Below are positions 1 through 64,000 of a stretch of DNA of 64,000 nucleotides, piece by piece. The DNA comes from Terriglobia bacterium. Lineage in GTDB: Bacteria; Acidobacteriota; Terriglobia; Bryobacterales; Bryobacteraceae. How positions within the stretch are numbered: the first letter of the stretch is position 1; each line of letters opens with the position of its first letter. The translations under genes and the position numbers were made by a program. The notes below the pieces were generated by a model. That model was given only the letters and a program-made list of their open reading frames with translations. It did no database searches and was not told the origin of the DNA. The stretch covers positions 1 through 64,000 of the forward strand of contig JAJPIT010000050.1 of NCBI GenBank assembly GCA_021324615.1, written 5' to 3'.

Positions 1-957
1 AGCCAATTGAACCGGGTTCGTTCGGAAATCGGAAAAATCATCGTCGGCCAGCAGGATGTGGTCGATGGCGTTCTCATTTGCCTGCTGGCCGGCGGGCACG
101 TCCTGCTGGAGGGCGTCCCCGGGCTGGGAAAGACCACTCTTTTGCGCACGCTTTCGCGCGTGCTGCGCCTCAAATATTCGCGAATCCAGTTCACTCCGGA
201 TCTCATGCCGGCCGATATCGTTGGCAGCATGATTATCGATACCGAAGGCGGCTCGAAGTCGCTGCGCTTCCAGCCCGGACCGATTTTCGCGCACCTGGTG
301 CTGGCCGACGAAATTAACCGGGCCACGCCCAAGACGCAGTCCGCGCTGCTGGAGGCGATGCAGGAACATACCGTCACCAGCGGCACCGCCACGCACGAGC
401 TGGAAGCGCCGTTTCTGGTCATGGCCACCCAGAATCCGATCGAGATGGAAGGCACCTATCCGTTGCCGGAAGCGCAACTGGACCGGTTTTTGATGAAGAT
501 CCTGGTGCGCTATCCCTCGCGCAGCGACTTGAACACGATCGTCGAGCGCACCATCCAGCGCGACGACATCAGTGTTGAGCCGGTGCTGGACCGGGACGAG
601 ATCCTCGGCCTGCGCGACGTTTGCCATCACGTTCTGGTGGCCCCGCACGTGCAAGAACACGCCATCGATCTGGTGATGGCGACGCAGCCGGGCGCGCCGC
701 AGGCCCATGAGATGGCCAACAAGTTCGTGCGCTACGGGAGCTCGCCGCGGGGAGCGCAGGCGCTGGTGGAATGCGGCCGGGTGCTGGCGCTGATGCGGGG
801 CCGCCTGCATCTTTCAACCGAGGATATCGACGCGGTGGCGCCGGCCGTGCTGCGCCACCGCATCATTTTGAATTTCGACGCTCACGCCGAGGGCCTGACT
901 CCGGAAACCATTCTGGCCCGGATCATTCCCAACGCCGGCGTGGCGGCGGTGCGGTAA
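1..957 (+). CDS. MoxR-family AAA+ ATPase (5' end cut by window)
   Basis: MoxR ATPases act as chaperone-like remodelling factors for proteins with VWA domains. The reading frame is open to the first base, and members of the family usually have some 20-30 residues before the IVGQ motif seen here about 13 residues after the first in-window TTG (position 7), so the true start probably lies upstream. Walker A (GVPGLGKT) is about 36 residues after that TTG, Walker B (LADEIN) lies near residue 100, and the ATQNP sensor-1 motif follows. The downstream DUF58 gene begins one base after the stop, and BatA-like and VWA genes follow, the classic MoxR/Bat arrangement. The family assignment is firm; the substrate is unknown. 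Confidence 0.93.
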   Translation, partial: SQLNRVRSEIGKIIVGQQDVVDGVLICLLAGGHVLLEGVPGLGKTTLLRTLSRVLRLKYSRIQFTPDLMPADIVGSMIIDTEGGSKSLRFQPGPIFAHLVLADEINRATPKTQSALLEAMQEHTVTSGTATHELEAPFLVMATQNPIEMEGTYPLPEAQLDRFLMKILVRYPSRSDLNTIVERTIQRDDISVEPVLDRDEILGLRDVCHHVLVAPHVQEHAIDLVMATQPGAPQAHEMANKFVRYGSSPRGAQALVECGRVLALMRGRLHLSTEDIDAVAPAVLRHRIILNFDAHAEGLTPETILARIIPNAGVAAVR

Positions 958-958
958 C

Positions 959-1840
959 GTGGCCGGGCAGCTTCTGGAAACCGCCCTGCTCGAAAAGCTC
1001 GAGCGGCTGACGATTCATTGGCAGAAATCGCTCCCCGGGCTGGTCGGCGGCCATAACACGTCGCGGTTCGCCGGACCGGGCCAGGAATTTCTCGATCATC
1101 GCCATTTCCATCACGGCGACGATCTCCGCGCCGTGAATTGGCGGGTTTTTCTGCGCCTGGAAAAGCTGTTTCTGAAGATGTTTCAACTGGAGCCGCGCAT
1201 CCCGGTCCGCCTGCTGTTTGACGCCAGCGATTCGATGAAGACCGGGCATCCGCCCAAGTTCGATTACGCGCGCCAGTTGGCCGGCGCGCTGTGCTATGTC
1301 GGCCTGGTGCGCCTGGATTCGATCTGCCTCCAGCCGTTTGCCAGCAAGCTCGGCGACGCGTTCGTGGCCAGCGGCGGCCGCCACCGCTTCCAGCCGGCCG
1401 TGAATTTTCTGAGCGCGGCCAAGACCGGCGGGCGGACCAGCTTCTTCGATGTGGCGCGCGATTTCGTCTCCACCTATCCGCAGCGCGGCCTGGTGATCGT
1501 CATCTCCGATTTTTTAGACGACGGCGACTGCGAACGGCCGCTGCAATATCTCTCCGATTTCGGCCATGAGCTGATCCTGGTTCACGTCTGGTCGCCGGAG
1601 GACCGCGAGCCGCCATGGGAGGGCGAGCTGGAGCTGGAAGACGCCGAAACCGGCCGGCACGTCGAACTGTCTTTCGACGCGGAAGCGCGCCGCATCTATA
1701 CGCAGGCGTTCGACGACTACGCGCAGTCGCTGCGGCGGGTGGCCTTGCGCAACAATGGCCGTTACGTAGGCGTGCCGAGCAACGTCCCAGTGGATGAGGC
1801 GATTTTCGGCCCCCTGGTCCGCGCCGGAGCGTTAGAATGA
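959..1840 (+). CDS. DUF58 domain protein with VWA-type fold
   Basis: This is the standard partner of MoxR: a soluble DUF58 protein thought to link the ATPase to membrane VWA proteins. The DUF58 hallmark (HHGDDLRAVNW) lies near residue 60. An intact MIDAS-like metal site (DASDS) near residue 88 shows the von Willebrand A fold. A second conserved stretch (VIVISDFLDDGD) is near residue 180. The length of 293 aa is normal. GTG at 959 is chosen because it lies one base after the moxR stop, which implies translational coupling. No signal peptide is seen, so it is probably cytoplasmic. Confidence 0.92.
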   Translation: MAGQLLETALLEKLERLTIHWQKSLPGLVGGHNTSRFAGPGQEFLDHRHFHHGDDLRAVNWRVFLRLEKLFLKMFQLEPRIPVRLLFDASDSMKTGHPPKFDYARQLAGALCYVGLVRLDSICLQPFASKLGDAFVASGGRHRFQPAVNFLSAAKTGGRTSFFDVARDFVSTYPQRGLVIVISDFLDDGDCERPLQYLSDFGHELILVHVWSPEDREPPWEGELELEDAETGRHVELSFDAEARRIYTQAFDDYAQSLRRVALRNNGRYVGVPSNVPVDEAIFGPLVRAGALE

Positions 1841-1882
1841 ACCGGTAGCCTGTGCCGGCGGGCCGGGGCTGCCGGAAGGATC

Positions 1883-3793
1883 ATGTCGTTTCTCAATCTC
1901 AGTCTCGGCGAACTGCTCGGCCTGGCTGGCGCGATCTCGGCGGGGATCGTGGCGCTTTATCTGCTGGACCGTTCCAGGCGCCGCCAGTTGGTCGCCACGC
2001 TGCGCTTCTGGACGCAGGCCGACGTCCGCACGGAGCTGAAGCATCGCCGCCGCATCCAGCAGCCCTGGAGCCTGCTGCTGCAAGTCCTCAGCATGGTTCT
2101 TCTGCTTCTGGCGATCGCGGGGCCGCATTTCGGCGGCGATGAATCCGCGTTCCGCGATCACGTGGTGCTGCTGGATACTTCGGCGTGGATGGGGGCGCGG
2201 ACCCGCACCGGCACGCTGATGGACGAGGCTCGCGCCGCGGCCCGCGCCTATATCCGCTCGCTGCCGGCCCGCGATCGCGTGATGATCGTCCGCGCCGACG
2301 CGCTTGCGACCCCGGTCACGCCGTTTGAAGCGGACCGGGCCGTGCTCGAACGGGCGATCCGCGAATCGCAGCCGGGCGCTTCGGCCTTGAATCTCCAACA
2401 GGCGATCGAGTTCGCGCAGCGCGCCCAGCGCCTGCAATCGCAGCGCGCCGGCGAGATCGTCTATGCCGGCGCCGCGCGCGTGCCCGGAGAAGAAGCGGCG
2501 CCGGTGCAGGCGCCGCCCAATCTGCGCGTGCTCGCGGTAAACGCGCCGCAGGAAAACACCGGGCTGCGAAAGATCGGCCTGCGCCGCTCGCCCGCCGACC
2601 CCGATACCTGGAACATATTCGTCTCGGTGAAGAACTACGGATTGCGGCCGCATGACGTCCAGCTTGCGCTGCAATTCGGCGGCGCGCCGGCCGGTTCTAA
2701 AGCGATGACGCTTAAGCCCGGCGCCGAGGAGCAGGCGACATTCGAGTACAAAACCAAGGTCGCCGGTTATCTGGAAGCGCGCCTTTTGCCGGAAGACTCT
2801 TTTCCCCAGGACAACCGCGCGCTGATCGAGCTACCCGCGCGGCAGGCGTTGCGCGTGGTCGTGTATTCGGCCGAGCCGCGCTTGCTGCGCGCGCTGATCG
2901 CCTCCAATCCGCAAGTCAGCGCCCGCTTTGAGCCGCCCGAGCGGTTCGATCCGCAGGCCAAAGCCGATATCTTCGTGCTGGACCGCTTCATTCCTCCCGC
3001 GCGCCCGCGCGCCGATTCCATCTGGATCGAGCCTCCGGCCCTCGGATCGCCCATCCCGGTGCGGGAGACGAAGACCGGCATCACGCTGGAGCATTGGCGT
3101 CCGGAAACGCAGCTCGGCGCCGGGCTGCACACTCGAAACGCGCGCATCGAGTCGGGCGAAATCCTCAGCGCCGCGCCCGGCGATATTGTGGTCGCCGAGG
3201 CCGCCGGCGGGCCGCTGGTTGTCGCCCGGCCGTCGGAGCCCAAGATCGCCGTCCTCGGATTCGAACCGCTGCGCTCCTCGATGAAGTACGAGCTGGCGAC
3301 GCCGCTGCTGATGGGCAACCTGATGCGTTGGATGGCGCCGGAAACATTCCGGCGCTGGGATGTTCAGGCGGGCACGGTGGGCACCGTCACCGTCGCGCTC
3401 GATCCGGCCGCCGATCGTTCCAGCGTCCGCGTGGTGACCGAGGACCAGCGCGCGCTGCCTTTCACCATCGAGGGCGACACCCTTCGCTTCTTCGCGGGCT
3501 CGCCCGGAACGGTTCGCGTATTGGCCGGCGACCGCGAAACGGTCTACTCCCTCACGCTGCCCGACGTCGGAGAAGCGGCCTGGAAGCCGCCGCCCGGCGT
3601 CCGCCGCGGAATCCCCCGCGCGGCCGAGGCGAGCGACACCGGAATCGACGTGTGGCCCTGGCTGGCTCTGGGCGGGGGCGCCGGCCTGCTCATCGACTGG
3701 CTGCTGTTCGGGCGCAGCCGGGCGCTGCGGCTTCGCGCCGCCCGCCTCGCCGCCGGCGCGGCGCGCTTTAACGCCTGGAGAAAAGCGTCATGA
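1883..3793 (+). CDS. BatA-like N-terminal domain membrane protein with degenerate VWA
   Basis: The first 60 residues match the BatA aerotolerance-regulator N-terminal domain: a hydrophobic segment (about 9-25), then a basic stretch and LRFW. A second hydrophobic segment is near 65-80. A VWA-like domain follows, but its metal motif reads DTSAW near residue 97 where DxSxS is expected, so metal binding by this copy is doubtful. The rest is a long periplasmic-type region ending in a hydrophobic segment near residues 590-615. ATG at 1883 has a GGAAGGA ribosome site just upstream. The stop overlaps the next gene by four bases (ATGA). Role inferred from the cluster: membrane component working with MoxR and DUF58 in envelope homeostasis. 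Confidence 0.85.
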   Translation: MSFLNLSLGELLGLAGAISAGIVALYLLDRSRRRQLVATLRFWTQADVRTELKHRRRIQQPWSLLLQVLSMVLLLLAIAGPHFGGDESAFRDHVVLLDTSAWMGARTRTGTLMDEARAAARAYIRSLPARDRVMIVRADALATPVTPFEADRAVLERAIRESQPGASALNLQQAIEFAQRAQRLQSQRAGEIVYAGAARVPGEEAAPVQAPPNLRVLAVNAPQENTGLRKIGLRRSPADPDTWNIFVSVKNYGLRPHDVQLALQFGGAPAGSKAMTLKPGAEEQATFEYKTKVAGYLEARLLPEDSFPQDNRALIELPARQALRVVVYSAEPRLLRALIASNPQVSARFEPPERFDPQAKADIFVLDRFIPPARPRADSIWIEPPALGSPIPVRETKTGITLEHWRPETQLGAGLHTRNARIESGEILSAAPGDIVVAEAAGGPLVVARPSEPKIAVLGFEPLRSSMKYELATPLLMGNLMRWMAPETFRRWDVQAGTVGTVTVALDPAADRSSVRVVTEDQRALPFTIEGDTLRFFAGSPGTVRVLAGDRETVYSLTLPDVGEAAWKPPPGVRRGIPRAAEASDTGIDVWPWLALGGGAGLLIDWLLFGRSRALRLRAARLAAGAARFNAWRKAS

Positions 3794-6279
3794 CGTTTGA
3801 ACGGAGCTGGGTTCTCGCCGCCGCCGCGCTGCCGCTGGTCTGGATGCTGCTTGAGTGGCGGCGCACCACGCGCCGCTTCGGCCTCGCGCTCAAAGCTCTC
3901 TGTTTTGCCGCGATTCTCGTCGCGCTCGCCGAGCCGCGCCTCAACGTCTTTGAAACCAAAGTCGCCGTCGCGGTTCTGGTGGATACTTCGGCCAGCGTCA
4001 CGCCCGCCGATCTGGAGCGCGCCTCGCGCCTCGCCGCCCAGCTCGCCAGCGAGCGCGGCCGCCACTGGATGCGCGTCATCCCCTTTGCCCGCTCCACCCG
4101 CCCGCTCAGCCGCAACGAGGATCAAAAGCCGTGGAAGTTTCTTCCCACCGCTGGAGAAAACGGCCGCGCCACCGACCTGGAAGCCGCCATCCGGGAAGCC
4201 GCCGCCGCGCTTCCCGCCGGCATGGTCCCGCGCATCGTGCTGATCTCCGACGGCAGGCAGAACAAGGGCAGCGTGGCGCGGGCGGCCTGGCAGGCGCAAC
4301 AGTTGGGGATCCCGATCGATACCTACCCGCTCGCCGGACGCCCCCAGCCGGCCATGCGTCTGGAGTCCGTCAGCCTGCCTTCGATCGCCTTCACCGGCGA
4401 ACCGTTTCCCATCGACGCCGTGGTCTCCACGCCGAAAGCGGGACCCGCCGAAGTGGAGCTCGCCGCCGAAGGCCGCACGCTGGGAAAGAGCCAGGTGCAG
4501 CTCGCCGCCGGGGAAAATTCGCTGCGCCTGCACGCCAGCCTGAACACGCCGGGCGCCCTTGATCTGGCCATCTCGGTGCGCGGCGAAAGCGCCGGCCAGG
4601 GCGAAGTGCATTTCGATCAGGCGGTGACCCTCCGCCGGCCCAGGGTTCTCTACGTCAGCGGCGACGCGCCGGGCGCGAATTCCCATCTCAGCTCCACCCT
4701 GGAGGCGGCGCAGTTCAGCGTCGATCGCGCCGAAGCATTCAGCGCGGGCAATCTCGCCGATTATCAGCTCATCATCTTCGACAACTGGGATCTGGAGAGC
4801 ATCCCCGCCGCGCGCAAGGCGGAGCTGGAAACCTACGTCAAGCAGGGCGGCGGCGTGCTGGTGATCGGCGGCGAGCGTAACGTTTACGCCGAGGACAAGG
4901 CCAAGGTCGAGGACGCGCTCGACCGCGCTCTGCCCGCCAAACTCGCTCCGCCGCGCTCGCCCGAGGGGACCGCGGTGGTGCTCATCATCGACAAGTCTTC
5001 GTCGATGGAGGGCCGTAAGATCGAGCTGGCGCGCCTGGCCGCCATCGGCGTGGTCGATAATCTTCGGCCCATCGACCTGGTCGGCGTCCTCATCTTCGAT
5101 AATTCGTTCCAATGGGCCGTGCCGCTGCGCCGCGCCGAGGACCGAACTTTGATCAAGCGCCTGATTTCGGGAATCACCCCCGACGGCGGCACGCAGATCG
5201 CGCCCGCGCTCAACGAGGCGTACCGCAAAATCCAGCCCACCAACGCCGCCTACAAACACATCGTTCTTTTGACCGACGGAATCTCCGAGGAGGGCGACAG
5301 CCTGGACCTCTCGCGGGAGGCGCAGGCCAAGCGCGTCACCATTTCGACTGTCGGCCTGGGCCAGGACGTGAACCGGTCCTATCTGGAAAAAATCGCGCAA
5401 CTGGCCGGCGGCAAATCGTATTTCCTGAACGAGCCCGCCGGCCTCGAGCAGATTCTTCTGCGCGACGTGATGGAGCATACCGGCAGCACCGCCATCGAAA
5501 AACCGGCGCTCGCCGTCAAAGTCGCCCGGCCCGCCGGAATTCTGGACGGCCTCGACATGAACGCCGCGCCGCCGCTCAAAGGCTACGTCAAATTCACGCC
5601 CAAGCCGGGCGCCGATACGATCCTGGAGATCGATCGCGATCCCCTGCTGAGCGTGTGGCAATATGGACTGGGCCGCTCCGCCGTTTTCACCTCCGACGCC
5701 AAAGCCCGCTGGGCCGCCGATTGGATCACCTGGAAAGGCTACGACAAGTTCTGGGCCAATCTCACGCGCGATCTCCTCCCGCACGCGCAAGCCGGCGAAG
5801 CGACGCTGGAATATGACAGCGCCAACGGCGAACTGGTGGTCGATTATCGCCTGGGCCGCAGCGTCGAGGAGCCCGCCACCATTCCCGAGATTTTTGTTTT
5901 CGGCCCCGATAACTTCCAGCGCCCGATTCCGGTGAAGAAAATCGCCGACGGCACCTTCCGCGGCCGCCTTCCCATCGGCCAGCGGGAGGGCCTGTTCCGC
6001 GTCCGCCCGCTGGCCGACTCGCAAGCCTTCCCGGAAGCCGGCCTCTACCGCCCCGAAGCCGAGCTGGCCGACTACGGCTCCGATCCCGCGCTGCTCAAAC
6101 AAGTCTCCGAATTCACCGGCGGACGCTTCCAGCCGAGCCCCAAAGCGGTTTTCGACGCCGGAAACCGCAGCATCCCCTCCACCATGCAGCTCTGGCCCGG
6201 TTTTCTCGCGCTGGCGATCCTGTTGAATCTCGCCGAGCTGATCCTGCGCAAATGGAAAGGCGTCCTCGGCCGGTCCTGA
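3790..6279 (+). CDS. Large membrane protein with two VWA domains and a GATase-like segment
   Basis: Two hydrophobic segments at the N terminus (about 7-50) are followed by a first VWA-like domain with an intact MIDAS (DTSAS near residue 63). A segment resembling the class I glutamine-amidotransferase fold seen in such VWA proteins runs roughly from 280 to 390 (VLYVSGD ... GGGVLVIGGE). A second VWA domain follows with MIDAS DKSSS near 400 and the expected downstream TDG motif. A C-terminal transmembrane helix lies around 800-820. At 829 aa it is typical for the large protein that closes MoxR/Bat clusters. ATG overlaps the previous stop, so the two genes are probably coupled. Its stop is only nine bases from the end of the convergent peptidase gene. 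Confidence 0.87.
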   Translation: MTFERSWVLAAAALPLVWMLLEWRRTTRRFGLALKALCFAAILVALAEPRLNVFETKVAVAVLVDTSASVTPADLERASRLAAQLASERGRHWMRVIPFARSTRPLSRNEDQKPWKFLPTAGENGRATDLEAAIREAAAALPAGMVPRIVLISDGRQNKGSVARAAWQAQQLGIPIDTYPLAGRPQPAMRLESVSLPSIAFTGEPFPIDAVVSTPKAGPAEVELAAEGRTLGKSQVQLAAGENSLRLHASLNTPGALDLAISVRGESAGQGEVHFDQAVTLRRPRVLYVSGDAPGANSHLSSTLEAAQFSVDRAEAFSAGNLADYQLIIFDNWDLESIPAARKAELETYVKQGGGVLVIGGERNVYAEDKAKVEDALDRALPAKLAPPRSPEGTAVVLIIDKSSSMEGRKIELARLAAIGVVDNLRPIDLVGVLIFDNSFQWAVPLRRAEDRTLIKRLISGITPDGGTQIAPALNEAYRKIQPTNAAYKHIVLLTDGISEEGDSLDLSREAQAKRVTISTVGLGQDVNRSYLEKIAQLAGGKSYFLNEPAGLEQILLRDVMEHTGSTAIEKPALAVKVARPAGILDGLDMNAAPPLKGYVKFTPKPGADTILEIDRDPLLSVWQYGLGRSAVFTSDAKARWAADWITWKGYDKFWANLTRDLLPHAQAGEATLEYDSANGELVVDYRLGRSVEEPATIPEIFVFGPDNFQRPIPVKKIADGTFRGRLPIGQREGLFRVRPLADSQAFPEAGLYRPEAELADYGSDPALLKQVSEFTGGRFQPSPKAVFDAGNRSIPSTMQLWPGFLALAILLNLAELILRKWKGVLGRS

Positions 6280-6288
6280 GCGCCGCCG

Positions 6289-7776
6289 CTAGTGCCTGGC
6301 GAACATCTCCATCACGTCCTTGCGCAGCGCGGCCTGGCTGTCCGGACGGCTGTAGAACATGTGCCCGCCCGGATACTCCCGCACCGCGACGCGCGACGCG
6401 TCTCCCATCACCGGCATCTGATCCACCGTGAGCACGGACCCCATGAACGGGCACGACAGATCGTTCCATCCGTGCGCGATCATCACCCGCAGCTTGGGAT
6501 CGGCCGCAACCGCCTCCCGCAGATCGCCGGCCGCGCCGTTGCGCAGCGCCCGGCTCTCGTGATCCCATTGCGAGTTGACCGAATAGCTCAGCGCGTGATA
6601 GCGCGCCTCCGTTTTCCAGCCCACCACGCGGGTCACGAAATCGACCATGGCGGTGGTGGTCGGCGCGATGATGCTTTCCAGCAGCGGATCGTTGCCGCGC
6701 GGATAGGGCGAGTAGGGGAACGGATCGAAGGAGGTCACGTTGGAGTCGTAGATGCTGCCGATCTTGCCCTGCTCGCGGAACACCTCGCGCAGATACGCCC
6801 CGATCTCCAGCCGCGCTCCGCTGCGCCGGACAAACTCCTCCTCCAGCCCGGTCATCTCGGTGACCTTCTTGACCAGCCGGGTCATCGCCGCCGGATCGGA
6901 ACGGCCCTTGAGCAGATCCGTGACGTATTCTCCGCGCGTATAGGCGATCACCTGGGCCATCGCCTCCGGCGTGAGCTTGTGCGTCCGCTCCAGGTGCGCC
7001 GCCGCGATCGACGGCAGCGTCATCATCCACCGCATCGGCGAGACGTCGGGATTTTCGTCGAGCGTCGGGTTCAGATACGGCGACACCAGCACCAGGCCGT
7101 TCATCGCCACCCCCATCTGCGATTGCAGATAGTGCGTCACCCGCGGCCCGCGATAGCCCCCGTAGCTCTCGCCGACCAGATATTTCCGCGAACCCATCCG
7201 TCCGTTCTTCACCAGCCAGTCGTAGATCACCCGCGACAGGTAATGAATATCGTTCTCGGTGGAATAAAACAGCTTCTTGGTCTCCTCGGCGGAGACCAGC
7301 GAGCGGCTGAAGCCGGTGCCGATCGGGTCGATGAACACCAGGTCCGTAAAATCGAGCCAGGTCCCCGGATTATCGGTCAGCACCGCCGGATCGGAGGGGC
7401 TGTCGCCCGGATCGCCGAACTTCACGTGTTTGGGGCCGATCGCCCCCAGATTCAGATAGACCGAAGCGGCGCCCGGTCCGCCATTGAGCGCGAACGTCAC
7501 CGGCCGGTCCTTGCCCTCCACGATGTAAGCCGTATAAACCACCTCGCCGGTTTTCTTTTCATTCTCGAAAACCGGCAAGGTCCCCACCGTCACCTGATAG
7601 GCCAGCGTCCTGCCGTTAAACTGGATGCTCTGCGCGGCGTGAGCGTCGGGCGGCAGCGGAGGTTCTTTCTCCGCCGCGTCCTTGGCCGCGGCCGGAGCCG
7701 CCGGCTTGGGCTCCTGCGCGTAGGCGTACAGGCCAAAGGACACCATCAGGACGGAAATGATCTGGAGTTTTCTCAT
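6289..7776 (-). CDS. Secreted S10-family serine carboxypeptidase-like protein
   Basis: This S10 peptidase removes C-terminal residues from peptides, probably in the periplasm or outside the cell. An N-terminal signal peptide (about 1-20, ending near YAQ) precedes an alpha/beta-hydrolase fold. The nucleophile motif GESYGG is near residue 203, the Asp motif WNDLSC near 437 and the His motif GGHMF near 472, so the triad looks complete. The 495 aa length fits bacterial S10 members, which are common in Acidobacteriota. It stands alone on the minus strand and ends nearly on top of the VWA gene. Confidence 0.9.
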   Translation of the reverse strand: MRKLQIISVLMVSFGLYAYAQEPKPAAPAAAKDAAEKEPPLPPDAHAAQSIQFNGRTLAYQVTVGTLPVFENEKKTGEVVYTAYIVEGKDRPVTFALNGGPGAASVYLNLGAIGPKHVKFGDPGDSPSDPAVLTDNPGTWLDFTDLVFIDPIGTGFSRSLVSAEETKKLFYSTENDIHYLSRVIYDWLVKNGRMGSRKYLVGESYGGYRGPRVTHYLQSQMGVAMNGLVLVSPYLNPTLDENPDVSPMRWMMTLPSIAAAHLERTHKLTPEAMAQVIAYTRGEYVTDLLKGRSDPAAMTRLVKKVTEMTGLEEEFVRRSGARLEIGAYLREVFREQGKIGSIYDSNVTSFDPFPYSPYPRGNDPLLESIIAPTTTAMVDFVTRVVGWKTEARYHALSYSVNSQWDHESRALRNGAAGDLREAVAADPKLRVMIAHGWNDLSCPFMGSVLTVDQMPVMGDASRVAVREYPGGHMFYSRPDSQAALRKDVMEMFARH

Positions 7777-7837
7777 AGGCGCTTGTTTCCAGGCTACCGC
7801 GCGGAAGGCTTTCCCGTCCCGGGCGCGGGCGGGCGAA

Positions 7838-8617
7838 TCAACACGCGCCGCGGACCTTGAGCGCCTCGTCGATGATCGACAACAGTTGTTTGCGCGTGAT
7901 CTCGATCTTCTCGCCTGCTTCCGGCAGATCCTCGGCCGTCAGCGGCGCGCCCGGCTCGAATCTATTGCGCGACTTCACGCCATACCGTGCGCGCGAATCA
8001 AACAGCTTCTGCACCTCCACCCGCGGCAGCGCCTGGGCTCCTCCGAGCAGTTCCGCCACCAGCGTGATGCGCGCGAAGTGCTCCACCATTTCCATCCGGA
8101 AATAGGCCTGCCAAACGTCCTCGCCGTAAGCGACGGCGCCGTGGTTTGCCATCAGCAGCGCGTCGAAATTGGGAATATAAGGAAGCATGCCCGCGGTGAG
8201 CGCCGGCGTGCCCGGTAATCCGTAGCCGGCCAGCGGAACCGAGCCGAGCGAAATCACGACTTCCGGCAGCAGCGCCAGGTTCAACGCGCGGCCCGCCGCC
8301 GCAAACCCGGTGGCCACCGGCGGATGCGCATGCACCACGCCCCCTACATCCGGACGCATGCGATAGATGGTCAGATGCATGCCCATCTCCGAGGTCCGCT
8401 CCCGCTCGCCGGAAAGCTTGCCGCCGTCCAGATCGCAGACGATCAGATCCTCCGGCTTCATCATGCCCTTGCACACCCCGGTGGGCGTCGCCAGCAGGCG
8501 CCGCTCGTCCAGCCGCAAAGTGATGTTTCCATCGTTTGCGGCCACCCAACCCTTTTCGAACACGAGCCGCCCCACCCGGATCACGTCGTCGCGAAGCTGA
8601 TCTTCGGTCTTGGTCAT
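7838..8617 (-). CDS. Class II aldolase/adducin family protein
   Basis: It belongs to the zinc-dependent aldolase family that includes L-fuculose-phosphate aldolase and L-ribulose-5-phosphate 4-epimerase. The N-terminal NDGN motif near residue 29 and the zinc-ligand pair HAHPP near residue 92 are present. A further histidine occurs in ANHG near 157. The 259 aa length is slightly above the family norm because of a C-terminal extension. A TACAAT hexamer lies at 8635-8640 on this strand, about 17 bases before the ATG. No sugar operon surrounds it, so the substrate cannot be named. Confidence 0.87.
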   Translation of the reverse strand: MTKTEDQLRDDVIRVGRLVFEKGWVAANDGNITLRLDERRLLATPTGVCKGMMKPEDLIVCDLDGGKLSGERERTSEMGMHLTIYRMRPDVGGVVHAHPPVATGFAAAGRALNLALLPEVVISLGSVPLAGYGLPGTPALTAGMLPYIPNFDALLMANHGAVAYGEDVWQAYFRMEMVEHFARITLVAELLGGAQALPRVEVQKLFDSRARYGVKSRNRFEPGAPLTAEDLPEAGEKIEITRKQLLSIIDEALKVRGAC

Positions 8618-8689
8618 CGCCGGCCGTGCTCTTGATTGTAGCAGCGAATCGCCGGCGCCGTAGACCGGCCGGGCGCGCGTTTGGCCGCG

Positions 8690-9898
8690 CTATTCGTAGC
8701 GCAGCGCTTCGGTCGGATTCAGCCTGGCGGCGCGGTTGGCCGGCAGAATGCCAAACACCAGACCGACCAGCAGGGAAACCGAAAAGGACACCGCAATCGA
8801 CAGCGGAGAGATGGGAATCTGGAGCTCGTCGGTGAAAAACTGCACGCTCAGCGGGATCGCCACGCCGATCAGCGTTCCCGCCAGCCCGCCGCTCAGGCTG
8901 ATGAGCACCGCTTCGGCCAAAAACTGCTCCAGGATGTCGCGCCGCGCCGCCCCCACCGCCATGCGCAGGCCGATCTCGCGCGTGCGCTCGGTCACCGTGA
9001 CCAGCATGATGTTCATGATCCCGATGCCGGAAATGATCAGCGCGATGGCCGAAACCACCACCAGCACCACCGTCAGGATGTCGCCGATGGTGCGCGCCGC
9101 CGCCAGAATCGCGCTCAGATTGGCCACCGAATAATGCGCCCCCGGACGGTGGCGCCCTTCCAGCAGTACGCGGACCGCGTTGGTCAGCGGCTCCACGTCG
9201 CTCACGCTCCGCGCCTGTATATACAGAGGATCGATGCGCTCAATCTGGGCGAAGTAGCGGAGCACGGTGATGGGGATCATGGCGTTCTCCCCGGTCAGTT
9301 CGGTCAGGCTGAAGGTGTCGATGCGTTCGCGGAACACGCCGATTACCGTGAATTGCAGCCCGTGCAGCTTGATGGTTCTGCCGATCGCCGCCTCGGCGCC
9401 GCCGAACAGCTTTACCGCCAGCTTCTGCATCAACAGCGCGACATGATGGCGCTGGGCGACGTCGCTGGCGTCCAGATACCGCCCGGAAAGGAGCTGGAGG
9501 TTGCGCACCACCGGATAAAATTCGTCGGTGCCGATGATGGCGACGTCCTGTTCGCGGCCGTTCACCCACATGCGGTCCATGCTGTTCATGACTCCGGTGG
9601 CGGCCACGATCCGCGAGGCGAACTTTTCGCGCACCGCCTCCACGTCGGCGAGCTTGACGAAATCGGCATCGGCCGTGGCGATCGCGCCGTTGTTGCCCGA
9701 TTCGTACTGCGCGTAAATCAGATTGGAGCCGACGCGCTGGATCTCTTCCAGGATCCGGTTCTTCCCCACCAGCGAAATGGTCACCACCAGAATCACGCTG
9801 GCGTTGCCGATCACCAGACCCAGCCCGGTCAGGAAGGCCCGGATTTTGTTCGCGCGCAGCGCCTCGATGCTGGAGCGCAGCGCTTCGCGGTGAAACAT
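8690..9898 (-). CDS. MacB/FtsX-type ABC transporter permease
   Basis: A 402 aa permease of the MacB type: a first transmembrane helix near residues 20-45 (RANKIRAFLTGLGLVIG), a MacB periplasmic core domain from about 50 to 260, and three C-terminal helices between about 275 and 395 (FtsX domain). Such permeases power lipoprotein, peptide or drug export with a separate ATPase and a periplasmic adaptor. Neither partner gene is adjacent. The next gene upstream in the transcription direction is a TPR protein 22 bases away, so the permease is probably the distal gene of a two-gene unit and uses an ATPase encoded elsewhere. Confidence 0.9.
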   Translation of the reverse strand: MFHREALRSSIEALRANKIRAFLTGLGLVIGNASVILVVTISLVGKNRILEEIQRVGSNLIYAQYESGNNGAIATADADFVKLADVEAVREKFASRIVAATGVMNSMDRMWVNGREQDVAIIGTDEFYPVVRNLQLLSGRYLDASDVAQRHHVALLMQKLAVKLFGGAEAAIGRTIKLHGLQFTVIGVFRERIDTFSLTELTGENAMIPITVLRYFAQIERIDPLYIQARSVSDVEPLTNAVRVLLEGRHRPGAHYSVANLSAILAAARTIGDILTVVLVVVSAIALIISGIGIMNIMLVTVTERTREIGLRMAVGAARRDILEQFLAEAVLISLSGGLAGTLIGVAIPLSVQFFTDELQIPISPLSIAVSFSVSLLVGLVFGILPANRAARLNPTEALRYE

Positions 9899-9920
9899 CA
9901 GCGGCTGCCCCGGCTCTCCC

Positions 9921-10787
9921 TCACGACCCGGCTCCGATCTTCCGCAGAAGCGCTTCGGCCTGCTCGCGCGGCGGATCGTCGGGCGTCAGCGGCGCCCGCA
10001 GATATCTTTCCAGAAGCTCCCGCGCCTGGCCCAGATTGCGCCGCGCCTTCACGTATACGCTCGCCCGCTCAAACAAAAGCTGGGGGTCATCCGGAGCCAG
10101 ATGCGCGGCCTTGTCGAACATCGCCTCGCTCTCTTTATAGCGGCCGCGCTTGGCCAGATATTTCCCGAGGGCGATGAACCGCCCCACCTGCTTCGGCGCC
10201 AGCTCCGCCGCCCGCCGCAACTGGTCCTCGGCCGCGTCGTACTGCTTGCGCTTGTCGTCGATGAGGGCGCGCGCGTAGTGGCCCTCGGCCGGATCGGTTT
10301 TGGAGATGAGATCGGCCAGGGCCTCCGCCTTCTGCATCCCTCCGCCCAGGAAGTTCGGCGCATCCAGATAGTAATCGAGCAGATCGCCGGTGGCGTCTCG
10401 ATTCGCCGGATCGAGCTGCACGCTCCGCTCCAGCGCCTGCCGGGACTTGTTGGCGTAGCCCGGCGCGGTGAACGGATTGGCCGTCTCCGCCCGCCGGCCG
10501 TAGGCCCGGCCCAGCCAGTGCAGAATCCGGGCATTGTCCGGATCGAGCGCTAAAGCCCTTTCCAGCGCCTCGGTGGACTTTTTGTAATCCCCCAGCATGA
10601 AGTAATTCTGCCCCATCAGTTGCAATGCGGCGGCGCTTTTGTGGGACTCCGAAGCCAACACGGCCAGCGACTCGCGGTATTGCGTGCGCTGGAACAGCTC
10701 GCGCGCCTGATCCTCCACCGAACCGCCCGCGGCCAGCCCTGCCGCCACCGTCAGAATACAGACAAGCCTCATCGGTAAACGCAACAA
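9921..10787 (-). CDS. Exported tetratricopeptide-repeat protein
   Basis: An N-terminal hydrophobic segment (about residues 6-21) looks like a signal peptide. It is followed by TPR-type helical repeats, with ALERALALDPDNARILHWLGRAYG near 75-100 and further copies to about residue 270. TPR proteins act as binding scaffolds; no catalytic motif is seen. Start choice: TTG at 10787 is 6 nt after a TAGACT hexamer (10794-10799), consistent with a leaderless transcript. ATG at 10772 is an alternative that also leaves a signal peptide. It probably forms a transcription unit with the MacB-type permease 22 bases downstream. Confidence 0.82.
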   Translation of the reverse strand: MLRLPMRLVCILTVAAGLAAGGSVEDQARELFQRTQYRESLAVLASESHKSAAALQLMGQNYFMLGDYKKSTEALERALALDPDNARILHWLGRAYGRRAETANPFTAPGYANKSRQALERSVQLDPANRDATGDLLDYYLDAPNFLGGGMQKAEALADLISKTDPAEGHYARALIDDKRKQYDAAEDQLRRAAELAPKQVGRFIALGKYLAKRGRYKESEAMFDKAAHLAPDDPQLLFERASVYVKARRNLGQARELLERYLRAPLTPDDPPREQAEALLRKIGAGS

Positions 10788-10887
10788 AAACCTAGTCTAC
10801 TATCTTCGATGCGCGGCGGGAAAGAAGGGATACGGAAAATCCCGTCCGAATCCGCTTCCCATACCGCGCCGGAGCAACGCCGTTGCC

Positions 10888-11301
10888 CTAATTGGGCAGT
10901 TTCGATAACTTTTTGCGGATTTCTGCGGCGTTTTTGGCGCCGGGCGAGAGCTCCAGATATTTTGCGTACGCCTGGCGCGCGCCTTTGCCGTCGTGCAGCT
11001 TCTCATCGGCCTCAGCCAGCTTTAAAAACGCCTCTGCCGAGCCCGGATCCCACTTGGTCGCTTCCAGGTAACGCGAGCGCGCCGCCTGAAGCTTTCCCTT
11101 CTTGAAGTAGTAATCTCCGGCGACGACGTTCTTTTGCGCTTCGATCGGATTGAGCGTGTACTCTTTCGGTTTGACGGATTCGTCTTCTTCGGGCGGCTCC
11201 TGTTGCTGCTGCTGCGCCGGCGGAGTCTTGGGGGGAGCAGGCGGCTGTTGCGCCGACAGCGCCGTGCCCAGCAGCGCCAACGCCCAGCGGATCCTCGCCA
11301 C
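10888..11301 (-). CDS. Small exported TPR-like protein
   Basis: A 137 aa protein with a short signal-like start (LALLGTALSAQQ) and a Pro/Gln/Glu-rich linker (about 20-45). Two TPR-like helical hairpins follow (NPIEAQKNVVAGDYYFKKGK and GSAEAFLKLAEADEKLHDGK). It resembles periplasmic scaffold proteins of the outer-membrane assembly lipoprotein type, but it is short and has no lipobox. Start is GTG at 11301. A TATACT hexamer at 11308-11313 ends 6 nt before it, suggesting a leaderless mRNA. It diverges from the MFS gene across a 15-bp tandem repeat. Confidence 0.72.
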   Translation of the reverse strand: MARIRWALALLGTALSAQQPPAPPKTPPAQQQQQEPPEEDESVKPKEYTLNPIEAQKNVVAGDYYFKKGKLQAARSRYLEATKWDPGSAEAFLKLAEADEKLHDGKGARQAYAKYLELSPGAKNAAEIRKKLSKLPN

Positions 11302-11304
11302 AAT

Positions 11305-11334
11305 TTCAGTATACGCATCTTCAGTTTACGCATC
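11305..11334. repeat. Two tandem 15-bp direct repeats in a divergent promoter region
   Basis: Copies at 11305-11319 and 11320-11334 read TTCAGTATACGCATC and TTCAGTTTACGCATC, with one mismatch. They lie in the 79-bp gap between the TPR gene (start 11301) and the MFS gene (start 11381). The first copy contains the TATACT element of the TPR gene on the minus strand. The pair may be a repeat operator or a simple duplication. Confidence 0.7.
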
Positions 11335-11380
11335 CGGGCGGCTCCGGCCGGCGGGCGCCGCTGCGCTACACTTTGTAGGC

Positions 11381-12607
11381 GTGACCCGGTACTGGGTGGT
11401 GCTGCTGCTGCTGGTGGCTTCCGGTCTGCTGAACTACGCCGACCGCGCCAATCTCTCGGCCGGCGCCACCGACATCCAGCGCGAGCTGCAACTGAGCAAT
11501 GATCATCTCGGCCTGCTGCTTTCCGCGTTTTTCTGGACCTACGCGCTGGTGCAGCTCTGCTACGTCGCCGGATGGCTGGCCGACCGCCTGCATGTCTGCC
11601 TGGTGCTGGCCTGCGGCGTCGCTCTGTGGTCGGCGGCAACGGCGGCGACGGGACTGGCCGGATCATTCGCCGCGTTGTTCTCGCTGCGGCTGGTGCTGGG
11701 GACAGGGGAATCGGTGGCCTATCCATCGTATTCGCGGATTCTGGTGAGCTGTTTTCCGGAGCATCGCCGCGGGCTGTCGAACGCGGCCATCGACGCCGGC
11801 ACCAAGCTCGGACCGGCGGCAGGAACCCTGCTCGGCGGATTGCTGATCCCCGCCTTTGGATGGCGCGTGTTTTTTCTGGCCCTGGGGACCGCGGGATTGA
11901 TGTGGGTGGTCCCCTGGCTTGTGTTTATGCCGCGCGGCAAAAAGGTCTCTTCGGCCCACGATCCCAACTCCCCGCATTTGGCGCGGATTCTCTGCTGCCC
12001 CAAGGTTTGGGTGACCGCCGCGGGGCTGTTCTGCTCCAACTATTTCTGGTACTTCCTCATCACCTGGCTGCCGCCCTATCTTGAAAAAGAGCGGAACTTC
12101 CCGAAAGCCCGGATGGCGGTAGCGAGCTCGGCGTCATTTCTGGCGATCGCGCTTTCCGCGTTGATTTCCGGATGGCTCTCCGACCATCTGATTCTGCGCG
12201 GCAGCGCCGCCACGCGGGTGCGCAAGGGCTTTGCCGGATGCGGCCTGATTCTTTCCACGCTGCTGCTGCCGGTAGCCGTCATCGACAACGTGAATCTTGC
12301 CATGACGCTGCTGCTTGCCGCCTGCATTGCCTTCGGGATGTATACCGGAAATGTTTATGCGATCACCCAGACGCTCGCCGGCCCGTCCGCCGCGGGGCGA
12401 TGGACCAGCATTCAGAATGGCGTTGGTAATCTTGCCGGAGTCGCGGCGCCGTGGTTCACCGGCTGGGTGGTCGACCGCACCGGACACTTCCTCCCCGCGT
12501 TTCTAGCCGCGGCGTGCCTGGCGCTGGCCGCGGCGGCGCTGTTCACCCTCGCTCTCGGCAAGCTGGAGCCGGTGGATTTTCAAGCCGAAAAAGTTCTCAG
12601 TTCCTAG
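11381..12607 (+). CDS. Major facilitator superfamily transporter, anion:cation symporter-like
   Basis: A 408 aa permease with about 12 hydrophobic helices. The motif NYADRANLS in helix 1 and the loop GWLADR resemble the ACS group (organic anion/proton symporters such as glucarate, galactonate or hexuronate transporters). GTG at 11381 is chosen because the conserved first helix begins a few residues later. The frame stays open upstream, but that part encodes an implausible Gly/Cys-rich low-complexity stretch. TACACT at 11367-11372 lies 8 nt before the GTG. The substrate is unknown. The gene ends 11 bases from the convergent cupin gene. Confidence 0.88.
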   Translation: MTRYWVVLLLLVASGLLNYADRANLSAGATDIQRELQLSNDHLGLLLSAFFWTYALVQLCYVAGWLADRLHVCLVLACGVALWSAATAATGLAGSFAALFSLRLVLGTGESVAYPSYSRILVSCFPEHRRGLSNAAIDAGTKLGPAAGTLLGGLLIPAFGWRVFFLALGTAGLMWVVPWLVFMPRGKKVSSAHDPNSPHLARILCCPKVWVTAAGLFCSNYFWYFLITWLPPYLEKERNFPKARMAVASSASFLAIALSALISGWLSDHLILRGSAATRVRKGFAGCGLILSTLLLPVAVIDNVNLAMTLLLAACIAFGMYTGNVYAITQTLAGPSAAGRWTSIQNGVGNLAGVAAPWFTGWVVDRTGHFLPAFLAAACLALAAAALFTLALGKLEPVDFQAEKVLSS

Positions 12608-12618
12608 CCGGCCGCTTC

Positions 12619-13074
12619 TCACTTCGCCGGGTGAAACGAATCCGTCCAGCGGACCTCCACCGGCTGTTCCTCGCTCTCGATACTCAGGTTTACGACCACC
12701 GGCTCCTGCCCGCTGCGCACCACGACGGCTTCCACGGGCATCTGGGGGCTGGCGTTCATTTCCTGGTGTGGAACCATTGGCGGAACATAAATAAAATCGC
12801 CGGGGCCGGCCTCGGCGAAGTACTCCAGGCGCTCGCCCCAGCGGAAGCGCGCGCGCCCGCGGACGATGTAGAGCACCGTCTCCAGTTCGCCGTGATGATG
12901 GGCGCCGGTTTTCGCGTTGGGCTCGACCACCACGGTTCCCGCCCATAGTTTCTGGGCTCCGGTGCGGGCGTAGGTGATGGCGGCCTCGCGCGTCATGCCG
13001 GGAGTTTGCGGCGTGTTCCTGTCCAGCTCGCCGGCGCGGATGACGCGAATGCCGTGGGTCTTCCAATCCGTCAT
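12619..13074 (-). CDS. Cupin-fold protein
   Basis: A 151 aa single-domain cupin. Motif 1 (GAHHHGELETVLYIVRGRARFRWG) is near residues 57-80 with three consecutive histidines and a Glu as likely metal ligands. Motif 2 (PGDFIYVPPMVPHQEMN) is near 90-107. It could be a small dioxygenase, isomerase or sensor; the sequence does not decide. Its ATG overlaps the stop of the upstream rhodanese-like gene by four bases, so the two are very probably co-translated. Confidence 0.85.
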   Translation of the reverse strand: MTDWKTHGIRVIRAGELDRNTPQTPGMTREAAITYARTGAQKLWAGTVVVEPNAKTGAHHHGELETVLYIVRGRARFRWGERLEYFAEAGPGDFIYVPPMVPHQEMNASPQMPVEAVVVRSGQEPVVVNLSIESEEQPVEVRWTDSFHPAK

Positions 13075-13526
13075 TTCGCCGCCGAGCCTTCGACGGGGTA
13101 GCCTTTATCCACCCAGTCCGTGCCGAAGTTGGTGGGGATTTCCACCACCTTGATCCTGGAGTAGCCCAGATTTTTGAGCAGCGTGTAGGCGGGCTTCATG
13201 TTGGGACAGTGATCCCAGGGGCAGCAGCCGCAGTACAGCACAATCAGCCGGTCCTTGGGAACGCCGGCCACCGCCTTCTTGAGCGGCTCCAGATCGCGCG
13301 AAGCCGGTCCGGCGTACACCGACCCGGGAATATGTTTTACCGCGTAAAGTTTTTCGAATCCGACCTGGAGAATGAGCGCGTCCATTCCCTTGAACTGCTT
13401 TGCCAGATCGCCGGGCGAGACGACCTGGGAGGGCGGCCAGGGGGGATTCACCCCGGCGCCGTTGGGCTGCTGGGCCAGGACCGCGGCGGCGAAGAATCCG
13501 CAGAGAGCGAGCGAAAAACGGTTCAT
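13071..13526 (-). CDS. Exported rhodanese-like protein
   Basis: Signal peptide about 1-18 (ending near VLAQQ), then one rhodanese homology domain. The presumed catalytic loop YCGCCPWDHCPN near residue 98 is unusually rich in cysteine (four Cys), which could support thiol/disulfide or sulfur-transfer chemistry in the periplasm. An upstream TAAGTT element (13533-13538) ends 6 nt before the ATG. The stop overlaps the cupin start. The domain is clear; the substrate is unknown. Confidence 0.82.
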   Translation of the reverse strand: MNRFSLALCGFFAAAVLAQQPNGAGVNPPWPPSQVVSPGDLAKQFKGMDALILQVGFEKLYAVKHIPGSVYAGPASRDLEPLKKAVAGVPKDRLIVLYCGCCPWDHCPNMKPAYTLLKNLGYSRIKVVEIPTNFGTDWVDKGYPVEGSAAK

Positions 13527-13559
13527 AGATCCAACTTACCTTGTTTGCTTCGCGGCCGG

Positions 13560-14171
13560 TCAATCCGCCGTCTGCGCCCGCCCGCTGATCAGAAACACGG
13601 CGACCTCCGCCGTCAGGTTCGGGAAGGCGCGGCGCTCGCGTTGGCCGGATAAAAATATCCTCCGCTCCACCAGCCACTTCTCCTTGACGGCCAGCGCCTC
13701 GAAATCGAGCACGGTCAGAAAATGGATATTCGGCGAATCATACCATTCGTAGGGAAACAGCTTCGTCTTCGGCGCGCGGCCGCTCCACAGATGGGCGAGG
13801 CGGACGCGCCAGTGGCCGAAGTTCGGGAACGCCACGATGCCGCGCTTGCCCACCCGCAGCATGCCGCGGAGGACGCGCAGCGGGTCGCGCGTTTCCTGAA
13901 GCGTCTGGCTGAGGACCACGTAATCGAACGCGCCGCCGGGATAGTCGTCAAGCGCGGATTCAAGATCGCCCTGATAGACGGAGACGCCGCGCGCGATGGC
14001 TTTTTGCGCCCGGGCGGCGGTGATTTCCACCCCGCGCCCGTCCACCTGTTTATGTTCCCGCAGCCAGGCCAGCAGCTCTCCCTCGCCGCAGCCCAGATCC
14101 AGCACGCGCGTGCCGGGCGCGATCAGCTCGCCGATGATGGCGAAGTCGCGGCGCCCGTAAACCTCAAGCAT
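13560..14171 (-). CDS. metW: MetW-like methyltransferase-fold protein
   Basis: The SAM-binding motif I ([15 protein letters not shown]) starts near residue 23. The family stretch [18 protein letters not shown] follows, and the C-terminal half carries [22 protein letters not shown], a strong MetW signature. MetW works with the homoserine acetyltransferase MetX in methionine synthesis. Here its start overlaps the 3' end of metX by eight bases, the usual metXW pair. The length of 203 aa is normal. It is probably regulated together with metX. Confidence 0.92.
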
Positions 14172-15216
14172 GAGTGCTCTCGAGGAAGCCGCGGATCAGC
14201 TCCGTCTGCTCTTCGGCCTCCACCAGAAACGCGTCGTGGCCGTAGTGCGACTCCAGGTTGCAGTAGGCGACGTCGCAGTTGCGGCTGCGCAGCGCGCGCA
14301 CGATCTCCTGCGACTGATAGCTGGGATAGAGCCAGTCGGAAGTGAAGCTGATCACCAGAAAACGGGTCTTGATTCCGTCGAACAGCGAGGAGAGCGGGCC
14401 GCGCTCGGTCAGGTCGAAGGAGTCCATCGCGCGGGTGATGTAGATGTAGGAGTTCGCGTCGAAGCGGTCGACGAACCGGCTGCCGCGGTATTGCAGATAG
14501 CTTTCCACCTCGAACTGGTCCGGCGCGCGCAGGCGGCGCCCGAATTTCTGGCGCATGCTCTCATCGCTCATGTAGGTGATGTGGCCGATCATGCGGGCCA
14601 CCGCCAGGCCGCGCGCCGGCGGGCGGCCGGAGTAATAATCGCCGTGGTTCCAATCCGGATCGGCCATGATCGCCTGGCGGCCCACCTCGTTGAAGGCGAT
14701 CTGCTGCGCGCTGTGGCGCGCGGTGGCCGCGATGGGCAGCGCGGCCGCCACCTGATCCGGATAGGAAACCGCCCATTCCAGCGCCTGCATTCCGCCCATC
14801 GATCCGCCCGCCACGGCGAGCAGCCGGGAGATGCCCATCGAATCGATCAGCATCTTCTGCACGCGAACCATGTCGGCGATGGTGATCGCGGGAAACCGCA
14901 TTCCCCACGGGCAGCCGGTTTGCGGATTGATCGAGCCCGGTCCCGTGCTTCCGCGGCAGCCGCCGAGCACGTTGGAGCAGATCACGAAATAGCGGTCCGT
15001 ATCGAAGGCCTTGCCCGGTCCGATCATCTTCTCCCACCAGCCGCCTTCGCCGGCCGCGTGGGCGTCGCCCGAAAAGGCGTGCAGCGTGAGAATCGCGTTG
15101 CTTCTGGCGGCGTTGAGCTCGCCGTAGGTTTCATAGGCGATCTCGACGTTTTCCAGCGTGGTTCCGCAATCCAGCGCAACACGTTCGAACGTGGCCGTAG
15201 CGGCGTGAGTGATCAT
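14164..15216 (-). CDS. metX: Homoserine O-acetyltransferase
   Basis: MetX acylates homoserine, the committing step of methionine synthesis by the sulfhydrylation route. The protein is an alpha/beta hydrolase: nucleophile elbow [12 protein letters not shown] near residue 135, Asp in SFTSDWLYP near 300, His in [12 protein letters not shown] near 330, and the family motif [10 protein letters not shown] near 80. The 350 aa length is typical. ATG at 15216 is preceded by TAAATT (15224-15229) with a 7-nt gap and no Shine-Dalgarno, so the message may be leaderless. A perfect 13-bp palindrome sits at the -35 position. Some relatives use succinyl-CoA instead of acetyl-CoA; this was not resolved. Confidence 0.94.
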
Positions 15217-15223
15217 GGAATGA

Positions 15224-15255
15224 AATTTAAGTGTACAGCTTCATCCGTAACGGAT
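15224..15255 (-). promoter_or_regulatory. metXW promoter region with palindrome ATCCGTAACGGAT
   Basis: On the minus strand, TAAATT (15224-15229) is a -10 candidate ending 7 nt before the metX ATG. The palindrome ATCCGTAACGGAT (15243-15255; six-base arms, one-base centre) covers the -35 position, where no good TTGACA is seen. This suggests a regulator-dependent promoter. The bound protein is unknown. Confidence 0.5.
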
Positions 15256-15341
15256 TCGCAGCCTCGCAACAGGCCGCTGGCGGCGGGGCTCCGGATGTGT
15301 TGAAATAGAAGTTACCCCGCTCACCTGGAGGCTTTAGCCGC

Positions 15342-16478
15342 TTGAATCCGGCAGTCCTGGCCCTGGAAGACGGTACGGTCTTCGAGGGGATCAGCTTTGG
15401 CGCGCCCGCCGAACGCGCGGGTGAAGTTGTTTTCAACACCGCGATTACCGGCTACCAGGAAATTTTCACTGATCCGTCTTACGCCGGCCAGATCGTCGTG
15501 CTGACCAATCCCGAAATCGGCAACTACGGCGCGAACGGCTCCGATAACGAAGCCGCGAAACCGCACATCGAAGGACTCGTTGTCCGCGAGTTTTCGCCGC
15601 TGGCGAGCAACTGGCGCGCGGAGGAGACCGCTCAGCAATTCTTAATCAGCCACAACGTTCCGGTGATCGCGGGAATCGATACACGGGCCCTGGTGCGGCG
15701 CCTGCGGTCGCGCGGCGTCATGCGCGGCGTGCTGTCGGCGGCGAGGACGGACGCAAGCGTCCTGATCGAGCGCGCGAAAAATTCTCCATCCATGGCGGGA
15801 CTCGAGCTGGCGACCCGCGTTTCGACGCCGGAACCCTACCAATGGCTGGAGCCGGCCGAGCCGTGCTCGCCTTCGGATCTGGAGGGCGAAGCCGCCGAGC
15901 CGCGTTTTCACGTGGTCGCCTACGACTTCGGGATCAAGAGAAATATTCTGCGGCGTCTGCGCCAGTGCGGGTGCCGGCTCACGGTGGTCCCGGCAAGAAC
16001 CACAGCGGAAGAGACGCTGGCGCTGAAGCCGGACGGGATTTTTTTATCGAACGGTCCGGGCGATCCCGAGCCGCTCCAGTTTCAGGCCGCGCAGGTGCGC
16101 AAGCTGATCGGCCGCGCGCCGATTTTCGGGATCTGCCTGGGGCATCAGATTCTCGGGCTGGCGCTGGGGGCCAAAACGTACAAGCTGAAATTCGGGCATC
16201 GCGGCGCCAACCACCCGGTGCTGAATCAAATCACCGGAAAAGTGGAAATTACGTCTCATAATCACGGTTTTGCGGTCGATCCGGATTCGCTCGACGCCGC
16301 CAAAATCGAGATCACGCACACGAATTTGAACGACGGCACGCTGGAGGGATTCCGCCATCGCGAATATCCCGTGTTTTGCGTCCAGTATCATCCTGAAGCC
16401 GCCCCCGGCCCGCACGATTCGCGCTATCTTTTCGACGATTTTGTGAAGCTCATGGAGCAGCATGCCCCGGCGAAATGA
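15342..16478 (+). CDS. carA: Carbamoyl-phosphate synthase small (glutaminase) subunit
   Basis: CarA hydrolyses glutamine and passes ammonia to CarB for carbamoyl phosphate synthesis (pyrimidines and arginine). The N-terminal CPSase small-chain domain begins at [14 protein letters not shown]. The C-terminal class I amidotransferase domain shows the nucleophile motif GICLGHQ near residue 265 and the His/Glu motif YHPEAAPG near 350. The length of 378 aa is standard. Start is TTG at 15342, supported by a TGGAGG ribosome site at 15326-15331. It overlaps carB by 17 bases. Confidence 0.96.
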
Positions 16479-19400
16479 TCTGCGCCGCATCCTGATCGTC
16501 GGCAGCGGCCCCATTGTCATCGGCCAGGCCTGCGAATTCGATTATTCCGGCGCGCAGGCGTGCAAGGCGCTCCGCGCGGAAGGCTACGAAGTGGTGCTGA
16601 TCAATTCCAATCCGGCCACCATCATGACCGATCCGAATCTGGCCGACCGCACCTACGTCGAGCCGCTGAGCGTCGAGTTCGCCGAAGAAGTGATCCGCCG
16701 CGAGCGCCCCGACGCGCTGCTTTCCACCGTCGGCGGCCAGACCGGGCTGAATCTGTCGGTGGCGCTGGCCGAAGCCGGCGTGCTCGACCGCTACGGCGTG
16801 GAGCTGATCGGGGCCAAAATCGATTCCATCAAAAAGGCCGAGGATCGCCTCCTGTTTAAAGACGCGATGCGGAAGATCGGGCTCGATCTGCCGCAGTCGC
16901 AACTGGTCAATTCGGTCGAAAAAGGACTGGAGTTCGCCGCGCGCATCGGTTATCCGGTGATCCTGCGGCCAAGCTTCACTTTGGGCGGAACCGGCGGCGG
17001 GATCGCCTATCACCAGGAAGACCTCAAGGAAATTCTGGAGCGCGGCCTGGAGCTTTCCCCCGTTCACGAGGTTTTGATCGAGGAAAACGTCCTGGGATGG
17101 AAGGAGTTCGAGCTGGAGGTGATGCGCGATCTGGCCGACAACGCCATCATCGTTTGCTCCATCGAAAATTTCGATCCCATGGGCGTGCACACCGGTGATT
17201 CGATCACGGTCGCGCCGGCGCAGACGCTGACCGACCGCGAATATCAGATGATGCGCGACGCCGCGCTGGCGTGCCTGCGCGAGATCGGCGTCGATACCGG
17301 CGGCTCCAACGTGCAGTTCGCCATCGATCCCAAAACCGGCCGCATGGTGATCGTGGAGATGAACCCGCGCGTTTCGCGCAGTTCCGCGCTGGCGTCGAAG
17401 GCGACCGGGTTCCCGATCGCAAAGATCGCGGCGAAGCTGGCGGTGGGCTACCGCCTGGACGAAATCAAAAACGACATCACCCGCAGGACGCCGGCCTGTT
17501 TTGAGCCGTCGATCGACTACGTGGTGGTGAAAATTCCGCGCTGGCAGTTTGAGAAATTTCCCGGAGCGCAGCCCGTGCTGGGCACGCAAATGAAGAGCGT
17601 CGGGGAGGTGATGGCGATCGGACGCACCTTCAAGCAGGCGCTCGGCAAGGGCATGCGCAGCCTGGAGACCGGCAAACCGGAAACGGCGGCGAAATACCGC
17701 GCCGATCTGATTGAGCCGCGCCTGATCACGCCCAATCCGGAGCGGCTGGGCTACATTCGCTTCGCTTTCGAAGCGGGATACACGGAAGAACAGGTTCACG
17801 CGCTCACGTCGATCGATCCGTGGTTCTTGCGCCAGATCCGGGAGATGGTCGATCTGGAAAGATCGGGCGGCTCGCTGGCTTCCGCCACGCGGGAGCAGTT
17901 GCTCCGGTTCAAGCGCGACGGGCTTTCCGACGCGCGGATCGCGCGGATGTGGAACACCGACGCGCTGGCGGTCCGCGACAAGCGGAAGCAGCTTGGCGTG
18001 AAGGCGGTGTTCAACCGGGTGGACACCTGCGCCGCGGAGTTTGAGAGCTTCACTCCGTATCTTTATTCGAGCTACGAATCGGAGTGCGAAGCGAATCCGG
18101 CGCAGAGGAAAAAAGTGGTGATCCTGGGCAGCGGGCCGAACCGCATCGGCCAGGGCATCGAATTCGACTACTGCTGCTGCCATGCCTCCTTCGCGCTGCA
18201 GGAGTTTGGCGTCGAATCGATCATGGTGAACTGCAATCCGGAGACGGTTTCGACCGATTACGACACCAGCGATCGCCTGTATTTCGAGCCGCTCACGCTG
18301 GAGGAAGTTCTAAATATTTGCGACACCGAAAATCCGGACGGGGTCATCGTGCAGTTCGGCGGGCAGACCCCGCTCACCCTGGCGCTGCCGTTGAAAGCGG
18401 CCGGCGTGCCGATTCTTGGGACCGATCCGGAAAACATCGATCTGGCGGAGGATCGCAAGCGCTTCGGCAAGCTCCTGGACGATTTGAAAATTCCCGCGCC
18501 GGCCAACGGTTCGGCGACCACTGTGGAGGAAGCGTGCGCCATCGCCCGCTCGATCGGCTTCCCGGTGCTGGTGCGGCCGAGCTATGTGCTGGGCGGGCGC
18601 GCCATGGTGATCGCCTACGACGAGGATACGGTGCGCCGCTATATGCAGGAAGCGGTGGTGTTCTCGCAGGACCGTCCGGTGCTGATCGACCGCTTCCTGG
18701 AAGACGCGATCGAGGTCGACGTGGACGCGATCGCCGATTCCTCCGGGACGGTGCTGGTGGCCGGAATCATGGAGCATATCGAAGAGGCCGGCGTGCACTC
18801 CGGCGATTCGAGCTGCGTTCTTCCGGCGACTTCTCTTTCCACCGAGGTGCTGGCGGCGATCCGGTCCTACACCGAGCGCCTGGCCCGCGCGCTGCGCGTC
18901 ATCGGGTTGATGAACGTTCAATACGCGGTGAAGGACGGCGTCGTCTACGTGCTCGAAGTGAATCCGCGCGCCTCGCGGACGGTTCCCTATGTCAGCAAGG
19001 CGACCGGCGTGGCGCTGCCCAGAATTGCCGTGGGCGTGATGCTGGGAGGGCGGATCGCGGACTTCACCGCCGCCCGGGGCGTGCTCCCCGTCCCGCAGTT
19101 TTTCGTGAAGTCGCCCGTGTTTCCGTTCAACAAATTTCCGGGCGTGGATCCGGCGCTCGGGCCGGAGATGCGATCGACGGGGGAAGTGATGGGCGTCGGG
19201 GAAAATTTCGGCGAGGCCTTCGCCAAGGCGCAATTGAGCGCCGGAACGCCGCTGCCGGATAAAGGCCGCGTATTTTTGAGCGTGAACGACCGCGATAAAG
19301 CGGCCGCGGCGGCGCTGGCGAAACGTTTCCACGAGTTGGGATTCGAGATCACGGCGACGCGCGGCACCGCCGCGGCGATTCGCGCGGCGGGTGTGCCGGT

Positions 19401-19680
19401 GAAGACCGTTTTCAAGGTGAACGAAGGGCGGCCCAACTCCGTGGACTTGATGAAATCGGGAGCCGTGGATCTGGTGATCTACACCCCCACCAGCGGCGCG
19501 CACGCGTTTTCCGACGAGAAGGCGATCCGCAGAACAGCGCTGACCCACCGCCTGCCGTGCATCACCACCATGAGCGGCGCGCGGGCGGCCCTGGAAGCGA
19601 TCGCCTCCCGCCGCCGCGATCCCGTTCGGGTGTGGAGCTTGCAGGAAATCCACGGCGCGGCACGCGTATCGGCGGGCTGA
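16462..19680 (+). CDS. carB: Carbamoyl-phosphate synthase large subunit
   Basis: At 1072 aa this is a full-length CarB. It contains two homologous ATP-grasp halves: the first around residues 1-400 ([19 protein letters not shown]), the second from about 550 ([15 protein letters not shown]). They are separated by the oligomerisation region, and an MGS-like allosteric domain closes the C terminus (from about 935). Each half shows the expected ATP-grasp glycine loops ([15 protein letters not shown]) and the NPR metal-binding motif ([24 protein letters not shown]). ATG lies inside the end of carA, so the subunits are coupled. Confidence 0.97.
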
Positions 19681-19750
19681 CGCCGGGGCGGCTTTCGAGC
19701 GATCCACTCCACTATCATGGAAATGTGGGGCGCTCCGAGCCCCGCGCCTG

Positions 19751-20677
19751 ATGCCCGAAACGCGACGCCGCGACACCCAAAAAAGAGAGCAGCCGGTCGA
19801 AACGGCCGAAATCCCGCAGGAACCGCAGGAAGAGATCGTCGAACCGCGGGTTTCGGCGATTCTGGTCGGCTACAACCAGGCCGCCGCGCTGCGCCGCGCC
19901 ATCGCCGCCCTGGAAGCCTCCACGGACCGCGAGCGGCTGGAAATTATCGTCATCGATTGCGGCAGCCATGACGAAAGCCCGCAGCTCGATGCGGAGTTTG
20001 AAAAGATCACGCTGCTGCGCCTGCCGATGCATTTAGGCGCGACCAAAGCCATGAATATCGGCGTGCGCACCGCCAAGGCGGAAACTGTGTTTTTTCTTTC
20101 GCCCAACGTGGAAGTGGCGCCCGATACGGTGATGCAGCTCGCCGCGAAGCTCGAAGACGAGACCGGCGATGCAGCCGCGGTATGCCCGCTGCTGGTCGAT
20201 CCGGCGGGGCGGATCGTTTCGAAGGACCACGACATCTCGGCGGCGATCGCGGGCAGGGATGAGGGCCGGCTGGTCGACGGGTCCGCGGAAAGCGTCGAGA
20301 TGGCGTATCCCGGCCTGGACGCGCTGATGATCCGCAAGTCGTTTTTGAAGGGCATGAATTATTTCGATGAGCGCTTCGGCAACTCCTGGGCCGACGCGGA
20401 TCTGGCGATGCAGATCCGGCGCGCGCAGCGAAAAATCCGGCTGTTTTCGGCGATCCGCGCGACCTATTACGACGAGCCCGATCCGGCCGCCTCCGATCCG
20501 CTGTACGCCGCCGACCGCGCGCTCGGCGCGGCGGCGTTTGTCGGAAAATACCGGGGGTTCGTTGCGGGCCTGCTGTTCCGTATGGCGGCCATTTTTCGCG
20601 CGCTCGGCCGGTTTGACCTGAAGCAGGCCGGCGCGCTGATCCGCGGCCAGAAGCTCGACGGAACGCAGGCGATGTGA
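19751..20677 (+). CDS. Family 2 glycosyltransferase
   Basis: GT-A fold transferase: VSAILVGYNQAAALRRAIAAL near residue 35, IIVIDCGSHD (nucleotide-binding DxD-like region) near 65, and FLSPNVEVAPD near 115. The acceptor region follows, with FLKGMNYFDERFGNSWADADLAMQIRRA near 200. A charged N-terminal tail of about 30 residues precedes the domain. There is no transmembrane anchor, so it is probably cytoplasmic or peripheral. Sugar donor and acceptor are unknown. No other glycan gene is adjacent; it follows carB by 70 bases. Confidence 0.85.
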   Translation: MPETRRRDTQKREQPVETAEIPQEPQEEIVEPRVSAILVGYNQAAALRRAIAALEASTDRERLEIIVIDCGSHDESPQLDAEFEKITLLRLPMHLGATKAMNIGVRTAKAETVFFLSPNVEVAPDTVMQLAAKLEDETGDAAAVCPLLVDPAGRIVSKDHDISAAIAGRDEGRLVDGSAESVEMAYPGLDALMIRKSFLKGMNYFDERFGNSWADADLAMQIRRAQRKIRLFSAIRATYYDEPDPAASDPLYAADRALGAAAFVGKYRGFVAGLLFRMAAIFRALGRFDLKQAGALIRGQKLDGTQAM

Positions 20678-20687
20678 CCGCGCCGCC

Positions 20688-21833
20688 TCAGGCCGGAGCG
20701 AGGAAGGCGCCGGTAATCTGGCTCACCGAGCGGGCGCCGCACTGGCGCATGGTCAAGGTCAGCTCTGCTTGAAAGATTTCCAGGACGCGCTCGACTCCCG
20801 CCTGGCCGAAGGCCCCGAGCCCCCACAAATATGGCCGGCCGATGCCGACCGCGGCCGCGCCCAGCGCCAGCGCCTTGAACACGTCCGTGCCCCGGCGGAA
20901 ACCGCCATCGATCAGCACCGGGATCCGGCCGTGCACGGCCTCCACGACCTCGGGCAAAATTTCGATGGTCCCGCGGCCGGTCTCCTCGGCGCGGCCGCCG
21001 TGATTGGAGACGACGATGGCGTCAACGCCGTGATCGCAGGCGAGCGCGGCGTCCTCGCGCGTTTCCAGCCCTTTTAATACCAGCTTCATCTTCGTCGATT
21101 TCCTGAGTTGATCGACGAATTCCCAGTTCATTGAAGGCGAATTGATCCCGCCCGCGTCCAGCCCGGAAAGCATCGGCCGGTTCAACCCATCGGCCGGGCT
21201 CGGCTGGTGGCAGGAGGTGCATTGCCGGGTGTCGGCCGCGCTGAGGCGTCTCTGCGTCTCGGTGTTGCGGCCGCCATTCTGATCGACGGTGAGCACCAGC
21301 ACCGTGCAGCCTGCGGCTTCGACCCGCCGCAGCATTTGTTGGACGGCGTCCCACTTGCGCGGCGCATACATCTGAAACCACGGCGGGCGGCCCAGCGCGC
21401 CGGCGACGGCCTCATAGGAGTAGGAGGAAACGGTGGAGAGCATCTGCGCCGCGTTCTTCGCCTTGGCCGCCCGCGCCGTGGCCAGCTCGCCTTCGGGGTG
21501 GAACGCGCGCTGGCTTCCGCAAGCGCTGATATAGACGGGCGACGCCCACCGGGTTCCGAACAGATCGATGCTGGTATCGACGCGGCTCACGTCGATCAGC
21601 CGCCGCGGCCGCAGCGCGAACTTCCGGAACGCTTCCCGGTTGGCGCGCAGCGTCAGATCGTCATCGACGCCGGTGGCCATGTAGGCCCAATGCGCGGGCG
21701 GCAAGGCGCGGCGCGCCGCCGCCTCGAAATCCATCACGCTGAGCGCGCTTTTCGGATCCTGCGGACCCTCCTGCTGAGCGAAGATCCATGGGCTGGCGGC
21801 GGCAAAACTCAGGAACTCACGGCGGGAATGCAT
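20688..21833 (-). CDS. Tat-exported FMN-dependent alpha-hydroxy-acid oxidase with a CxxCH motif
   Basis: The family oxidises L-2-hydroxy acids (lactate, glycolate) with FMN. Seen here: a twin-arginine signal (SRREFLSFAAA) at the N terminus, the TIM-barrel motifs FQMYAP near residue 155 and LVLKGLETREDA near 258, the catalytic VVSNHGGR near 280, and the phosphate-binding DGGFRRGTDVFKALALGA near 313. Unusual is CTSCH at residues 205-209 (21207-21221), a c-type heme attachment motif inside the variable loop that follows the TVD strand. Export through Tat is compatible with heme attachment in the periplasm. TAGGAT (21841-21846) lies 7 nt before the ATG. Confidence 0.88.
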   Translation of the reverse strand: MHSRREFLSFAAASPWIFAQQEGPQDPKSALSVMDFEAAARRALPPAHWAYMATGVDDDLTLRANREAFRKFALRPRRLIDVSRVDTSIDLFGTRWASPVYISACGSQRAFHPEGELATARAAKAKNAAQMLSTVSSYSYEAVAGALGRPPWFQMYAPRKWDAVQQMLRRVEAAGCTVLVLTVDQNGGRNTETQRRLSAADTRQCTSCHQPSPADGLNRPMLSGLDAGGINSPSMNWEFVDQLRKSTKMKLVLKGLETREDAALACDHGVDAIVVSNHGGRAEETGRGTIEILPEVVEAVHGRIPVLIDGGFRRGTDVFKALALGAAAVGIGRPYLWGLGAFGQAGVERVLEIFQAELTLTMRQCGARSVSQITGAFLAPA

Positions 21834-21925
21834 AAATCGTATCCTAACTCAGTTTTTTGTCCTACAACCCTAACTTTCTTCCCATCGGCCGCCGATAGAC
21901 TATCCGCAGGGTTTCGACTTCGACT

Positions 21926-22474
21926 ATGCACATGGACGCGTTTCTTTGGATGTTTCTTCCGGTGTTCGTGGCCGGGGGAAGCGCTCTGTTGTCGTTCTAC
22001 ATCATGCAGGCCCGGATGGAGGTCGCCCTCGCCAAGGAACGGGAATCGCTCGCCGAGGCGCGGGCCACCATCAGCTCCCAGAAGATCACCATGGAGGAGC
22101 GGATCAAGGCCACCGAAGAAGCGGTCCGGCGCCGTTCGCTCGACGAGTTCATGCAGGACTTCCGGGTCGAGGAGCGGAGCTATGTCCGCGAAAACAAATC
22201 GCTCCACGCTTTGCGCCGCACCATGGTGATGCAGGAGAGGCTGTTTTTCCGCAACATCCCGCTATCCAACTGGATCGAGCACGAGATGATCGTCGAAGAC
22301 GGCCGCGATCTGGATGAGCTGCCCAAGGAATCGGTCTTTTCGGCTCCCGCGCTTGCCGCCGAGGAGCGCCTGCCGGTTTCCAAGTTCCTGGACGAAGTGG
22401 AATGGCCGCGGGAAATGCCGCCGGAGAGCGCTTCTCTGGCCAACGCCCGCATCCCGGCCTTTGGGGCGCAGTAG
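21926..22474 (+). CDS. Membrane-anchored coiled-coil protein of unknown function
   Basis: I do not recognise a named family. The first 25 residues form one transmembrane helix (FLWMFLPVFVAGGSALLSFYIM). A charged heptad-rich coiled coil follows at about 28-75, then a basic/acidic segment and a proline-rich tail. The architecture suggests a single-pass protein with a cytoplasmic or periplasmic rod, perhaps a scaffold. Two in-frame ATG codons (21926, 21932) could serve. It stands alone, between a divergent oxidase and a convergent small secreted protein nine bases away. Confidence 0.75.
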   Translation: MHMDAFLWMFLPVFVAGGSALLSFYIMQARMEVALAKERESLAEARATISSQKITMEERIKATEEAVRRRSLDEFMQDFRVEERSYVRENKSLHALRRTMVMQERLFFRNIPLSNWIEHEMIVEDGRDLDELPKESVFSAPALAAEERLPVSKFLDEVEWPREMPPESASLANARIPAFGAQ

Positions 22475-22482
22475 GCCGGAGC

Positions 22483-22962
22483 TTACTGACGGCCCGGCGC
22501 CAGCACGTAGGGCACGGGCACGGAGGAGGCCGGACTGCTCAGATAAACGTGCGTGGCGCCGCTGGCCGTATCATAGGTTTGCATCGACGCCGAGATGGCG
22601 CACGGCGTTCCGGCAGTCTGGGTCACCTGGATCGAGCCCAGCACGACGGCCTGTCCGGTGGTCGCCAGCGTGTTCCCGGCGAGGCTCGCCGAAGCGATTT
22701 CTCCTGAAGCTAAGGTGAATTTCACCGGCGCCGGCTGCGTTTTGGCGTTCGCCACCGTGAAGGTGATGGTCCCGCTACAGGAAGCTGCGGCGTTTGCTCC
22801 ATTGGAAGCGGTGTTTGCGACGCTCATCTGAACCGTCTCGGTCGTGCCCACTCCGAGGGGTGTGAAGTTCAGGTTCCGGGTGAAACTGGCCGGCGTAGGC
22901 AGCGATTGCGCCGCGGCGACTCCGGCAACTCCAAGCAAGCAAAGAAAAAAATTAAACCGCAT
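22483..22962 (-). CDS. Small secreted protein, beta-rich
   Basis: A signal peptide (about residues 1-19, ending AAAQS) precedes roughly 140 residues rich in Thr, Ser, Ala and Val with alternating hydrophobic pattern. This resembles one immunoglobulin-like beta-sandwich of the kind repeated in acidobacterial surface proteins. Two cysteines could form a disulfide. No catalytic motif is visible. Start is ATG at 22962, with a strong GGAGG site 6 nt upstream; the preceding TTG codon is less likely. Function unknown. Confidence 0.7.
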   Translation of the reverse strand: MRFNFFLCLLGVAGVAAAQSLPTPASFTRNLNFTPLGVGTTETVQMSVANTASNGANAAASCSGTITFTVANAKTQPAPVKFTLASGEIASASLAGNTLATTGQAVVLGSIQVTQTAGTPCAISASMQTYDTASGATHVYLSSPASSVPVPYVLAPGRQ

Positions 22963-23100
22963 CAAATCCTCCGGATTCTTAGACGCCGTTAGCCGTTACC
23001 GGATTACATCCGGGACGACCGCCGGGCGCTGGTCCTAAAGCGCGTTTTTTCAGGATCCTAGCCTGTAATCCAGCCTCCCGCCGATCCGTCTAGGAAACAG

Positions 23101-23697
23101 ATGATTGAGGTGGTGGAGCCTCTGTCGGCCGAGAGAACCGGATCGCCCGCCCCGGCGGCTCTGTTGCGCGATTTCGGCGCGTGGATGAGCTCGGAGCAGC
23201 GCCGGATCTATGCGCTTTGCCAGCGTTTTTTGCAGGATCGGGACGAGGCCGACTCCGCCACTCAGGACGTCTTCCTCAAGGCTTACCAGGCATTATCGCG
23301 GGACAATGCGCAGCAGTTGGACGATCCGGCCCGCTGGGTGACGCGCATCGCCGTAAACACCTGCCTTGACCGGCTGCGGTCGCGCAAATGGCAGTTCTGG
23401 CGGCGTCGCCCGGCGCCGGAGGACGAGCAGGCGATCCTGGCGCTGGCGCCGTCCCGCTCGCCGGAAGGCGAGGACTGTTATTTCGCCGGGCAGATCGGGG
23501 CGCGGCTGCTGGCGGCGCTCGAAAAATTGTCGCCCCGGCAACGGGCCGTGTTTTCTCTCCGCCATTTTGAGGAGATGAGCCTGGAGGAGATCAGCCGGAC
23601 GCTCGAGCTGGATGTCGGCACCGTAAAAGCTCACATGTTTCGCGCCGTCGCCCGGCTGCGCCAGGAGCTGCGCGATTTGTACGGAGGCGCTCGATGA
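23101..23697 (+). CDS. ECF-type RNA polymerase sigma factor
   Basis: Sigma-70 region 2 lies at about residues 30-95 (RIYALCQRFLQDRDEADSATQDVFLKAY). Region 4 is at about 140-190 (LSPRQRAVFSLRHFEEMSLEEISRTLELDVGTVKAHMFRAVARLR). Regions 1.1 and 3 are absent, defining an extracytoplasmic-function sigma factor. The 198 aa length is typical. ATG has AGGAA upstream. The next gene overlaps by four bases and encodes a zinc-finger protein, its probable anti-sigma factor. Target genes are unknown but may include the Spy-like gene in the same operon. Confidence 0.93.
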   Translation: MIEVVEPLSAERTGSPAPAALLRDFGAWMSSEQRRIYALCQRFLQDRDEADSATQDVFLKAYQALSRDNAQQLDDPARWVTRIAVNTCLDRLRSRKWQFWRRRPAPEDEQAILALAPSRSPEGEDCYFAGQIGARLLAALEKLSPRQRAVFSLRHFEEMSLEEISRTLELDVGTVKAHMFRAVARLRQELRDLYGGAR

Positions 23698-24125
23698 ACC
23701 GCCATCTCACCACCGATGAGTTAATCGATTGTGTTTACGGCCTGAACGAGGACGCTCATCTTTCGGCCCACTTGGAGGAATGCAGGGAGTGCGCCGCGCG
23801 GATGGAGGCGGCCGGGCGGAGACGGCGCGCGGCGGCGCAGGCGGCGCCGGTGTCCAGCGAATTTCTGGCGGCGCAGCGGCGGGCGATCTATGCGCGGATC
23901 GATCAGCCGGCGGCGCGGCGGCTGCACTGGCTTCCGGCGCTGGCGGCCGCGGCGGCGCTGGCCGTGGTCGCTCTGGTCTACAAGGCCCCGGCTCCCCAGC
24001 CGTCGCATCCCGATTCAGCTTTAAGCGATGCGCAACTGTTCAGCGAAGTATACTCGATGGAGCAGTCGACGGAGCCGGCGGCGGCGGCGCCGATTCATCA
24101 GCTTTTTGAGGACAGCGGGCAATGA
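23694..24125 (+). CDS. Putative zinc-finger anti-sigma factor
   Basis: The N-terminal domain carries a zf-HC2/ZAS signature: His26-x3-Cys30-x2-Cys33 in HLEECRECAARME, typical of anti-sigma factors that bind ECF sigma factors. A single hydrophobic helix at about 82-103 would anchor it in the inner membrane with a short (about 40-residue) outer part. The ATG overlaps the sigma gene stop and its own stop overlaps the following gene, so three proteins are co-translated. The small external part offers little room for a sensing domain, so the downstream Spy-like protein may be the sensor. Confidence 0.87.
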   Translation: MNRHLTTDELIDCVYGLNEDAHLSAHLEECRECAARMEAAGRRRRAAAQAAPVSSEFLAAQRRAIYARIDQPAARRLHWLPALAAAAALAVVALVYKAPAPQPSHPDSALSDAQLFSEVYSMEQSTEPAAAAPIHQLFEDSGQ

Positions 24126-24559
24126 TTCGCTGGTTTGCATTTCTGCTCGGGCCGGCGCTGCTTCTGGCGCAGCCGCCGGCGCGGGATCTTCCTCCGTGGT
24201 GGGAAGCCGGCCTGGCCCGGAATCTGAATCTCAGCGACGCGCAGATGAAGCAGTTGCTGCAAATCCGCGACGACTTCCGCCCCCGCATGAGGGATGCCCG
24301 CGCCGCGGTGCTGCGCGCCGAAAAAGAGGTCGAAGCGGCCTTCAACGAAGATCCGGTGGACGAGGCCAAGGCCATGGAAGCCATCGCCCGGCTGGCCGCG
24401 GCCCGCGCTGAGGCGACCAGGGCGGTTTCGGAAATGGACCTGAAGTTCCGGATGGTCCTGACGGCGCAGCAGTGGCAGGAGTTGAAGGACCGGCAGCATC
24501 CGCGGCCCGGAGGCCGGGGCCGGCGGGGCCCTCCTACGCCTCCGACCAATCAGAAATAA
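24122..24559 (+). CDS. Spy/CpxP-like periplasmic protein
   Basis: A signal peptide (about 1-17, ending LLAQP) is followed by a long-helix protein: LNLSDAQMKQLLQIRDDFRPRMRDAR near 40-65, and the second conserved block (KFRMVLTAQQWQELKDRQ) near 110-130. These are the two LTxxQ-like repeats of the CpxP/Spy/heavy-metal-resistance family, which act as periplasmic chaperones or stress sensors. A proline/glycine-rich tail ends the protein. It is the third gene of the sigma/anti-sigma operon, which points to a role in sensing envelope stress. Confidence 0.83.
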   Translation: MIRWFAFLLGPALLLAQPPARDLPPWWEAGLARNLNLSDAQMKQLLQIRDDFRPRMRDARAAVLRAEKEVEAAFNEDPVDEAKAMEAIARLAAARAEATRAVSEMDLKFRMVLTAQQWQELKDRQHPRPGGRGRRGPPTPPTNQK

Positions 24560-24611
24560 CGACTGGCGATTTGACTTTGTCCCCGCGGCGGAGTATCCCT
24601 GAAAGAGAGCC

Positions 24612-24686
<75 letters not shown>

Positions 24687-24727
24687 GCCAATCCACCTAG
24701 ACCAAGCGAGGATTGCTCCGGTTCTGG

Positions 24728-24733
24728 TAAAAT
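24728..24733 (+). promoter_or_regulatory. Extended -10 element of the peptidoglycan-binding gene
   Basis: TGGTAAAAT (TGn plus TAAAAT) ends 6 nt before the TTG start at 24740. This placement would give an essentially leaderless transcript. No Shine-Dalgarno sequence is present in the gap. Confidence 0.5.
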
Positions 24734-24739
24734 CTCCCT

Positions 24740-25222
24740 TTGCGGATTTTGTTCCTCTTGAACTGCCTGGCCCTGTTTGCCTGCGGATTGCTGACCGCCC
24801 AGACGTCTACCTCGCCGCAAAAGAAAGCCGCCAGGAAGAAGACCACCAGACATCGCGCCTCCAGCAGCACAACGGCTGCCGCGCACACCACGCATAAGAC
24901 CACCGGGGCTGCGCCGGGCAAATCGCGTCGCGCGGCGGCGAAAAAATCGAAGACCGCCGTGGCGCGGCGATCCGTACAGAGCCAGCCCACTCCGGAGCGA
25001 TATAAGGAAATTCAGGAAGCGCTGGCCAGCCGCGGATATTTCCAGGGTACGCCCGACGGCAACTGGGGTCCGGAATCGGTGGATGCGCTCAAGCGGTTTC
25101 AGCGCGACCAAAATCTCACCGACGACGGGAAAATCGGCTCTCTTTCGCTGATTGCGCTGGGGCTCGGCCCCAAGCGGGCGGCCGCAGCCGAACCCGCGTC
25201 CGAAAATAAGGTTCAACAATGA
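24740..25222 (+). CDS. Exported peptidoglycan-binding domain protein
   Basis: The N-terminal signal peptide (about 1-20, LLNCLALFACGLLTAQ) is followed by a Lys/Arg/Ala/Thr-rich linker (about 25-85), likely unstructured. A single peptidoglycan-binding-1 domain follows at about 90-150 (RYKEIQEALASRGYFQGTPDGNWGPESVDALKRFQ). There is no catalytic domain, so it is a wall-binding module. The TTG start at 24740 follows an extended -10. The stop overlaps the ald start by four bases, an odd pairing of a wall protein with a metabolic enzyme. Confidence 0.8.
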   Translation: MRILFLLNCLALFACGLLTAQTSTSPQKKAARKKTTRHRASSSTTAAAHTTHKTTGAAPGKSRRAAAKKSKTAVARRSVQSQPTPERYKEIQEALASRGYFQGTPDGNWGPESVDALKRFQRDQNLTDDGKIGSLSLIALGLGPKRAAAAEPASENKVQQ

Positions 25223-26331
25223 TCATTGGAGTTCCCAAGGAAGTCAAAGACCATGAAGCGCGTGTCGGGCTGCTGCCGAGCGGCGCGAAAGCCCTGATTG
25301 AAGCCGGCCATCGCGTGCTGGCGCAAGCCGGAGCCGGCGTCGGCAGCTCGATCGCCGACCAGGAATACGCGGAGGCGGGCGCCGAAATCGTCCCCACGGC
25401 GGCGGAGCTGTGGAAACGCAGCGATCTGGTCGTGAAAGTCAAGGAACCGCAGCCCTCCGAATACGGATTTCTGCGGCCGGGGCTGGTTCTGTTCACCTAT
25501 CTTCATCTGGCGCCGCTGCCGGAGCTCACCGACAAGCTGCTGGAGGCGCGCGTCAGCGGAGTCGCCTATGAGACCATTCGCGAAAGCGACGGTTCGCTGC
25601 CGCTGCTGACGCCCATGAGCGAGGTGGCCGGGCGTCTGGCCACGCAGGTCGGCGCACAGTATCTGGAAGCGCCGATGGGCGGGCGGGGAATCATGCTCGG
25701 CGGCGTGCCGGGCGTGGCGCCGGCCAACGTGGTGATCATCGGCGGCGGCGTGGTGGGCCATCAGGCGGCCAAGGTGGCCGTCGGCATGGGCGCGCACGTG
25801 ATCATCATCGACCGCAATCTGGACCGGCTTCGCCAGCTCGACGACATCTATTCGAGCCAGGTGGTGACGCTGGCCTCCAACGAGTACACCATTCGCGAAT
25901 CGCTGCGCCTGGCGGACCTGGTGATCGGCGCGGTGCTGATCCCCGGCGCGTCGGCTCCCAAACTGGTCCGCCGCGACATGCTTCCGGCGATGCGGAAAGG
26001 CGCGGTGATGGTGGACGTGGCCATCGATCAGGGCGGCTGCTTTGAAACCTCGCACGCGACCACGCACACCAATCCGATCTACTTCGTGGACGGAGTGCTG
26101 CACTATTGCGTGTCGAACATGCCGGCCGCGGTGCCGCACACCTCGACGTTCGCGCTGAACAACGCCACGTTTCCCTATTTGATGGAGCTGGCCAATCGCG
26201 GCCTGGAAGGCGCCTGCGAGCACAGCGCGGCGATTCGCGAGGGGGTGAACACGTATCAGGGCCACGTCGTCTATCCGGCGGTCGCCGAGTCGCAGGGGAA
26301 GAAGTGGAAAGAGATGAGGGCGGTGGTTTAG
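25219..26331 (+). CDS. ald: Alanine dehydrogenase
   Basis: NAD-dependent interconversion of alanine and pyruvate plus ammonia. Family motifs: IGVPKEVKDHEARVGLLP at the N terminus, with the catalytic Lys in VVKVKEPQ near residue 74. His in the TYLHLAP segment near 95, the Rossmann loop IIGGGVVGHQAAKVAVGMGAHV near 171, and NMPAAVPHTSTFALNNAT near 300 complete the pattern. The 370 aa length is standard. ATG overlaps the preceding gene. No Lrp-type activator gene is adjacent. Confidence 0.95.
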   Translation: MIIGVPKEVKDHEARVGLLPSGAKALIEAGHRVLAQAGAGVGSSIADQEYAEAGAEIVPTAAELWKRSDLVVKVKEPQPSEYGFLRPGLVLFTYLHLAPLPELTDKLLEARVSGVAYETIRESDGSLPLLTPMSEVAGRLATQVGAQYLEAPMGGRGIMLGGVPGVAPANVVIIGGGVVGHQAAKVAVGMGAHVIIIDRNLDRLRQLDDIYSSQVVTLASNEYTIRESLRLADLVIGAVLIPGASAPKLVRRDMLPAMRKGAVMVDVAIDQGGCFETSHATTHTNPIYFVDGVLHYCVSNMPAAVPHTSTFALNNATFPYLMELANRGLEGACEHSAAIREGVNTYQGHVVYPAVAESQGKKWKEMRAVV

Positions 26332-26392
26332 CCCGCGCGTTGGGCCCAGGAAACCCCGCCATCGCCGGCCGGGCGGAGTTGCCGGCGTCTTA

Positions 26393-27094
26393 TCACATGG
26401 AAACGGGCACGGGGAGGATTTGAGGGTCCAGGCCGAAACAGGCCTGCATCTCGCGGCGGCCGCGGGGAGTCAAGGCGAGCGCGCGGCTGTCGGCGTCCCG
26501 CACCAGCCAGCTTCGCGCCAGAGCGAGCTGGAGGAGCTCCCATCCGAGCGCTCCTGCCAGATGCGAGCGGCGTTCGGTCCAATCCAGACAGGCGAACGCG
26601 AACCGGCGCCGCGCCCGGCGGGCCCGCGCCAGATCGACGCCCAGCTTTTCCAATGCGAGCTCGCCTTTGGCCGTGACCGCGTATCGGGAGTTCAACCATT
26701 CTAATCGCCGCAAACGGTCGTGCAGCGCGACTCCCAGGATCCCGGCGATGTGGTCATAGCAGGTTCGGGCGGCGCGCAGCCGGTCCGGCGCCCGCGCCGC
26801 GGACCGCGGGTGCGGCGCGCCGGCCAGCACGCTCAACCGCTCCAGCGCGCGGGCGGCATCGGCTCCGGCGAGCCGATAATAGCGGTGCCGCCCCTCGGTT
26901 TGTAATTTGACAAGCCGCGCCCGGGTCAGGCGATTCAGGTGCGCGCTCGCGGTGGAGGCGGCGATTTCCGCGGCCGCGGCCAGCTCGGTCGCGCTCCGCG
27001 CGCGGCCGTCCAGCAGGGAGTAGAGAATGCAGGCCCGGGACGGCTCGCCGATGGCGGCGGCGATGGCCGCGACCGCGCGGTTGGCGTCATTCAT
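26393..27094 (-). CDS. ArsR-type winged-helix transcriptional regulator
   Basis: An N-terminal HTH domain (about residues 8-80) has the ArsR pattern IGEPSRACILYSLLDGRARSATELAAAAEIAASTASAHLNRLTRARLV. There are no cysteine metal-site residues in the recognition helix, so it is not an arsenic sensor of the ELCVCDL type. A C-terminal half of about 140 residues, including Trp and Arg-rich parts, may bind a ligand. It diverges from a NIPSNAP gene by 51 bases across a perfect 9-bp-arm inverted repeat. Autoregulation and control of that neighbour are likely. Confidence 0.88.
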   Translation of the reverse strand: MNDANRAVAAIAAAIGEPSRACILYSLLDGRARSATELAAAAEIAASTASAHLNRLTRARLVKLQTEGRHRYYRLAGADAARALERLSVLAGAPHPRSAARAPDRLRAARTCYDHIAGILGVALHDRLRRLEWLNSRYAVTAKGELALEKLGVDLARARRARRRFAFACLDWTERRSHLAGALGWELLQLALARSWLVRDADSRALALTPRGRREMQACFGLDPQILPVPVSM

Positions 27095-27117
27095 ACTTCG
27101 ACATTAAACGAAGTATG
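27092..27117. promoter_or_regulatory. Inverted-repeat operator between arsR-type and NIPSNAP genes
   Basis: CATACTTCG (27092-27100) and CGAAGTATG (27109-27117) form perfect 9-bp arms with an 8-bp AT-rich spacer. The left arm includes the regulator's own start codon. The size and the position in a divergent 51-bp gap are as expected for a dimeric ArsR-type repressor. Confidence 0.75.
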
Positions 27118-27145
27118 GGTATGGAGCAAGCGCTAAATTCCGGAT

Positions 27146-27562
27146 ATGAAATTGACGCGCCGCAGGGCAATCGCGGGAGCCGCACTCGGCCTCCTGTCGC
27201 GCGCCGAGAACAAGTCCATGACCATCGCCTGCTTCATCCGCTATCAGATCGATCCCGATCAGAAAGACGCCTTCCGCCAATACGCCGAGGCCTGGGGCCG
27301 CATCATTCCCCGCTGCGGCGGGCATCTGATCGGGTATTTTCTGCCTTGGGAAGGAACCAACGATGTGGCCTGGGGGGTGATCGCCTTCGACAGCCTGGCG
27401 TCCTATGAGCGCTACAAAGCCCGGCTGCGGGAGGACGCCGAGGCGCGCCGCAACTTCGCCCTGGCCCAGAGCCGGAAGTTGATTCTTCGCGAAGAACGAA
27501 ATTTCCTGGAGGCCGTCAACGGCGCTTTTGAGATTCCGGCGAAAATCGCGGACCATCCCTGA
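27146..27562 (+). CDS. NIPSNAP-family protein
   Basis: A dimeric alpha/beta-barrel (ferredoxin-like) domain: [41 protein letters not shown], then [30 protein letters not shown] proteins have poorly defined roles and are often next to ArsR-type regulators, as here. The first 20 residues ([14 protein letters not shown]) look like a Tat or signal segment, but ATG at about 27218 (MTIACF) would give a plain cytoplasmic domain. TAAATT at 27134-27139 lies 6 nt before the upstream ATG and favours the longer form. No catalytic residues are obvious. Confidence 0.85.
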
Positions 27563-27696
27563 GCCGCTTCAGGCCGGTAATCGAAAAACATCGGCCGGCC
27601 GGAAACGCATCACACTGCGGCGGGATCTAAGAACCGACTGGAAGACCGATGCGCCTGCGCGGTTTTTCATTCGAGTCACAGTTACGGGAGATCCTG

Positions 27697-27870
27697 ATGA
27701 AAACCTGGGAACAAAACCTTCGATTCGCGATCGGCTCGGCCGCCGCGGGTGCGGCGATTTTCGCGCCGCTCAGCTATAAGTGGAAAGGCGTTTTGACCGC
27801 GATCGCCGCGGACGCGATTTTGACCGGGATTTACCGGGTTTCGCCGCTGCGCCGCCTCATCCGGGCGTGA
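27697..27870 (+). CDS. Small DUF2892-like inner-membrane protein
   Basis: A 57 aa protein with two hydrophobic segments (about 10-25 and 30-45) in the order seen in DUF2892/YgaP-type proteins: NLRFAIGSAAAGAAIF, WKGVLTAIAADAILTGIYRVSPLRRL. The family usually has CPLY near the end; here it reads VSPLRR, so the cysteine is missing. ATG at 27697 is preceded by a GGGAG ribosome site at 27687-27691. Function unknown. It is preceded by 134 bases in which I see no other feature. Confidence 0.72.
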   Translation: MKTWEQNLRFAIGSAAAGAAIFAPLSYKWKGVLTAIAADAILTGIYRVSPLRRLIRA

Positions 27871-27922
27871 GCGGGCGGAGGCCCGGCCGCGCGCATCCAC
27901 AGCGCCGGCGGAAATGCCCGCG

Positions 27923-28621
27923 CTAGCGGAAGGTTCGCAGGCTGGCGTGGGAAAGGTGAGGCACATTGTTCAGGCTGAACAGGCGGAGTTCGTTGGAACG
28001 GACGCGAAATGAGGTGAAGCTCGCATTGTGCAGGACGCCGGCGATCTGCATGGCCCGGCCGTCGGCCAGGCCCAGCGTCCAGGCGGCGCTCACGCCGATC
28101 GGCGTGGCGCTGGTGAAGACGATCGCGTTGCCCGCTTGGCGCCGCACGCGCTCCAGCGCCGCGTGGATCCGCGCAACGAAGGCCGGCCACGATTCGCCGG
28201 AGTAGTCGAACCGGCCGGCGATCCAGGCCTGAATCACTTTCTTGTCGCACTCGTTCCAGCGGCGATGAACCGGATGCTCGTGCGCGCCGCCGCTTTCGGC
28301 GAGCGCGGCTTGCATGGCCTGGTAGTCGCGGCGGAAATCATCGTCGAGCGCGGCCAGGCGCGGAGCGTATTCGGCGAAGACCTGGGCCAGGTCGAATTCG
28401 TTCCAGCCTTCGTCGACCAGGAGGTCCGCGCCGGGAAAGGCCTCGCGCGCCGTGTCCTGCTGCCGCCGAAGCCCGCCCGAGTAGACCCGCTCGAACTCGA
28501 TCTGCTGCTCGCGGAAATATTGGCCCAGCAGTTGCGCCTGGCGCCGGCCGAGCGGCGAGAGCGCGTCGTAGTTTTCCCGCGTGCCGGCCTGGCCGTGGCG
28601 GACGAGGTAAAGGACGCTCAC
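27923..28621 (-). CDS. Histidine phosphatase family protein
   Basis: The N-terminal LVRHGQAG carries the phospho-accepting His of the phosphoglycerate-mutase-like superfamily. LSPLGRRQAQLLGQYF and the conserved Arg in YSGGLRRQQDTA follow. The second catalytic His is expected near residue 160-185 (IVFTSATPIG), where the usual SHG is replaced by TSATP, so the second histidine is not obvious. GTG start at 28621. The length of 232 aa is normal. Substrate unknown. Confidence 0.85.
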   Translation of the reverse strand: MSVLYLVRHGQAGTRENYDALSPLGRRQAQLLGQYFREQQIEFERVYSGGLRRQQDTAREAFPGADLLVDEGWNEFDLAQVFAEYAPRLAALDDDFRRDYQAMQAALAESGGAHEHPVHRRWNECDKKVIQAWIAGRFDYSGESWPAFVARIHAALERVRRQAGNAIVFTSATPIGVSAAWTLGLADGRAMQIAGVLHNASFTSFRVRSNELRLFSLNNVPHLSHASLRTFR

Positions 28622-28658
28622 CAGTGTTTTGACGCGCGGGCGCGCACCCCCCTCGGTT

Positions 28659-29693
28659 TCATTGGGACGAGATCATCGCCGCGGCGCGGGCGATGAGCGA
28701 TTGGACGCGCCGGTCGAAGTGGCGGAAGCGTTCGTCGGCGGTCTGGCCGCGCACGAAGCGGAAATAGATCTGTTGAAGAATGACCGCCAGCTTGAAGACG
28801 CCGAACACTTCATGCCAGGGCAAAGCGCTCAGATCGCGGCCGGTTCTTTCGGCGTAGTGGCGGACCAACTGATCGCGCGTCCACCATCCCGGGCCCGCGC
28901 TGATGGCCCGCTCGGCGGTGCCGGGAATCTCGGCCGAGGACCAGTAGCACAGCGTCAGGCCGAGATCGCAGAGCGGGTCGCCGACCGTGGCCATCTCCCA
29001 GTCCAGCACGGCTTCGATGCGGTCCGGCGAGCGCTCGTCGAGCATCACGTTGTCCAGCTTGAAATCGTTGTGGATCAGAGCCGGCGCGGGCGACGGCGGG
29101 AGGGTCTGCGACAGCCAGGCCATGACGCGATCCATTGCGGGCGATGCAGCCGTCTGCGCGCGCATCCAGCGCTCCGACCATCCCTTCACCTGGCGCGCCA
29201 GAAAGCCTTCGGGCTTGCCCAGCCCGGCCAGGCCGTGTTTTTCCACGTCGATGGAATGAAGCTGGATCAGGCAATCGGCGAAGGCGCGGCTGATCCGCGC
29301 CGCGTAATCGGGATGGCGCGAAACTTCCTCCGGAATACGATCGCGCAGCACGATGCCGCACCGGCGCTCCATCAGGAAAAACGGCGAACCGAGGATGCCC
29401 GGATCCTCGCACACCAGGTACACCTGCGGCGCCGGCGGGAAGTGAGGATGAACCGCTTCGAGCACCCGCGCTTCGCGCACCATGTCGTGGGCTTTGGGAG
29501 CCACCGGCCCGGCCGGGGCCCGGCGCAGCACGTACTCGCGCCCTCCGATGGTGAGCAGATAGGTGAGATTGGAGTGGCCGCCGGGGAACTGCCGGACGTC
29601 CAGGGGGCCGTCTATCTTGCCGCGAAGATATTGGCCGAGCGCGCCGGTGTCTAGCTCTTCGCCGCGCCGCACCGCGGCCGTGTCCGGGGACAT
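28659..29693 (-). CDS. Phosphotransferase (aminoglycoside phosphotransferase/ACAD10-type kinase)
   Basis: The protein-kinase-like fold is shown by the glycine-rich segment FPGGHSNLTYLL near residue 38, REYVLRRAP (phosphate-binding Lys replaced by Arg), the catalytic loop IHNDFKLDNVMLDE near 210, and the metal motif VLDWEMATVGDPLCDLG near 235. Relatives fused to acyl-CoA dehydrogenases phosphorylate 4-hydroxy-acyl-CoA, so a role in fatty or hydroxy-acid breakdown is possible. TAAAAT (29702-29707) ends 8 nt before the ATG. It diverges from a DAO-type oxidase. Confidence 0.85.
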   Translation of the reverse strand: MSPDTAAVRRGEELDTGALGQYLRGKIDGPLDVRQFPGGHSNLTYLLTIGGREYVLRRAPAGPVAPKAHDMVREARVLEAVHPHFPPAPQVYLVCEDPGILGSPFFLMERRCGIVLRDRIPEEVSRHPDYAARISRAFADCLIQLHSIDVEKHGLAGLGKPEGFLARQVKGWSERWMRAQTAASPAMDRVMAWLSQTLPPSPAPALIHNDFKLDNVMLDERSPDRIEAVLDWEMATVGDPLCDLGLTLCYWSSAEIPGTAERAISAGPGWWTRDQLVRHYAERTGRDLSALPWHEVFGVFKLAVILQQIYFRFVRGQTADERFRHFDRRVQSLIARAAAMISSQ

Positions 29694-29705
29694 GAGATTT
29701 TATTT

Positions 29706-29720
29706 TAGGCTGCGCGCCTA
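29706..29720. promoter_or_regulatory. Inverted repeat between two divergent -10 elements
   Basis: TAGGC (29706-29710) and GCCTA (29716-29720) flank TGCGC. The repeat sits between TAAAAT (minus strand, 29702-29707) and TACAAT (plus strand, 29719-29724). It overlaps the ends of both -10 candidates in the 37-bp gap and may be a shared operator. Confidence 0.4.
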
Positions 29721-29730
29721 CAATAAAGGA

Positions 29731-30885
29731 ATGCCTCGCGAGATGGCGTCGGTGGTGATCGCCGGCGCGGGAATCATCGGATCGTCGATCGCCTATCATC
29801 TTTCGGCGCGCGGATGCCGGGATGTCGTGGTCGTCGAAAAAAACGGCGCCGAAGCCTCCGGAAGCACGGCTCGATCGGCGGCCGGCGTGCGCCATCAGTT
29901 CGCCGCCGAAGTGAACATCCGGCTGTCCATTTACAGCATCGAACGTTTAAAACATTTTGAGGAAGAAGTGGGCGGATTCTCGGGCTTGAAGCAGATCGGG
30001 TATCTGCTGCTGGTTTCCGGCCCGGAAACGTGGTCCCAGTACCGGCGCAACGTCGCGCTTCAGCGGTCGCTGGGGGTGCGGAGCCGGCTGCTCACCCCCG
30101 CCGAGGCCGCGGATCTTCTGCCGGCCGGCCGGTTTGAGGATCTTCTCGGCGCGACCTTTTGCCCCGATGACGGCCACTGCGATCCTCATGGAATCGCCAC
30201 CGGCTATCTTAACGCCGCGCGGCGGGCGGGCGTCGAGGTCCGGCGCTCGACGCGCGTCACCGGCTTTCAGCGGAGCGGCCGGCGCCTGACGGCGGTGGAA
30301 ACCACCAACGGAACCATCGCCTGCGAAACGGTGATCAACGCCGCCGGGCCGTGGGCCGGGCAGGTGGCCGCGCTGGCGGGACTGAGGGTTCCTGTGCTGC
30401 CCTATCGGCGGTGCGTGTATATGACGGAAGACGTCCGGCTCCCGCCGTTCCCGTTCGTCATCGACACCGCGACCGGATTCTACATGCGGCCGGAGGGAGG
30501 AAAGCTCCTGATCGGCGCCACCAACGAAGCCGAACCTCCCGGGGAAAACCTGGCGGTCGATTGGGAGTGGCTTGAACGCGTGCTCGAAATGGGCGCGCGG
30601 CGCTTTCCATTCCTGGCCCGGACCGGAATCGTCCGGCGCAACTGCTGGGCCGGGTTGTACGAGGTCACGCCCGACGACTGCCCGATTCTCGGCCGCCATC
30701 CGGAGCTGGACAACTACATCGACGCAAGCGGATTTAGCGGGCACGGCGTGATGCATGCGCCGGCGGCGGGGATGCTGATGGCGGAAGAAGTCCTGGACGG
30801 CCGCGCGCGCACCATCAACATCGACGATCTGCGGATCACGCGGTTTGCGGAGGCGTGCCAGGCGGTGGAGACCAACGTCTACTAA
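29731..30885 (+). CDS. FAD-dependent oxidoreductase of the DAO (D-amino-acid oxidase/sarcosine oxidase) type
   Basis: The N-terminal dinucleotide fold VVIAGAGIIGSSIAYHLSARG with the acidic end VVVVEKN binds FAD. The DAO-family segments SGSTARSAAGVRHQF, NAAGPWAGQVAALAG and the C-terminal GLYEVTPDDCPILG plus FSGHGVMHAPAAG are all present. It oxidises an amino acid, N-methyl amino acid or similar amine; the exact substrate is undetermined. ATG at 29731 lies 6 nt after TACAAT; a second ATG at 29743 is also possible. The length is 384 aa. A terminator-like hairpin follows. Confidence 0.9.
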   Translation: MPREMASVVIAGAGIIGSSIAYHLSARGCRDVVVVEKNGAEASGSTARSAAGVRHQFAAEVNIRLSIYSIERLKHFEEEVGGFSGLKQIGYLLLVSGPETWSQYRRNVALQRSLGVRSRLLTPAEAADLLPAGRFEDLLGATFCPDDGHCDPHGIATGYLNAARRAGVEVRRSTRVTGFQRSGRRLTAVETTNGTIACETVINAAGPWAGQVAALAGLRVPVLPYRRCVYMTEDVRLPPFPFVIDTATGFYMRPEGGKLLIGATNEAEPPGENLAVDWEWLERVLEMGARRFPFLARTGIVRRNCWAGLYEVTPDDCPILGRHPELDNYIDASGFSGHGVMHAPAAGMLMAEEVLDGRARTINIDDLRITRFAEACQAVETNVY

Positions 30886-30918
30886 ACCGGCCTTTTCCGG
30901 CTAAAAATGACGGCATTT

Positions 30919-30940
30919 CGGCCATTTTTTGGCCGTTTTT
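30919..30940 (+). terminator. Short intrinsic terminator candidate
   Basis: CGGCC (30919-30923) and GGCCG (30931-30935) form a five-base-pair stem with a seven-base loop, followed by five T (30936-30940). It lies 34 bases after the oxidoreductase stop. The stem is short, so efficiency is uncertain. Confidence 0.45.
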
Positions 30941-30966
30941 GCCCGCTTTTGCCCGCTTTTGCCCGC
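30937..30966. repeat. Three tandem copies of TTTTGCCCGC
   Basis: Perfect 10-bp repeats at 30937-30946, 30947-30956 and 30957-30966 in the 266-bp region upstream of htrA, overlapping the T tract of the terminator candidate. The ten-base period is about one helical turn. Apart from this repeat and the hairpin I see nothing else in 30886-31151. Confidence 0.8.
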
Positions 30967-31151
30967 GGAACGCGAAATCTGTTCTGAATCAGCAATTTAG
31001 CGGCGGCATGGCGATTGTAACGGGCTGCGGCCGGGTGCCATACCGTCAATCCGGGATCAAGAATACCCTTTCGCGGCGGTCCAGCTTAGCCGGAGGGCTC
31101 TATGGGCCAAAATGCGCGCCCGGCCTAATCTGTAAGCGAGGTGGCAAAACA

Positions 31152-32630
31152 ATGAGAAATTTTCTGGTGACATCTTTCCGGTCGCACCGAATGTTAGCGG
31201 CGGTCTCCGCCGGCGCATTGCTGGTTGTGGGTGGCATAATCGGAGCCGCGACGCTTCCCGGCACCAATCCGCCGGCGACGATCAAGACGGCCCCCCGTTC
31301 GGCAGAATCGGCGCGCCGCGGATATTCCGCCGTGGTGAAGAAAGTGGTTCCTGCGGTGGTCAATATCTCTTCCTCGCGGGTGGTGAAAAACGACGCGCGG
31401 GGCATGCAGGGCCTGGGGATGGATCCGTTTTTCCGGCAATTTTTCGGCGACAACTTCCCCGGCTTCAACATTCCCAAAGAGCAGCGCGAAAAGAGCCTGG
31501 GCTCGGGCGTGATCGTCAGTCCGGAGGGTTACATTCTGACTAACAATCATGTGGTGGATCACGCCACCGACGTGACCGTGACGCTGCATGACAAGCGTGT
31601 TTTTAAGGCGCGCGTCATCGGCACCGATCCGCGGACCGATATTGCGGTTTTGAAGATCGACGGGTCCAACTTCCCGTCGCTGGTGCTCGGCGATTCGAGC
31701 CAGGTCGAGGTGGGTGATATCGTTCTGGCGGTCGGCGATCCGTTCGGTGTGGGCCAGACGGTGACGGCGGGAATCGTCAGCGCCACCGGACGCAGCGGCT
31801 TGGGCATCGAAGACGTGGAGGATTTCATTCAAACCGACGCTCCGATCAATCCCGGCAATTCGGGCGGCGCGCTGGTGGACGACGAAGGCCACCTGATCGG
31901 GATCAACACGGCGATTCTGGCCGGCAACTCCGGCGGCAATCAGGGCATCGGCTTCGCGGTTCCGATCAATCTGGCGCGGCACGATCTGGACCAGATCCTG
32001 GCGCACGGCAAAGTCGAGCGCGGCTATCTGGGAATTCTGCCGGAGGACATGACCCCGGCGCTGGCCAAGGCGTTTCACACTAGCGCGAGCGGCGCACTGG
32101 TGGGCGATGTGACGCCCGACAGCCCGTCGGCCAAGGCCGGATTGCAGAAAGGCGACATTATCACGGCCGTGAACGGGAAGCCGGTGGCCGACGCCAACCA
32201 GTTGCGGCTGATGATCGGCGAAATGAGCCCGAATACGACCGCCAATCTTACGGTATGGCGCAACGGCAAGACCGAACAGATCGCGGTGAAGCTGGGCGAA
32301 TTTCCGTCAAATGATACGGAGGCGTTCCATCGCGGCGGCGAGAAAGAGAACGCGGCGCTGGAAGGCGTGCAGGTGGAGACTCTGACTCCGGATACGGCGC
32401 AGGAGCTGAAGCTGCCGGCGGCGACCAAGGGTGTGGTTGTCGACCAGGTGAGTCCGGACAGCAAGGCGGCCGATGCCGGTTTGCAGCGCGGCGACGTGAT
32501 CCTGGAAGTGAATCACAAGCCGGTCAGCAGTGTGAGTGAGTTCAAGCAGGCGGTGTCGGGCACGCCCAAAGATGCTCCGGTGCTCCTGCTGGTGAATCGC
32601 GGGGGAACCACCCTCTACCTCGCGATTTAA
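31152..32630 (+). CDS. HtrA/DegP-type periplasmic serine protease
   Basis: Protease-chaperone that degrades misfolded envelope proteins. An N-terminal hydrophobic anchor or signal (about 17-38) precedes a trypsin-like domain with a complete triad: His in NNHVVDH near residue 131, Asp in RTDIAVLKID near 162, Ser in NPGNSGGALVD near 236. Two PDZ domains follow (about 265-360 and 395-490). ATG at 31152 is chosen for its GAGGTGG ribosome site and the membrane segment; the frame is open further upstream but without coding character. The length is 492 aa. An intrinsic terminator follows. Confidence 0.94.
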   Translation: MRNFLVTSFRSHRMLAAVSAGALLVVGGIIGAATLPGTNPPATIKTAPRSAESARRGYSAVVKKVVPAVVNISSSRVVKNDARGMQGLGMDPFFRQFFGDNFPGFNIPKEQREKSLGSGVIVSPEGYILTNNHVVDHATDVTVTLHDKRVFKARVIGTDPRTDIAVLKIDGSNFPSLVLGDSSQVEVGDIVLAVGDPFGVGQTVTAGIVSATGRSGLGIEDVEDFIQTDAPINPGNSGGALVDDEGHLIGINTAILAGNSGGNQGIGFAVPINLARHDLDQILAHGKVERGYLGILPEDMTPALAKAFHTSASGALVGDVTPDSPSAKAGLQKGDIITAVNGKPVADANQLRLMIGEMSPNTTANLTVWRNGKTEQIAVKLGEFPSNDTEAFHRGGEKENAALEGVQVETLTPDTAQELKLPAATKGVVVDQVSPDSKAADAGLQRGDVILEVNHKPVSSVSEFKQAVSGTPKDAPVLLLVNRGGTTLYLAI

Positions 32631-32664
32631 TTCCGTTGCCCCGCCACCTTGTAAGGGGGGCGCC

Positions 32665-32724
32665 GGCCGGGCCAGGGCGGTTCCGGATCCTCCGCGGAGC
32701 CGCCGGACCCGGCCGTCTTTTTTT
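32665..32724 (+). terminator. Intrinsic terminator after htrA
   Basis: GGCCGGG (32665-32671) pairs with CCCGGCC (32708-32714) around a GC-rich internal hairpin. It is followed by a run of seven T (32718-32724). It lies 35 bases beyond the protease stop. Confidence 0.7.
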
Positions 32725-32784
32725 GTTCCGGTTTTGTTCCTGCGCCGCGGTTGCGCGCCGCCCGGCCGGCGCCTGGATCATTGA

Positions 32785-32790
32785 TATAAT
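32785..32790 (+). promoter_or_regulatory. Perfect extended -10 (TGATATAAT) of the amidase gene
   Basis: TATAAT at 32785-32790 with a TGn extension ends 6 nt before the ATG at 32797. No -35 or Shine-Dalgarno is evident, so transcription probably starts at or within a base or two of the start codon. Confidence 0.65.
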
Positions 32791-32796
32791 CGCCGC

Positions 32797-34590
32797 ATGC
32801 ATCCCAAGTTCAACACGGACGCTCACCGGCGGCGCTTTCTCGCTTATTTTTCCGGCATCGGATTGGGCTCCAGCCTTTTGCCCGGCGTGCTGTGGGCGCA
32901 GGCGCAGGAAGGCGGCGGCGAACCGCGGATCAATGAGCAGATGATCAAGGACGCGCTGGCTATCGCCGGTTTGACCTTCAGTGAAGAAGACGTCAAGGCC
33001 ATGGTGCAGGGGGTCAATCGCGCGCTTTCCGGATATGAGGAAGTCCGCAAGCTGGAAATTCCCAACGACGTGCAGCCGCCGTTTTATTTCAGCCCCATCA
33101 CGCCGGGCATGAAGGTGAACCGGGTGAAGGAGCCCGTCCACTTCAGCGCGCCTCCGGTGAAGCGCCCCTCCAGCATCGAGGATCTGGCATTCGCGCCGGT
33201 GATCCAGCTTGCGCAGTTATTGAAGACCCGGCAGGTGACCTCGGTGGAGCTGACCCGCATGTACCTGGACCGGCTGCATCGCTTCAATCCGAAGCTGAAC
33301 TGCGTGGTGACTTTTCTGGATGACCTGGCGATGGAGCAGGCCCGGCGGGCCGACGCGGAGATCGCCGCCGGCCATTACCGGGGTCCGCTGCACGGGATTC
33401 CCTGGGGGGCCAAAGACATCATCGCGGTGAAGGGATACAAGACGACCTGGGGTTCGGGCGCTTACAAAGATCAAGTGATCAATGAGGACGCCAGTGTGGT
33501 GGAAATGCTGCGCGAGGCGGGCGCGGTGCTGCTGGCCAAATTGACCTCGGGCGAGCTGGCCCAGGGCGACCAGTGGTTCGGCGGCCGGACCAACAATCCG
33601 TGGAATTTGAGCGAGGGTTCAAGCGGCTCCTCGGCCGGTCCGGGAGCGGCCACCGCCGGCGGCTGTGTGGCCTTCGCCATCGGAACCGAGACCAGCGGGT
33701 CGATTTTGAGCCCCTCGGGCCGCTGCGGCGTGACCGGCCTGCGGCCCACCTTCGGGCGCATCAGCCGCTATGGCGTGATGGCGCTGAGCTGGACCCAGGA
33801 CCGTTTGGGTCCGATGTGCCGCTACGCGGAGGACTGCGCGGTGGTGATGAGCGTGATTGCCCGCCCGGACGGCCGCGATCTGAGCGTGTCCGAAATTCCG
33901 TTCAATTGGAACGCCAAGGCGGATCTGAAAAAGATCCGCGTCGGGATTTTACAGGCGGCCTTCGACGAAGTGCGCGATCCGGAGCTGAAGGCGATGAATG
34001 AAAGGGCGATCGCCGCGGTGGAAGGGCTCGGATTCAAACTGACTCCGGTGAAGCTGCCGGATTGGACCATCGACGGGTCGGCGTACGGGGTCGAATCCGC
34101 CGTATTTTTCGATGAACTGATTCGCACCAATGGCGACAAGCGCATGACCAATCCGGGACGGGCCAGCGGTTTCCGGACGGCGCGGGTGGTTCCGGCGGTG
34201 GAGTATCTGCAATCGCAGCGGGCGCGGGCCATGATGATGGAGAAGCTCGCCGAATCCACCGCGGAGGTGGATGTGTATCTGGTTCCGGCCAACATGGGCG
34301 GCGGCGGCGGACGGGGCCGCGGCGGAGCCGGCGCCGCCGGCGGGGGAGGAGGCCGCGGCGGATTCGACTTCGCGGCGGCGCGGCGCAGCGCAATCCAGCG
34401 GCACTTCGCGATGGCCAACACGGCCGGCTATCCGGCCATCAATGTCCCGCACGGATTTCTGCAATCCGGCTCGCCGGGCGCCTTTACCTTCTACGCGCGC
34501 CCGTTCGGCGAGGCGGAACTGCTCGCGGTGGCCAAAGCGTATCAGGACGCCACCGGATTTCATCTGAAACATCCGCCGTTGACGGCGTAA
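32797..34590 (+). CDS. Exported amidase-signature enzyme with GatC-like N-terminal segment
   Basis: Amidase-signature hydrolase with the Ser-cisSer-Lys triad region: Lys in PWGAKDI near residue 205, SEGSSGSSAGP near 275, and the nucleophile region GTETSGSI near 300. A twin-arginine-like signal (HRRRFLAYF) begins the protein, so it probably works outside the cytoplasm and is not the tRNA amidotransferase. Residues about 45-95 (ITFSEEDV-like helix pair, then a PPFYFSP segment) resemble GatC. A Gly/Arg-rich insert occupies about residues 500-522. The length is 597 aa. Substrate unknown. Confidence 0.88.
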   Translation: MHPKFNTDAHRRRFLAYFSGIGLGSSLLPGVLWAQAQEGGGEPRINEQMIKDALAIAGLTFSEEDVKAMVQGVNRALSGYEEVRKLEIPNDVQPPFYFSPITPGMKVNRVKEPVHFSAPPVKRPSSIEDLAFAPVIQLAQLLKTRQVTSVELTRMYLDRLHRFNPKLNCVVTFLDDLAMEQARRADAEIAAGHYRGPLHGIPWGAKDIIAVKGYKTTWGSGAYKDQVINEDASVVEMLREAGAVLLAKLTSGELAQGDQWFGGRTNNPWNLSEGSSGSSAGPGAATAGGCVAFAIGTETSGSILSPSGRCGVTGLRPTFGRISRYGVMALSWTQDRLGPMCRYAEDCAVVMSVIARPDGRDLSVSEIPFNWNAKADLKKIRVGILQAAFDEVRDPELKAMNERAIAAVEGLGFKLTPVKLPDWTIDGSAYGVESAVFFDELIRTNGDKRMTNPGRASGFRTARVVPAVEYLQSQRARAMMMEKLAESTAEVDVYLVPANMGGGGGRGRGGAGAAGGGGGRGGFDFAAARRSAIQRHFAMANTAGYPAINVPHGFLQSGSPGAFTFYARPFGEAELLAVAKAYQDATGFHLKHPPLTA

Positions 34591-34789
34591 TTCCCGCCGG
34601 AGCCCGCCAGGCCGTCCTGCTGCGGCGGCCGCGGCGCATCCGGGCGAAGAAGAAGCGGCTGTTCGCGGGGTCTGCGGGATTTTTCAGCCACAGCGGGAAA
34701 ACCGCGGAGGGGTGTAACCACCCGGACGGAAACAGAAGTCTTATCAATGTCTCAGGCACGTTGTAGTCGGTTCGGGCGTCAGGATATCT

Positions 34790-35914
34790 ATGAGCGGCGG
34801 TAGGAAGTGGAGATTCGCGTTGGCGGCGGCGGTGCTGGCCGGCGCCTGGGTGCAGGCGCAGACCGCGCCGGTCCGGCAGCAGGGAGTGGTGAGCAAGGTC
34901 GATGCGGCAGCCAATGAGCTGATCCTGAAGACCGACTCCGGCGAGGTCGAGGTGAAGCTGCAACCCAAAAGCAGCGTGCGGCGGGTGGCTCCGGGCGAAA
35001 CGAGCCTGGCCAACGCGGCGACGATCCCGCTGAGCGAGGTGAATCCGGGCGACCGGGTGCTGGCGGTGGGGAAAACGGGCGGCGATCCCAAGACGATCGC
35101 GGCGACGCTGGTTGTCGTGATCTCGCAGAGCGATATCGCCAAAAAACAGGCCGCCGAGCGCGCCGATTGGGACAAGCGCGGAGTCATCGGCGTGGTCACC
35201 GCGGTGAATCCCGACAGCATTGTGATCAGCGTGCGCAGCCAGACGCCGGGGCCGCCGAAATCGATGACCATCACGCCGGAGGCCAAGGCGGTGATCAAGC
35301 GGTACGCGCCCGATTCGATCAAATTTTCCGACGCCAAGCCGTCGACGCTGGCGGAGATCAAGGTTGGCGATCAGGTTCGCGCGCTCGGGAATAAGAGCGA
35401 GGACGGCGCGAAGATGAGCGCCGAGGAGATCGTCTCCGGAAGCTTTCGCGAGATCGCGGCGACCATCGTGTCGATCGACGCCGCCGAACACTTGATGCAG
35501 GTGAAGGATCTGGCGACGAAGAAGACGGTGACGGTGAAGCTCGGCGCGGACGCGAAGCTGAAGAAGCTGCCTCCGCAGATGGCGCAGATGCTGGCGGCGC
35601 GCAACCGGCCGCCGGAAGAAGGAGGGCGCGGGCCGGATGCCGCCGACGGGCGCGGCGGCCGCGGATCGGGCGGAGGACGCGGCGCGGGGGGCGATTTGAC
35701 GCCGCTGCTGGATCGCGTCCCGGACGTGACTCTGGCCGACCTTAAACCCGGCGACGCGGTGATCGTCCTGAGCAGTGTCGGCGCGCAGCCGGATCAATTG
35801 AACGCGATCACCATGCTGGCCGGCGTGGAGCCGATTCTCACCCGTCCGGGCACCCGCCAGATGGAGCTCGGATCGTGGAGCCTGGGCGGCGGCATGGGCG
35901 AAGGCGAACCATAA
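34790..35914 (+). CDS. Exported protein with DUF5666-like beta-barrel repeats
   Basis: A signal peptide (about 7-24) is followed by three similar beta-rich units of about 70-90 residues, each with the pattern GVVxxVD...N...I.V.....V.V...P...VRR (starts near 31, 127 and 220). This is the DUF5666 type. A Gly/Arg-rich low-complexity stretch lies at about 277-302. The 199 bases upstream contain two possible RNA hairpins but no gene. The Oar-like receptor follows after 18 bases, so the two are probably co-transcribed. Biochemical role unknown. Confidence 0.72.
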   Translation: MSGGRKWRFALAAAVLAGAWVQAQTAPVRQQGVVSKVDAAANELILKTDSGEVEVKLQPKSSVRRVAPGETSLANAATIPLSEVNPGDRVLAVGKTGGDPKTIAATLVVVISQSDIAKKQAAERADWDKRGVIGVVTAVNPDSIVISVRSQTPGPPKSMTITPEAKAVIKRYAPDSIKFSDAKPSTLAEIKVGDQVRALGNKSEDGAKMSAEEIVSGSFREIAATIVSIDAAEHLMQVKDLATKKTVTVKLGADAKLKKLPPQMAQMLAARNRPPEEGGRGPDAADGRGGRGSGGGRGAGGDLTPLLDRVPDVTLADLKPGDAVIVLSSVGAQPDQLNAITMLAGVEPILTRPGTRQMELGSWSLGGGMGEGEP

Positions 35915-35932
35915 ATCAAGGAATCTTCGAGA

Positions 35933-38900
35933 ATGAATTTTTGGAAAACGATTTTCTTGGCCGCGGTGTTCGCGGCGGCGGCTGCGGCGCAGGGCGCGGG
36001 CGTAATCCGCGGATCGGTGTTCGATCCTTCCGGCGCGGCGGTGCCCAAGGCGACGGTGACGGCCAGCGGCCCGAATAACGTCCTGAAGGTCGCGCAGAGC
36101 GACGAAAACGGCGCGTACTCCATCGCCGGGCTGCCGCCGGGCAAATACACGATCCGGGTGATCGCGGCCGGCTTCAACGTTTTTGAAAAAGCCGACGTGG
36201 ACGTCTCCGCCGGCCGCCCGCTGCAACTGGACGCCAAGCTGGTTCTGGAAGCCTCGAAGCAGGAAGTGACGGTGGCCGATACCCAGCAGGTGGAGCTGGA
36301 TCCGGCCAAGAACGCCGGCGCGCTGGTGTTAAAACAGGAAGATTTGGATATGTTGTCGGACGATCCCGACGACCTCGAAGCGGATCTGCTCGCGCTGGCC
36401 GGGCCGGCGGCGGGTCCCAACGGCGGCCAGTTCTTCATTGACGGCTTTTCGAGCGGCCAGCTTCCGCCCAAAGACTCCATCCGCGAGATCCGCATCAACT
36501 CCAATCCGTTTTCGGCCGAGTACGACACCTCCGGCCGCGGGCGGATCGAAATTTTCACCAAACCGGGGACGGAAAAGTTCCACGGATCGGTCAATTTGAT
36601 TTACAGCGATCATATCTGGGACGCGCGCAATCCGTTCATTACTTACGGCGGCGTGGCGCTGCCGGCTTCCGACACCAAGAATCTGATGGCGAACCTGAGC
36701 GGTCCGGTCATCAAGGGCAAAATGTCGTTCTTCGTCGATTTTTCCCGCCGGCAGCAGCGCGAGGATCAACTGGTCACGGCGCAGTTATTGGATCCGGGCT
36801 GCGCGAACCTGCCGTTTCTGACGCCCTGCACGCCGCTGTCGCAGTCTTACGGCGTGCTCCAGCCCAATACGTTCAACAACGTCAGCCCGCGGGTCACCTA
36901 TCAGCTCACTCCCAACATCACCCTCGATTTTCGCTACCGCTGGCAGGGCAGCGAGCTTGATAACGGGGGCGTCAGCGGATTCAACCTGCCCGACAGCGGC
37001 TATACGCAGCACGGCAAGAACCAGACGGTGCAGCTCACCGAGACGCAGGTGGTGAGCGCGTCGGTGATCAACGAATCGCATTTTCAGTATTTCCAGCAGA
37101 ACAACACGCAGACGGGCGTGAATCCGGTGCTGAACATCTCCGTCGCCGAGGCGTTCACCGAAGGCAGCAGCTTTCCGGAAAATTACACCCACAACAAGAA
37201 CTACGAATTTCAGAATTACACGTCGATCACGCACGGCACGCACTTTTTCAAGTTTGGCGCGCGCATCCGCGGAGCCCAGCTCGGCAGTTACAACACCAGC
37301 AATTTCGACGGGCAGTTCAACTTCGATTCGCTGGCCTCCTACGCCATCATGCAGCAGGGGATTGCGCAGGGAGTTCCGCTGCCGCAAATTATCGCCGCCG
37401 GCGGCGGGCCGTCTCAATATATTTTCGCGGCCGGCCAGCCGCTGATCAACGCCAGCCAGGTGGACGCGGGCCTGTTCTATCAGGACGACTGGAAGCTGAA
37501 GCCGAACTTCACGCTCAGCCTGGGGCTGCGCTACGAGGTGCAGAACAACATTCCCGATCACGGCGACTGGGCGCCGCGCATCGGCATCGCCTGGGGCATC
37601 GGGCCGTCGCAGGGGCGCATGCGCAATCCCAAGACGGTGCTGCGCGCCGGCTACGGATTTTTCTACGACCGGTTCAGCCTGAACAATACTCTGAACACGA
37701 TCCGCTACAACGGGGTCAACGACGTCGCCTACACCATTCCGAATCCGCAGTTTTACCCCGCGGCGGGCGTGCCGATTCCGCCGCTGGCGCAGTTTGAAAC
37801 GCCGCAGTACGCGGGCTTGCTGCAAACCGACCATCTGATCGGAAATTATCAATCGCCGCGGATGCAGCAGTTCGCGGTGGGCATCGACCGGCAGCTCCCC
37901 AAGAACGTGACGGTTTCGGTGAATTACATCAACTCCATCGGCGAGCACGTGCTGCGCATGGTGGATATCAACACGCCGCTACCGGGTACCTGGAATCCGC
38001 TGAATCCGGCCGCCAGCGTTTATCCGCTCGGCTACGGGGCCGGCTACTTCGATCTGTACGAATCCAGCGGCCTGTACAAGCAGAACCAGCTCATCTTCAA
38101 CGCCAACGCGCGCATCAACTCGAAAATTTCCGTCTTCGGTTTTTATGCTTACGGACACGTCAACACCAACGTGCCGAATCCGGGCGGAGCCCCCTCGAAC
38201 CCCTATAACTTCAACCAAGACTGGGGGCGCGCCAACTACGACATCCGCCACCGCGTCAACGTCAACGGCAGCCTTCTGCTGCCCTTCGGGCTGCGCCTGT
38301 CGCCCAACATTCTGTTCAACTCGGCGCCGCCGCTGAACGTCGTCGAGGGAATCGATCCGATAGGCGACGGCCTGTTGACCACGGCCCGTCCGGCGTTTGC
38401 GCCGGCGGGTTTTGCGGCGCCGGTATGCACGCCGCAACTGGCGCGCAACCTGACCACCTGCCTGATTTCCGGAACCAGATTCGGGAGCTTCGTCATCAAT
38501 CCTCCGGCGGGCCTGTCCGAAATTCCGAGCAATGCTTTCAGCGCCTATGATCAATTCAACTTCAACGTCCGGCTCAGCCGGACCTGGGGCTTCGGCGAAT
38601 CGACCACGGCGCAGAGCAACGGGCGGCGCGGCGGAGGCGGTCCGGGCGGACCCGGAGGCTTCGGGCGCGCGGTGGGCGGCGGCGGCCGCGGCGGTCCCGG
38701 CGGCGGCGGTCCAGGCGGATTCGGCGGGATGTTCGGCGACTCCAGCGGCCGCAAATACACGCTGACCGCCAGCGTGATGTTCCATAATCTGTTCAACACC
38801 GTCAATCCGGGGCAGATTGAAAACGATCTGCTCTCGCCGCGGTTCGGCACGCCGCTGGCGCTGGCCAATATCGGCGGATTCGGCAATCAGAATTCTCAGG

Positions 38901-38944
38901 CGTTCAACCGGCGGATCGATTTCAGCCTGCGGTTTGCCTTCTAA
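35933..38944 (+). CDS. Oar-like TonB-dependent outer-membrane receptor
   Basis: Signal peptide about 1-20, then a carboxypeptidase-regulatory-like domain (about 22-105; [20 protein letters not shown] and [17 protein letters not shown]). A plug domain follows (about 110-215; [32 protein letters not shown]), and a long beta-barrel runs to the C-terminal aromatic FSLRFAF. This is the architecture of the Oar/TonB family that is heavily expanded in Acidobacteriota. A Gly/Pro-rich insert (about 896-935) sits near the end of the barrel, probably in a surface loop. Ligand unknown; nearby exported enzymes suggest uptake of polymer breakdown products. SD AAGGAA precedes the ATG. Confidence 0.9.
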
Positions 38945-39008
38945 GTCCCGGCGCTTGTCCGGCAGAGCGGCGCGGGCTGGTGTAAACTCAACCAGGAAAG
39001 GATTTTTC

Positions 39009-40382
39009 ATGTCCTCGGAAAACCGCCCGTTCGACCGCCGCGATTTCCTGCGCCAGGCCGGAGCCCTGAGCGCAACTGTTACGGCTGCCTTGGCGAAATC
39101 CTCCGGGCGATCCTCGGGGCGCGTGCTGGGCGCCAATGACCGCATCAATATCGGCATCATCGGCTGCGGCGACCGCGGCTACGGCGTCAGCACGGTTTGG
39201 GCCAAGATCGGCAAGGAAAACAACTCCTGCCAGGTGGTCGCCGTGGCCGACTGCTATCAGCGGCGCGTCAACAAAGCCAAGGATTATCATCGCTGCGACG
39301 GCTATCTGGACTACCGCGAGGTGATCGCCCGCCGCGATGTGGACGCGGTGTATATCGCGACCGCTGATCATTGGCACGCCAAGGTCGCGCTGGACGCGAT
39401 GGATCAGGGCAAGGACGTTTATCTCGAAAAACCCATGTGCCACACGCTGGAGGAAGTGCGGCAACTGGTGGCGACGGTGCGGGAAACGGGGCGGGTGTTG
39501 CAGGTCGGCTCGCAGACCACCTCGGCGGATCAGTGGTGGAAGGCCAAACAGGCCATCGCCGACGGCATGATCGGCAAGATGATCATGAGCCAGGGCTCCT
39601 ATCATCGCAATTCGGTGATCGGGGAATGGAACTACTACAAGATCGACGACGACGCCGGCCCGGATAAGACGGGCGAGCAGTTCGTCGATTGGAAAACCTG
39701 GCTCGGGCCGGCGCCCAAGCGCGCCTGGGACCCGGACCGCTTCTTCCGCTTCCGTAAATACTGGGATTATTCCGGCGGAATCGCGACGGACCTGTTCTAT
39801 CATGTCGTCGCGCCGTTGAATATCTGCTGGGATAAACCGCAATATCCGCACAAGGTGATGGCCTCCGGAGGAATTTACGGCGGGCCGGCCTTCGAGGAAA
39901 AACGCGAGGTGCCGGATACGTTCCATCTGCTGGCCGAGTACAGCGAAGGGCATTCCCTGGTGCTCAGCTCCTCGATGGCCAACAGCCAGCACATCCCGGG
40001 GCTGATCCGCGGCCACGAAGGAACGATCATCATGGTGGAGCACGGCCGCTTCGAAGGCGCGACCCCCAACATCACCGTCAAGCCGGAGGTCAGAGGCATC
40101 AAGGGGGAGGACGGAAAAACGATCTTCAAGCCGCTCTACGACACCTATAAATTCGGCATCGAGGAGCGGAAAATTCCGGTCGATCAGTACGATCCGCTGA
40201 TCGCGCACATGAACAACTTCCTCGATTGCATGCGGACGCGAAAGAAGCCGCGTCTCGACGTGGAGACGGGCGCCTGCGCGCAGGTGGTGATTACGGCGGC
40301 CGTCGAATCCTACCGGCAGGGGAAAGTCCTCTATTTCGACGAAAAAAAGTGGAAATTCACCGATAAACCGCCGAAAGCATAA
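39009..40382 (+). CDS. Tat-exported Gfo/Idh/MocA family oxidoreductase
   Basis: The twin-arginine signal [17 protein letters not shown] is at residues 7-23. A Rossmann fold follows ([14 protein letters not shown] near 43), then the family motif [12 protein letters not shown] near 138 (Glu-Lys-Pro), and a C-terminal alpha/beta domain. These enzymes act on sugars or cyclitols with tightly bound NAD(P); exported versions occur in Acidobacteriota and Planctomycetes. ATG at 39009 has AGGAAAGG upstream. The length is 457 aa. It follows the Oar-like receptor by 64 bases, suggesting a shared role in carbohydrate use. Confidence 0.9.
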
Positions 40383-40441
40383 GCGGCGGAGCCGTCCGAG
40401 CCGGTGTTTCCGCCGGATCGCGACTTTGCCACAATAGAGGC

Positions 40442-40804
40442 TTGCCCTTCGAGCATCATCTGAAGCTGCGCGTGGCGCGCAAGCACGCCGACGGCGTGAC
40501 CCTGCATTTTTCCGTGTCGCCGGAGTATCTCAATTCGAGCGGCAATCTGCACGGCGGCATCACCGCCTCCATCGCCGATGAGGCAGCCTGGCATGCTCTC
40601 GAAAATCACTGGGGATACGGCACCAAGAAATCCACCACGACGGAGTTGAAGGTGAATTATCTGCGCCCGATCACCGGCAAGAAAGTGATCGCGCGGGCGC
40701 ACCTGGTGCGCGCCGGCAAAACCCTGTGCGTTTCGCGCGTGGATATTTTCGATGAGAAAAAAGCCCTCAGCGCGATCGCCATCGTGACGTATATGCTCCT
40801 GTGA
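40442..40804 (+). CDS. PaaI-type hotdog-fold thioesterase
   Basis: A 120 aa single hotdog domain with the PaaI/YbgC-like signature NLHGGITASIADEAAWHAL near residues 35-53. TELKVNYLRPITGKKVIARAHLVRAGKTL follows. It probably hydrolyses acyl-CoA thioesters. The TTG start at 40442 is uncertain: GAGG is only two bases upstream. An internal GTG a few codons later would still keep the whole fold. It ends nine bases from the convergent cysteine desulfurase. Confidence 0.83.
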   Translation: MPFEHHLKLRVARKHADGVTLHFSVSPEYLNSSGNLHGGITASIADEAAWHALENHWGYGTKKSTTTELKVNYLRPITGKKVIARAHLVRAGKTLCVSRVDIFDEKKALSAIAIVTYMLL

Positions 40805-40813
40805 AACCGCGGC

Positions 40814-41959
40814 TTACCGGGCCGGATCGTATAGCGGCGACAGCTCCCGCAATTTCTTTACAACCTCGATCACCCGGGCGGCGACGTATTCAATCTCCTC
40901 GCGCGTGTTGAATCTTCCCAGCCCGAAACGGATCGAAGAGTGCGCCAGATCGTCTCCCAGGCCCAGCGCCTTTAAAACATAACTGGGTTCCATTGTCGCC
41001 GAGGTGCAAGCCGAGCCGCTGGACACCGCGATGTCGCTCAGGCCCATCAGCAGCGCTTCGCCTTCGACGCCGGCGAAGCTGAGATTCAGATTATTCGGCA
41101 GCCGCCGCTCCATGGAGCCGTTGATCGAAACCCCGTCGAGCCCGGCCAGAATGCGATCCTTCAACAGATCGCGCAGCGCCGCCACCCGCGCCGATTCCTC
41201 CGCCATTTCGCGCCGGGCGATGGCGCAGGCCTCGCCCAGACCCACGATCCCGGCGACGTTCAACGTCCCGCTGCGCATCCCGCGCTCGTGGCCGCCGCCG
41301 TCCATCTGCGCCTCCAGCCGCACCCGCGGATCGCGGCTGCGCACGTAAAGCGCGCCCACTCCTTTGGGGCCGTAAATTTTATGCCCGCTGATGGACAGCA
41401 GATCGATGTTGTCGCGCTGCACGTCGATGGCGATTTTGCCCGCCGCCTGCGCGGCATCGGAATGCAGCAGCACCCCGCGCTCCCGGGCGATCGCGCCTAT
41501 CCGCCGCAGATCCTGCACCACGCCGATCTCGTTGTGGGCGTACATCACGCTGATCAGCCCGGTATCGTCCGTGATCGCATCGCGCAGTTGATCAGGGTCG
41601 ATCAGGCCATCGCGCCGCACCGGCAGATACGTCACGTTCCCCAGGCGCCGGCAGGGATCGAGGACGGCTTTATGCTCGGTCGCAACCGTAATAATGTGCT
41701 TGGCCTGGACGCCTTTAAGAGCCAGATTGTCGGATTCGGTGGCGCCGCTGGTGAAAATAATTTCTTTCGGGGCCGCGCCGATCAGCTCCGCCACCTGCCT
41801 GCGCGCCTTTTCGACGGCATCGGCGGCCTGCCAGCCGAAGCTGTGATTGCGGCTGGCGGGGTTGCCGTAAATCTCACAAAAATAAGGACGCATCGCCTCG
41901 AACACGCGCGGATCCACCGGCGTGGTGGCGTGATGATCCAGGTAGATGGGCAGTTTCAC
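40814..41959 (-). CDS. Cysteine desulfurase (NifS/IscS group)
   Basis: PLP enzyme releasing sulfur from cysteine for Fe-S clusters or tRNA thiolation. [16 protein letters not shown] starts the protein. The PLP Lys is in [12 protein letters not shown] near residue 192, and the catalytic Cys is in [17 protein letters not shown] near 317, with the long loop typical of group I. The 381 aa length is normal. GTG start at 41959; TATACT at 41975-41980 on this strand is a -10 candidate. No iscU or mnmA gene is adjacent. It diverges from the imuA operon and shares its upstream region. Confidence 0.93.
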
Positions 41960-41986
41960 CAGGCCTCAGCCCGAGTATAACCCGTT

Positions 41987-42024
41987 TTTCATCAAACATT
42001 TTTCACCAAAAATGTCATTTGACA
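41987..42024. promoter_or_regulatory. Repeat cluster upstream of the imuA-imuB-dnaE2 operon (SOS operator candidate)
   Basis: Three overlapping symmetric or repeated elements are seen. TTTTCATCAAA (41987-41997) and TTTTCACCAAA (42000-42010) are near-identical direct repeats spaced 13 bp apart. ACATTTT (41997-42003) and AAAATGT (42009-42015) are perfect inverted arms. TGTC-ATTT-GACA (42013-42024) overlaps the -35. Mutasome operons are LexA-controlled in other bacteria, so a LexA site is the natural guess, but the element that binds is not decided. Confidence 0.55.
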
Positions 42025-42048
42025 CCATGCCCGGCCGCACCCTATCCT
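42019..42048 (+). promoter_or_regulatory. Promoter of imuA-imuB-dnaE2
   Basis: TTGACA (42019-42024) and TATCCT (42043-42048) are separated by 18 bases. This is among the best housekeeping-type promoters in the window. The transcript would have a leader of about 20 bases that includes an AAAAGG ribosome site before the ATG at 42074. Confidence 0.6.
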
Positions 42049-42073
42049 TAAGGCGAAGAAAAGGCGTAAATGT

Positions 42074-42682
42074 ATGGCTGCTCCTTTCCCCTTAGGCTGG
42101 CGAATCGATCCCCAGCCGGAAACGCTCGGCCTGGCGGAGTGCCCGCGCGGCCGGATCAGTGAAATTGTCGGCGCGCGCTCCAGCGGGCGCACCAGTCTGC
42201 TGCACTCGATTCTGGCCGATTCCACCCGTCTGGGCGAATGCGCCGCCCTGATCGATGCCACCGATTCCTTCGATCCCGGTTCGGCCGCGGCCGCCGGCGC
42301 CGATCTCGCGAAAATTTATTGGGTCCGCTGCGGCGGCAACGTCGAGCACGCCATGCGCGCCGCGGACCTGGTCCTGCACGCCGGCGGATTCGGCGTGGTC
42401 GCGCTCGATCTGGCCGATGCCCGTGACCGCGAGCTTCAGCGCATCCCGCCCTCGGTCTGGTTCCGCTGGCGGCGCGCCATCGAGCCGGCGCGGACCATTC
42501 TGGCCGTCCTCGCGCGGCGGCCGCTGGCCAAAACGTGCTCGTCGCTGGTGCTGGAAATGAATCGCCGCCGGGCCGATTTTCAAGGCAATCTGCTGCGCGC
42601 CGCCGAATTTGAAATCGTCCCGCGCAAACCGATCGGCAAAGAAAGGACGGCGCTGCATGTTCGCCTGCATCCATGCGCCTGA
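42074..42682 (+). CDS. imuA: ImuA-like RecA-fold protein of the mutasome
   Basis: A 202 aa RecA-like protein. The P-loop region EIVGARSSGRTSLLHSIL near residue 30 has Arg in place of the usual Walker A Lys. A Walker-B-like hydrophobic strand ends in D (VVALDLAD near residue 115), and EMNRRRADF near 160 follows. The assignment rests on this fold plus position: it is directly followed by imuB (26-base overlap) and dnaE2, the arrangement of translesion mutasome operons. ImuA-type proteins are accessory factors that interact with ImuB. The Arg substitution suggests weak or absent ATP hydrolysis. Confidence 0.78.
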   Translation: MAAPFPLGWRIDPQPETLGLAECPRGRISEIVGARSSGRTSLLHSILADSTRLGECAALIDATDSFDPGSAAAAGADLAKIYWVRCGGNVEHAMRAADLVLHAGGFGVVALDLADARDRELQRIPPSVWFRWRRAIEPARTILAVLARRPLAKTCSSLVLEMNRRRADFQGNLLRAAEFEIVPRKPIGKERTALHVRLHPCA

Positions 42683-43730
42683 AGCCGCCAGGCTCGCCGA
42701 ATCCTTTTCGCCATTCGTCGAAGTTTTAGACGATCAAACCGCCGTCTTCTCCATTACGCCGCGGCAGATCGAGAGGATCCGGCAAATTCCCGGCGCGGCG
42801 GTGGCCCCCACCATTGAAGCCGCGGTGATCGCCGCGCGCCATCCGGGCCGGTCTCCGGCGGATCTGCCCATGGAAGTTCTTCCCCCCGATCCGGAAATTT
42901 TTCAAATCCTCGATCTGTGGGGCATCCGCACGCTTGGCGATCTGGCGCGGCTGCCGGAATCGGGCATCGCCGAGCGGCTGGGCGAGCGCGGCCTCCGGCT
43001 GCAACAACTGGCGCGCGGCACGCTCGGCCGGCCGCTTAACCCCGCGCCGGCGCAAACCATTTACGAGCAGCAGGTGGAGCTCGATTACCCGATTACCGAA
43101 ATCGAGCCGCTGCTGTTTTTGATCCATCGGTTCTTAACCGGACTGTGCGCCCGCGTCGAGGCGGCCGGCGCGCTGCGCTTCACGTTGAACCAGGAAGAAC
43201 GGCTGCTGCGCCTGCCGTTTCCCACCCGCGATGTGAAATTTTTATTGAAGCTGGCGCGGCACGAACTGGAGTCGCATCCGCCCGCCGAGCCGCCGCAAAA
43301 AATCAGGCTCGAAGTGCTGCCCGCCGCGCCGCGGCGCGTTCAGCACGGCTTATTCACGCCCGCCGCGCCGGAACCGGAAAAACTGGAACTGACTCTGGAG
43401 AAAATCCGCGCGCTGGTGGGCTCGAAAAACGTCAAAATTCCCCAGTTGCGCAACTCTTATCGCCCGGGATGGTCCATGCCCGATTCGCCGCTGGCGTTCC
43501 GTTATTTCCGTCCGGCGATTCCGGCGCGGGTGGAAACAGAAAATGGCATCCCGCGGCGATTATTCGGGGAAAAAATCGTCAACGCCGCCGGACCCTGGCG
43601 GTCGAGCGGCGAATGGTGGCGGCCGGATGGATGGAATCGCGATGAGTGGGATTTGAAGCTCGCCGATGGGACGCTTGTCCGCATTTATCGCGCGGCGGCG
43701 GAGTGGTTTTTGGAAGGGGAATATGACTGA
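42657..43730 (+). CDS. imuB: ImuB-like protein, Y-family polymerase relative with shortened N terminus
   Basis: The 357 aa protein is well below the roughly 450-550 aa usual for ImuB. It starts directly in a segment that resembles the end of the palm (EVLDDQTAVFSI). An intact HhH thumb-type segment (ILDLWGIRTLGDLARLPESGIAERLGERG, about 80-110), a little-finger-like domain (about 130-240), and the C-terminal ImuB/DUF6504-type motif ending WFLEGEYD follow. The first part of the palm and the fingers are missing. ATG at 42657 has GAAAGGA nine bases upstream and lies within the end of imuA. It probably acts as a non-catalytic adaptor for DnaE2. Confidence 0.8.
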   Translation: MFACIHAPEAARLAESFSPFVEVLDDQTAVFSITPRQIERIRQIPGAAVAPTIEAAVIAARHPGRSPADLPMEVLPPDPEIFQILDLWGIRTLGDLARLPESGIAERLGERGLRLQQLARGTLGRPLNPAPAQTIYEQQVELDYPITEIEPLLFLIHRFLTGLCARVEAAGALRFTLNQEERLLRLPFPTRDVKFLLKLARHELESHPPAEPPQKIRLEVLPAAPRRVQHGLFTPAAPEPEKLELTLEKIRALVGSKNVKIPQLRNSYRPGWSMPDSPLAFRYFRPAIPARVETENGIPRRLFGEKIVNAAGPWRSSGEWWRPDGWNRDEWDLKLADGTLVRIYRAAAEWFLEGEYD

Positions 43731-46700
43731 TCCGCCAAGCCTCGGCACTCATGCCGGGGCAACTCATATGTACACCGACTTTCATACGCGCTCCGCCTTC
43801 AGTTTTCTGCAAGCCGCTTCGCTTCCCGAGGACCTGGTGCAGCGCTGCGCCGATCTCGGCCACCAATCCGCCGCGCTCATGGACCGGGACAACGTCAGCG
43901 GCGCGCCGCGGTTTTACATGGCCGCCAAGAAAATCGGCATGACCGCGCATCTGGGCGCGGAGATCACCGGCGCCGACGGCGATCTTTATCCTCTGCTGGC
44001 GGAAACGCGCGCCGGTTATCAAAATCTCTGCCGCCTGATCACTTCCATGAAGCTGCGCGCGAAAAAAGGCCAGGCCGCGGCATCGGAAGACGAACTCCGC
44101 GAATTTTCCGGAGGCCTGATCTGCCTCACCGGCGAAGGGCCGCCGGTGCGCGCGCGATTCGAAAAGCTGATGAGCATCTACGGCCCGCGCAACGTTTACG
44201 CCGAGATCCAGCGCCACTTTCATCGCGATGAGGAGGCGCGCAATCAGGCCGTCGCCGATCTGGCGCGGTCTCTGAAGCTGCCGCTGCTGGCCACCAACGG
44301 CGTCCGCCACGCGGCGCCGGAAGAGCGGGAGCTCTTTGACGCGCTCACCGCGGTCCGCCATAAGACGACGGTCATGGAAGCCGGACGCCTGCTGGCGCGG
44401 AACGCCGAGCGCCATCTCAAGCCGCCCAAGGCGATGGCGCGGCTTTTTCCCGATTTTCCCCAGGCCATCGCCGAAACCGGGGAGCTGGCGCGCCGGCTGC
44501 AATTCACGCTCGCCGATCTGGGCTACCAGTTCCCCCAATATCCGCTGCCGCCCGGCGAGACGGTTCATTCTTTCCTTCGCAAGCGCACCGAGGAAGGCGC
44601 GCGGCAGCGTTACCGCCCCTATCATGACCGCGCGCGGCGGCAGATCGAAAAAGAGCTGGCGCTGATCGAAAAATTGAACTTGAGCGGATATTTTCTGATC
44701 GTCTGGGACCTGGTCCAGTTCTGCCGCCGCGAGGGTATTTTGGTGCAAGGGCGCGGTTCGGCGGCCAACAGCGCGGTGTGCTACTCGCTGGGCATCACCG
44801 CGGTGGATCCGGTGGCGATGGATCTGCTGTTTGAGCGGTTTCTCTCGGAAGAACGCGGCGAGTGGCCCGATATCGATCTCGATCTGCCCAGCGGGGAGCA
44901 GCGCGAGCGCGTCATTCAATATGTTTTCCAGCGCTACGGCCCGCGCGGCGCGGCCATGACGGCCAACGTCATCACCTATCGCGGCCGGTCCGCGGCGCGC
45001 GATATCGGCAAAGCGTTGGGCTTCGACGAAGCGTCGCTCGCACGGCTTGCGTCGCTGGTGGCGCGATGGGAATGGAAAGATCCAAAGGACAATCCCGCGT
45101 CGCAATTCCGGCAGGCCGGCTTCGATTTGCGCGATCCGCGCATCCGGAAATTTCTGTCGCTCTACAGCGCCGCGCAGAATCTGCCGCGTCATCTGGGCCA
45201 GCATTCCGGCGGAATGGTGATCTGCCAGGGGCAGCTCGACTCGGTGGTGCCGCTCGAGCCGGCGACCATGCCCGGCCGCGTCGTCATTCAATGGGACAAG
45301 GACGATTGCGCGGATCTGGGGCTGGTGAAGGTCGATCTGCTCGGCTTGGGAATGATGGCGGTGCTTGAAGAGTCGCTGGAGCTGATCCGCCGGCACCATC
45401 GCGAAGAGGTCGATCTGGCGCATCTGCCCAAGGACGATCCCGCGGTTTATGACGCGCTCCAGCGCGCCGACACGATCGGCTTGTTTCAGGTGGAAAGCCG
45501 CGCGCAGATGTCCTGCCTGCCGCGGCTGAAACCCAAAAAATTTTATGACATCGTGGTGCAGGTGGCCATCATCCGTCCGGGGCCGATCGTCGGAAAAATG
45601 ATGCACCCGTACTTGAATCGCCGCCAGGGATTGGAGGAAGCGGCGTGTCTGCACCCCTCGCTTCACGACGTGCTGGACCGCACGCTCGGCGTGCCGCTGT
45701 TTCAGGAGCAGCTTCTGCGCATCGCCATGATCGCGGCGAACTTCACCGGCGGAGAAGCGGAAGAATTGCGCCGGGCCATGGGATTCAAGCGATCCGAAGC
45801 GCGCATGCGGCAGATCGAGGCGAAACTGCGCGCGGGCATGGCGGCCAACGGAATCACCGGCGAAACGCAGGAGCGCATCGTGCAGTCGATCACCTCTTTC
45901 GCGCTTTATGGATTTCCCGAATCGCACGCCGCCAGCTTCGCCCTGATCGCCTACGCGAGCGCATATCTGAAATGCCACTATCCCGCCGCGTTCACCGCTG
46001 CGATTCTCAACAACCAGCCGATGGGCTTTTATCATCCGGCGACGGTGATCAAAGACGCGCAGCGCCACGGCCTGCATTTCCGCCCGGTGGACGTTCTTCA
46101 TTCGCACTGGAAATGCACGGTGGAAGACGGTGAAGTGCGGCTGGGCTTCAACTATGTCCGCGGCCTGCGGAAAGAGGCGGCCGAGGCGATCATTGCAGCA
46201 CGGCCTTTTTCCTCGATCGACGATCTGGCGCATCGCGTGCCGGAGTTGCGCAAGGACGAGCTGCGGATGCTCGCCCAAATCGGCGCGTTGAATGGATTGG
46301 CGGCGCATCGAAGAGCGGCGTTGTGGGAATCCGAGAGCGCGGCGCGTCCGGCGGGGCCCTTGTTCGCGCCCGGAGGGAAATTCGAAGGAGAGCCCCGGCG
46401 CGTTCCCCTGGCTCCCATGACCGCGCCGGAGCGCATTCATTCCGATTTTTACGGAACCGGCGTCACCATCGGCGCGCATCCGATGAAACTGTATCGCGGC
46501 CGGATGCGCGGCGTTTGCACTGCGGCCGATCTGTATCGCGCGCGTCCGAATCAAATGGTGAAGGTCGCCGGATGCGTCATCTGCCGCCAGCGCCCCGGCA
46601 CGGCCAACGGATTCATGTTTTTGAGCATCGAAGACGAGACCGGAATCGCCAATGCGATTGTGGAACCGAAAAAATTCGACCAGTTCCGCGAAACGCTGGT

Positions 46701-46827
46701 CCGCGCCCCCTATTTGATCGTCACGGGAATTCTGCAAAACCAGCAAGGCGCGATTTCGATCAAGCTGCGGCATGTGGAGCCGCTCGAACTAAACGCCGCC
46801 GCCGTTCCGCCCCACGATTTCCGCTGA
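43723..46827 (+). CDS. dnaE2: Error-prone DNA polymerase III alpha subunit
   Basis: DnaE2 performs mutagenic lesion bypass. The protein has a PHP domain (about 15-200), then the polymerase palm with GRGSAANSAVCYSLGI near 345. The catalytic aspartates are in WPDIDLDLP near 383/385 and in WDKDDCADLGLVKVDLLG near 525. An HhH region and a C-terminal OB domain (VKVAGCVICRQRPGTANGFMFLSIEDETG) follow. The PHP metal motif reads FHTRS and MDRDN rather than HxH and TDHD, so exonuclease activity is unlikely. About 1034 aa, normal for DnaE2. ATG at 43723 overlaps imuB by eight bases; ATG at 43768 is an alternative. Confidence 0.95.
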   Translation: MTDPPSLGTHAGATHMYTDFHTRSAFSFLQAASLPEDLVQRCADLGHQSAALMDRDNVSGAPRFYMAAKKIGMTAHLGAEITGADGDLYPLLAETRAGYQNLCRLITSMKLRAKKGQAAASEDELREFSGGLICLTGEGPPVRARFEKLMSIYGPRNVYAEIQRHFHRDEEARNQAVADLARSLKLPLLATNGVRHAAPEERELFDALTAVRHKTTVMEAGRLLARNAERHLKPPKAMARLFPDFPQAIAETGELARRLQFTLADLGYQFPQYPLPPGETVHSFLRKRTEEGARQRYRPYHDRARRQIEKELALIEKLNLSGYFLIVWDLVQFCRREGILVQGRGSAANSAVCYSLGITAVDPVAMDLLFERFLSEERGEWPDIDLDLPSGEQRERVIQYVFQRYGPRGAAMTANVITYRGRSAARDIGKALGFDEASLARLASLVARWEWKDPKDNPASQFRQAGFDLRDPRIRKFLSLYSAAQNLPRHLGQHSGGMVICQGQLDSVVPLEPATMPGRVVIQWDKDDCADLGLVKVDLLGLGMMAVLEESLELIRRHHREEVDLAHLPKDDPAVYDALQRADTIGLFQVESRAQMSCLPRLKPKKFYDIVVQVAIIRPGPIVGKMMHPYLNRRQGLEEAACLHPSLHDVLDRTLGVPLFQEQLLRIAMIAANFTGGEAEELRRAMGFKRSEARMRQIEAKLRAGMAANGITGETQERIVQSITSFALYGFPESHAASFALIAYASAYLKCHYPAAFTAAILNNQPMGFYHPATVIKDAQRHGLHFRPVDVLHSHWKCTVEDGEVRLGFNYVRGLRKEAAEAIIAARPFSSIDDLAHRVPELRKDELRMLAQIGALNGLAAHRRAALWESESAARPAGPLFAPGGKFEGEPRRVPLAPMTAPERIHSDFYGTGVTIGAHPMKLYRGRMRGVCTAADLYRARPNQMVKVAGCVICRQRPGTANGFMFLSIEDETGIANAIVEPKKFDQFRETLVRAPYLIVTGILQNQQGAISIKLRHVEPLELNAAAVPPHDFR

Positions 46828-46874
46828 CGCGGCGCTGGAGCGGCGATAGACGCCGCCTCCTGGTTTTGGTTAAG

Positions 46875-47144
46875 TTGAGGGACGTGGAAACCTTGCATCC
46901 TGCCGAAGTGCGCGTCCTCGGTTGTCTGGTCGAAAAGGATATGGCCACGCCGGAGTATTACCCGCTGACGCTGCATGCACTACAGAACGCGTGCAATCAA
47001 AAGTCGAGCCGGGACCCGGTGGTGAATTACGACGAAACCGCCGTGGAGCAGGCGCTTGCGCGGCTCCAGGACCGGGGATTGGTCCTGCGCGTGAGCGGCG
47101 CGGGCCATCGCGTGGAAAAATTCGCGCACCGGCTGGGGGAATAA
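46875..47144 (+). CDS. yceH: YceH/DUF480 protein, N-terminal winged-helix half (split gene)
   Basis: The 89 residues match the first half of the YceH family: LHPAEVRVLGCLVEKDMATPEYYPLTLHALQNACNQKSSRDPV, then YDETAVEQALARLQDRGLV and HRVEKFAHRL, the first of two winged-helix domains. The frame then meets TAA at 47142-47144 where family members continue. The start is uncertain: TTG 46875, GTG 46884 or TTG 46893, with GAGGG at 46878-46882. It may be made as a separate protein, be the front part of a readthrough product, or be the remnant of a broken gene. Confidence 0.75.
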   Translation: MRDVETLHPAEVRVLGCLVEKDMATPEYYPLTLHALQNACNQKSSRDPVVNYDETAVEQALARLQDRGLVLRVSGAGHRVEKFAHRLGE

Positions 47145-47489
47145 TTGAACCTGGGACGGCGGGAGCTGGCGCTGGTCTGCGTGTTAATGTTGCGCGGTCC
47201 GCAAACCGTGGGCGAGCTGCGCGGCCGGACCGAACGGATGCATCCATTCACCGATCTTGAGGAAGTGGAGCGGGTGCTCGAATCGCTGGCGTCGCGGGAG
47301 CCGGAGCCGCTGGTGGCGCGATTGCCTCGCGGGCGCTGGGCGCATCTGCTGGGCGGCCTGGTGGAGGCGAGCGCTGAACCGGCCGTCCCGCCGCCGCCAT
47401 CCTCATTTGACGCGCGGATCGAAGCGCTGGAACGCGAGGTGGACGAATTGAAGCGGCAGTTCGCCGAATTCCGCAAGCAATTCGAGTAG
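47145..47489 (+). CDS. yceH: YceH/DUF480 protein, C-terminal winged-helix half (split gene)
   Basis: It continues in the same frame directly after the TAA. LGRRELALVCVLMLRGPQTVGELRGRTERMHPFTDLEEVERVLESLASRE is the second winged-helix domain, and IEALEREVDELKRQFAEFRKQ is the C-terminal coiled coil of YceH. TTG at 47145 sits immediately behind the stop, with GGGGGA (47135-47140) as a possible ribosome site, so coupled reinitiation is plausible. The coding character shows no decay. Function of the family is unknown. Confidence 0.75.
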   Translation: MNLGRRELALVCVLMLRGPQTVGELRGRTERMHPFTDLEEVERVLESLASREPEPLVARLPRGRWAHLLGGLVEASAEPAVPPPPSSFDARIEALEREVDELKRQFAEFRKQFE

Positions 47490-47495
47490 ACGCGC

Positions 47496-48866
47496 TTAGT
47501 CGTTCACGTCCACGTGCTCGACGAAGCAGCTATGAAACGCGCGATCCAGCACTTCTTCGGTAAGAAACATTTCTCGCCGCTCGAAATTGAGAATGTCGAT
47601 GGCGTGCGTCACCACGTCGCGCGGATGACAGCGGCGGAAGCGCCGGCCGCCGGCGGCGTAATGCTTCTCGACGAAGCGCTCGATCAACCCGGGCTCGTAT
47701 TCGAGCTGGCGGGATTCGCAAAAGCGCGCAAAAATCTCGATAAACTCGGGAGCTTTCGGGCTGCGCAGAAACATTTTATACTGAATTCTCCGCAGAAAAG
47801 CTTCATCGCCCAGGCTTTCCGGCCGTAAATTCGTCGAAAAAATCAGGAAGGCTTCAAACGGCACGGTCATCTTTCCGCCGGTGCGGAAAGAGAGATAATC
47901 GACCTGGCGCTCCATCGGCACAATCCAGCGGTTCAGGATTTCGGCCGGGGTCGCCTTCTGGCGGCCGAAGTCGTCGATCAGGTAAATCCCGTTGTTGGCC
48001 TTCAATTGAAACGGCGCATCGTACACTTTCGAGTGCTGGTTGAAGCTCAAATCGAGCATGTCAAGCGCCAGCTCGCCGCCGGTGATAATAAACGGCCGTT
48101 TGCAGCGGAACCAGCGCCCGTCATGCGGCAGATCGCTTGAAAGCGCCGAGATCTGGGCCGTTTCATCCTCGATCTTCTGATGATAAATCGGATCGTAAAT
48201 CTGGATAATATTGCCCTGGCATTCGATTGCGTAGGGCATGAAAATCGGCTCGGTTTCGATGCGGAATAAGGCTTCCGCCAGCGCCGTTTTTCCGTTTCCC
48301 GGCTGGCCGTAGATCAGAAACGATTTGCCGGCGTTGACCGCCGGCCCGATCTGCGCCAGAATATCGGGCTCCACCACCAGATGGCGAAACGCCTGCCGCA
48401 GCGACTCCGGCGTGAGCCAGTCCGGCGGCAGCTTCTGCCAGCGGACCACCTGAGTGTATTGATACAGCGGCACCGGCGCCGGCCCGGCGTACTGATTATT
48501 TTCCAGATGCTCGCGCGCCAGATTGCGTCCGGCCTCGGTGAGCGTGAAAATCGCCGACATATCGCCCATGCCGAGCGACTTCTTCACCGCGACGAAGTGC
48601 TGCCGCTTCAGCGCCTCCAGCAGGTCGGCGGCGACGCTGAACTGAAAACCGAGCGAGCCGGCGATCTCGCGCCCCAGCAGCTCGCCGCGAAAATACAGGT
48701 ACTTCAGGATGAGAGACTCGACCATGGATGCGGGAATGCCGGTTTCCTCTATGGTTTCAGGAACCGGCGGGACCACCGCCCGCCGCACGGCTGGCTGGCC
48801 GGCTGACCCGGCGCGGAAGGATACAGCTTCAGCAGGAGCACTCATGGAGTCTTTCTCGAGATTCAT
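47496..48866 (-). CDS. AAA+ ATPase with N-terminal winged-helix-like domain
   Basis: A basic, disordered N terminus (about 1-40) is followed by a helical winged-helix-like segment (about 45-115; ESLILKYLYFRGELLGREIAGSLGFQFSVAADLLEALKRQHFVAV). An AAA+ core then shows Walker A GQPGNGKTAL near residue 186, Walker B YLIDDFG near 295, sensor 1 FSTNLRP near 340, and an Arg finger candidate in FLRRIQY near 360. It resembles a MoxR/RuvB-like AAA class but I cannot assign a named family. ATG at 48845 (MSAPAEAV) may be the true start. It is monocistronic and convergent with yceH (six-base gap). Confidence 0.78.
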   Translation of the reverse strand: MNLEKDSMSAPAEAVSFRAGSAGQPAVRRAVVPPVPETIEETGIPASMVESLILKYLYFRGELLGREIAGSLGFQFSVAADLLEALKRQHFVAVKKSLGMGDMSAIFTLTEAGRNLAREHLENNQYAGPAPVPLYQYTQVVRWQKLPPDWLTPESLRQAFRHLVVEPDILAQIGPAVNAGKSFLIYGQPGNGKTALAEALFRIETEPIFMPYAIECQGNIIQIYDPIYHQKIEDETAQISALSSDLPHDGRWFRCKRPFIITGGELALDMLDLSFNQHSKVYDAPFQLKANNGIYLIDDFGRQKATPAEILNRWIVPMERQVDYLSFRTGGKMTVPFEAFLIFSTNLRPESLGDEAFLRRIQYKMFLRSPKAPEFIEIFARFCESRQLEYEPGLIERFVEKHYAAGGRRFRRCHPRDVVTHAIDILNFERREMFLTEEVLDRAFHSCFVEHVDVND

Positions 48867-48974
48867 CGGATGCGGCGGTGAGATTCTGCACTTGCGGCTT
48901 TCGCTTAGTACGGCTGCGCTTCCCGTACCTGCTTATCGGCCGCGCGCGAAATTGGTTGAGACCCGGCGCGAGGA

Positions 48975-50003
48975 TCAATACAGGCGTACGCCGCGCCGAC
49001 CCGGCTCGCGGAACATGTGGACCGTATCCACGAAGCGGACCTTGCGCGAGGCGTAGGTCATCATCAGGGTGTGGGTGCGGCAGCCGTCGCCGAAGAAGCG
49101 CACGCCGTGCAGCAGCGCGCCGTCGGTGACTCCGGCGGCCGCGAAAATAATCTGCTGGCCTGGCGCCAGATCGCGCGCGGTGTAAATCCGTTTGGGATCG
49201 CGGATCCCCATCCGCTCCACGCGCTCCTCCAGCTCCGGCGTGTTCACCACCAGGCGCGCCACCATTTCGCCGGAAAGACAACGCATCGCCGCCGCGGTGA
49301 TCACTCCCTCCGGCGCGCCGCCGATTTCCATCACCGCGTCCACGCCCGCGCCGCGCACCGCCGCCGCGATACCGGCCGAAAGATCGCCGTCCGGAATCAG
49401 CCGGATGCGCGCGCCCGCGGCGCGGATCTGCTTGATCAACTCGGCGTGGCGCGGCCGGTCGAGCACCATGATCACCAAATCCTGCACCTGCCGGTCGAGC
49501 GAATGCGCGATCGCCTTCAGGTTGTACTTCACCGGAGCGTCGATGTCCAAGGCGTCCCGGCACGCCGGACCCGCGATAATTTTTTCCATGTAGCAGTCCG
49601 GCGCGTGCAATAATCCGCCGGGCTCGGAGGCGGCCAGCACCGCAATGGAATTCGCCGTTCCGGTGGCGCAAAGATTGGTCCCTTCCAGCGGATCGACCGC
49701 GATATCGACCTTGGGATACTCCACTCCCGGCGGAGGTGTGGCGCCGACCCGTTCGCCGATGTACAGCATCGGGGCTTCGTCGCGCTCGCCTTCGCCGATC
49801 ACGATATTGCCGTCGATCTGCACTTCCTCGAAGGCGCGCCGCATCGCCTGCACGGCGGCCTGATCCGAGCCTTGCCGGTCGCCCTGGCCCATGGTGCGGG
49901 CCGCGGCGATGGCGGCTTCCTCCACCACCTGAACAATATCCCCGGCAAGGTCGCGCTCGATGGTGTTGATGCTGGCAACGTGCGTAGGTGCGATCACGCG
50001 CAC
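48975..50003 (-). CDS. glpX: Class II fructose-1,6-bisphosphatase (GlpX type)
   Basis: Gluconeogenic phosphatase of the lithium-sensitive phosphatase superfamily. Metal-site motifs: [15 protein letters not shown] near residue 71, VDPLEGTN near 103, and the GlpX-specific [17 protein letters not shown] near 225. The length of 342 aa is normal. The GTG start at 50003 is conventional, but TAAGAT at 50004-50009 fits a leaderless start at the in-frame GTG at 49997. No other glycolytic gene is nearby. Some GlpX enzymes also hydrolyse sedoheptulose-1,7-bisphosphate. Confidence 0.93.
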
Positions 50004-50047
50004 ATCTTACCATTTGCGGGCGCGCCTGCTCCAGGCCGCGCGCCGCC

Positions 50048-51205
50048 CTATTCGAGCTGCTTGTGAAAGCGCGATACGCTCAAGCCCAGAATGGTGACGC
50101 CAAAAACCGCCAGCGCGGCCATCTGCGGCCACAGCGCCTCGACCCCCGAGCCCTGCAAAAACACGCCGCGCACGATCTCCATGAAATAACGAACGGGATT
50201 TAAAAACGTCAGCCACTGCGCCAGCGGAGGCATGTTGCGGATGGGAAAGGTGAATCCGCTCAGCATGAAAAACGGCTGGAAGAACAGGCTGGTGGCCATC
50301 ATGGCCTGCTGCTGCGTCCGCGAAACGGTGGAGATGAACAATCCCGCGCCCAGCGAGGACAGCAGAAACAGCAGCGTCGAGGCGAACAGCAGCCAGAAAT
50401 TTCCGCGGAACGGGATGTGGAAGACCAGCAGCGCCGCGCCCATCACCAGCAGCATGTCCCAGACGCCCACCAGCACGAACGGCAGCGTCTTGCCGATGAT
50501 CAGTTCGCTGGGACGGATCGGCGTCACCATCAACTGCTCCATGGTGCCGATCTCTTTTTCGCGCACGATGGCCATGGCCGTCAGCGACAGCGTCACCAGC
50601 GTGATGATGTTGACGATCACGCCCGGGATGAAATAATTGCGGCTCTTCAGATCGGGATTGAACCAGACCCGCGTCCGCGAGGCGATCTGCGGAGCGGCGG
50701 TTGGCACCGCGCCGCCCGCCTCCTGGCTGCTTTCAACCAGCATCCCGCTGCGCGCGTGTTCGGCGGCCCGGCTCGCATAGCGCTGAACGCACGCCGTTGC
50801 GTATCCGCTCACAATGGAGGCCGTGTTCGAATTGGTTCCGTCCACCAGCACCTGGACGCTGGTCGCGCGCCCGCGCTTGACGTCGCGGCCGAAGCCGGGC
50901 AGAACCCGAATCACCGCGTCCACCTGGCCGCGGTCCATCATGAGCTGCATGGAGCGCTCATTGTCCGGCAGGCCCGCCAGAATGAAGCGGCCGGAGCCCT
51001 CAAACTCCGACAGCAGCTCGCGGCTTTCCGGCGTGCGGTCCTGATCCATCCAGGCGATTCTGGCGTTGTCGATATCCAGGCTCGCCGCGTAGCCGAAAAT
51101 CAGAAGCTGGATGAGCGGCGGAAGGAACAGCATGGACCGCATGCGCGGATCGCGCAGCGCCTGGATCAGCTCTTTGCGGATAATCCGCCGCAGCCGTTGT
51201 CTCAT
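50048..51205 (-). CDS. ABC-2 type permease, YbhR-like
   Basis: A 385 aa integral membrane protein: cytoplasmic start RLRRIIRKELIQALRDPRMR, one helix near 25-45, a large periplasmic loop (about 45-180), then five helices between about 190 and 375, with the ABC-2 motif REKEIGTMEQLMVTPIRPSELIIGK. It is homologous to the neighbouring permease; the two probably form a heterodimer. ATG at 51205 overlaps the stop of the upstream permease by one base. The frame stays open further upstream, but that sequence is the complement of the first permease's other frame. Last gene of the seven-gene export operon. Confidence 0.9.
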   Translation of the reverse strand: MRQRLRRIIRKELIQALRDPRMRSMLFLPPLIQLLIFGYAASLDIDNARIAWMDQDRTPESRELLSEFEGSGRFILAGLPDNERSMQLMMDRGQVDAVIRVLPGFGRDVKRGRATSVQVLVDGTNSNTASIVSGYATACVQRYASRAAEHARSGMLVESSQEAGGAVPTAAPQIASRTRVWFNPDLKSRNYFIPGVIVNIITLVTLSLTAMAIVREKEIGTMEQLMVTPIRPSELIIGKTLPFVLVGVWDMLLVMGAALLVFHIPFRGNFWLLFASTLLFLLSSLGAGLFISTVSRTQQQAMMATSLFFQPFFMLSGFTFPIRNMPPLAQWLTFLNPVRYFMEIVRGVFLQGSGVEALWPQMAALAVFGVTILGLSVSRFHKQLE

Positions 51206-52329
51206 CACGCCACCTTCTGCCGCAGCTTGCGGGTCGCCAGATAAAATACCAACACGCCGTAGCCCACCAGCAGCAGGAAATTGAACCACAGCAGCTCCAG
51301 CCCCACGCCTTTTAAAAAAATTCCCCGCGCGATCTCCATGAAGTAGCGCGCCGGAACGATCAGCGACACCAACTGGATCACGCGCGGCATGTTGCTCAGC
51401 GGATAAATAAATCCGGACAGCAGAAACGCCGGCAGAAACGAAAGCAGCGTACCCATCTGATAGGCCATCAACTGCGAGCGGAACATGGCCGAAACCATGA
51501 TGCCGAGCCCCAGCGCGCCGAACAGAAAAACCGCGCTGGAAACCAGCAGAAACACCGCGCTGCCTTGCAGCGGCACATGGAAAACGTAGATGCCGATCAA
51601 CAGCGCGATCAGCATGTCGGCGGTGCCCACCACGAAATACGCGGCCAGCTTGCCCAAGGCCAGCTCGATGGGCCGCGCCGGGGTGGAGAGCAACTGCTCC
51701 ATGGTCCCGTTTTCCCACTCGCGCGCGATGGTCAGCGATCCGAGATTGGCGGCGATGATCATCACGATCACGGCGATCAGGCCGGGCACGATGAAGTTCT
51801 GGGAAAGCAGATTGGGGTTGTACCACACCCGCACCTGGGCGTCGACGCCAGGCGCGTTGACCCGCGCCGTCTGGATGCTCGCCTGAAGCTGCGCCGAGCG
51901 GAGCGCCACCACCGCTTCGGCGTAATTGATGGCGATCGCCGCCGTGTTGGAGTCGCTGCCGTCGACTAAAAGCTGCACCTGCGCGGCCTTGTTCAGCGCC
52001 AGATCTCGCGCGAAATCCCGCGGGATCACCACGCCGAGCAGGCATTGCCGCTTGTTGATGGCCTGCTCGATCGGCGCGTAGCTGTGCACCTGCCCGGCCA
52101 CCTGAAAGTACCGCGAGCCTTGAAAATCGCGGATCAGCTCGCGGCTCTGGGGCGTCTGGTCGGCGTCGTACACATAGGTCGGGATGCGGTCCACGTCCAG
52201 GCTGAGCGCCCACCCGAAAATCAGCAGCATGATCAGCGGCTGGAGCAGCGCCGCCACCAGGCTGCGCGGATCGCGCAAAATATGCAAAAATTCCTTGCGG
52301 AAAATGGCGCGCGTTCTGCGGAAATTCAT
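51205..52329 (-). CDS. ABC-2 type permease, YbhS-like
   Basis: A 374 aa paralogue of the next permease: KEFLHILRDPRSLVAALLQPLIMLLIFGWALSLD at the N terminus, a periplasmic loop of about 130 residues, then five helices with the signature REWENGTMEQLLSTPARPIELALGK. It partners with the second permease and two ATPases in an YbhF/S/R-type exporter. Its start overlaps the end of the ATPase gene by four bases. The drug or ligand exported is unknown. Confidence 0.9.
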   Translation of the reverse strand: MNFRRTRAIFRKEFLHILRDPRSLVAALLQPLIMLLIFGWALSLDVDRIPTYVYDADQTPQSRELIRDFQGSRYFQVAGQVHSYAPIEQAINKRQCLLGVVIPRDFARDLALNKAAQVQLLVDGSDSNTAAIAINYAEAVVALRSAQLQASIQTARVNAPGVDAQVRVWYNPNLLSQNFIVPGLIAVIVMIIAANLGSLTIAREWENGTMEQLLSTPARPIELALGKLAAYFVVGTADMLIALLIGIYVFHVPLQGSAVFLLVSSAVFLFGALGLGIMVSAMFRSQLMAYQMGTLLSFLPAFLLSGFIYPLSNMPRVIQLVSLIVPARYFMEIARGIFLKGVGLELLWFNFLLLVGYGVLVFYLATRKLRQKVA

Positions 52330-53270
52330 GCCGCTTTTTCCTCTTTCTCGATCAGCCCCACGAAGACGTCCTCCATCGACGGCACGATGGCGTCCAGCGC
52401 CCGCACCGCGATTCCCTTTTCCTGAAGAATCTGATAAATCCGCGGAATCGCCAGGTCCGGATCGGCCACCTTCACGTGCAGCCCGCCGCCGAAAACGGCG
52501 ACGTCGAGAATCCCCGGCTGGCCCTCCAGGGCGGCCATGCTTGCCAGAAAATCCGAGGTCTCCAGATTCAGCAGCGTGCCGGCGCCAAGCGACATTTTCA
52601 GCTCCGCCGGCGATCCCAGCGCGATCACCCGGCCGCCGTACATCAGCGCCACCCGGTGGCAGTACTCGGCTTCATCCATATAGTGCGTGGTGACGAAGAT
52701 GGTGTGGCCGGCGGCCGAAAGCTGATAGATCAACTGCCAGAAATTCCGCCGCGCGATGGGATCCACGCCGCTGGTCGGCTCGTCCAAAAACAAAATCGGC
52801 GGTTCATGTAAGATCGCGCAGCCAAGCGCCAGCCGCTGCTTCCACCCTCCGGCGAGCAGCCGCGTCATCGTCGTCCGTTTCTCCTCCAGACCCGCCATGC
52901 GGAGAACGTAATCGCGCCGCGCAGGCAGTTTTTCCGGCGAAACGCCGTAAACTCCGCCGAAAAATTCGATATTTTCCTGCACCGTCAGGTCGTCGTAAAG
53001 AGAAAACTTCTGCGACATGTAACCGATGTTATGTTTCACCTCCTCCGGCTGCGCGGCGACGTCGAATCCGCCCACCGTGGCTCTCCCGGAGGTCGGCGGC
53101 AGCAGCCCGCAGAGGATTCGGATGGTGGTCGATTTCCCGGCGCCGTTGGGGCCGAGAAAGCCGAAAATCTCGCCCGGCGCGACGTCGAGCGAAACATGAT
53201 CGACCGCGGTGAACTCCCCGAAGCGTTTCACCAGGTTTTCGATGTGGACCGCGGAGGCCTCAGGCGGCAT
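52326..53270 (-). CDS. ABC transporter ATP-binding protein (second YbhF-like half)
   Basis: A 314 aa nucleotide-binding domain: Walker A GPNGAGKSTT near residue 39, Q-loop MSQKFSLYDDL near 85, the signature region LAGGWKQRLALGCAILHEPPILFLDEPTSGVDP near 140-170, and H-loop THYMDEAEYC near 198. The signature serine is replaced (LAGGWKQ rather than LSGGxKQ). A C-terminal regulatory extension of about 90 residues follows. It overlaps the upstream ATPase gene by 11 bases and the downstream permease by four, so coupling is tight. Confidence 0.93.
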   Translation of the reverse strand: MPPEASAVHIENLVKRFGEFTAVDHVSLDVAPGEIFGFLGPNGAGKSTTIRILCGLLPPTSGRATVGGFDVAAQPEEVKHNIGYMSQKFSLYDDLTVQENIEFFGGVYGVSPEKLPARRDYVLRMAGLEEKRTTMTRLLAGGWKQRLALGCAILHEPPILFLDEPTSGVDPIARRNFWQLIYQLSAAGHTIFVTTHYMDEAEYCHRVALMYGGRVIALGSPAELKMSLGAGTLLNLETSDFLASMAALEGQPGILDVAVFGGGLHVKVADPDLAIPRIYQILQEKGIAVRALDAIVPSMEDVFVGLIEKEEKAA

Positions 53271-54180
53271 GCCGCGCTCCTTGCTCCCGGGTCAGGGCGA
53301 TGAAAACGTCCTCCAGCGACGGCGTCACCGGGCGGAAACCGAAGGGAACCGCCGAGGCCAGTTTTTCCGGGCTCGTCACGGCCGGATCGAGGAACAGGTG
53401 AAGATCCGCCCCCGCCGGCTGCACGGTCAACACCCCCGGCTGTTGCTCCAGCTCGCGAATGGTCTCCCGCGGCGTTTCGGACTGGATCCGGAAAACCTGC
53501 CCCGCCAAAGTTTGTTTGAGCGCCGCCGGCGTGTCGCAGCGGATCATTTTGCCGTGATGCAGAAAGCCCACACGGTTGGCCCGCTCGGCTTCGTCCAGAT
53601 AGGCGGTGGCGACGAACACGGTCAATCCCTCGCGCACCAGTTGATAAAGAATCGCCCAAAAATCGCGCCGCGAAACGGGATCGACGCCGTTGGTGGGCTC
53701 ATCCAGAAACAGCACGCGCGGCTTGTGCAGCAGGGTGCACATCAGCGCCAGCTTCTGCTTCATCCCGCCCGATAATTTTCCCGCCGGCCGTTTGGTGAAT
53801 GGATCCATGCGGGTCATGCGCAGCAGGCGTGCGCTCAACTGCTGGCGCTCGCTTCCGGTGATGCCGAACAGATCGGCATAAAACGCCATGTTTTCGGCCA
53901 CCGTCAAGTCGGTATAAAGGCCGAAACGCTGCGCCATGTATCCGATCTGATCCTTCATCGAATCCACCTCGCGGCTGACGTCGTGCCCGGCGACCACGGC
54001 CCGGCCCTCGCTCGGCTCCATCAGCCCGCACAGCAGCCGCATCGTCGTGGTTTTGCCCGCGCCGTCCGGGCCCACCAGGCCGAAGATTTCGCCTTCCCGG
54101 ACGTCCAGATTCAGATGATCCACCGCGGTCAACTCGCCGAAGCGGCGGGTGAGATTTTCGGCGTGAATGATGGCGCTCAT
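53260..54180 (-). CDS. ABC transporter ATP-binding protein (first YbhF-like half)
   Basis: A 306 aa ATPase: Walker A GPDGAGKTTTMRLL near residue 39 (Asp replacing the usual Asn), MAQRFGLYTDLT near 85, an intact signature LSGGMKQKLALMCTLLHKPRVLFLDEPTNGVDP near 140, and the switch region ATAYLDEAERA with Ala-Tyr where His is usual. With the next ATPase it gives two non-identical ATP sites. In Enterobacteria the homologous YbhF carries both domains in one chain. It lies between the HlyD-type adaptor and the second ATPase. Confidence 0.93.
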   Translation of the reverse strand: MSAIIHAENLTRRFGELTAVDHLNLDVREGEIFGLVGPDGAGKTTTMRLLCGLMEPSEGRAVVAGHDVSREVDSMKDQIGYMAQRFGLYTDLTVAENMAFYADLFGITGSERQQLSARLLRMTRMDPFTKRPAGKLSGGMKQKLALMCTLLHKPRVLFLDEPTNGVDPVSRRDFWAILYQLVREGLTVFVATAYLDEAERANRVGFLHHGKMIRCDTPAALKQTLAGQVFRIQSETPRETIRELEQQPGVLTVQPAGADLHLFLDPAVTSPEKLASAVPFGFRPVTPSLEDVFIALTREQGARHAA

Positions 54181-54202
54181 GGATTCCCTGCTGCGCGGTT
54201 TT

Positions 54203-55372
54203 TTAGAGCAGAATCTCGGCGTCCACCGGCATATTGTTTTTCAATTCATGGCTGGAGTTATCGACGTCTACCTTGATGCGATACACCAGCTTCACGCGTT
54301 CTTCCTTGGTCTGAATCTGCTTGGGCGTGAACTCCGCCACCGAGGAGATGAACGAGATCTTTCCCCAATAAACTTTGCCGGGATAGGAGTCGGTGGTCAA
54401 TTTCACTTTCTGGCCCAGCTTCACCCGGCCCAGATCGGTTTCATTGATGTAGGCGCGGAGCCAGGGGTGCTCCAGATCGCCGATGGTCACCACCGTGGTT
54501 CCCGCCGCCAGCACCTCGCCCGGCTCGGCCGATTTCACCAGCACCACGCCGCTGATCGGAGACCGGGCCTCGGTATCGGCTAACTGTGCTTCAGAGATTT
54601 GCACCTGCGCCTTGGAGCGGCGGATCTCGTCCAGGCCGCCGGCCATCGCCTCTTCCTTCCGCCGCAGCTCCAGCCGCTGCGCTTCGGCGTTGGCCAGCGC
54701 CGCTTTGGCCGCGGCAACCTGCGCGCGGGCCTGCGCGATATCCTCCGGCCGCGGGCCTTCCTTCACCAGCGAATATCTCTCCTCGGCCTGCCGCAGCATC
54801 GCCTGCGCGCTGTCGAGCTTGGTCCGGTATTGATCGTACTGCTGCCGGGAAATGTCTTCGTTCTTGAAAAGCTGCTGCGCGCGGTCCCAATCGGCCTGCG
54901 CCAGATCCAACTGGGCTTTCGCGTCGCGGACGCCGGCTTCGGCCTGCTCGACATCCTGCCGCCGGCTGCCGTTGAGCAGCTCTTCCAGGCTGGCGGTGGC
55001 GCGATTCAAGTCCGCCTGCTTGGAGGCGATGTCGCTCTCCAGCGTCGCCTTCTGATAGGCCACCGCCGCGGCAAGCTGCTTATAATTCGACTCCGCGCTG
55101 GCCACGCTGGCCTCGTCGCGCGACTTCTGATGGCGGTAAATCACCGGATCGAGGACCGCCACCAGATCGCCCTGCTTGACCCAATCGCCTTCGTCCACTT
55201 TGCGCTCGATCATGCGGCCGGCCATCTTGAAGGAAATATCCACCTGGGTCAGCTCCAGGTTGCCGGAGACGAAGATGCGGTTGTTGTTGGCCGCCTGCCG
55301 GGTGGTCCACCACCAGTAGGCGCCGGCGCCGGCGGCGATCAGAATCAGAAGGATGGGGATTCTCTTTTTCAT
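54203..55372 (-). CDS. HlyD/YbhG-type membrane fusion protein
   Basis: The periplasmic adaptor of the exporter. An N-terminal transmembrane helix (about 5-22) is followed by a barrel-sandwich/lipoyl half motif (ISFKMAGRMIERKVDEGDWVKQGDLVAVLDP near 50-80). Two long coiled coils follow (about 90-250), then the second lipoyl half (RSPISGVVLVKSAEPGEVLAAGTTVVTIGD) and a beta-barrel with LGQKVKLTTDSYPGKVYWGKISFI. The length is 389 aa. It links the inner-membrane ABC complex to the TolC-like protein encoded just upstream (four-base overlap). Confidence 0.93.
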   Translation of the reverse strand: MKKRIPILLILIAAGAGAYWWWTTRQAANNNRIFVSGNLELTQVDISFKMAGRMIERKVDEGDWVKQGDLVAVLDPVIYRHQKSRDEASVASAESNYKQLAAAVAYQKATLESDIASKQADLNRATASLEELLNGSRRQDVEQAEAGVRDAKAQLDLAQADWDRAQQLFKNEDISRQQYDQYRTKLDSAQAMLRQAEERYSLVKEGPRPEDIAQARAQVAAAKAALANAEAQRLELRRKEEAMAGGLDEIRRSKAQVQISEAQLADTEARSPISGVVLVKSAEPGEVLAAGTTVVTIGDLEHPWLRAYINETDLGRVKLGQKVKLTTDSYPGKVYWGKISFISSVAEFTPKQIQTKEERVKLVYRIKVDVDNSSHELKNNMPVDAEILL

Positions 55373-56694
55373 TGATTCACGTACTCCCGGATGCGTCCCG
55401 TGGCGGTCGCCAGATCGATGCGAGCCACGTTGTAGTCATAGAGCGCGGCGATCTCGTTTTCCTGGGCGCGCGCCAGGCGGTTTTGCGCGTCGGTGACTTC
55501 GATCCCGCTGGCGACCCCGGCGGCGTACCTGCGCTGGGCCTGCGCCAGCTCCTGCCGCGCCAGTTGCAAACCGTCCTCGGCCGCTTTGATCTCGCTTTCG
55601 GCGGCATGCACGCTGTCGAAGGCCAGGCGGACGTCCAACTCCACCTGCTGCTCCAGATCGCGCATGCGGGCCTGCTCCTGGCGATACTGCGAAAACGTCT
55701 CTTCGCGGCGGTAATCGCGCTTCCCTCCGTCGAACACCGGCACGCGCACGCTGAAGCCGTAGGTGTAGGTCGGCTGATTGCCGATGAGCCCGGTGCCGAT
55801 GGTTCCGTAATTGGCGTCGGCCGCCATCGACGGCAGGCGCTCGTCCTTCACCGAACGGTAGTTGAAGCGCGCCGCAACCTCCCGCTGTTTCTGGGCTTTC
55901 AACTCCGCGCGCATCTCCCGCGCCGCGGCCAGCGCGGAGTTGAGATCGCCGATGTCCGCGGTTTTATAGGAAAGCGAATCGGTCAGCTCGATCGGGGTAT
56001 CCAGCTTCAGGCCCATCGCGCGCAGCAGATTCAGCGCCGCGCGGCGGCGGTCATCGGTGGCGGCCACCAGGCGCTGCTGATCGTTGGCGAGCTGCACCTC
56101 GGCGCGTGTCACCTCGATCCCGGTTCCGGTTCCGGCGTCCTTCAGGCGCCGCGCCTGATCGAGCAGCGCTTGCGAAAGCTCAACATTGGCGCGCGCCGTC
56201 GCCAGCGCCGCGTCCGCCCGAAGCGTGGTCAGATAGGCGCGCGCCACCTGATCGCTGATCTGGTTTTTGGCCGCATCGAAGTCGGATTTTGCGGCGTTTT
56301 CGTTCACTTTTGATGCCTGATAACGCCGAATTGCCGCAAAATCGAGCACCGTCTGTTGCGCGGTGGCGCGCGCATCGAATACCGAGAACGGGCCGACGAT
56401 GGAGGGAATCGCAAAACTGAACCCGTTGATTGTCGGGAAGTTGAAGTTGAAGCCGAACGCTTTCAAATTCACCGTTTCGCGATGATCACTGACCGAGGAA
56501 TCCAGATGGGGCAACAGGTCGCCGCGCGTTTCCAGGCGCCGCGCCTCGGCCTGCCGCATGGTCTCTTGCGCGATGGCCATCTTCGGGCTGCCTTCCGGCG
56601 CCAGTGCGATCTCGACGGCCTGCTTCAGGCTGACGCGCATGGTCGTCTCGGGCTGCGCAGCGATTAAAACAAAGCCAATCAGTTCCAGCATCAT
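55369..56694 (-). CDS. TolC-type outer-membrane efflux protein
   Basis: The outer-membrane channel of the export system. The start at 56694 gives a short signal peptide (MMLELIGFVLIAAQP). Two long helical hairpin repeats follow, each with RAYLTTLRADAALATARANVELSQALLDQARRL-like heptads, with strands between them (residues about 80-260 and 290-440). The length of about 441 aa matches TolC/OEP proteins. The ATG overlaps the tetR stop by four bases (ATGA), so the channel is translated with its regulator. The frame is open further upstream but overlaps tetR without coding character. Confidence 0.92.
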   Translation of the reverse strand: MMLELIGFVLIAAQPETTMRVSLKQAVEIALAPEGSPKMAIAQETMRQAEARRLETRGDLLPHLDSSVSDHRETVNLKAFGFNFNFPTINGFSFAIPSIVGPFSVFDARATAQQTVLDFAAIRRYQASKVNENAAKSDFDAAKNQISDQVARAYLTTLRADAALATARANVELSQALLDQARRLKDAGTGTGIEVTRAEVQLANDQQRLVAATDDRRRAALNLLRAMGLKLDTPIELTDSLSYKTADIGDLNSALAAAREMRAELKAQKQREVAARFNYRSVKDERLPSMAADANYGTIGTGLIGNQPTYTYGFSVRVPVFDGGKRDYRREETFSQYRQEQARMRDLEQQVELDVRLAFDSVHAAESEIKAAEDGLQLARQELAQAQRRYAAGVASGIEVTDAQNRLARAQENEIAALYDYNVARIDLATATGRIREYVNQ

Positions 56695-57341
56695 GCCGCT
56701 TCTCCACCCAAACCGGCCGCGCCGCCCCAGGCATCGGCGCGAAAACCAGCGGCGGCAAAGGTCACCAGCCGAGCCAATACCGCGGACCGATCCGAGGGAT
56801 CGCAGAGTCCTTCGCTGATTTCCGGCAGCACCGGCCCGCGGGCCATCAGGTGAGCCATCGAACCGGCGGTAAAATGCAGGCGCCACATGACTTCGGTCCG
56901 CGTGAGATTGGGCAAGGCCTGCTGAAGGGCGTCGACGAAGCGCTGCGCCACGCCCGCCAGATGTTTTTTGAAGAGCTGGCGGACAAAGCTATCCGGCGTG
57001 GCCAGGATCTGGCTCATAAGGCCAATTGCCTCATTGGGATGGCGGAAGAACAGGGGACTTAAAAACGCCAGGAGAATCTGCTCCAGCGTGGGATTCGGCC
57101 CCGCCGCGTCCAAAAGCTCGATCCGTTTGCGGTTCACTGGCTCCATGCGCCGCGCAATCGCCGCTTCAAAAAGGCTTTCTTTGGTTTGGAAATGATAATT
57201 TACAGCCGCCAGGTTGACCCCGGCTTCGGCGGTAATGTCGCGCAACGACGTGGCAGTGAAGCCATTCTGCCCGAACAGCTTCTCGGCGGCATCGAGGATG
57301 CGTTCCTTGGTATCCGGTACGCGTTGGGGGGTATTGCTCAT
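56691..57341 (-). CDS. TetR-family transcriptional regulator of the export operon
   Basis: An N-terminal TetR HTH (ERILDAAEKLFGQNGFTATSLRDITAEAGVNLAAVNYHFQTKESLFEAAIARR, about residues 12-62) precedes a ligand-binding helical domain of about 150 residues. It is the first gene of the seven-gene exporter operon and reads out of a strong promoter overlapped by a near-perfect 18-bp palindrome, so autorepression lifted by the exported substrate is likely. The start codon lies only 12 nt from the -10, leaving almost no leader. The length of 216 aa is normal. It is analogous in position to CecR of the Enterobacterial ybhGFSR operon. Confidence 0.92.
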   Translation of the reverse strand: MSNTPQRVPDTKERILDAAEKLFGQNGFTATSLRDITAEAGVNLAAVNYHFQTKESLFEAAIARRMEPVNRKRIELLDAAGPNPTLEQILLAFLSPLFFRHPNEAIGLMSQILATPDSFVRQLFKKHLAGVAQRFVDALQQALPNLTRTEVMWRLHFTAGSMAHLMARGPVLPEISEGLCDPSDRSAVLARLVTFAAAGFRADAWGGAAGLGGEAA

Positions 57342-57351
57342 ACGTTTGTTT

Positions 57352-57382
57352 CAATCATACGTACGATTGTTATCTGTGTCAA
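57352..57382 (-). promoter_or_regulatory. tetR exporter-operon promoter with palindromic operator
   Basis: On the minus strand TTGACA (57377-57382), a 17-base spacer and TATGAT (57354-57359) form a near-consensus promoter. The palindrome CAATCATACGTACGATTG (57352-57369), with one mismatched pair, covers the -10 and part of the spacer. This is exactly where a TetR-type repressor would block polymerase. Confidence 0.85.
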
Positions 57383-57505
57383 GCCAAAATACCCGCGGCG
57401 GCGTCTTTGTCTCTGTTTCATGAGGCGATTTTAGGCCGGGCGGGCGCGGCTTGCGAGTGGAAGCCGGCGAACTCCAGGATTTTTGGGGCGAACTGCGCCG
57501 CAATC

Positions 57506-58225
57506 TTACGGGCGGGCGGTGGCGGCGCCGATAATCTTCCGCGTCGCGCGATCCTGCGCGAACCATACCAGCCGCACGTTCTCGCGCGGCCATTTCGGGT
57601 TGATGGCGATCCGCGCGTCGGCGGAATAAGACGCGGTTTTTCTGGCGTCGAAGTGGCCCACGCTGGTCAGACTGCGGACCACGCCGGCGTGGCGAAGCGT
57701 GCGGCCGCTATTTTCTCCTCCGCGCGGCACGGTTTCGAGATTGGTTTCCGTTACCGCCAGGAACAGATCGACCTGGCGGACGCCTTGCGGAACGTCGGAG
57801 ACCTGCAAATGCGCGACGTCGCCCATGGAGATGGCCAGCGTGGCCCGGGGCTCGCCCGCAGCCTTGAGGATCGCATCGCGGGCGCGCATCCAATCCGAGC
57901 CGTTGAACTCCACTTCGCCGTTGACCACCATTTCCGGCGTATAGACGTTTTCGAGATGGAAGAGGCGGCCGTAGTCCTGCTGCCGCGCCGAAAAGAGCGG
58001 GGAAGAGAAGCGATCCGTCCAGCCCAGGTGATTCCAGTAATCGACATGCTCGCTGAGCGGGATCACTTCGATGCCGGAGAAAGCCCGTGGCAGGCGGATT
58101 AAAAGCTGATCGGCCGGAGGGCAGCTCGAGCAGCCTTCGGAAGTAAACAGTTCGACCAGCACCGGAGGCCGGCTCTGCGCGGCCGCCAGCAGTGCCCCCA
58201 TCAGGAAAGCCGCCAGGCGCATCAT
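57506..58225 (-). CDS. Exported DUF1223 thioredoxin-like protein
   Basis: A signal peptide (about 1-17, ending AAAQS) precedes the DUF1223 motif VLVELFTSEGCSSCPPADQLL near residues 22-42, a thioredoxin-like CxxC active site (Cys32-Ser-Ser-Cys35). VIPLSEHVDYWNHLGWTDRFSS follows near 55 and YTPEMVVNGEVEFNGS near 95. The family is probably a periplasmic thiol/disulfide protein of unknown partner. The length of 239 aa is normal. TATGTT (58233-58238) ends 7 nt before the ATG at 58225. It stands alone between the tetR operon and a plus-strand ABC system. Confidence 0.85.
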   Translation of the reverse strand: MMRLAAFLMGALLAAAQSRPPVLVELFTSEGCSSCPPADQLLIRLPRAFSGIEVIPLSEHVDYWNHLGWTDRFSSPLFSARQQDYGRLFHLENVYTPEMVVNGEVEFNGSDWMRARDAILKAAGEPRATLAISMGDVAHLQVSDVPQGVRQVDLFLAVTETNLETVPRGGENSGRTLRHAGVVRSLTSVGHFDARKTASYSADARIAINPKWPRENVRLVWFAQDRATRKIIGAATARP

Positions 58226-58313
58226 TATTTAAAACATAGACGATTCCGGGCGCGCGCGGCGGCCGGTGTCCGGAGGGCCTGCCATACCGATCGTTTAACA
58301 TGGGGAGAAGCCA

Positions 58314-59066
58314 ATGCCTTCTCCGGCGATTGAGGTTCGGGATTTGCGCAAGATTTACGGCGATAAGGCGGCGGTGGACGGCCTCAGCTTCAGCGTGCCG
58401 CGCGGCTGTTTTTTCGGCTTTCTGGGGCCGAACGGCGCGGGAAAGACCACCACGATCAAGATGCTGATGGGGCTGGCTCCGGCGAGCTCGGGAAGCATTG
58501 AGCTGCTGGGTTTGCCGATGCCGGAACGCGCGCTGGAGATCAAACAGCAGATCGGTCTGGTGCCCGATGAGTCGCTGTTGTTCGATCATCTGACGGGCGG
58601 GGAGTTCATCGAATTTGTCGGGCGGCTGTACGGGCTGGAGCGCGGGGTGGCGCGGCGGCGCGCGGGCGAGCTGCTGGAGCTGTTCGAGCTCACCGACAGC
58701 CGGCGCAAGCTGATCCATGAATATTCGAAAGGCATGCGCAAGCGCGTGGCGATGGCGGCGGCGCTGATCCACCGGCCGCAGCTCTATCTGATGGACGAGC
58801 CGTTTGAAGGCGTGGACGCGGTGGGCGCGCGGCTGATGAAGGAAATTCTGCTCGAGCAGGTGCGGCAGGGGGCGACGATTTTTCTGACTTCTCACGTGCT
58901 CGAAGTGGTGGAGCGGCTGTGCCACCGGGTGGCGATTATCCATCAGGGCAAGCTGGTTCTGGAGGGGCCGATGGAGGAGCTGCGCCGCGCCTCGGAAACG
59001 CTGGAAGATGCCTTTGTGCGCGCGGTGGGCATGGAGCGGACTGCGGAAACGCTGGACTGGCTGTGA
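58314..59066 (+). CDS. ABC transporter ATP-binding protein
   Basis: A 250 aa CcmA/DRR-type ATPase: Walker A GPNGAGKTTTIKML near residue 39, Q-loop LVPDESLLFDHLT near 83, the signature YSKGMRKRVAMAAALIHRPQLYLMDEPFEGVD near 140-172 (Lys replaces Gly in the LSGG loop), and H-loop TSHVLEVVERL near 190. ATG has GGGGAGAAG upstream. The permease gene begins two bases after the stop, so the pair forms a dedicated exporter. Substrate unknown. Confidence 0.93.
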   Translation: MPSPAIEVRDLRKIYGDKAAVDGLSFSVPRGCFFGFLGPNGAGKTTTIKMLMGLAPASSGSIELLGLPMPERALEIKQQIGLVPDESLLFDHLTGGEFIEFVGRLYGLERGVARRRAGELLELFELTDSRRKLIHEYSKGMRKRVAMAAALIHRPQLYLMDEPFEGVDAVGARLMKEILLEQVRQGATIFLTSHVLEVVERLCHRVAIIHQGKLVLEGPMEELRRASETLEDAFVRAVGMERTAETLDWL

Positions 59067-59067
59067 T

Positions 59068-60660
59068 ATGAAGCGGGCGCGCGCGATTCTCTGGGCGCAC
59101 TGGCGCACGCTGCTCAATTTTTACCCGCGGGCGGGCCTTGCCTGGACGGCGATCGCCGCGTTTCTGTGGTACGGATTCTGGCTCTTTGCGGCGGCCGCGG
59201 CGGGGCGCTTCGCGGCCGGCGGGGAGAACGTTGCGTTTCTCCGGCTGGCGCTGCCGGGCGGGCTGTTGCTGGTCTTTCTCTACTGGCAGATCGTGCCGCT
59301 GCTGATGGCGGCGACCGGTGCGTCGCTGGATCTGCGCAAGCTGAAAGCGTATCCGATCCCGGCGGGCGAACTGTTCGCGATCGAGGCGCTGCTGCGGGTC
59401 ACGGCGGCGATCGAGATGATGGCGGTGGTGTGCGGGGTGGCGGCCGGCATCGCGCGGAATCCGGCGCTGCCCTGGTGGTGCGCGGCGGGACTGGCGCCTT
59501 ATGTGTTGTTCAATCTGTTTTTAGCCGTTGGCCTGCGCGATCTGCTGATGCGGGCGATGGCTCGGCGGCGCATTCGCGAAATCGTGGTGTTTCTGCTGGT
59601 GATGTGCGCGGCGCTGCCGCAGATTCTGCTGACGCGGGGCCCGGCCCGGGAGCGTTTCGCCGCGCTTTTGAAAAAAGATGTGTGGATCGGGTGGCCGTGG
59701 TCGGCGGCCGCGGCGGTCGCCGATGGAAGCAACGCGCTGGCCGGAGCGGCGATTTCGCTGGCGTGGATGGCGGCGGCGGCATGGTTCGGCCGGTGGCAGT
59801 TTGGCCGCACCCTTGCCTTCGACAAGGAAGCGGCAGGCGCCGGCGGCGCCCGCCTGCCGCCGGCGGCGCGGATCCGGGAGGCTTTTTTCCGGCTGCCTTC
59901 AATGATTCTGGCCGATCCGCTGGCGGCGCTGGTCGAAAAAGAGATTCGCTTTCTGGCGCGCTCACCCCGCTTCCGTTTAGTTTTCCTGATGGGATTCACC
60001 TTCGGCATCGTAATTCTGACGGTATCGTTCGGCCGGAGGACCTTCTTTGGAGCCGACTATCTGACGGCGGTCAGCGTGTACTCGCTGCTTCTGCTGAGCG
60101 AATCGTGTTTCTGGAACTCGTTCGGCTTCGACCGCGGCGCGGCGCAGATCTACTTTCTGGCTCCGGTGCCGTTTTCGCGGGTGCTGCTGGGGAAAAATCT
60201 CAGCGCGGTTTTCTTTATCGTACTGGAGATTTCCGCGGTCGCGCTGGTTTGCAAGGCTCTGGGCTTGCCGATGGACGCGCGGCGCGTTTTGGACGCCTTC
60301 GCGGTGGCGGCGGTGATGACGATCTTTCTGCTGTGCGCGGGGAATCTGCTGTCGGTTCATCAGGCGCGGGGCGTCGATCCATCGACCCAGTTCCGCGCCC
60401 ATGCGGCCGGGCGGGTGCAGGCGATGCTGGCGGTCATCTATCCGGTGGCGTTTATTCCCGTGGCTCTGGCGTATCTGGCGCGATGGGCGTTGGCCGGGGA
60501 GTGGGCGGCGTGGGGATTTTTCGGCGTGCTGGCGCTGGACGCGGCGGCGGGAGCGGTGGTGTACCGGATCGCGCTCCAGTCGGCGGTGCAGGCGGCTGAG
60601 CGGAGCAAAGAGCAGATGATCGCGGCGCTGGCGGCGGGCGACGGTCCGATCGCCGGTTAA
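59068..60660 (+). CDS. ABC exporter membrane subunit
   Basis: A 530 aa multi-span protein with about 12 hydrophobic segments, paired with the ATPase just upstream. The N-terminal segment LLNFYPRAGLAWTAIAAFLWYGFWLF begins the first helix. A charged cytoplasmic stretch ARERFAALLKKDVW lies near 190, and conserved EKEIRFLARSPRFRLVFLMGF occurs near 290. This is the pattern of the ABC_tran_2/putative exporter family. ATG at 59068 begins two bases after the ATPase stop; an open frame upstream of it overlaps the ATPase. It ends three bases from the convergent cytochrome gene. Confidence 0.85.
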   Translation: MKRARAILWAHWRTLLNFYPRAGLAWTAIAAFLWYGFWLFAAAAAGRFAAGGENVAFLRLALPGGLLLVFLYWQIVPLLMAATGASLDLRKLKAYPIPAGELFAIEALLRVTAAIEMMAVVCGVAAGIARNPALPWWCAAGLAPYVLFNLFLAVGLRDLLMRAMARRRIREIVVFLLVMCAALPQILLTRGPARERFAALLKKDVWIGWPWSAAAAVADGSNALAGAAISLAWMAAAAWFGRWQFGRTLAFDKEAAGAGGARLPPAARIREAFFRLPSMILADPLAALVEKEIRFLARSPRFRLVFLMGFTFGIVILTVSFGRRTFFGADYLTAVSVYSLLLLSESCFWNSFGFDRGAAQIYFLAPVPFSRVLLGKNLSAVFFIVLEISAVALVCKALGLPMDARRVLDAFAVAAVMTIFLLCAGNLLSVHQARGVDPSTQFRAHAAGRVQAMLAVIYPVAFIPVALAYLARWALAGEWAAWGFFGVLALDAAAGAVVYRIALQSAVQAAERSKEQMIAALAAGDGPIAG

Positions 60661-60663
60661 CGC

Positions 60664-61839
60664 TTAGTTCGCCGAGCGCGGGCGCTCGAACTTGGATGGA
60701 TCGATGGGCACGTTGATCCTGACTTCGTTCAACTGGATGGCGTCCCGGCCGTCGAGCCAGGCGAAGGTCAAACGGAAAGGCAATTTGATGCCGTCGACGT
60801 CGCGATAATCGGAATAATCGATCTGCGTCGGCACTCGCCCGATGGGCGTGCGGCCGTAGCGCACCATGCGCAGCAGCAGTCCGGACTTCTGATCGAAATA
60901 GAGCGTGGCCAGCATGCCGTGCGGGCCATTGCCCTGCACCACGTTGACCGGCCGGTCCTGGCCGATTCCTTCCTTGGTTTCGCTGGCGGTCTGGCTGGAG
61001 GGGCCGGGCAGATCGCTGATGGAGGCCGGCAGTCCCACGCGCATCTGGGTCAGGACCTGTTTGATCTGCGCCGGGAAAGAAAGTTCGGCGTCCAGGCGGG
61101 CGCCGTCGAGCTCGCTGCCGGTCAGTTCGTAATCGGTCAGGACGGCGAGAGGGGTTTTGATCCAGCCGGTTTTGCCGTTATAGACGCGGTCGCTGTCGCC
61201 GCGTCCGGTTTCCTTTTTAAATTTGATGAGAGTGGCGCGCTGATCCGGGAATTTTGCGTAAATTTCCACCTGCCCACCGCCGCCGAAGCCTCCGAAGCCC
61301 ACGCTGGTTCCGGTGGCGGCGAAGCTTTTGAGCGTGGCCAGTTTCTGGGGGCCGCCGAGGGCCTGGAGGTACTTATCGATGATCTGATCGGCCGGCGGCT
61401 GGCCGGGCATTTGCGTCAAGACGTCGTCGGTTTCCTGCGACGGCGGGCCGTAGACGATTTCGAGCGTGGGCGAGGTGGCCGGGCGGTCGCGGCCGTGGTG
61501 GCAGCTCCAGCAGGTCACCATCTGGCGTCCCGAAAAGTTTTCGCGATTGATGTTGGCGACCATGGTCACCATCCGGCGGGCGACGATTTTTTTCTGCGTG
61601 TCGGCGGCCCAATCGACTTTATCCGTGCCCGCGCCGATGTGGCACTCCGAACAGTCGAAGCCCACGGCGGCCGACATAATACCCATGGTTCCCAAGAAAT
61701 CGTCCACCGAGATGCCTTTGAGGACCTGGACGTTTTTAAAAACTTCCTCGGCCATTTTGGGCTTGTCCTGCGCGGCGGCGGGCGCCGGCAGGAATGCCGC
61801 AAGGCCGGCGGCGAAAACGGCTCGCATTGAGATCTGCAT
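60664..61839 (-). CDS. Exported diheme protein with reaction-centre cytochrome c-like domain
   Basis: A signal peptide (about 1-24) is followed by a domain resembling the photosynthetic reaction-centre cytochrome c subunit. VFKNVQVLKGISVDDFLGTMGIMSAAVGFDCSECH holds the first heme motif near residue 65, and MVTCWSCHHGRDRP the second near 110. The classical subunit binds four hemes; here only two CxxCH motifs are seen. A C-terminal half of about 240 residues (from YLQALGGPQKLATLKSF) looks like a LolA/outer-membrane lipoprotein-sorting fold, with a Gly-rich loop near 175-190. Probably a periplasmic electron carrier or sensor. Confidence 0.85.
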   Translation of the reverse strand: MQISMRAVFAAGLAAFLPAPAAAQDKPKMAEEVFKNVQVLKGISVDDFLGTMGIMSAAVGFDCSECHIGAGTDKVDWAADTQKKIVARRMVTMVANINRENFSGRQMVTCWSCHHGRDRPATSPTLEIVYGPPSQETDDVLTQMPGQPPADQIIDKYLQALGGPQKLATLKSFAATGTSVGFGGFGGGGQVEIYAKFPDQRATLIKFKKETGRGDSDRVYNGKTGWIKTPLAVLTDYELTGSELDGARLDAELSFPAQIKQVLTQMRVGLPASISDLPGPSSQTASETKEGIGQDRPVNVVQGNGPHGMLATLYFDQKSGLLLRMVRYGRTPIGRVPTQIDYSDYRDVDGIKLPFRLTFAWLDGRDAIQLNEVRINVPIDPSKFERPRSAN

Positions 61840-61973
61840 GACTGTTCTGTTATTTTACTTGACCGGCAAGTTTCCGCGTCTTTGCCTAGGCCGGGCCGGG
61901 GGAGGAGGACGCCGATTCCCGGCGCGCGGACCAATGTTAAAGTAAATAATCGAATCTGCTTTAGGAGCGACTC

Positions 61974-64000
61974 TTGAGCTTTCGACCCCGCTGGCTGATT
62001 TTCGTGGCATCTTTGTTGCTTTTGACGCTGGCCGCTCTGGAAATTTACGCCCAGGACGGGCAGTATCGGGCGGCGCTGATCGGAGGGCTGGTATGGCGCG
62101 AGGTGGGGCCGATGCGCGGCGGGCGCACGTTTGCCGTGGCCGGCTCGGCTGATCAGCCGGATACGTTCTATATGGGCTCGGTGGGCGGCGGCGTGTGGAA
62201 GACGGAAAATTCCGGCCGCACCTGGTTTCCGATCTCCGATGAGGGCATTCCGATCGGCTCCATCGGCGCGATCGCCGTTGCTCCTTCCGACCACAACGTG
62301 ATTTACGTGGGGACGGGCGAGCCGGATATTCGCAGCCAGAACTCCTACGGGATCGGCATGTTCAAGTCGACCGACGGGGGAAAGACGTGGTCGCATATCG
62401 GGCTGGAGGAGACGCGGCAGATCGGCCGGGTAGCGGTGGATCCCACCAATCCGAACCGCGTCTACGTGGCGGCGCTTGGGCATATTTACGAGCCGAATGC
62501 GTATCGCGGCCTGTATCGCAGCACCGACGGCGGCGCGACATGGAAGAAAGTATTGTTTAAAGCAGACGATCCTGAAAATGTCGGGGCGATCGATGTGGCG
62601 CTGGATCCGCGGAATCCGCAGATTGTTTACGCGACGTTGTGGGCCACGCGGCGGCCGCCGTGGTCGGTCTATGCGCCGTCCTACATGCCGGGCAGCGGGC
62701 TTTACAAATCGACCGACGGCGGCGAGACTTGGGTGAAGCTGTCCAACGGGCTGCCGAACGATCCGTTTGTGGGAAAGATCGGCATTGCGGTCGCGCCCAG
62801 CAATCCGGACCGGCTGTGGGCGGTGGTGGATGACGTCGGCTCCGGCGTAGCTCCGCGGCTGGGCGGCGGCGGGCGCGGCACGGCGTCGGCCAACACCGGC
62901 GGGGGAGTATATATTTCCGACGACGCCGGAGCGAGCTGGCGGCTGGTGAATCGCGAGCAGCGGCTGTGGGGGCGGGGCTGGTATTTCTGCGGCATCGCGG
63001 TGGATCCGAAAAATCCCGATAAAGCCTACGTGATGAATACCGCGACCTACGTCACCACGGACGCCGGCAGAACGTTCACCCCGATCAAGGGCGCTCCGGG
63101 CGGCGACGACTATCACCAGTTGTGGATCAATCCGAACGATCCCAACCGGATGGTGCTTTCAAGCGATCAGGGCACGGTGGTCAGCGTCGATGGCGGCAAG
63201 ACCTGGAGCACGTGGTACAACCAGCCCACCGCGCAGATCTATCACATCGCGGCCGACAACCGGTTTCCTTACTGGCTCTACGGCGCGCAGCAGGACAGCG
63301 GCGGGGTTGGCGTCAGCACCTGGTCGCCGGAGGGCGTGCTGAATTTCCGCAACTGGATTCCGACCTGCGAAGCGGGCGAATCGATGACGGTGGTGCCCGA
63401 TCCCAAGGATGGCAACATTTTGTACGGCAACGGCAACGGCAAATGCGATCAGAGGCTGAACATCGCTCTGCCGGCGGGCGAACTGCCGCCGGCCGATCCC
63501 AACGATCCCAACCGCAGGACCTGGTCGCTGCCTGAAGTTTTTTCGCCGGCCGATGAAGCGTTGTATTATTCGAACCAGTTTGTGTTCCGGTCGCGGGACC
63601 GCGGCAGGAGCTGGCAGAAGATCAGTCCGGATCTGGCGCGGCTCCGGCCGGGCGCGCCGCCGAATCTGGACGCGGTGACCGCGGTCGATATCGATCAACC
63701 GATGCTGGACCGCTTCGGCGTCGTTTATACGCTGTCGCCCTCGCCGCTGTCGGCGACGATGGTGTGGGCCGGCACCGACGACGGGCTGATCTGGGTGACG
63801 CGCGATGACGGCAAGAACTGGAGCGACGTCACGCCCAAGGCGATGACCGCCTGGAGCAAGGTTTCGCAGGTGGAGGCCGGCCATTTCGATCCGCAGACGG
63901 CGTACGCCTCGGTGGATCGCCACCGGCTGGGGGACATGAAACCGTATATCTACCGCACGCACGACGGCGGCAAGACCTGGCGCAACGTGGTGGCGGGCAT
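61974..64000 (+). CDS. Exported VPS10/BNR-repeat protein (3' end cut by window)
   Basis: The N-terminal signal peptide (about 5-25, FVASLLLLTLAALEIYAQ) is followed by many BNR/sortilin-type repeats, each with the Asp-box S-x-D-x-G-x-T-W: FKSTDGGKTW, YRSTDGGATW, YKSTDGGETW, YISDDAGASW, VSVDGGKTW and RTHDGGKTW. They fold as a beta-propeller. A Gly-rich insert (RLGGGGRG) occurs near residue 297. The TTG start at 61974 has AGGAG six bases upstream. The window ends after about 675 codons without a stop. Likely a cell-surface or periplasmic glycan/protein binder; such proteins are abundant in Acidobacteriota. Confidence 0.9.
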   Translation, partial: MSFRPRWLIFVASLLLLTLAALEIYAQDGQYRAALIGGLVWREVGPMRGGRTFAVAGSADQPDTFYMGSVGGGVWKTENSGRTWFPISDEGIPIGSIGAIAVAPSDHNVIYVGTGEPDIRSQNSYGIGMFKSTDGGKTWSHIGLEETRQIGRVAVDPTNPNRVYVAALGHIYEPNAYRGLYRSTDGGATWKKVLFKADDPENVGAIDVALDPRNPQIVYATLWATRRPPWSVYAPSYMPGSGLYKSTDGGETWVKLSNGLPNDPFVGKIGIAVAPSNPDRLWAVVDDVGSGVAPRLGGGGRGTASANTGGGVYISDDAGASWRLVNREQRLWGRGWYFCGIAVDPKNPDKAYVMNTATYVTTDAGRTFTPIKGAPGGDDYHQLWINPNDPNRMVLSSDQGTVVSVDGGKTWSTWYNQPTAQIYHIAADNRFPYWLYGAQQDSGGVGVSTWSPEGVLNFRNWIPTCEAGESMTVVPDPKDGNILYGNGNGKCDQRLNIALPAGELPPADPNDPNRRTWSLPEVFSPADEALYYSNQFVFRSRDRGRSWQKISPDLARLRPGAPPNLDAVTAVDIDQPMLDRFGVVYTLSPSPLSATMVWAGTDDGLIWVTRDDGKNWSDVTPKAMTAWSKVSQVEAGHFDPQTAYASVDRHRLGDMKPYIYRTHDGGKTWRNVVAG

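Follow-up and report, generated by a model that had tools for sequence, protein, structure and literature searches.

A predicted Tat-exported FMN-dependent hydroxy-acid dehydrogenase with a candidate heme c site in its active-site lid

The window, a stretch of 64,000 nucleotides from a member of the Bryobacteraceae (Acidobacteriota; contig JAJPIT010000050.1), carries on its minus strand a gene of the FMN-dependent hydroxy-acid dehydrogenase family (FMN_dh) with a CxxCH motif in the loop that covers the active site. It is flanked by carB, a glycosyltransferase gene and a gene without assigned function. The open reading frame encodes 381 residues (MHSRREFLSFAAASPWIFAQQ...), and its translation has the N-terminus MHSRREFLSF.... 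The features are listed below, with the equivalent residues of glycolate oxidase (GOX) where these are used.

20688..21833, minus strand: gene for a 381-aa, predicted Tat-exported FMN-dependent hydroxy-acid dehydrogenase with CxxCH (open reading frame and PF01070)
21810..21824, minus strand: twin-arginine signal core RREFL, residues 4-8 (sequence)
20700..21716, minus strand: FMN_dh (beta/alpha)8 domain (PF01070)
21690..21692, minus strand: His48, candidate distal heme ligand, three residues N-terminal of Tyr51, the equivalent of GOX Tyr24 (alignment)
21516..21518, minus strand: Gly106, equivalent to GOX Ala79, adjoining the FMN (alignment)
21126..21281, minus strand: loop 4, residues 185-236, bearing the proposed heme-binding segment (alignment with GOX and LOX)
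21261-21269, window coordinates: residues 189-191, region of the shifted active-site Arg (clade alignment)
21207..21221, minus strand: CTSCH, residues 205-209, proposed covalent heme c site with His209 as candidate proximal ligand (translation)
21171..21176, minus strand: Pro220-Met221, alternative candidate distal ligand (clade alignment)
21000..21002, minus strand: His278, catalytic base, equivalent to GOX His254 (alignment with GOX)

The FMN_dh model matches the protein over its full length (residues 39-377, 387 bits against a cut-off of 24.9, E 1e-115), and the 3.94 Mb genome yielded no other full-length FMN_dh gene. An AlphaFold2 model built from an 80-row alignment has a mean pLDDT of 91.7 and a pTM of 0.90. 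In a Foldseek search of the PDB its top fold matches are the glycolate oxidases 5zbm and 1gox, with flavocytochrome b2 lower in the list. The PDB holds no chain from the CxxCH clade described below, the top matches there being GOX and LOX, and no NCBIfam model claims the protein; lactate dehydrogenase models match below cut-off only. Gene neighborhoods give no operon clue to substrate or partner: across 80 loci no neighbor is conserved, the commonest occurring in at most 9, and no cytochrome partner gene is conserved nearby.

An initial annotation of this DNA had described CTSCH at residues 205-209 of a twin-arginine-exported enzyme, in loop 4 after the TVD strand. All of this is borne out, by the minus-strand translation of 21207-21221, by the consensus motif SRREFL at the N-terminus and by alignment with GOX and LOX. 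The TVD strand is formed by residues 182-184, and CTSCH lies about 21 residues C-terminal of it. Loop 4 is the lid of the active site in this family (PMC4908395, PMC10153336). In the AlphaFold2 model residues 205-208 form a short helix, and the loop is the least certain region, with pLDDT of about 60-77.

Whether homologues keep the motif was one of the checks proposed with that annotation, which took its absence from close homologues as refuting; close homologues keep it without exception. CxxCH is present in all of the best 30 homologues from the same GTDB family. Scanning GTDB contigs with peptide patterns that do not touch CxxCH added 80 further loci, and it is found in 80 of 80; since the patterns exclude the motif, its conservation there is not a selection effect. 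After distant homologues were added, the non-redundant set comprised 124 sequences with CxxCH and 46 without. At the aligned position the motif occurs in 124/124 members of the clade and in 0/46 of the other FMN_dh homologues, and a chance occurrence was rejected on this conservation. Cys205, Cys208 and His209 are invariant, CxxC is never found without the following His (0/124), and the pair of residues between the cysteines takes 53 combinations. A fixed CxxCH, in which the second Cys is followed at once by His and the xx pair is free to vary, is the signature of heme c, and 53 pairs between fixed Cys, Cys and His match the pattern of variation at heme c sites.

In its sequence the loop segment shows the look of a heme c segment. 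A profile of the 43-residue segment alone retrieves c-type cytochromes and MauG-type proteins from the PDB as its first 40 matches (best E 2.4e-5, a match driven largely by the CxxCH letters and thus no proof of descent). The first zinc protein, DnaJ (1exk), stands at rank 41. Weak Pfam matches fall at the segment as well, CCP_MauG at 0.017 and Cytochrome_CBB3 in 7 clade members. No cytochrome model reaches its cut-off in the protein; the proposed heme site consists of just a loop, about 40 residues long, and the fold is that of glycolate oxidase. A fused cytochrome domain was rejected, Pfam having found none.

The clade is found in Acidobacteriota, Gammaproteobacteria, Verrucomicrobiota and others. 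Record titles of the 80 scanned loci name Acidobacteria, Gammaproteobacteria, Burkholderiales, Opitutae, Gemmatimonadaceae, Latescibacterota, Marinimicrobia, Cyclobacteriaceae and Acidimicrobiia MAGs. One locus is titled as a Bordetella parapertussis MAG; its protein resembles Acidobacteriota clade members (loop 'TVDNTTGR...RPKD'), and the record is probably mislabeled. A tree of 96 representatives was computed with the loop 4 columns and position 48 left out. A single branch separates all CxxCH sequences from the rest (one change, SH-aLRT 92, no losses), and on this tree the motif arose once. The nearest sisters have neither CxxCH nor His48, one having Ala at position 48 (L156) and the other Ile (L164). 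Bryobacteraceae also have a second Tat-exported FMN_dh subfamily, about 41% identical, without CxxCH and mostly with Asn at position 48 (nine loci), which provides a natural heme-free comparison.

His48 is the stronger candidate for a second axial ligand. The position is His in 124/124 CxxCH members as against 3/46 homologues without the motif, and GOX has Val21 there. In the AlphaFold2 model His48 is on a helix formed by residues 46-53. The linkage of CxxCH and His48 counts as one evolutionary event, because both arose once, by a single change on the tree. A heme ligated by His209 of the lid and by His48 of the helix would lie at the entrance to the active site. The alternative, Met221, is Met in 110/124 clade members, Ile in 10, Thr in 3 and Asn in 1, with several of the Ile sequences from Gammaproteobacteria. 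Met221 as the only distal ligand is weakened by the 14/124 members that lack it, whereas His48 never varies. Three homologues (L158, L159 and L160) have His at position 48 yet lack CxxCH; L160 has an RR motif near its N-terminus.

The active site is otherwise that of the family. Tyr24, Tyr129, Asp157, Lys230, His254 and Arg257 of GOX correspond to Tyr51, Tyr156, Asp184, Lys254, His278 and Arg281, all of them kept. The protein should be an active hydroxy-acid enzyme, given the PF01070 match, the glycolate oxidase fold and the retained catalytic residues, and its likely substrates should be hydroxy acids such as lactate or glycolate. In lactate oxidase (PMC4908395), loop 4 acts as a closing lid on the active site and Tyr40 contributes to binding of the substrate's carboxylate group; Tyr40 is taken to be the equivalent of Tyr51 and GOX Tyr24.

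Position 106 adjoins the FMN. It is Gly in 106/124 of the clade and Ala in GOX, LOX and 23/46 of the homologues without CxxCH. Gly106 by itself is no proof of a dehydrogenase, since lactate monooxygenase has Gly as well. In AvLOX, replacement of Ala95 by Gly alters the oxidative half-reaction (PMC7312611). The word 'oxidase' in the initial annotation is probably wrong; 'dehydrogenase' fits the enzyme better.

One family residue is displaced. The 'invariant' Arg (Arg164 of sGOX, Arg289 of b2; PMC10153336) is Thr191 here, with Arg189 two residues before. In the clade Arg is found at 189 in 93/124 and at 191 in 29/124, almost always at exactly one of the two. Judged from the alignment, the shift is a substitution within the FMN_dh family, of which the domain match and the other residues keep the protein a member. 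The two-residue shift may reflect space made for a heme. In six other loci the loop starts like 'YYER' or 'FYER', and the active-site Arg seems to be missing from its normal position, where Tyr is aligned; this group may have a different activity.

All members of the clade are predicted to be exported by the Tat system: the twin-arginine motif is present in 124/124, in 115 directly and in the other 9 in the full upstream DNA. A signal-less, cytosolic subgroup, which would argue against heme c, was rejected when the longer upstream DNA showed Tat signals. Tat exports folded proteins. TatC is present in the organism's own genome. So are cytochrome c maturation genes, whose lack would, by the initial annotation, have refuted its reading: contig C104 carries a Ccm system I cluster with CcmF (PF16327, PF01578), CcmB (PF03379), a CcmC-like gene, an ABC ATPase in the place of CcmA and a short CcmH-like protein recognized by eye. 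ResB is absent from this genome, and system II maturation was rejected on that absence. The assembly protein Cytochrom_C_asm (PF01578) occurs in 30/30 further host genomes and in 9/14 control genomes, a co-occurrence that is weak evidence because the hosts mostly encode Ccm anyway, most such bacteria respiring with cytochromes.

Passages of one report state that Ccm can attach heme to a CxxCH placed in a non-cytochrome protein, that Ccm-I may modify virtually any CxxCH exposed to it, and that it needs delivery of the chain by the Sec pathway (PMC6962350). Tat export and heme c are thus in tension, which is either the most interesting feature of the system or the strongest reason to assume a metal in place of heme. 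The flexible lid could be a part of the folded enzyme that is still reachable for heme attachment. In a subgroup from other Acidobacteriota families (L190-L196), CxxCH and His48 are accompanied by an extra CxxCG knuckle that directly follows the Tat signal and may be a further metal site or a link to the lid.

The reading we favor, with a probability of about 0.7, is a Tat-exported FMN hydroxy-acid dehydrogenase that carries heme c on the CxxCH of loop 4 and passes electrons from FMN through its own heme to a cytochrome c or the respiratory chain, not to O2. In the mechanism we infer, which extends to the covalent heme, the identity of its ligands, the electron path and the substrate, the apoprotein would fold with FMN in the cytosol and exit through Tat. 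In the periplasm Ccm would couple heme to Cys205 and Cys208 of the loop 4 lid, with His209 as the proximal and His48 (less likely Met221) as the distal ligand of the iron. Substrate would reduce FMN by the usual chemistry of the family, with His278 as base and Tyr51 and Arg281 on the carboxylate. FMN would then give up its electrons singly to the lid heme, which would hand them to a soluble periplasmic cytochrome c or to the respiratory chain rather than to O2. Gly106 in place of the Ala of oxidases, together with the retained catalytic set, supports such a relay.

The same four invariant residues, Cys205, Cys208, His209 and His48, also make a Cys2His2 set that might bind zinc or iron, clamping the lid onto the barrel and tuning loop 4 with no carriage of electrons. 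A metal site would suit a protein folded before Tat export, and the additional CxxCG of the subgroup above is a knuckle typical of metal ribbons. Against it stand the strict CxxCH with its free xx pair, the segment profile that finds cytochromes ahead of any zinc protein, and the cytochrome c assembly genes in all tested hosts; a non-heme metal is unlikely on this evidence. In a further reading heme c is attached but its iron is open or weakly ligated, and the heme would serve alongside an oxidase as a gas sensor or a peroxidase, the latter breaking down, for instance, the H2O2 made at FMN. The segment is weakly similar to CCP/MauG and MbnH, Met221 is not invariant, and a covalent-heme family that came from a similar insertion has NO-sensing members (PMC12889525). 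The invariant His48 suggests that the sixth position is filled, and Gly106 and the lid position favor electron transfer from FMN, so that we regard this role as quite improbable.

It is very improbable that Cys205 and Cys208 form a structural or redox-active periplasmic disulfide with no cofactor at all. The protein is exported and CxxC pairs readily form disulfides, but such a bond leaves the invariant His209 and His48 unexplained, and the 124 sequences hold no CxxC variant lacking the His.

Among known systems, flavocytochrome b2 is the textbook enzyme of FMN-to-heme transfer, and it needs a whole extra mobile heme domain. This yeast L-lactate:cytochrome c oxidoreductase (PDB 1fcb, 1kbi) shares with the protein the FMN_dh barrel, the catalytic residues and a fold match, and its route from FMN to heme to cytochrome c is the one proposed here. 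In b2 a non-covalent heme b is held in a separate N-terminal cytochrome b5 domain, whereas the protein here comes from a bacterium, begins with a Tat signal and has its CxxCH within loop 4. No PF00173 match to a b5-type heme domain is found in the protein, which is classed not as a b2 but only as working like one. The glycolate/hydroxyacid oxidases (1gox, 5zbm) are the closest solved fold, at 38-39% identity and with the same active-site set. Glycolate oxidase reduces O2, and it has no Cys or His at the corresponding place in loop 4, Val21 for His48 and Ala79 for Gly106.

(S)-mandelate dehydrogenase and the LldD-type L-lactate dehydrogenases are dehydrogenase members of the same family without CxxCH. 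The LldD-type enzymes are quinone-linked, as is mandelate dehydrogenase (PMC8491902). Flavocytochrome c sulfide dehydrogenase pairs an FAD subunit with a separate cytochrome c subunit; here there is an FMN barrel in a single chain and no conserved cytochrome neighbor. A recent preprint describes a Cache domain that took up a short CxxCH fragment of cytochrome origin (sCache_heme, DUF3365/Tll0287; PMC12889525). Common to both cases is the apparent insertion of a short CxxCH fragment into a scaffold unrelated to it, followed by strict conservation, the scaffold being a sensor domain there and a flavoenzyme here. Engineered lactate oxidase-cytochrome c electrode complexes (PMC9915066) likewise wire an FMN hydroxy-acid enzyme to heme c. 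They are man-made and have a whole cytochrome outside the enzyme; here the candidate heme site is a natural one, placed in the lid itself.

In the PDB and in the open-access papers searched, no account of a CxxCH-bearing FMN_dh family was found. A study of misannotation in EC 1.1.3.15 (PMC8491902) covers b5-fused and long-loop members, and CxxCH does not come up in its text. FMN hydroxy-acid dehydrogenases that are wired to a heme are known; the type and place of the heme would be new. The protein appears to belong to an unrecognized group of exported enzymes with their own heme. The fuller proposal is a widespread, undescribed class of bacterial flavocytochromes c whose lid gave way to a cytochrome-like segment some 40 residues long, giving a single-chain relay from FMN to a bis-His heme c (His209/His48) attached after folded Tat export with the flavin; we would put this at even odds.

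If the proposal is true, wiring like that of b2 would be achieved by one short lid loop, and the heme and the substrate gate would be the same element. The system would make it testable whether Ccm can act on a folded protein exported by Tat. For direct wiring to electrodes, today achieved with artificial constructs (PMC9915066), it would supply a compact enzyme from nature. For the family, hundreds of genes now called 'alpha-hydroxy-acid oxidase', in soil Acidobacteriota and marine Gammaproteobacteria, would be renamed, and their products would change from producers of H2O2 to respiratory dehydrogenases.
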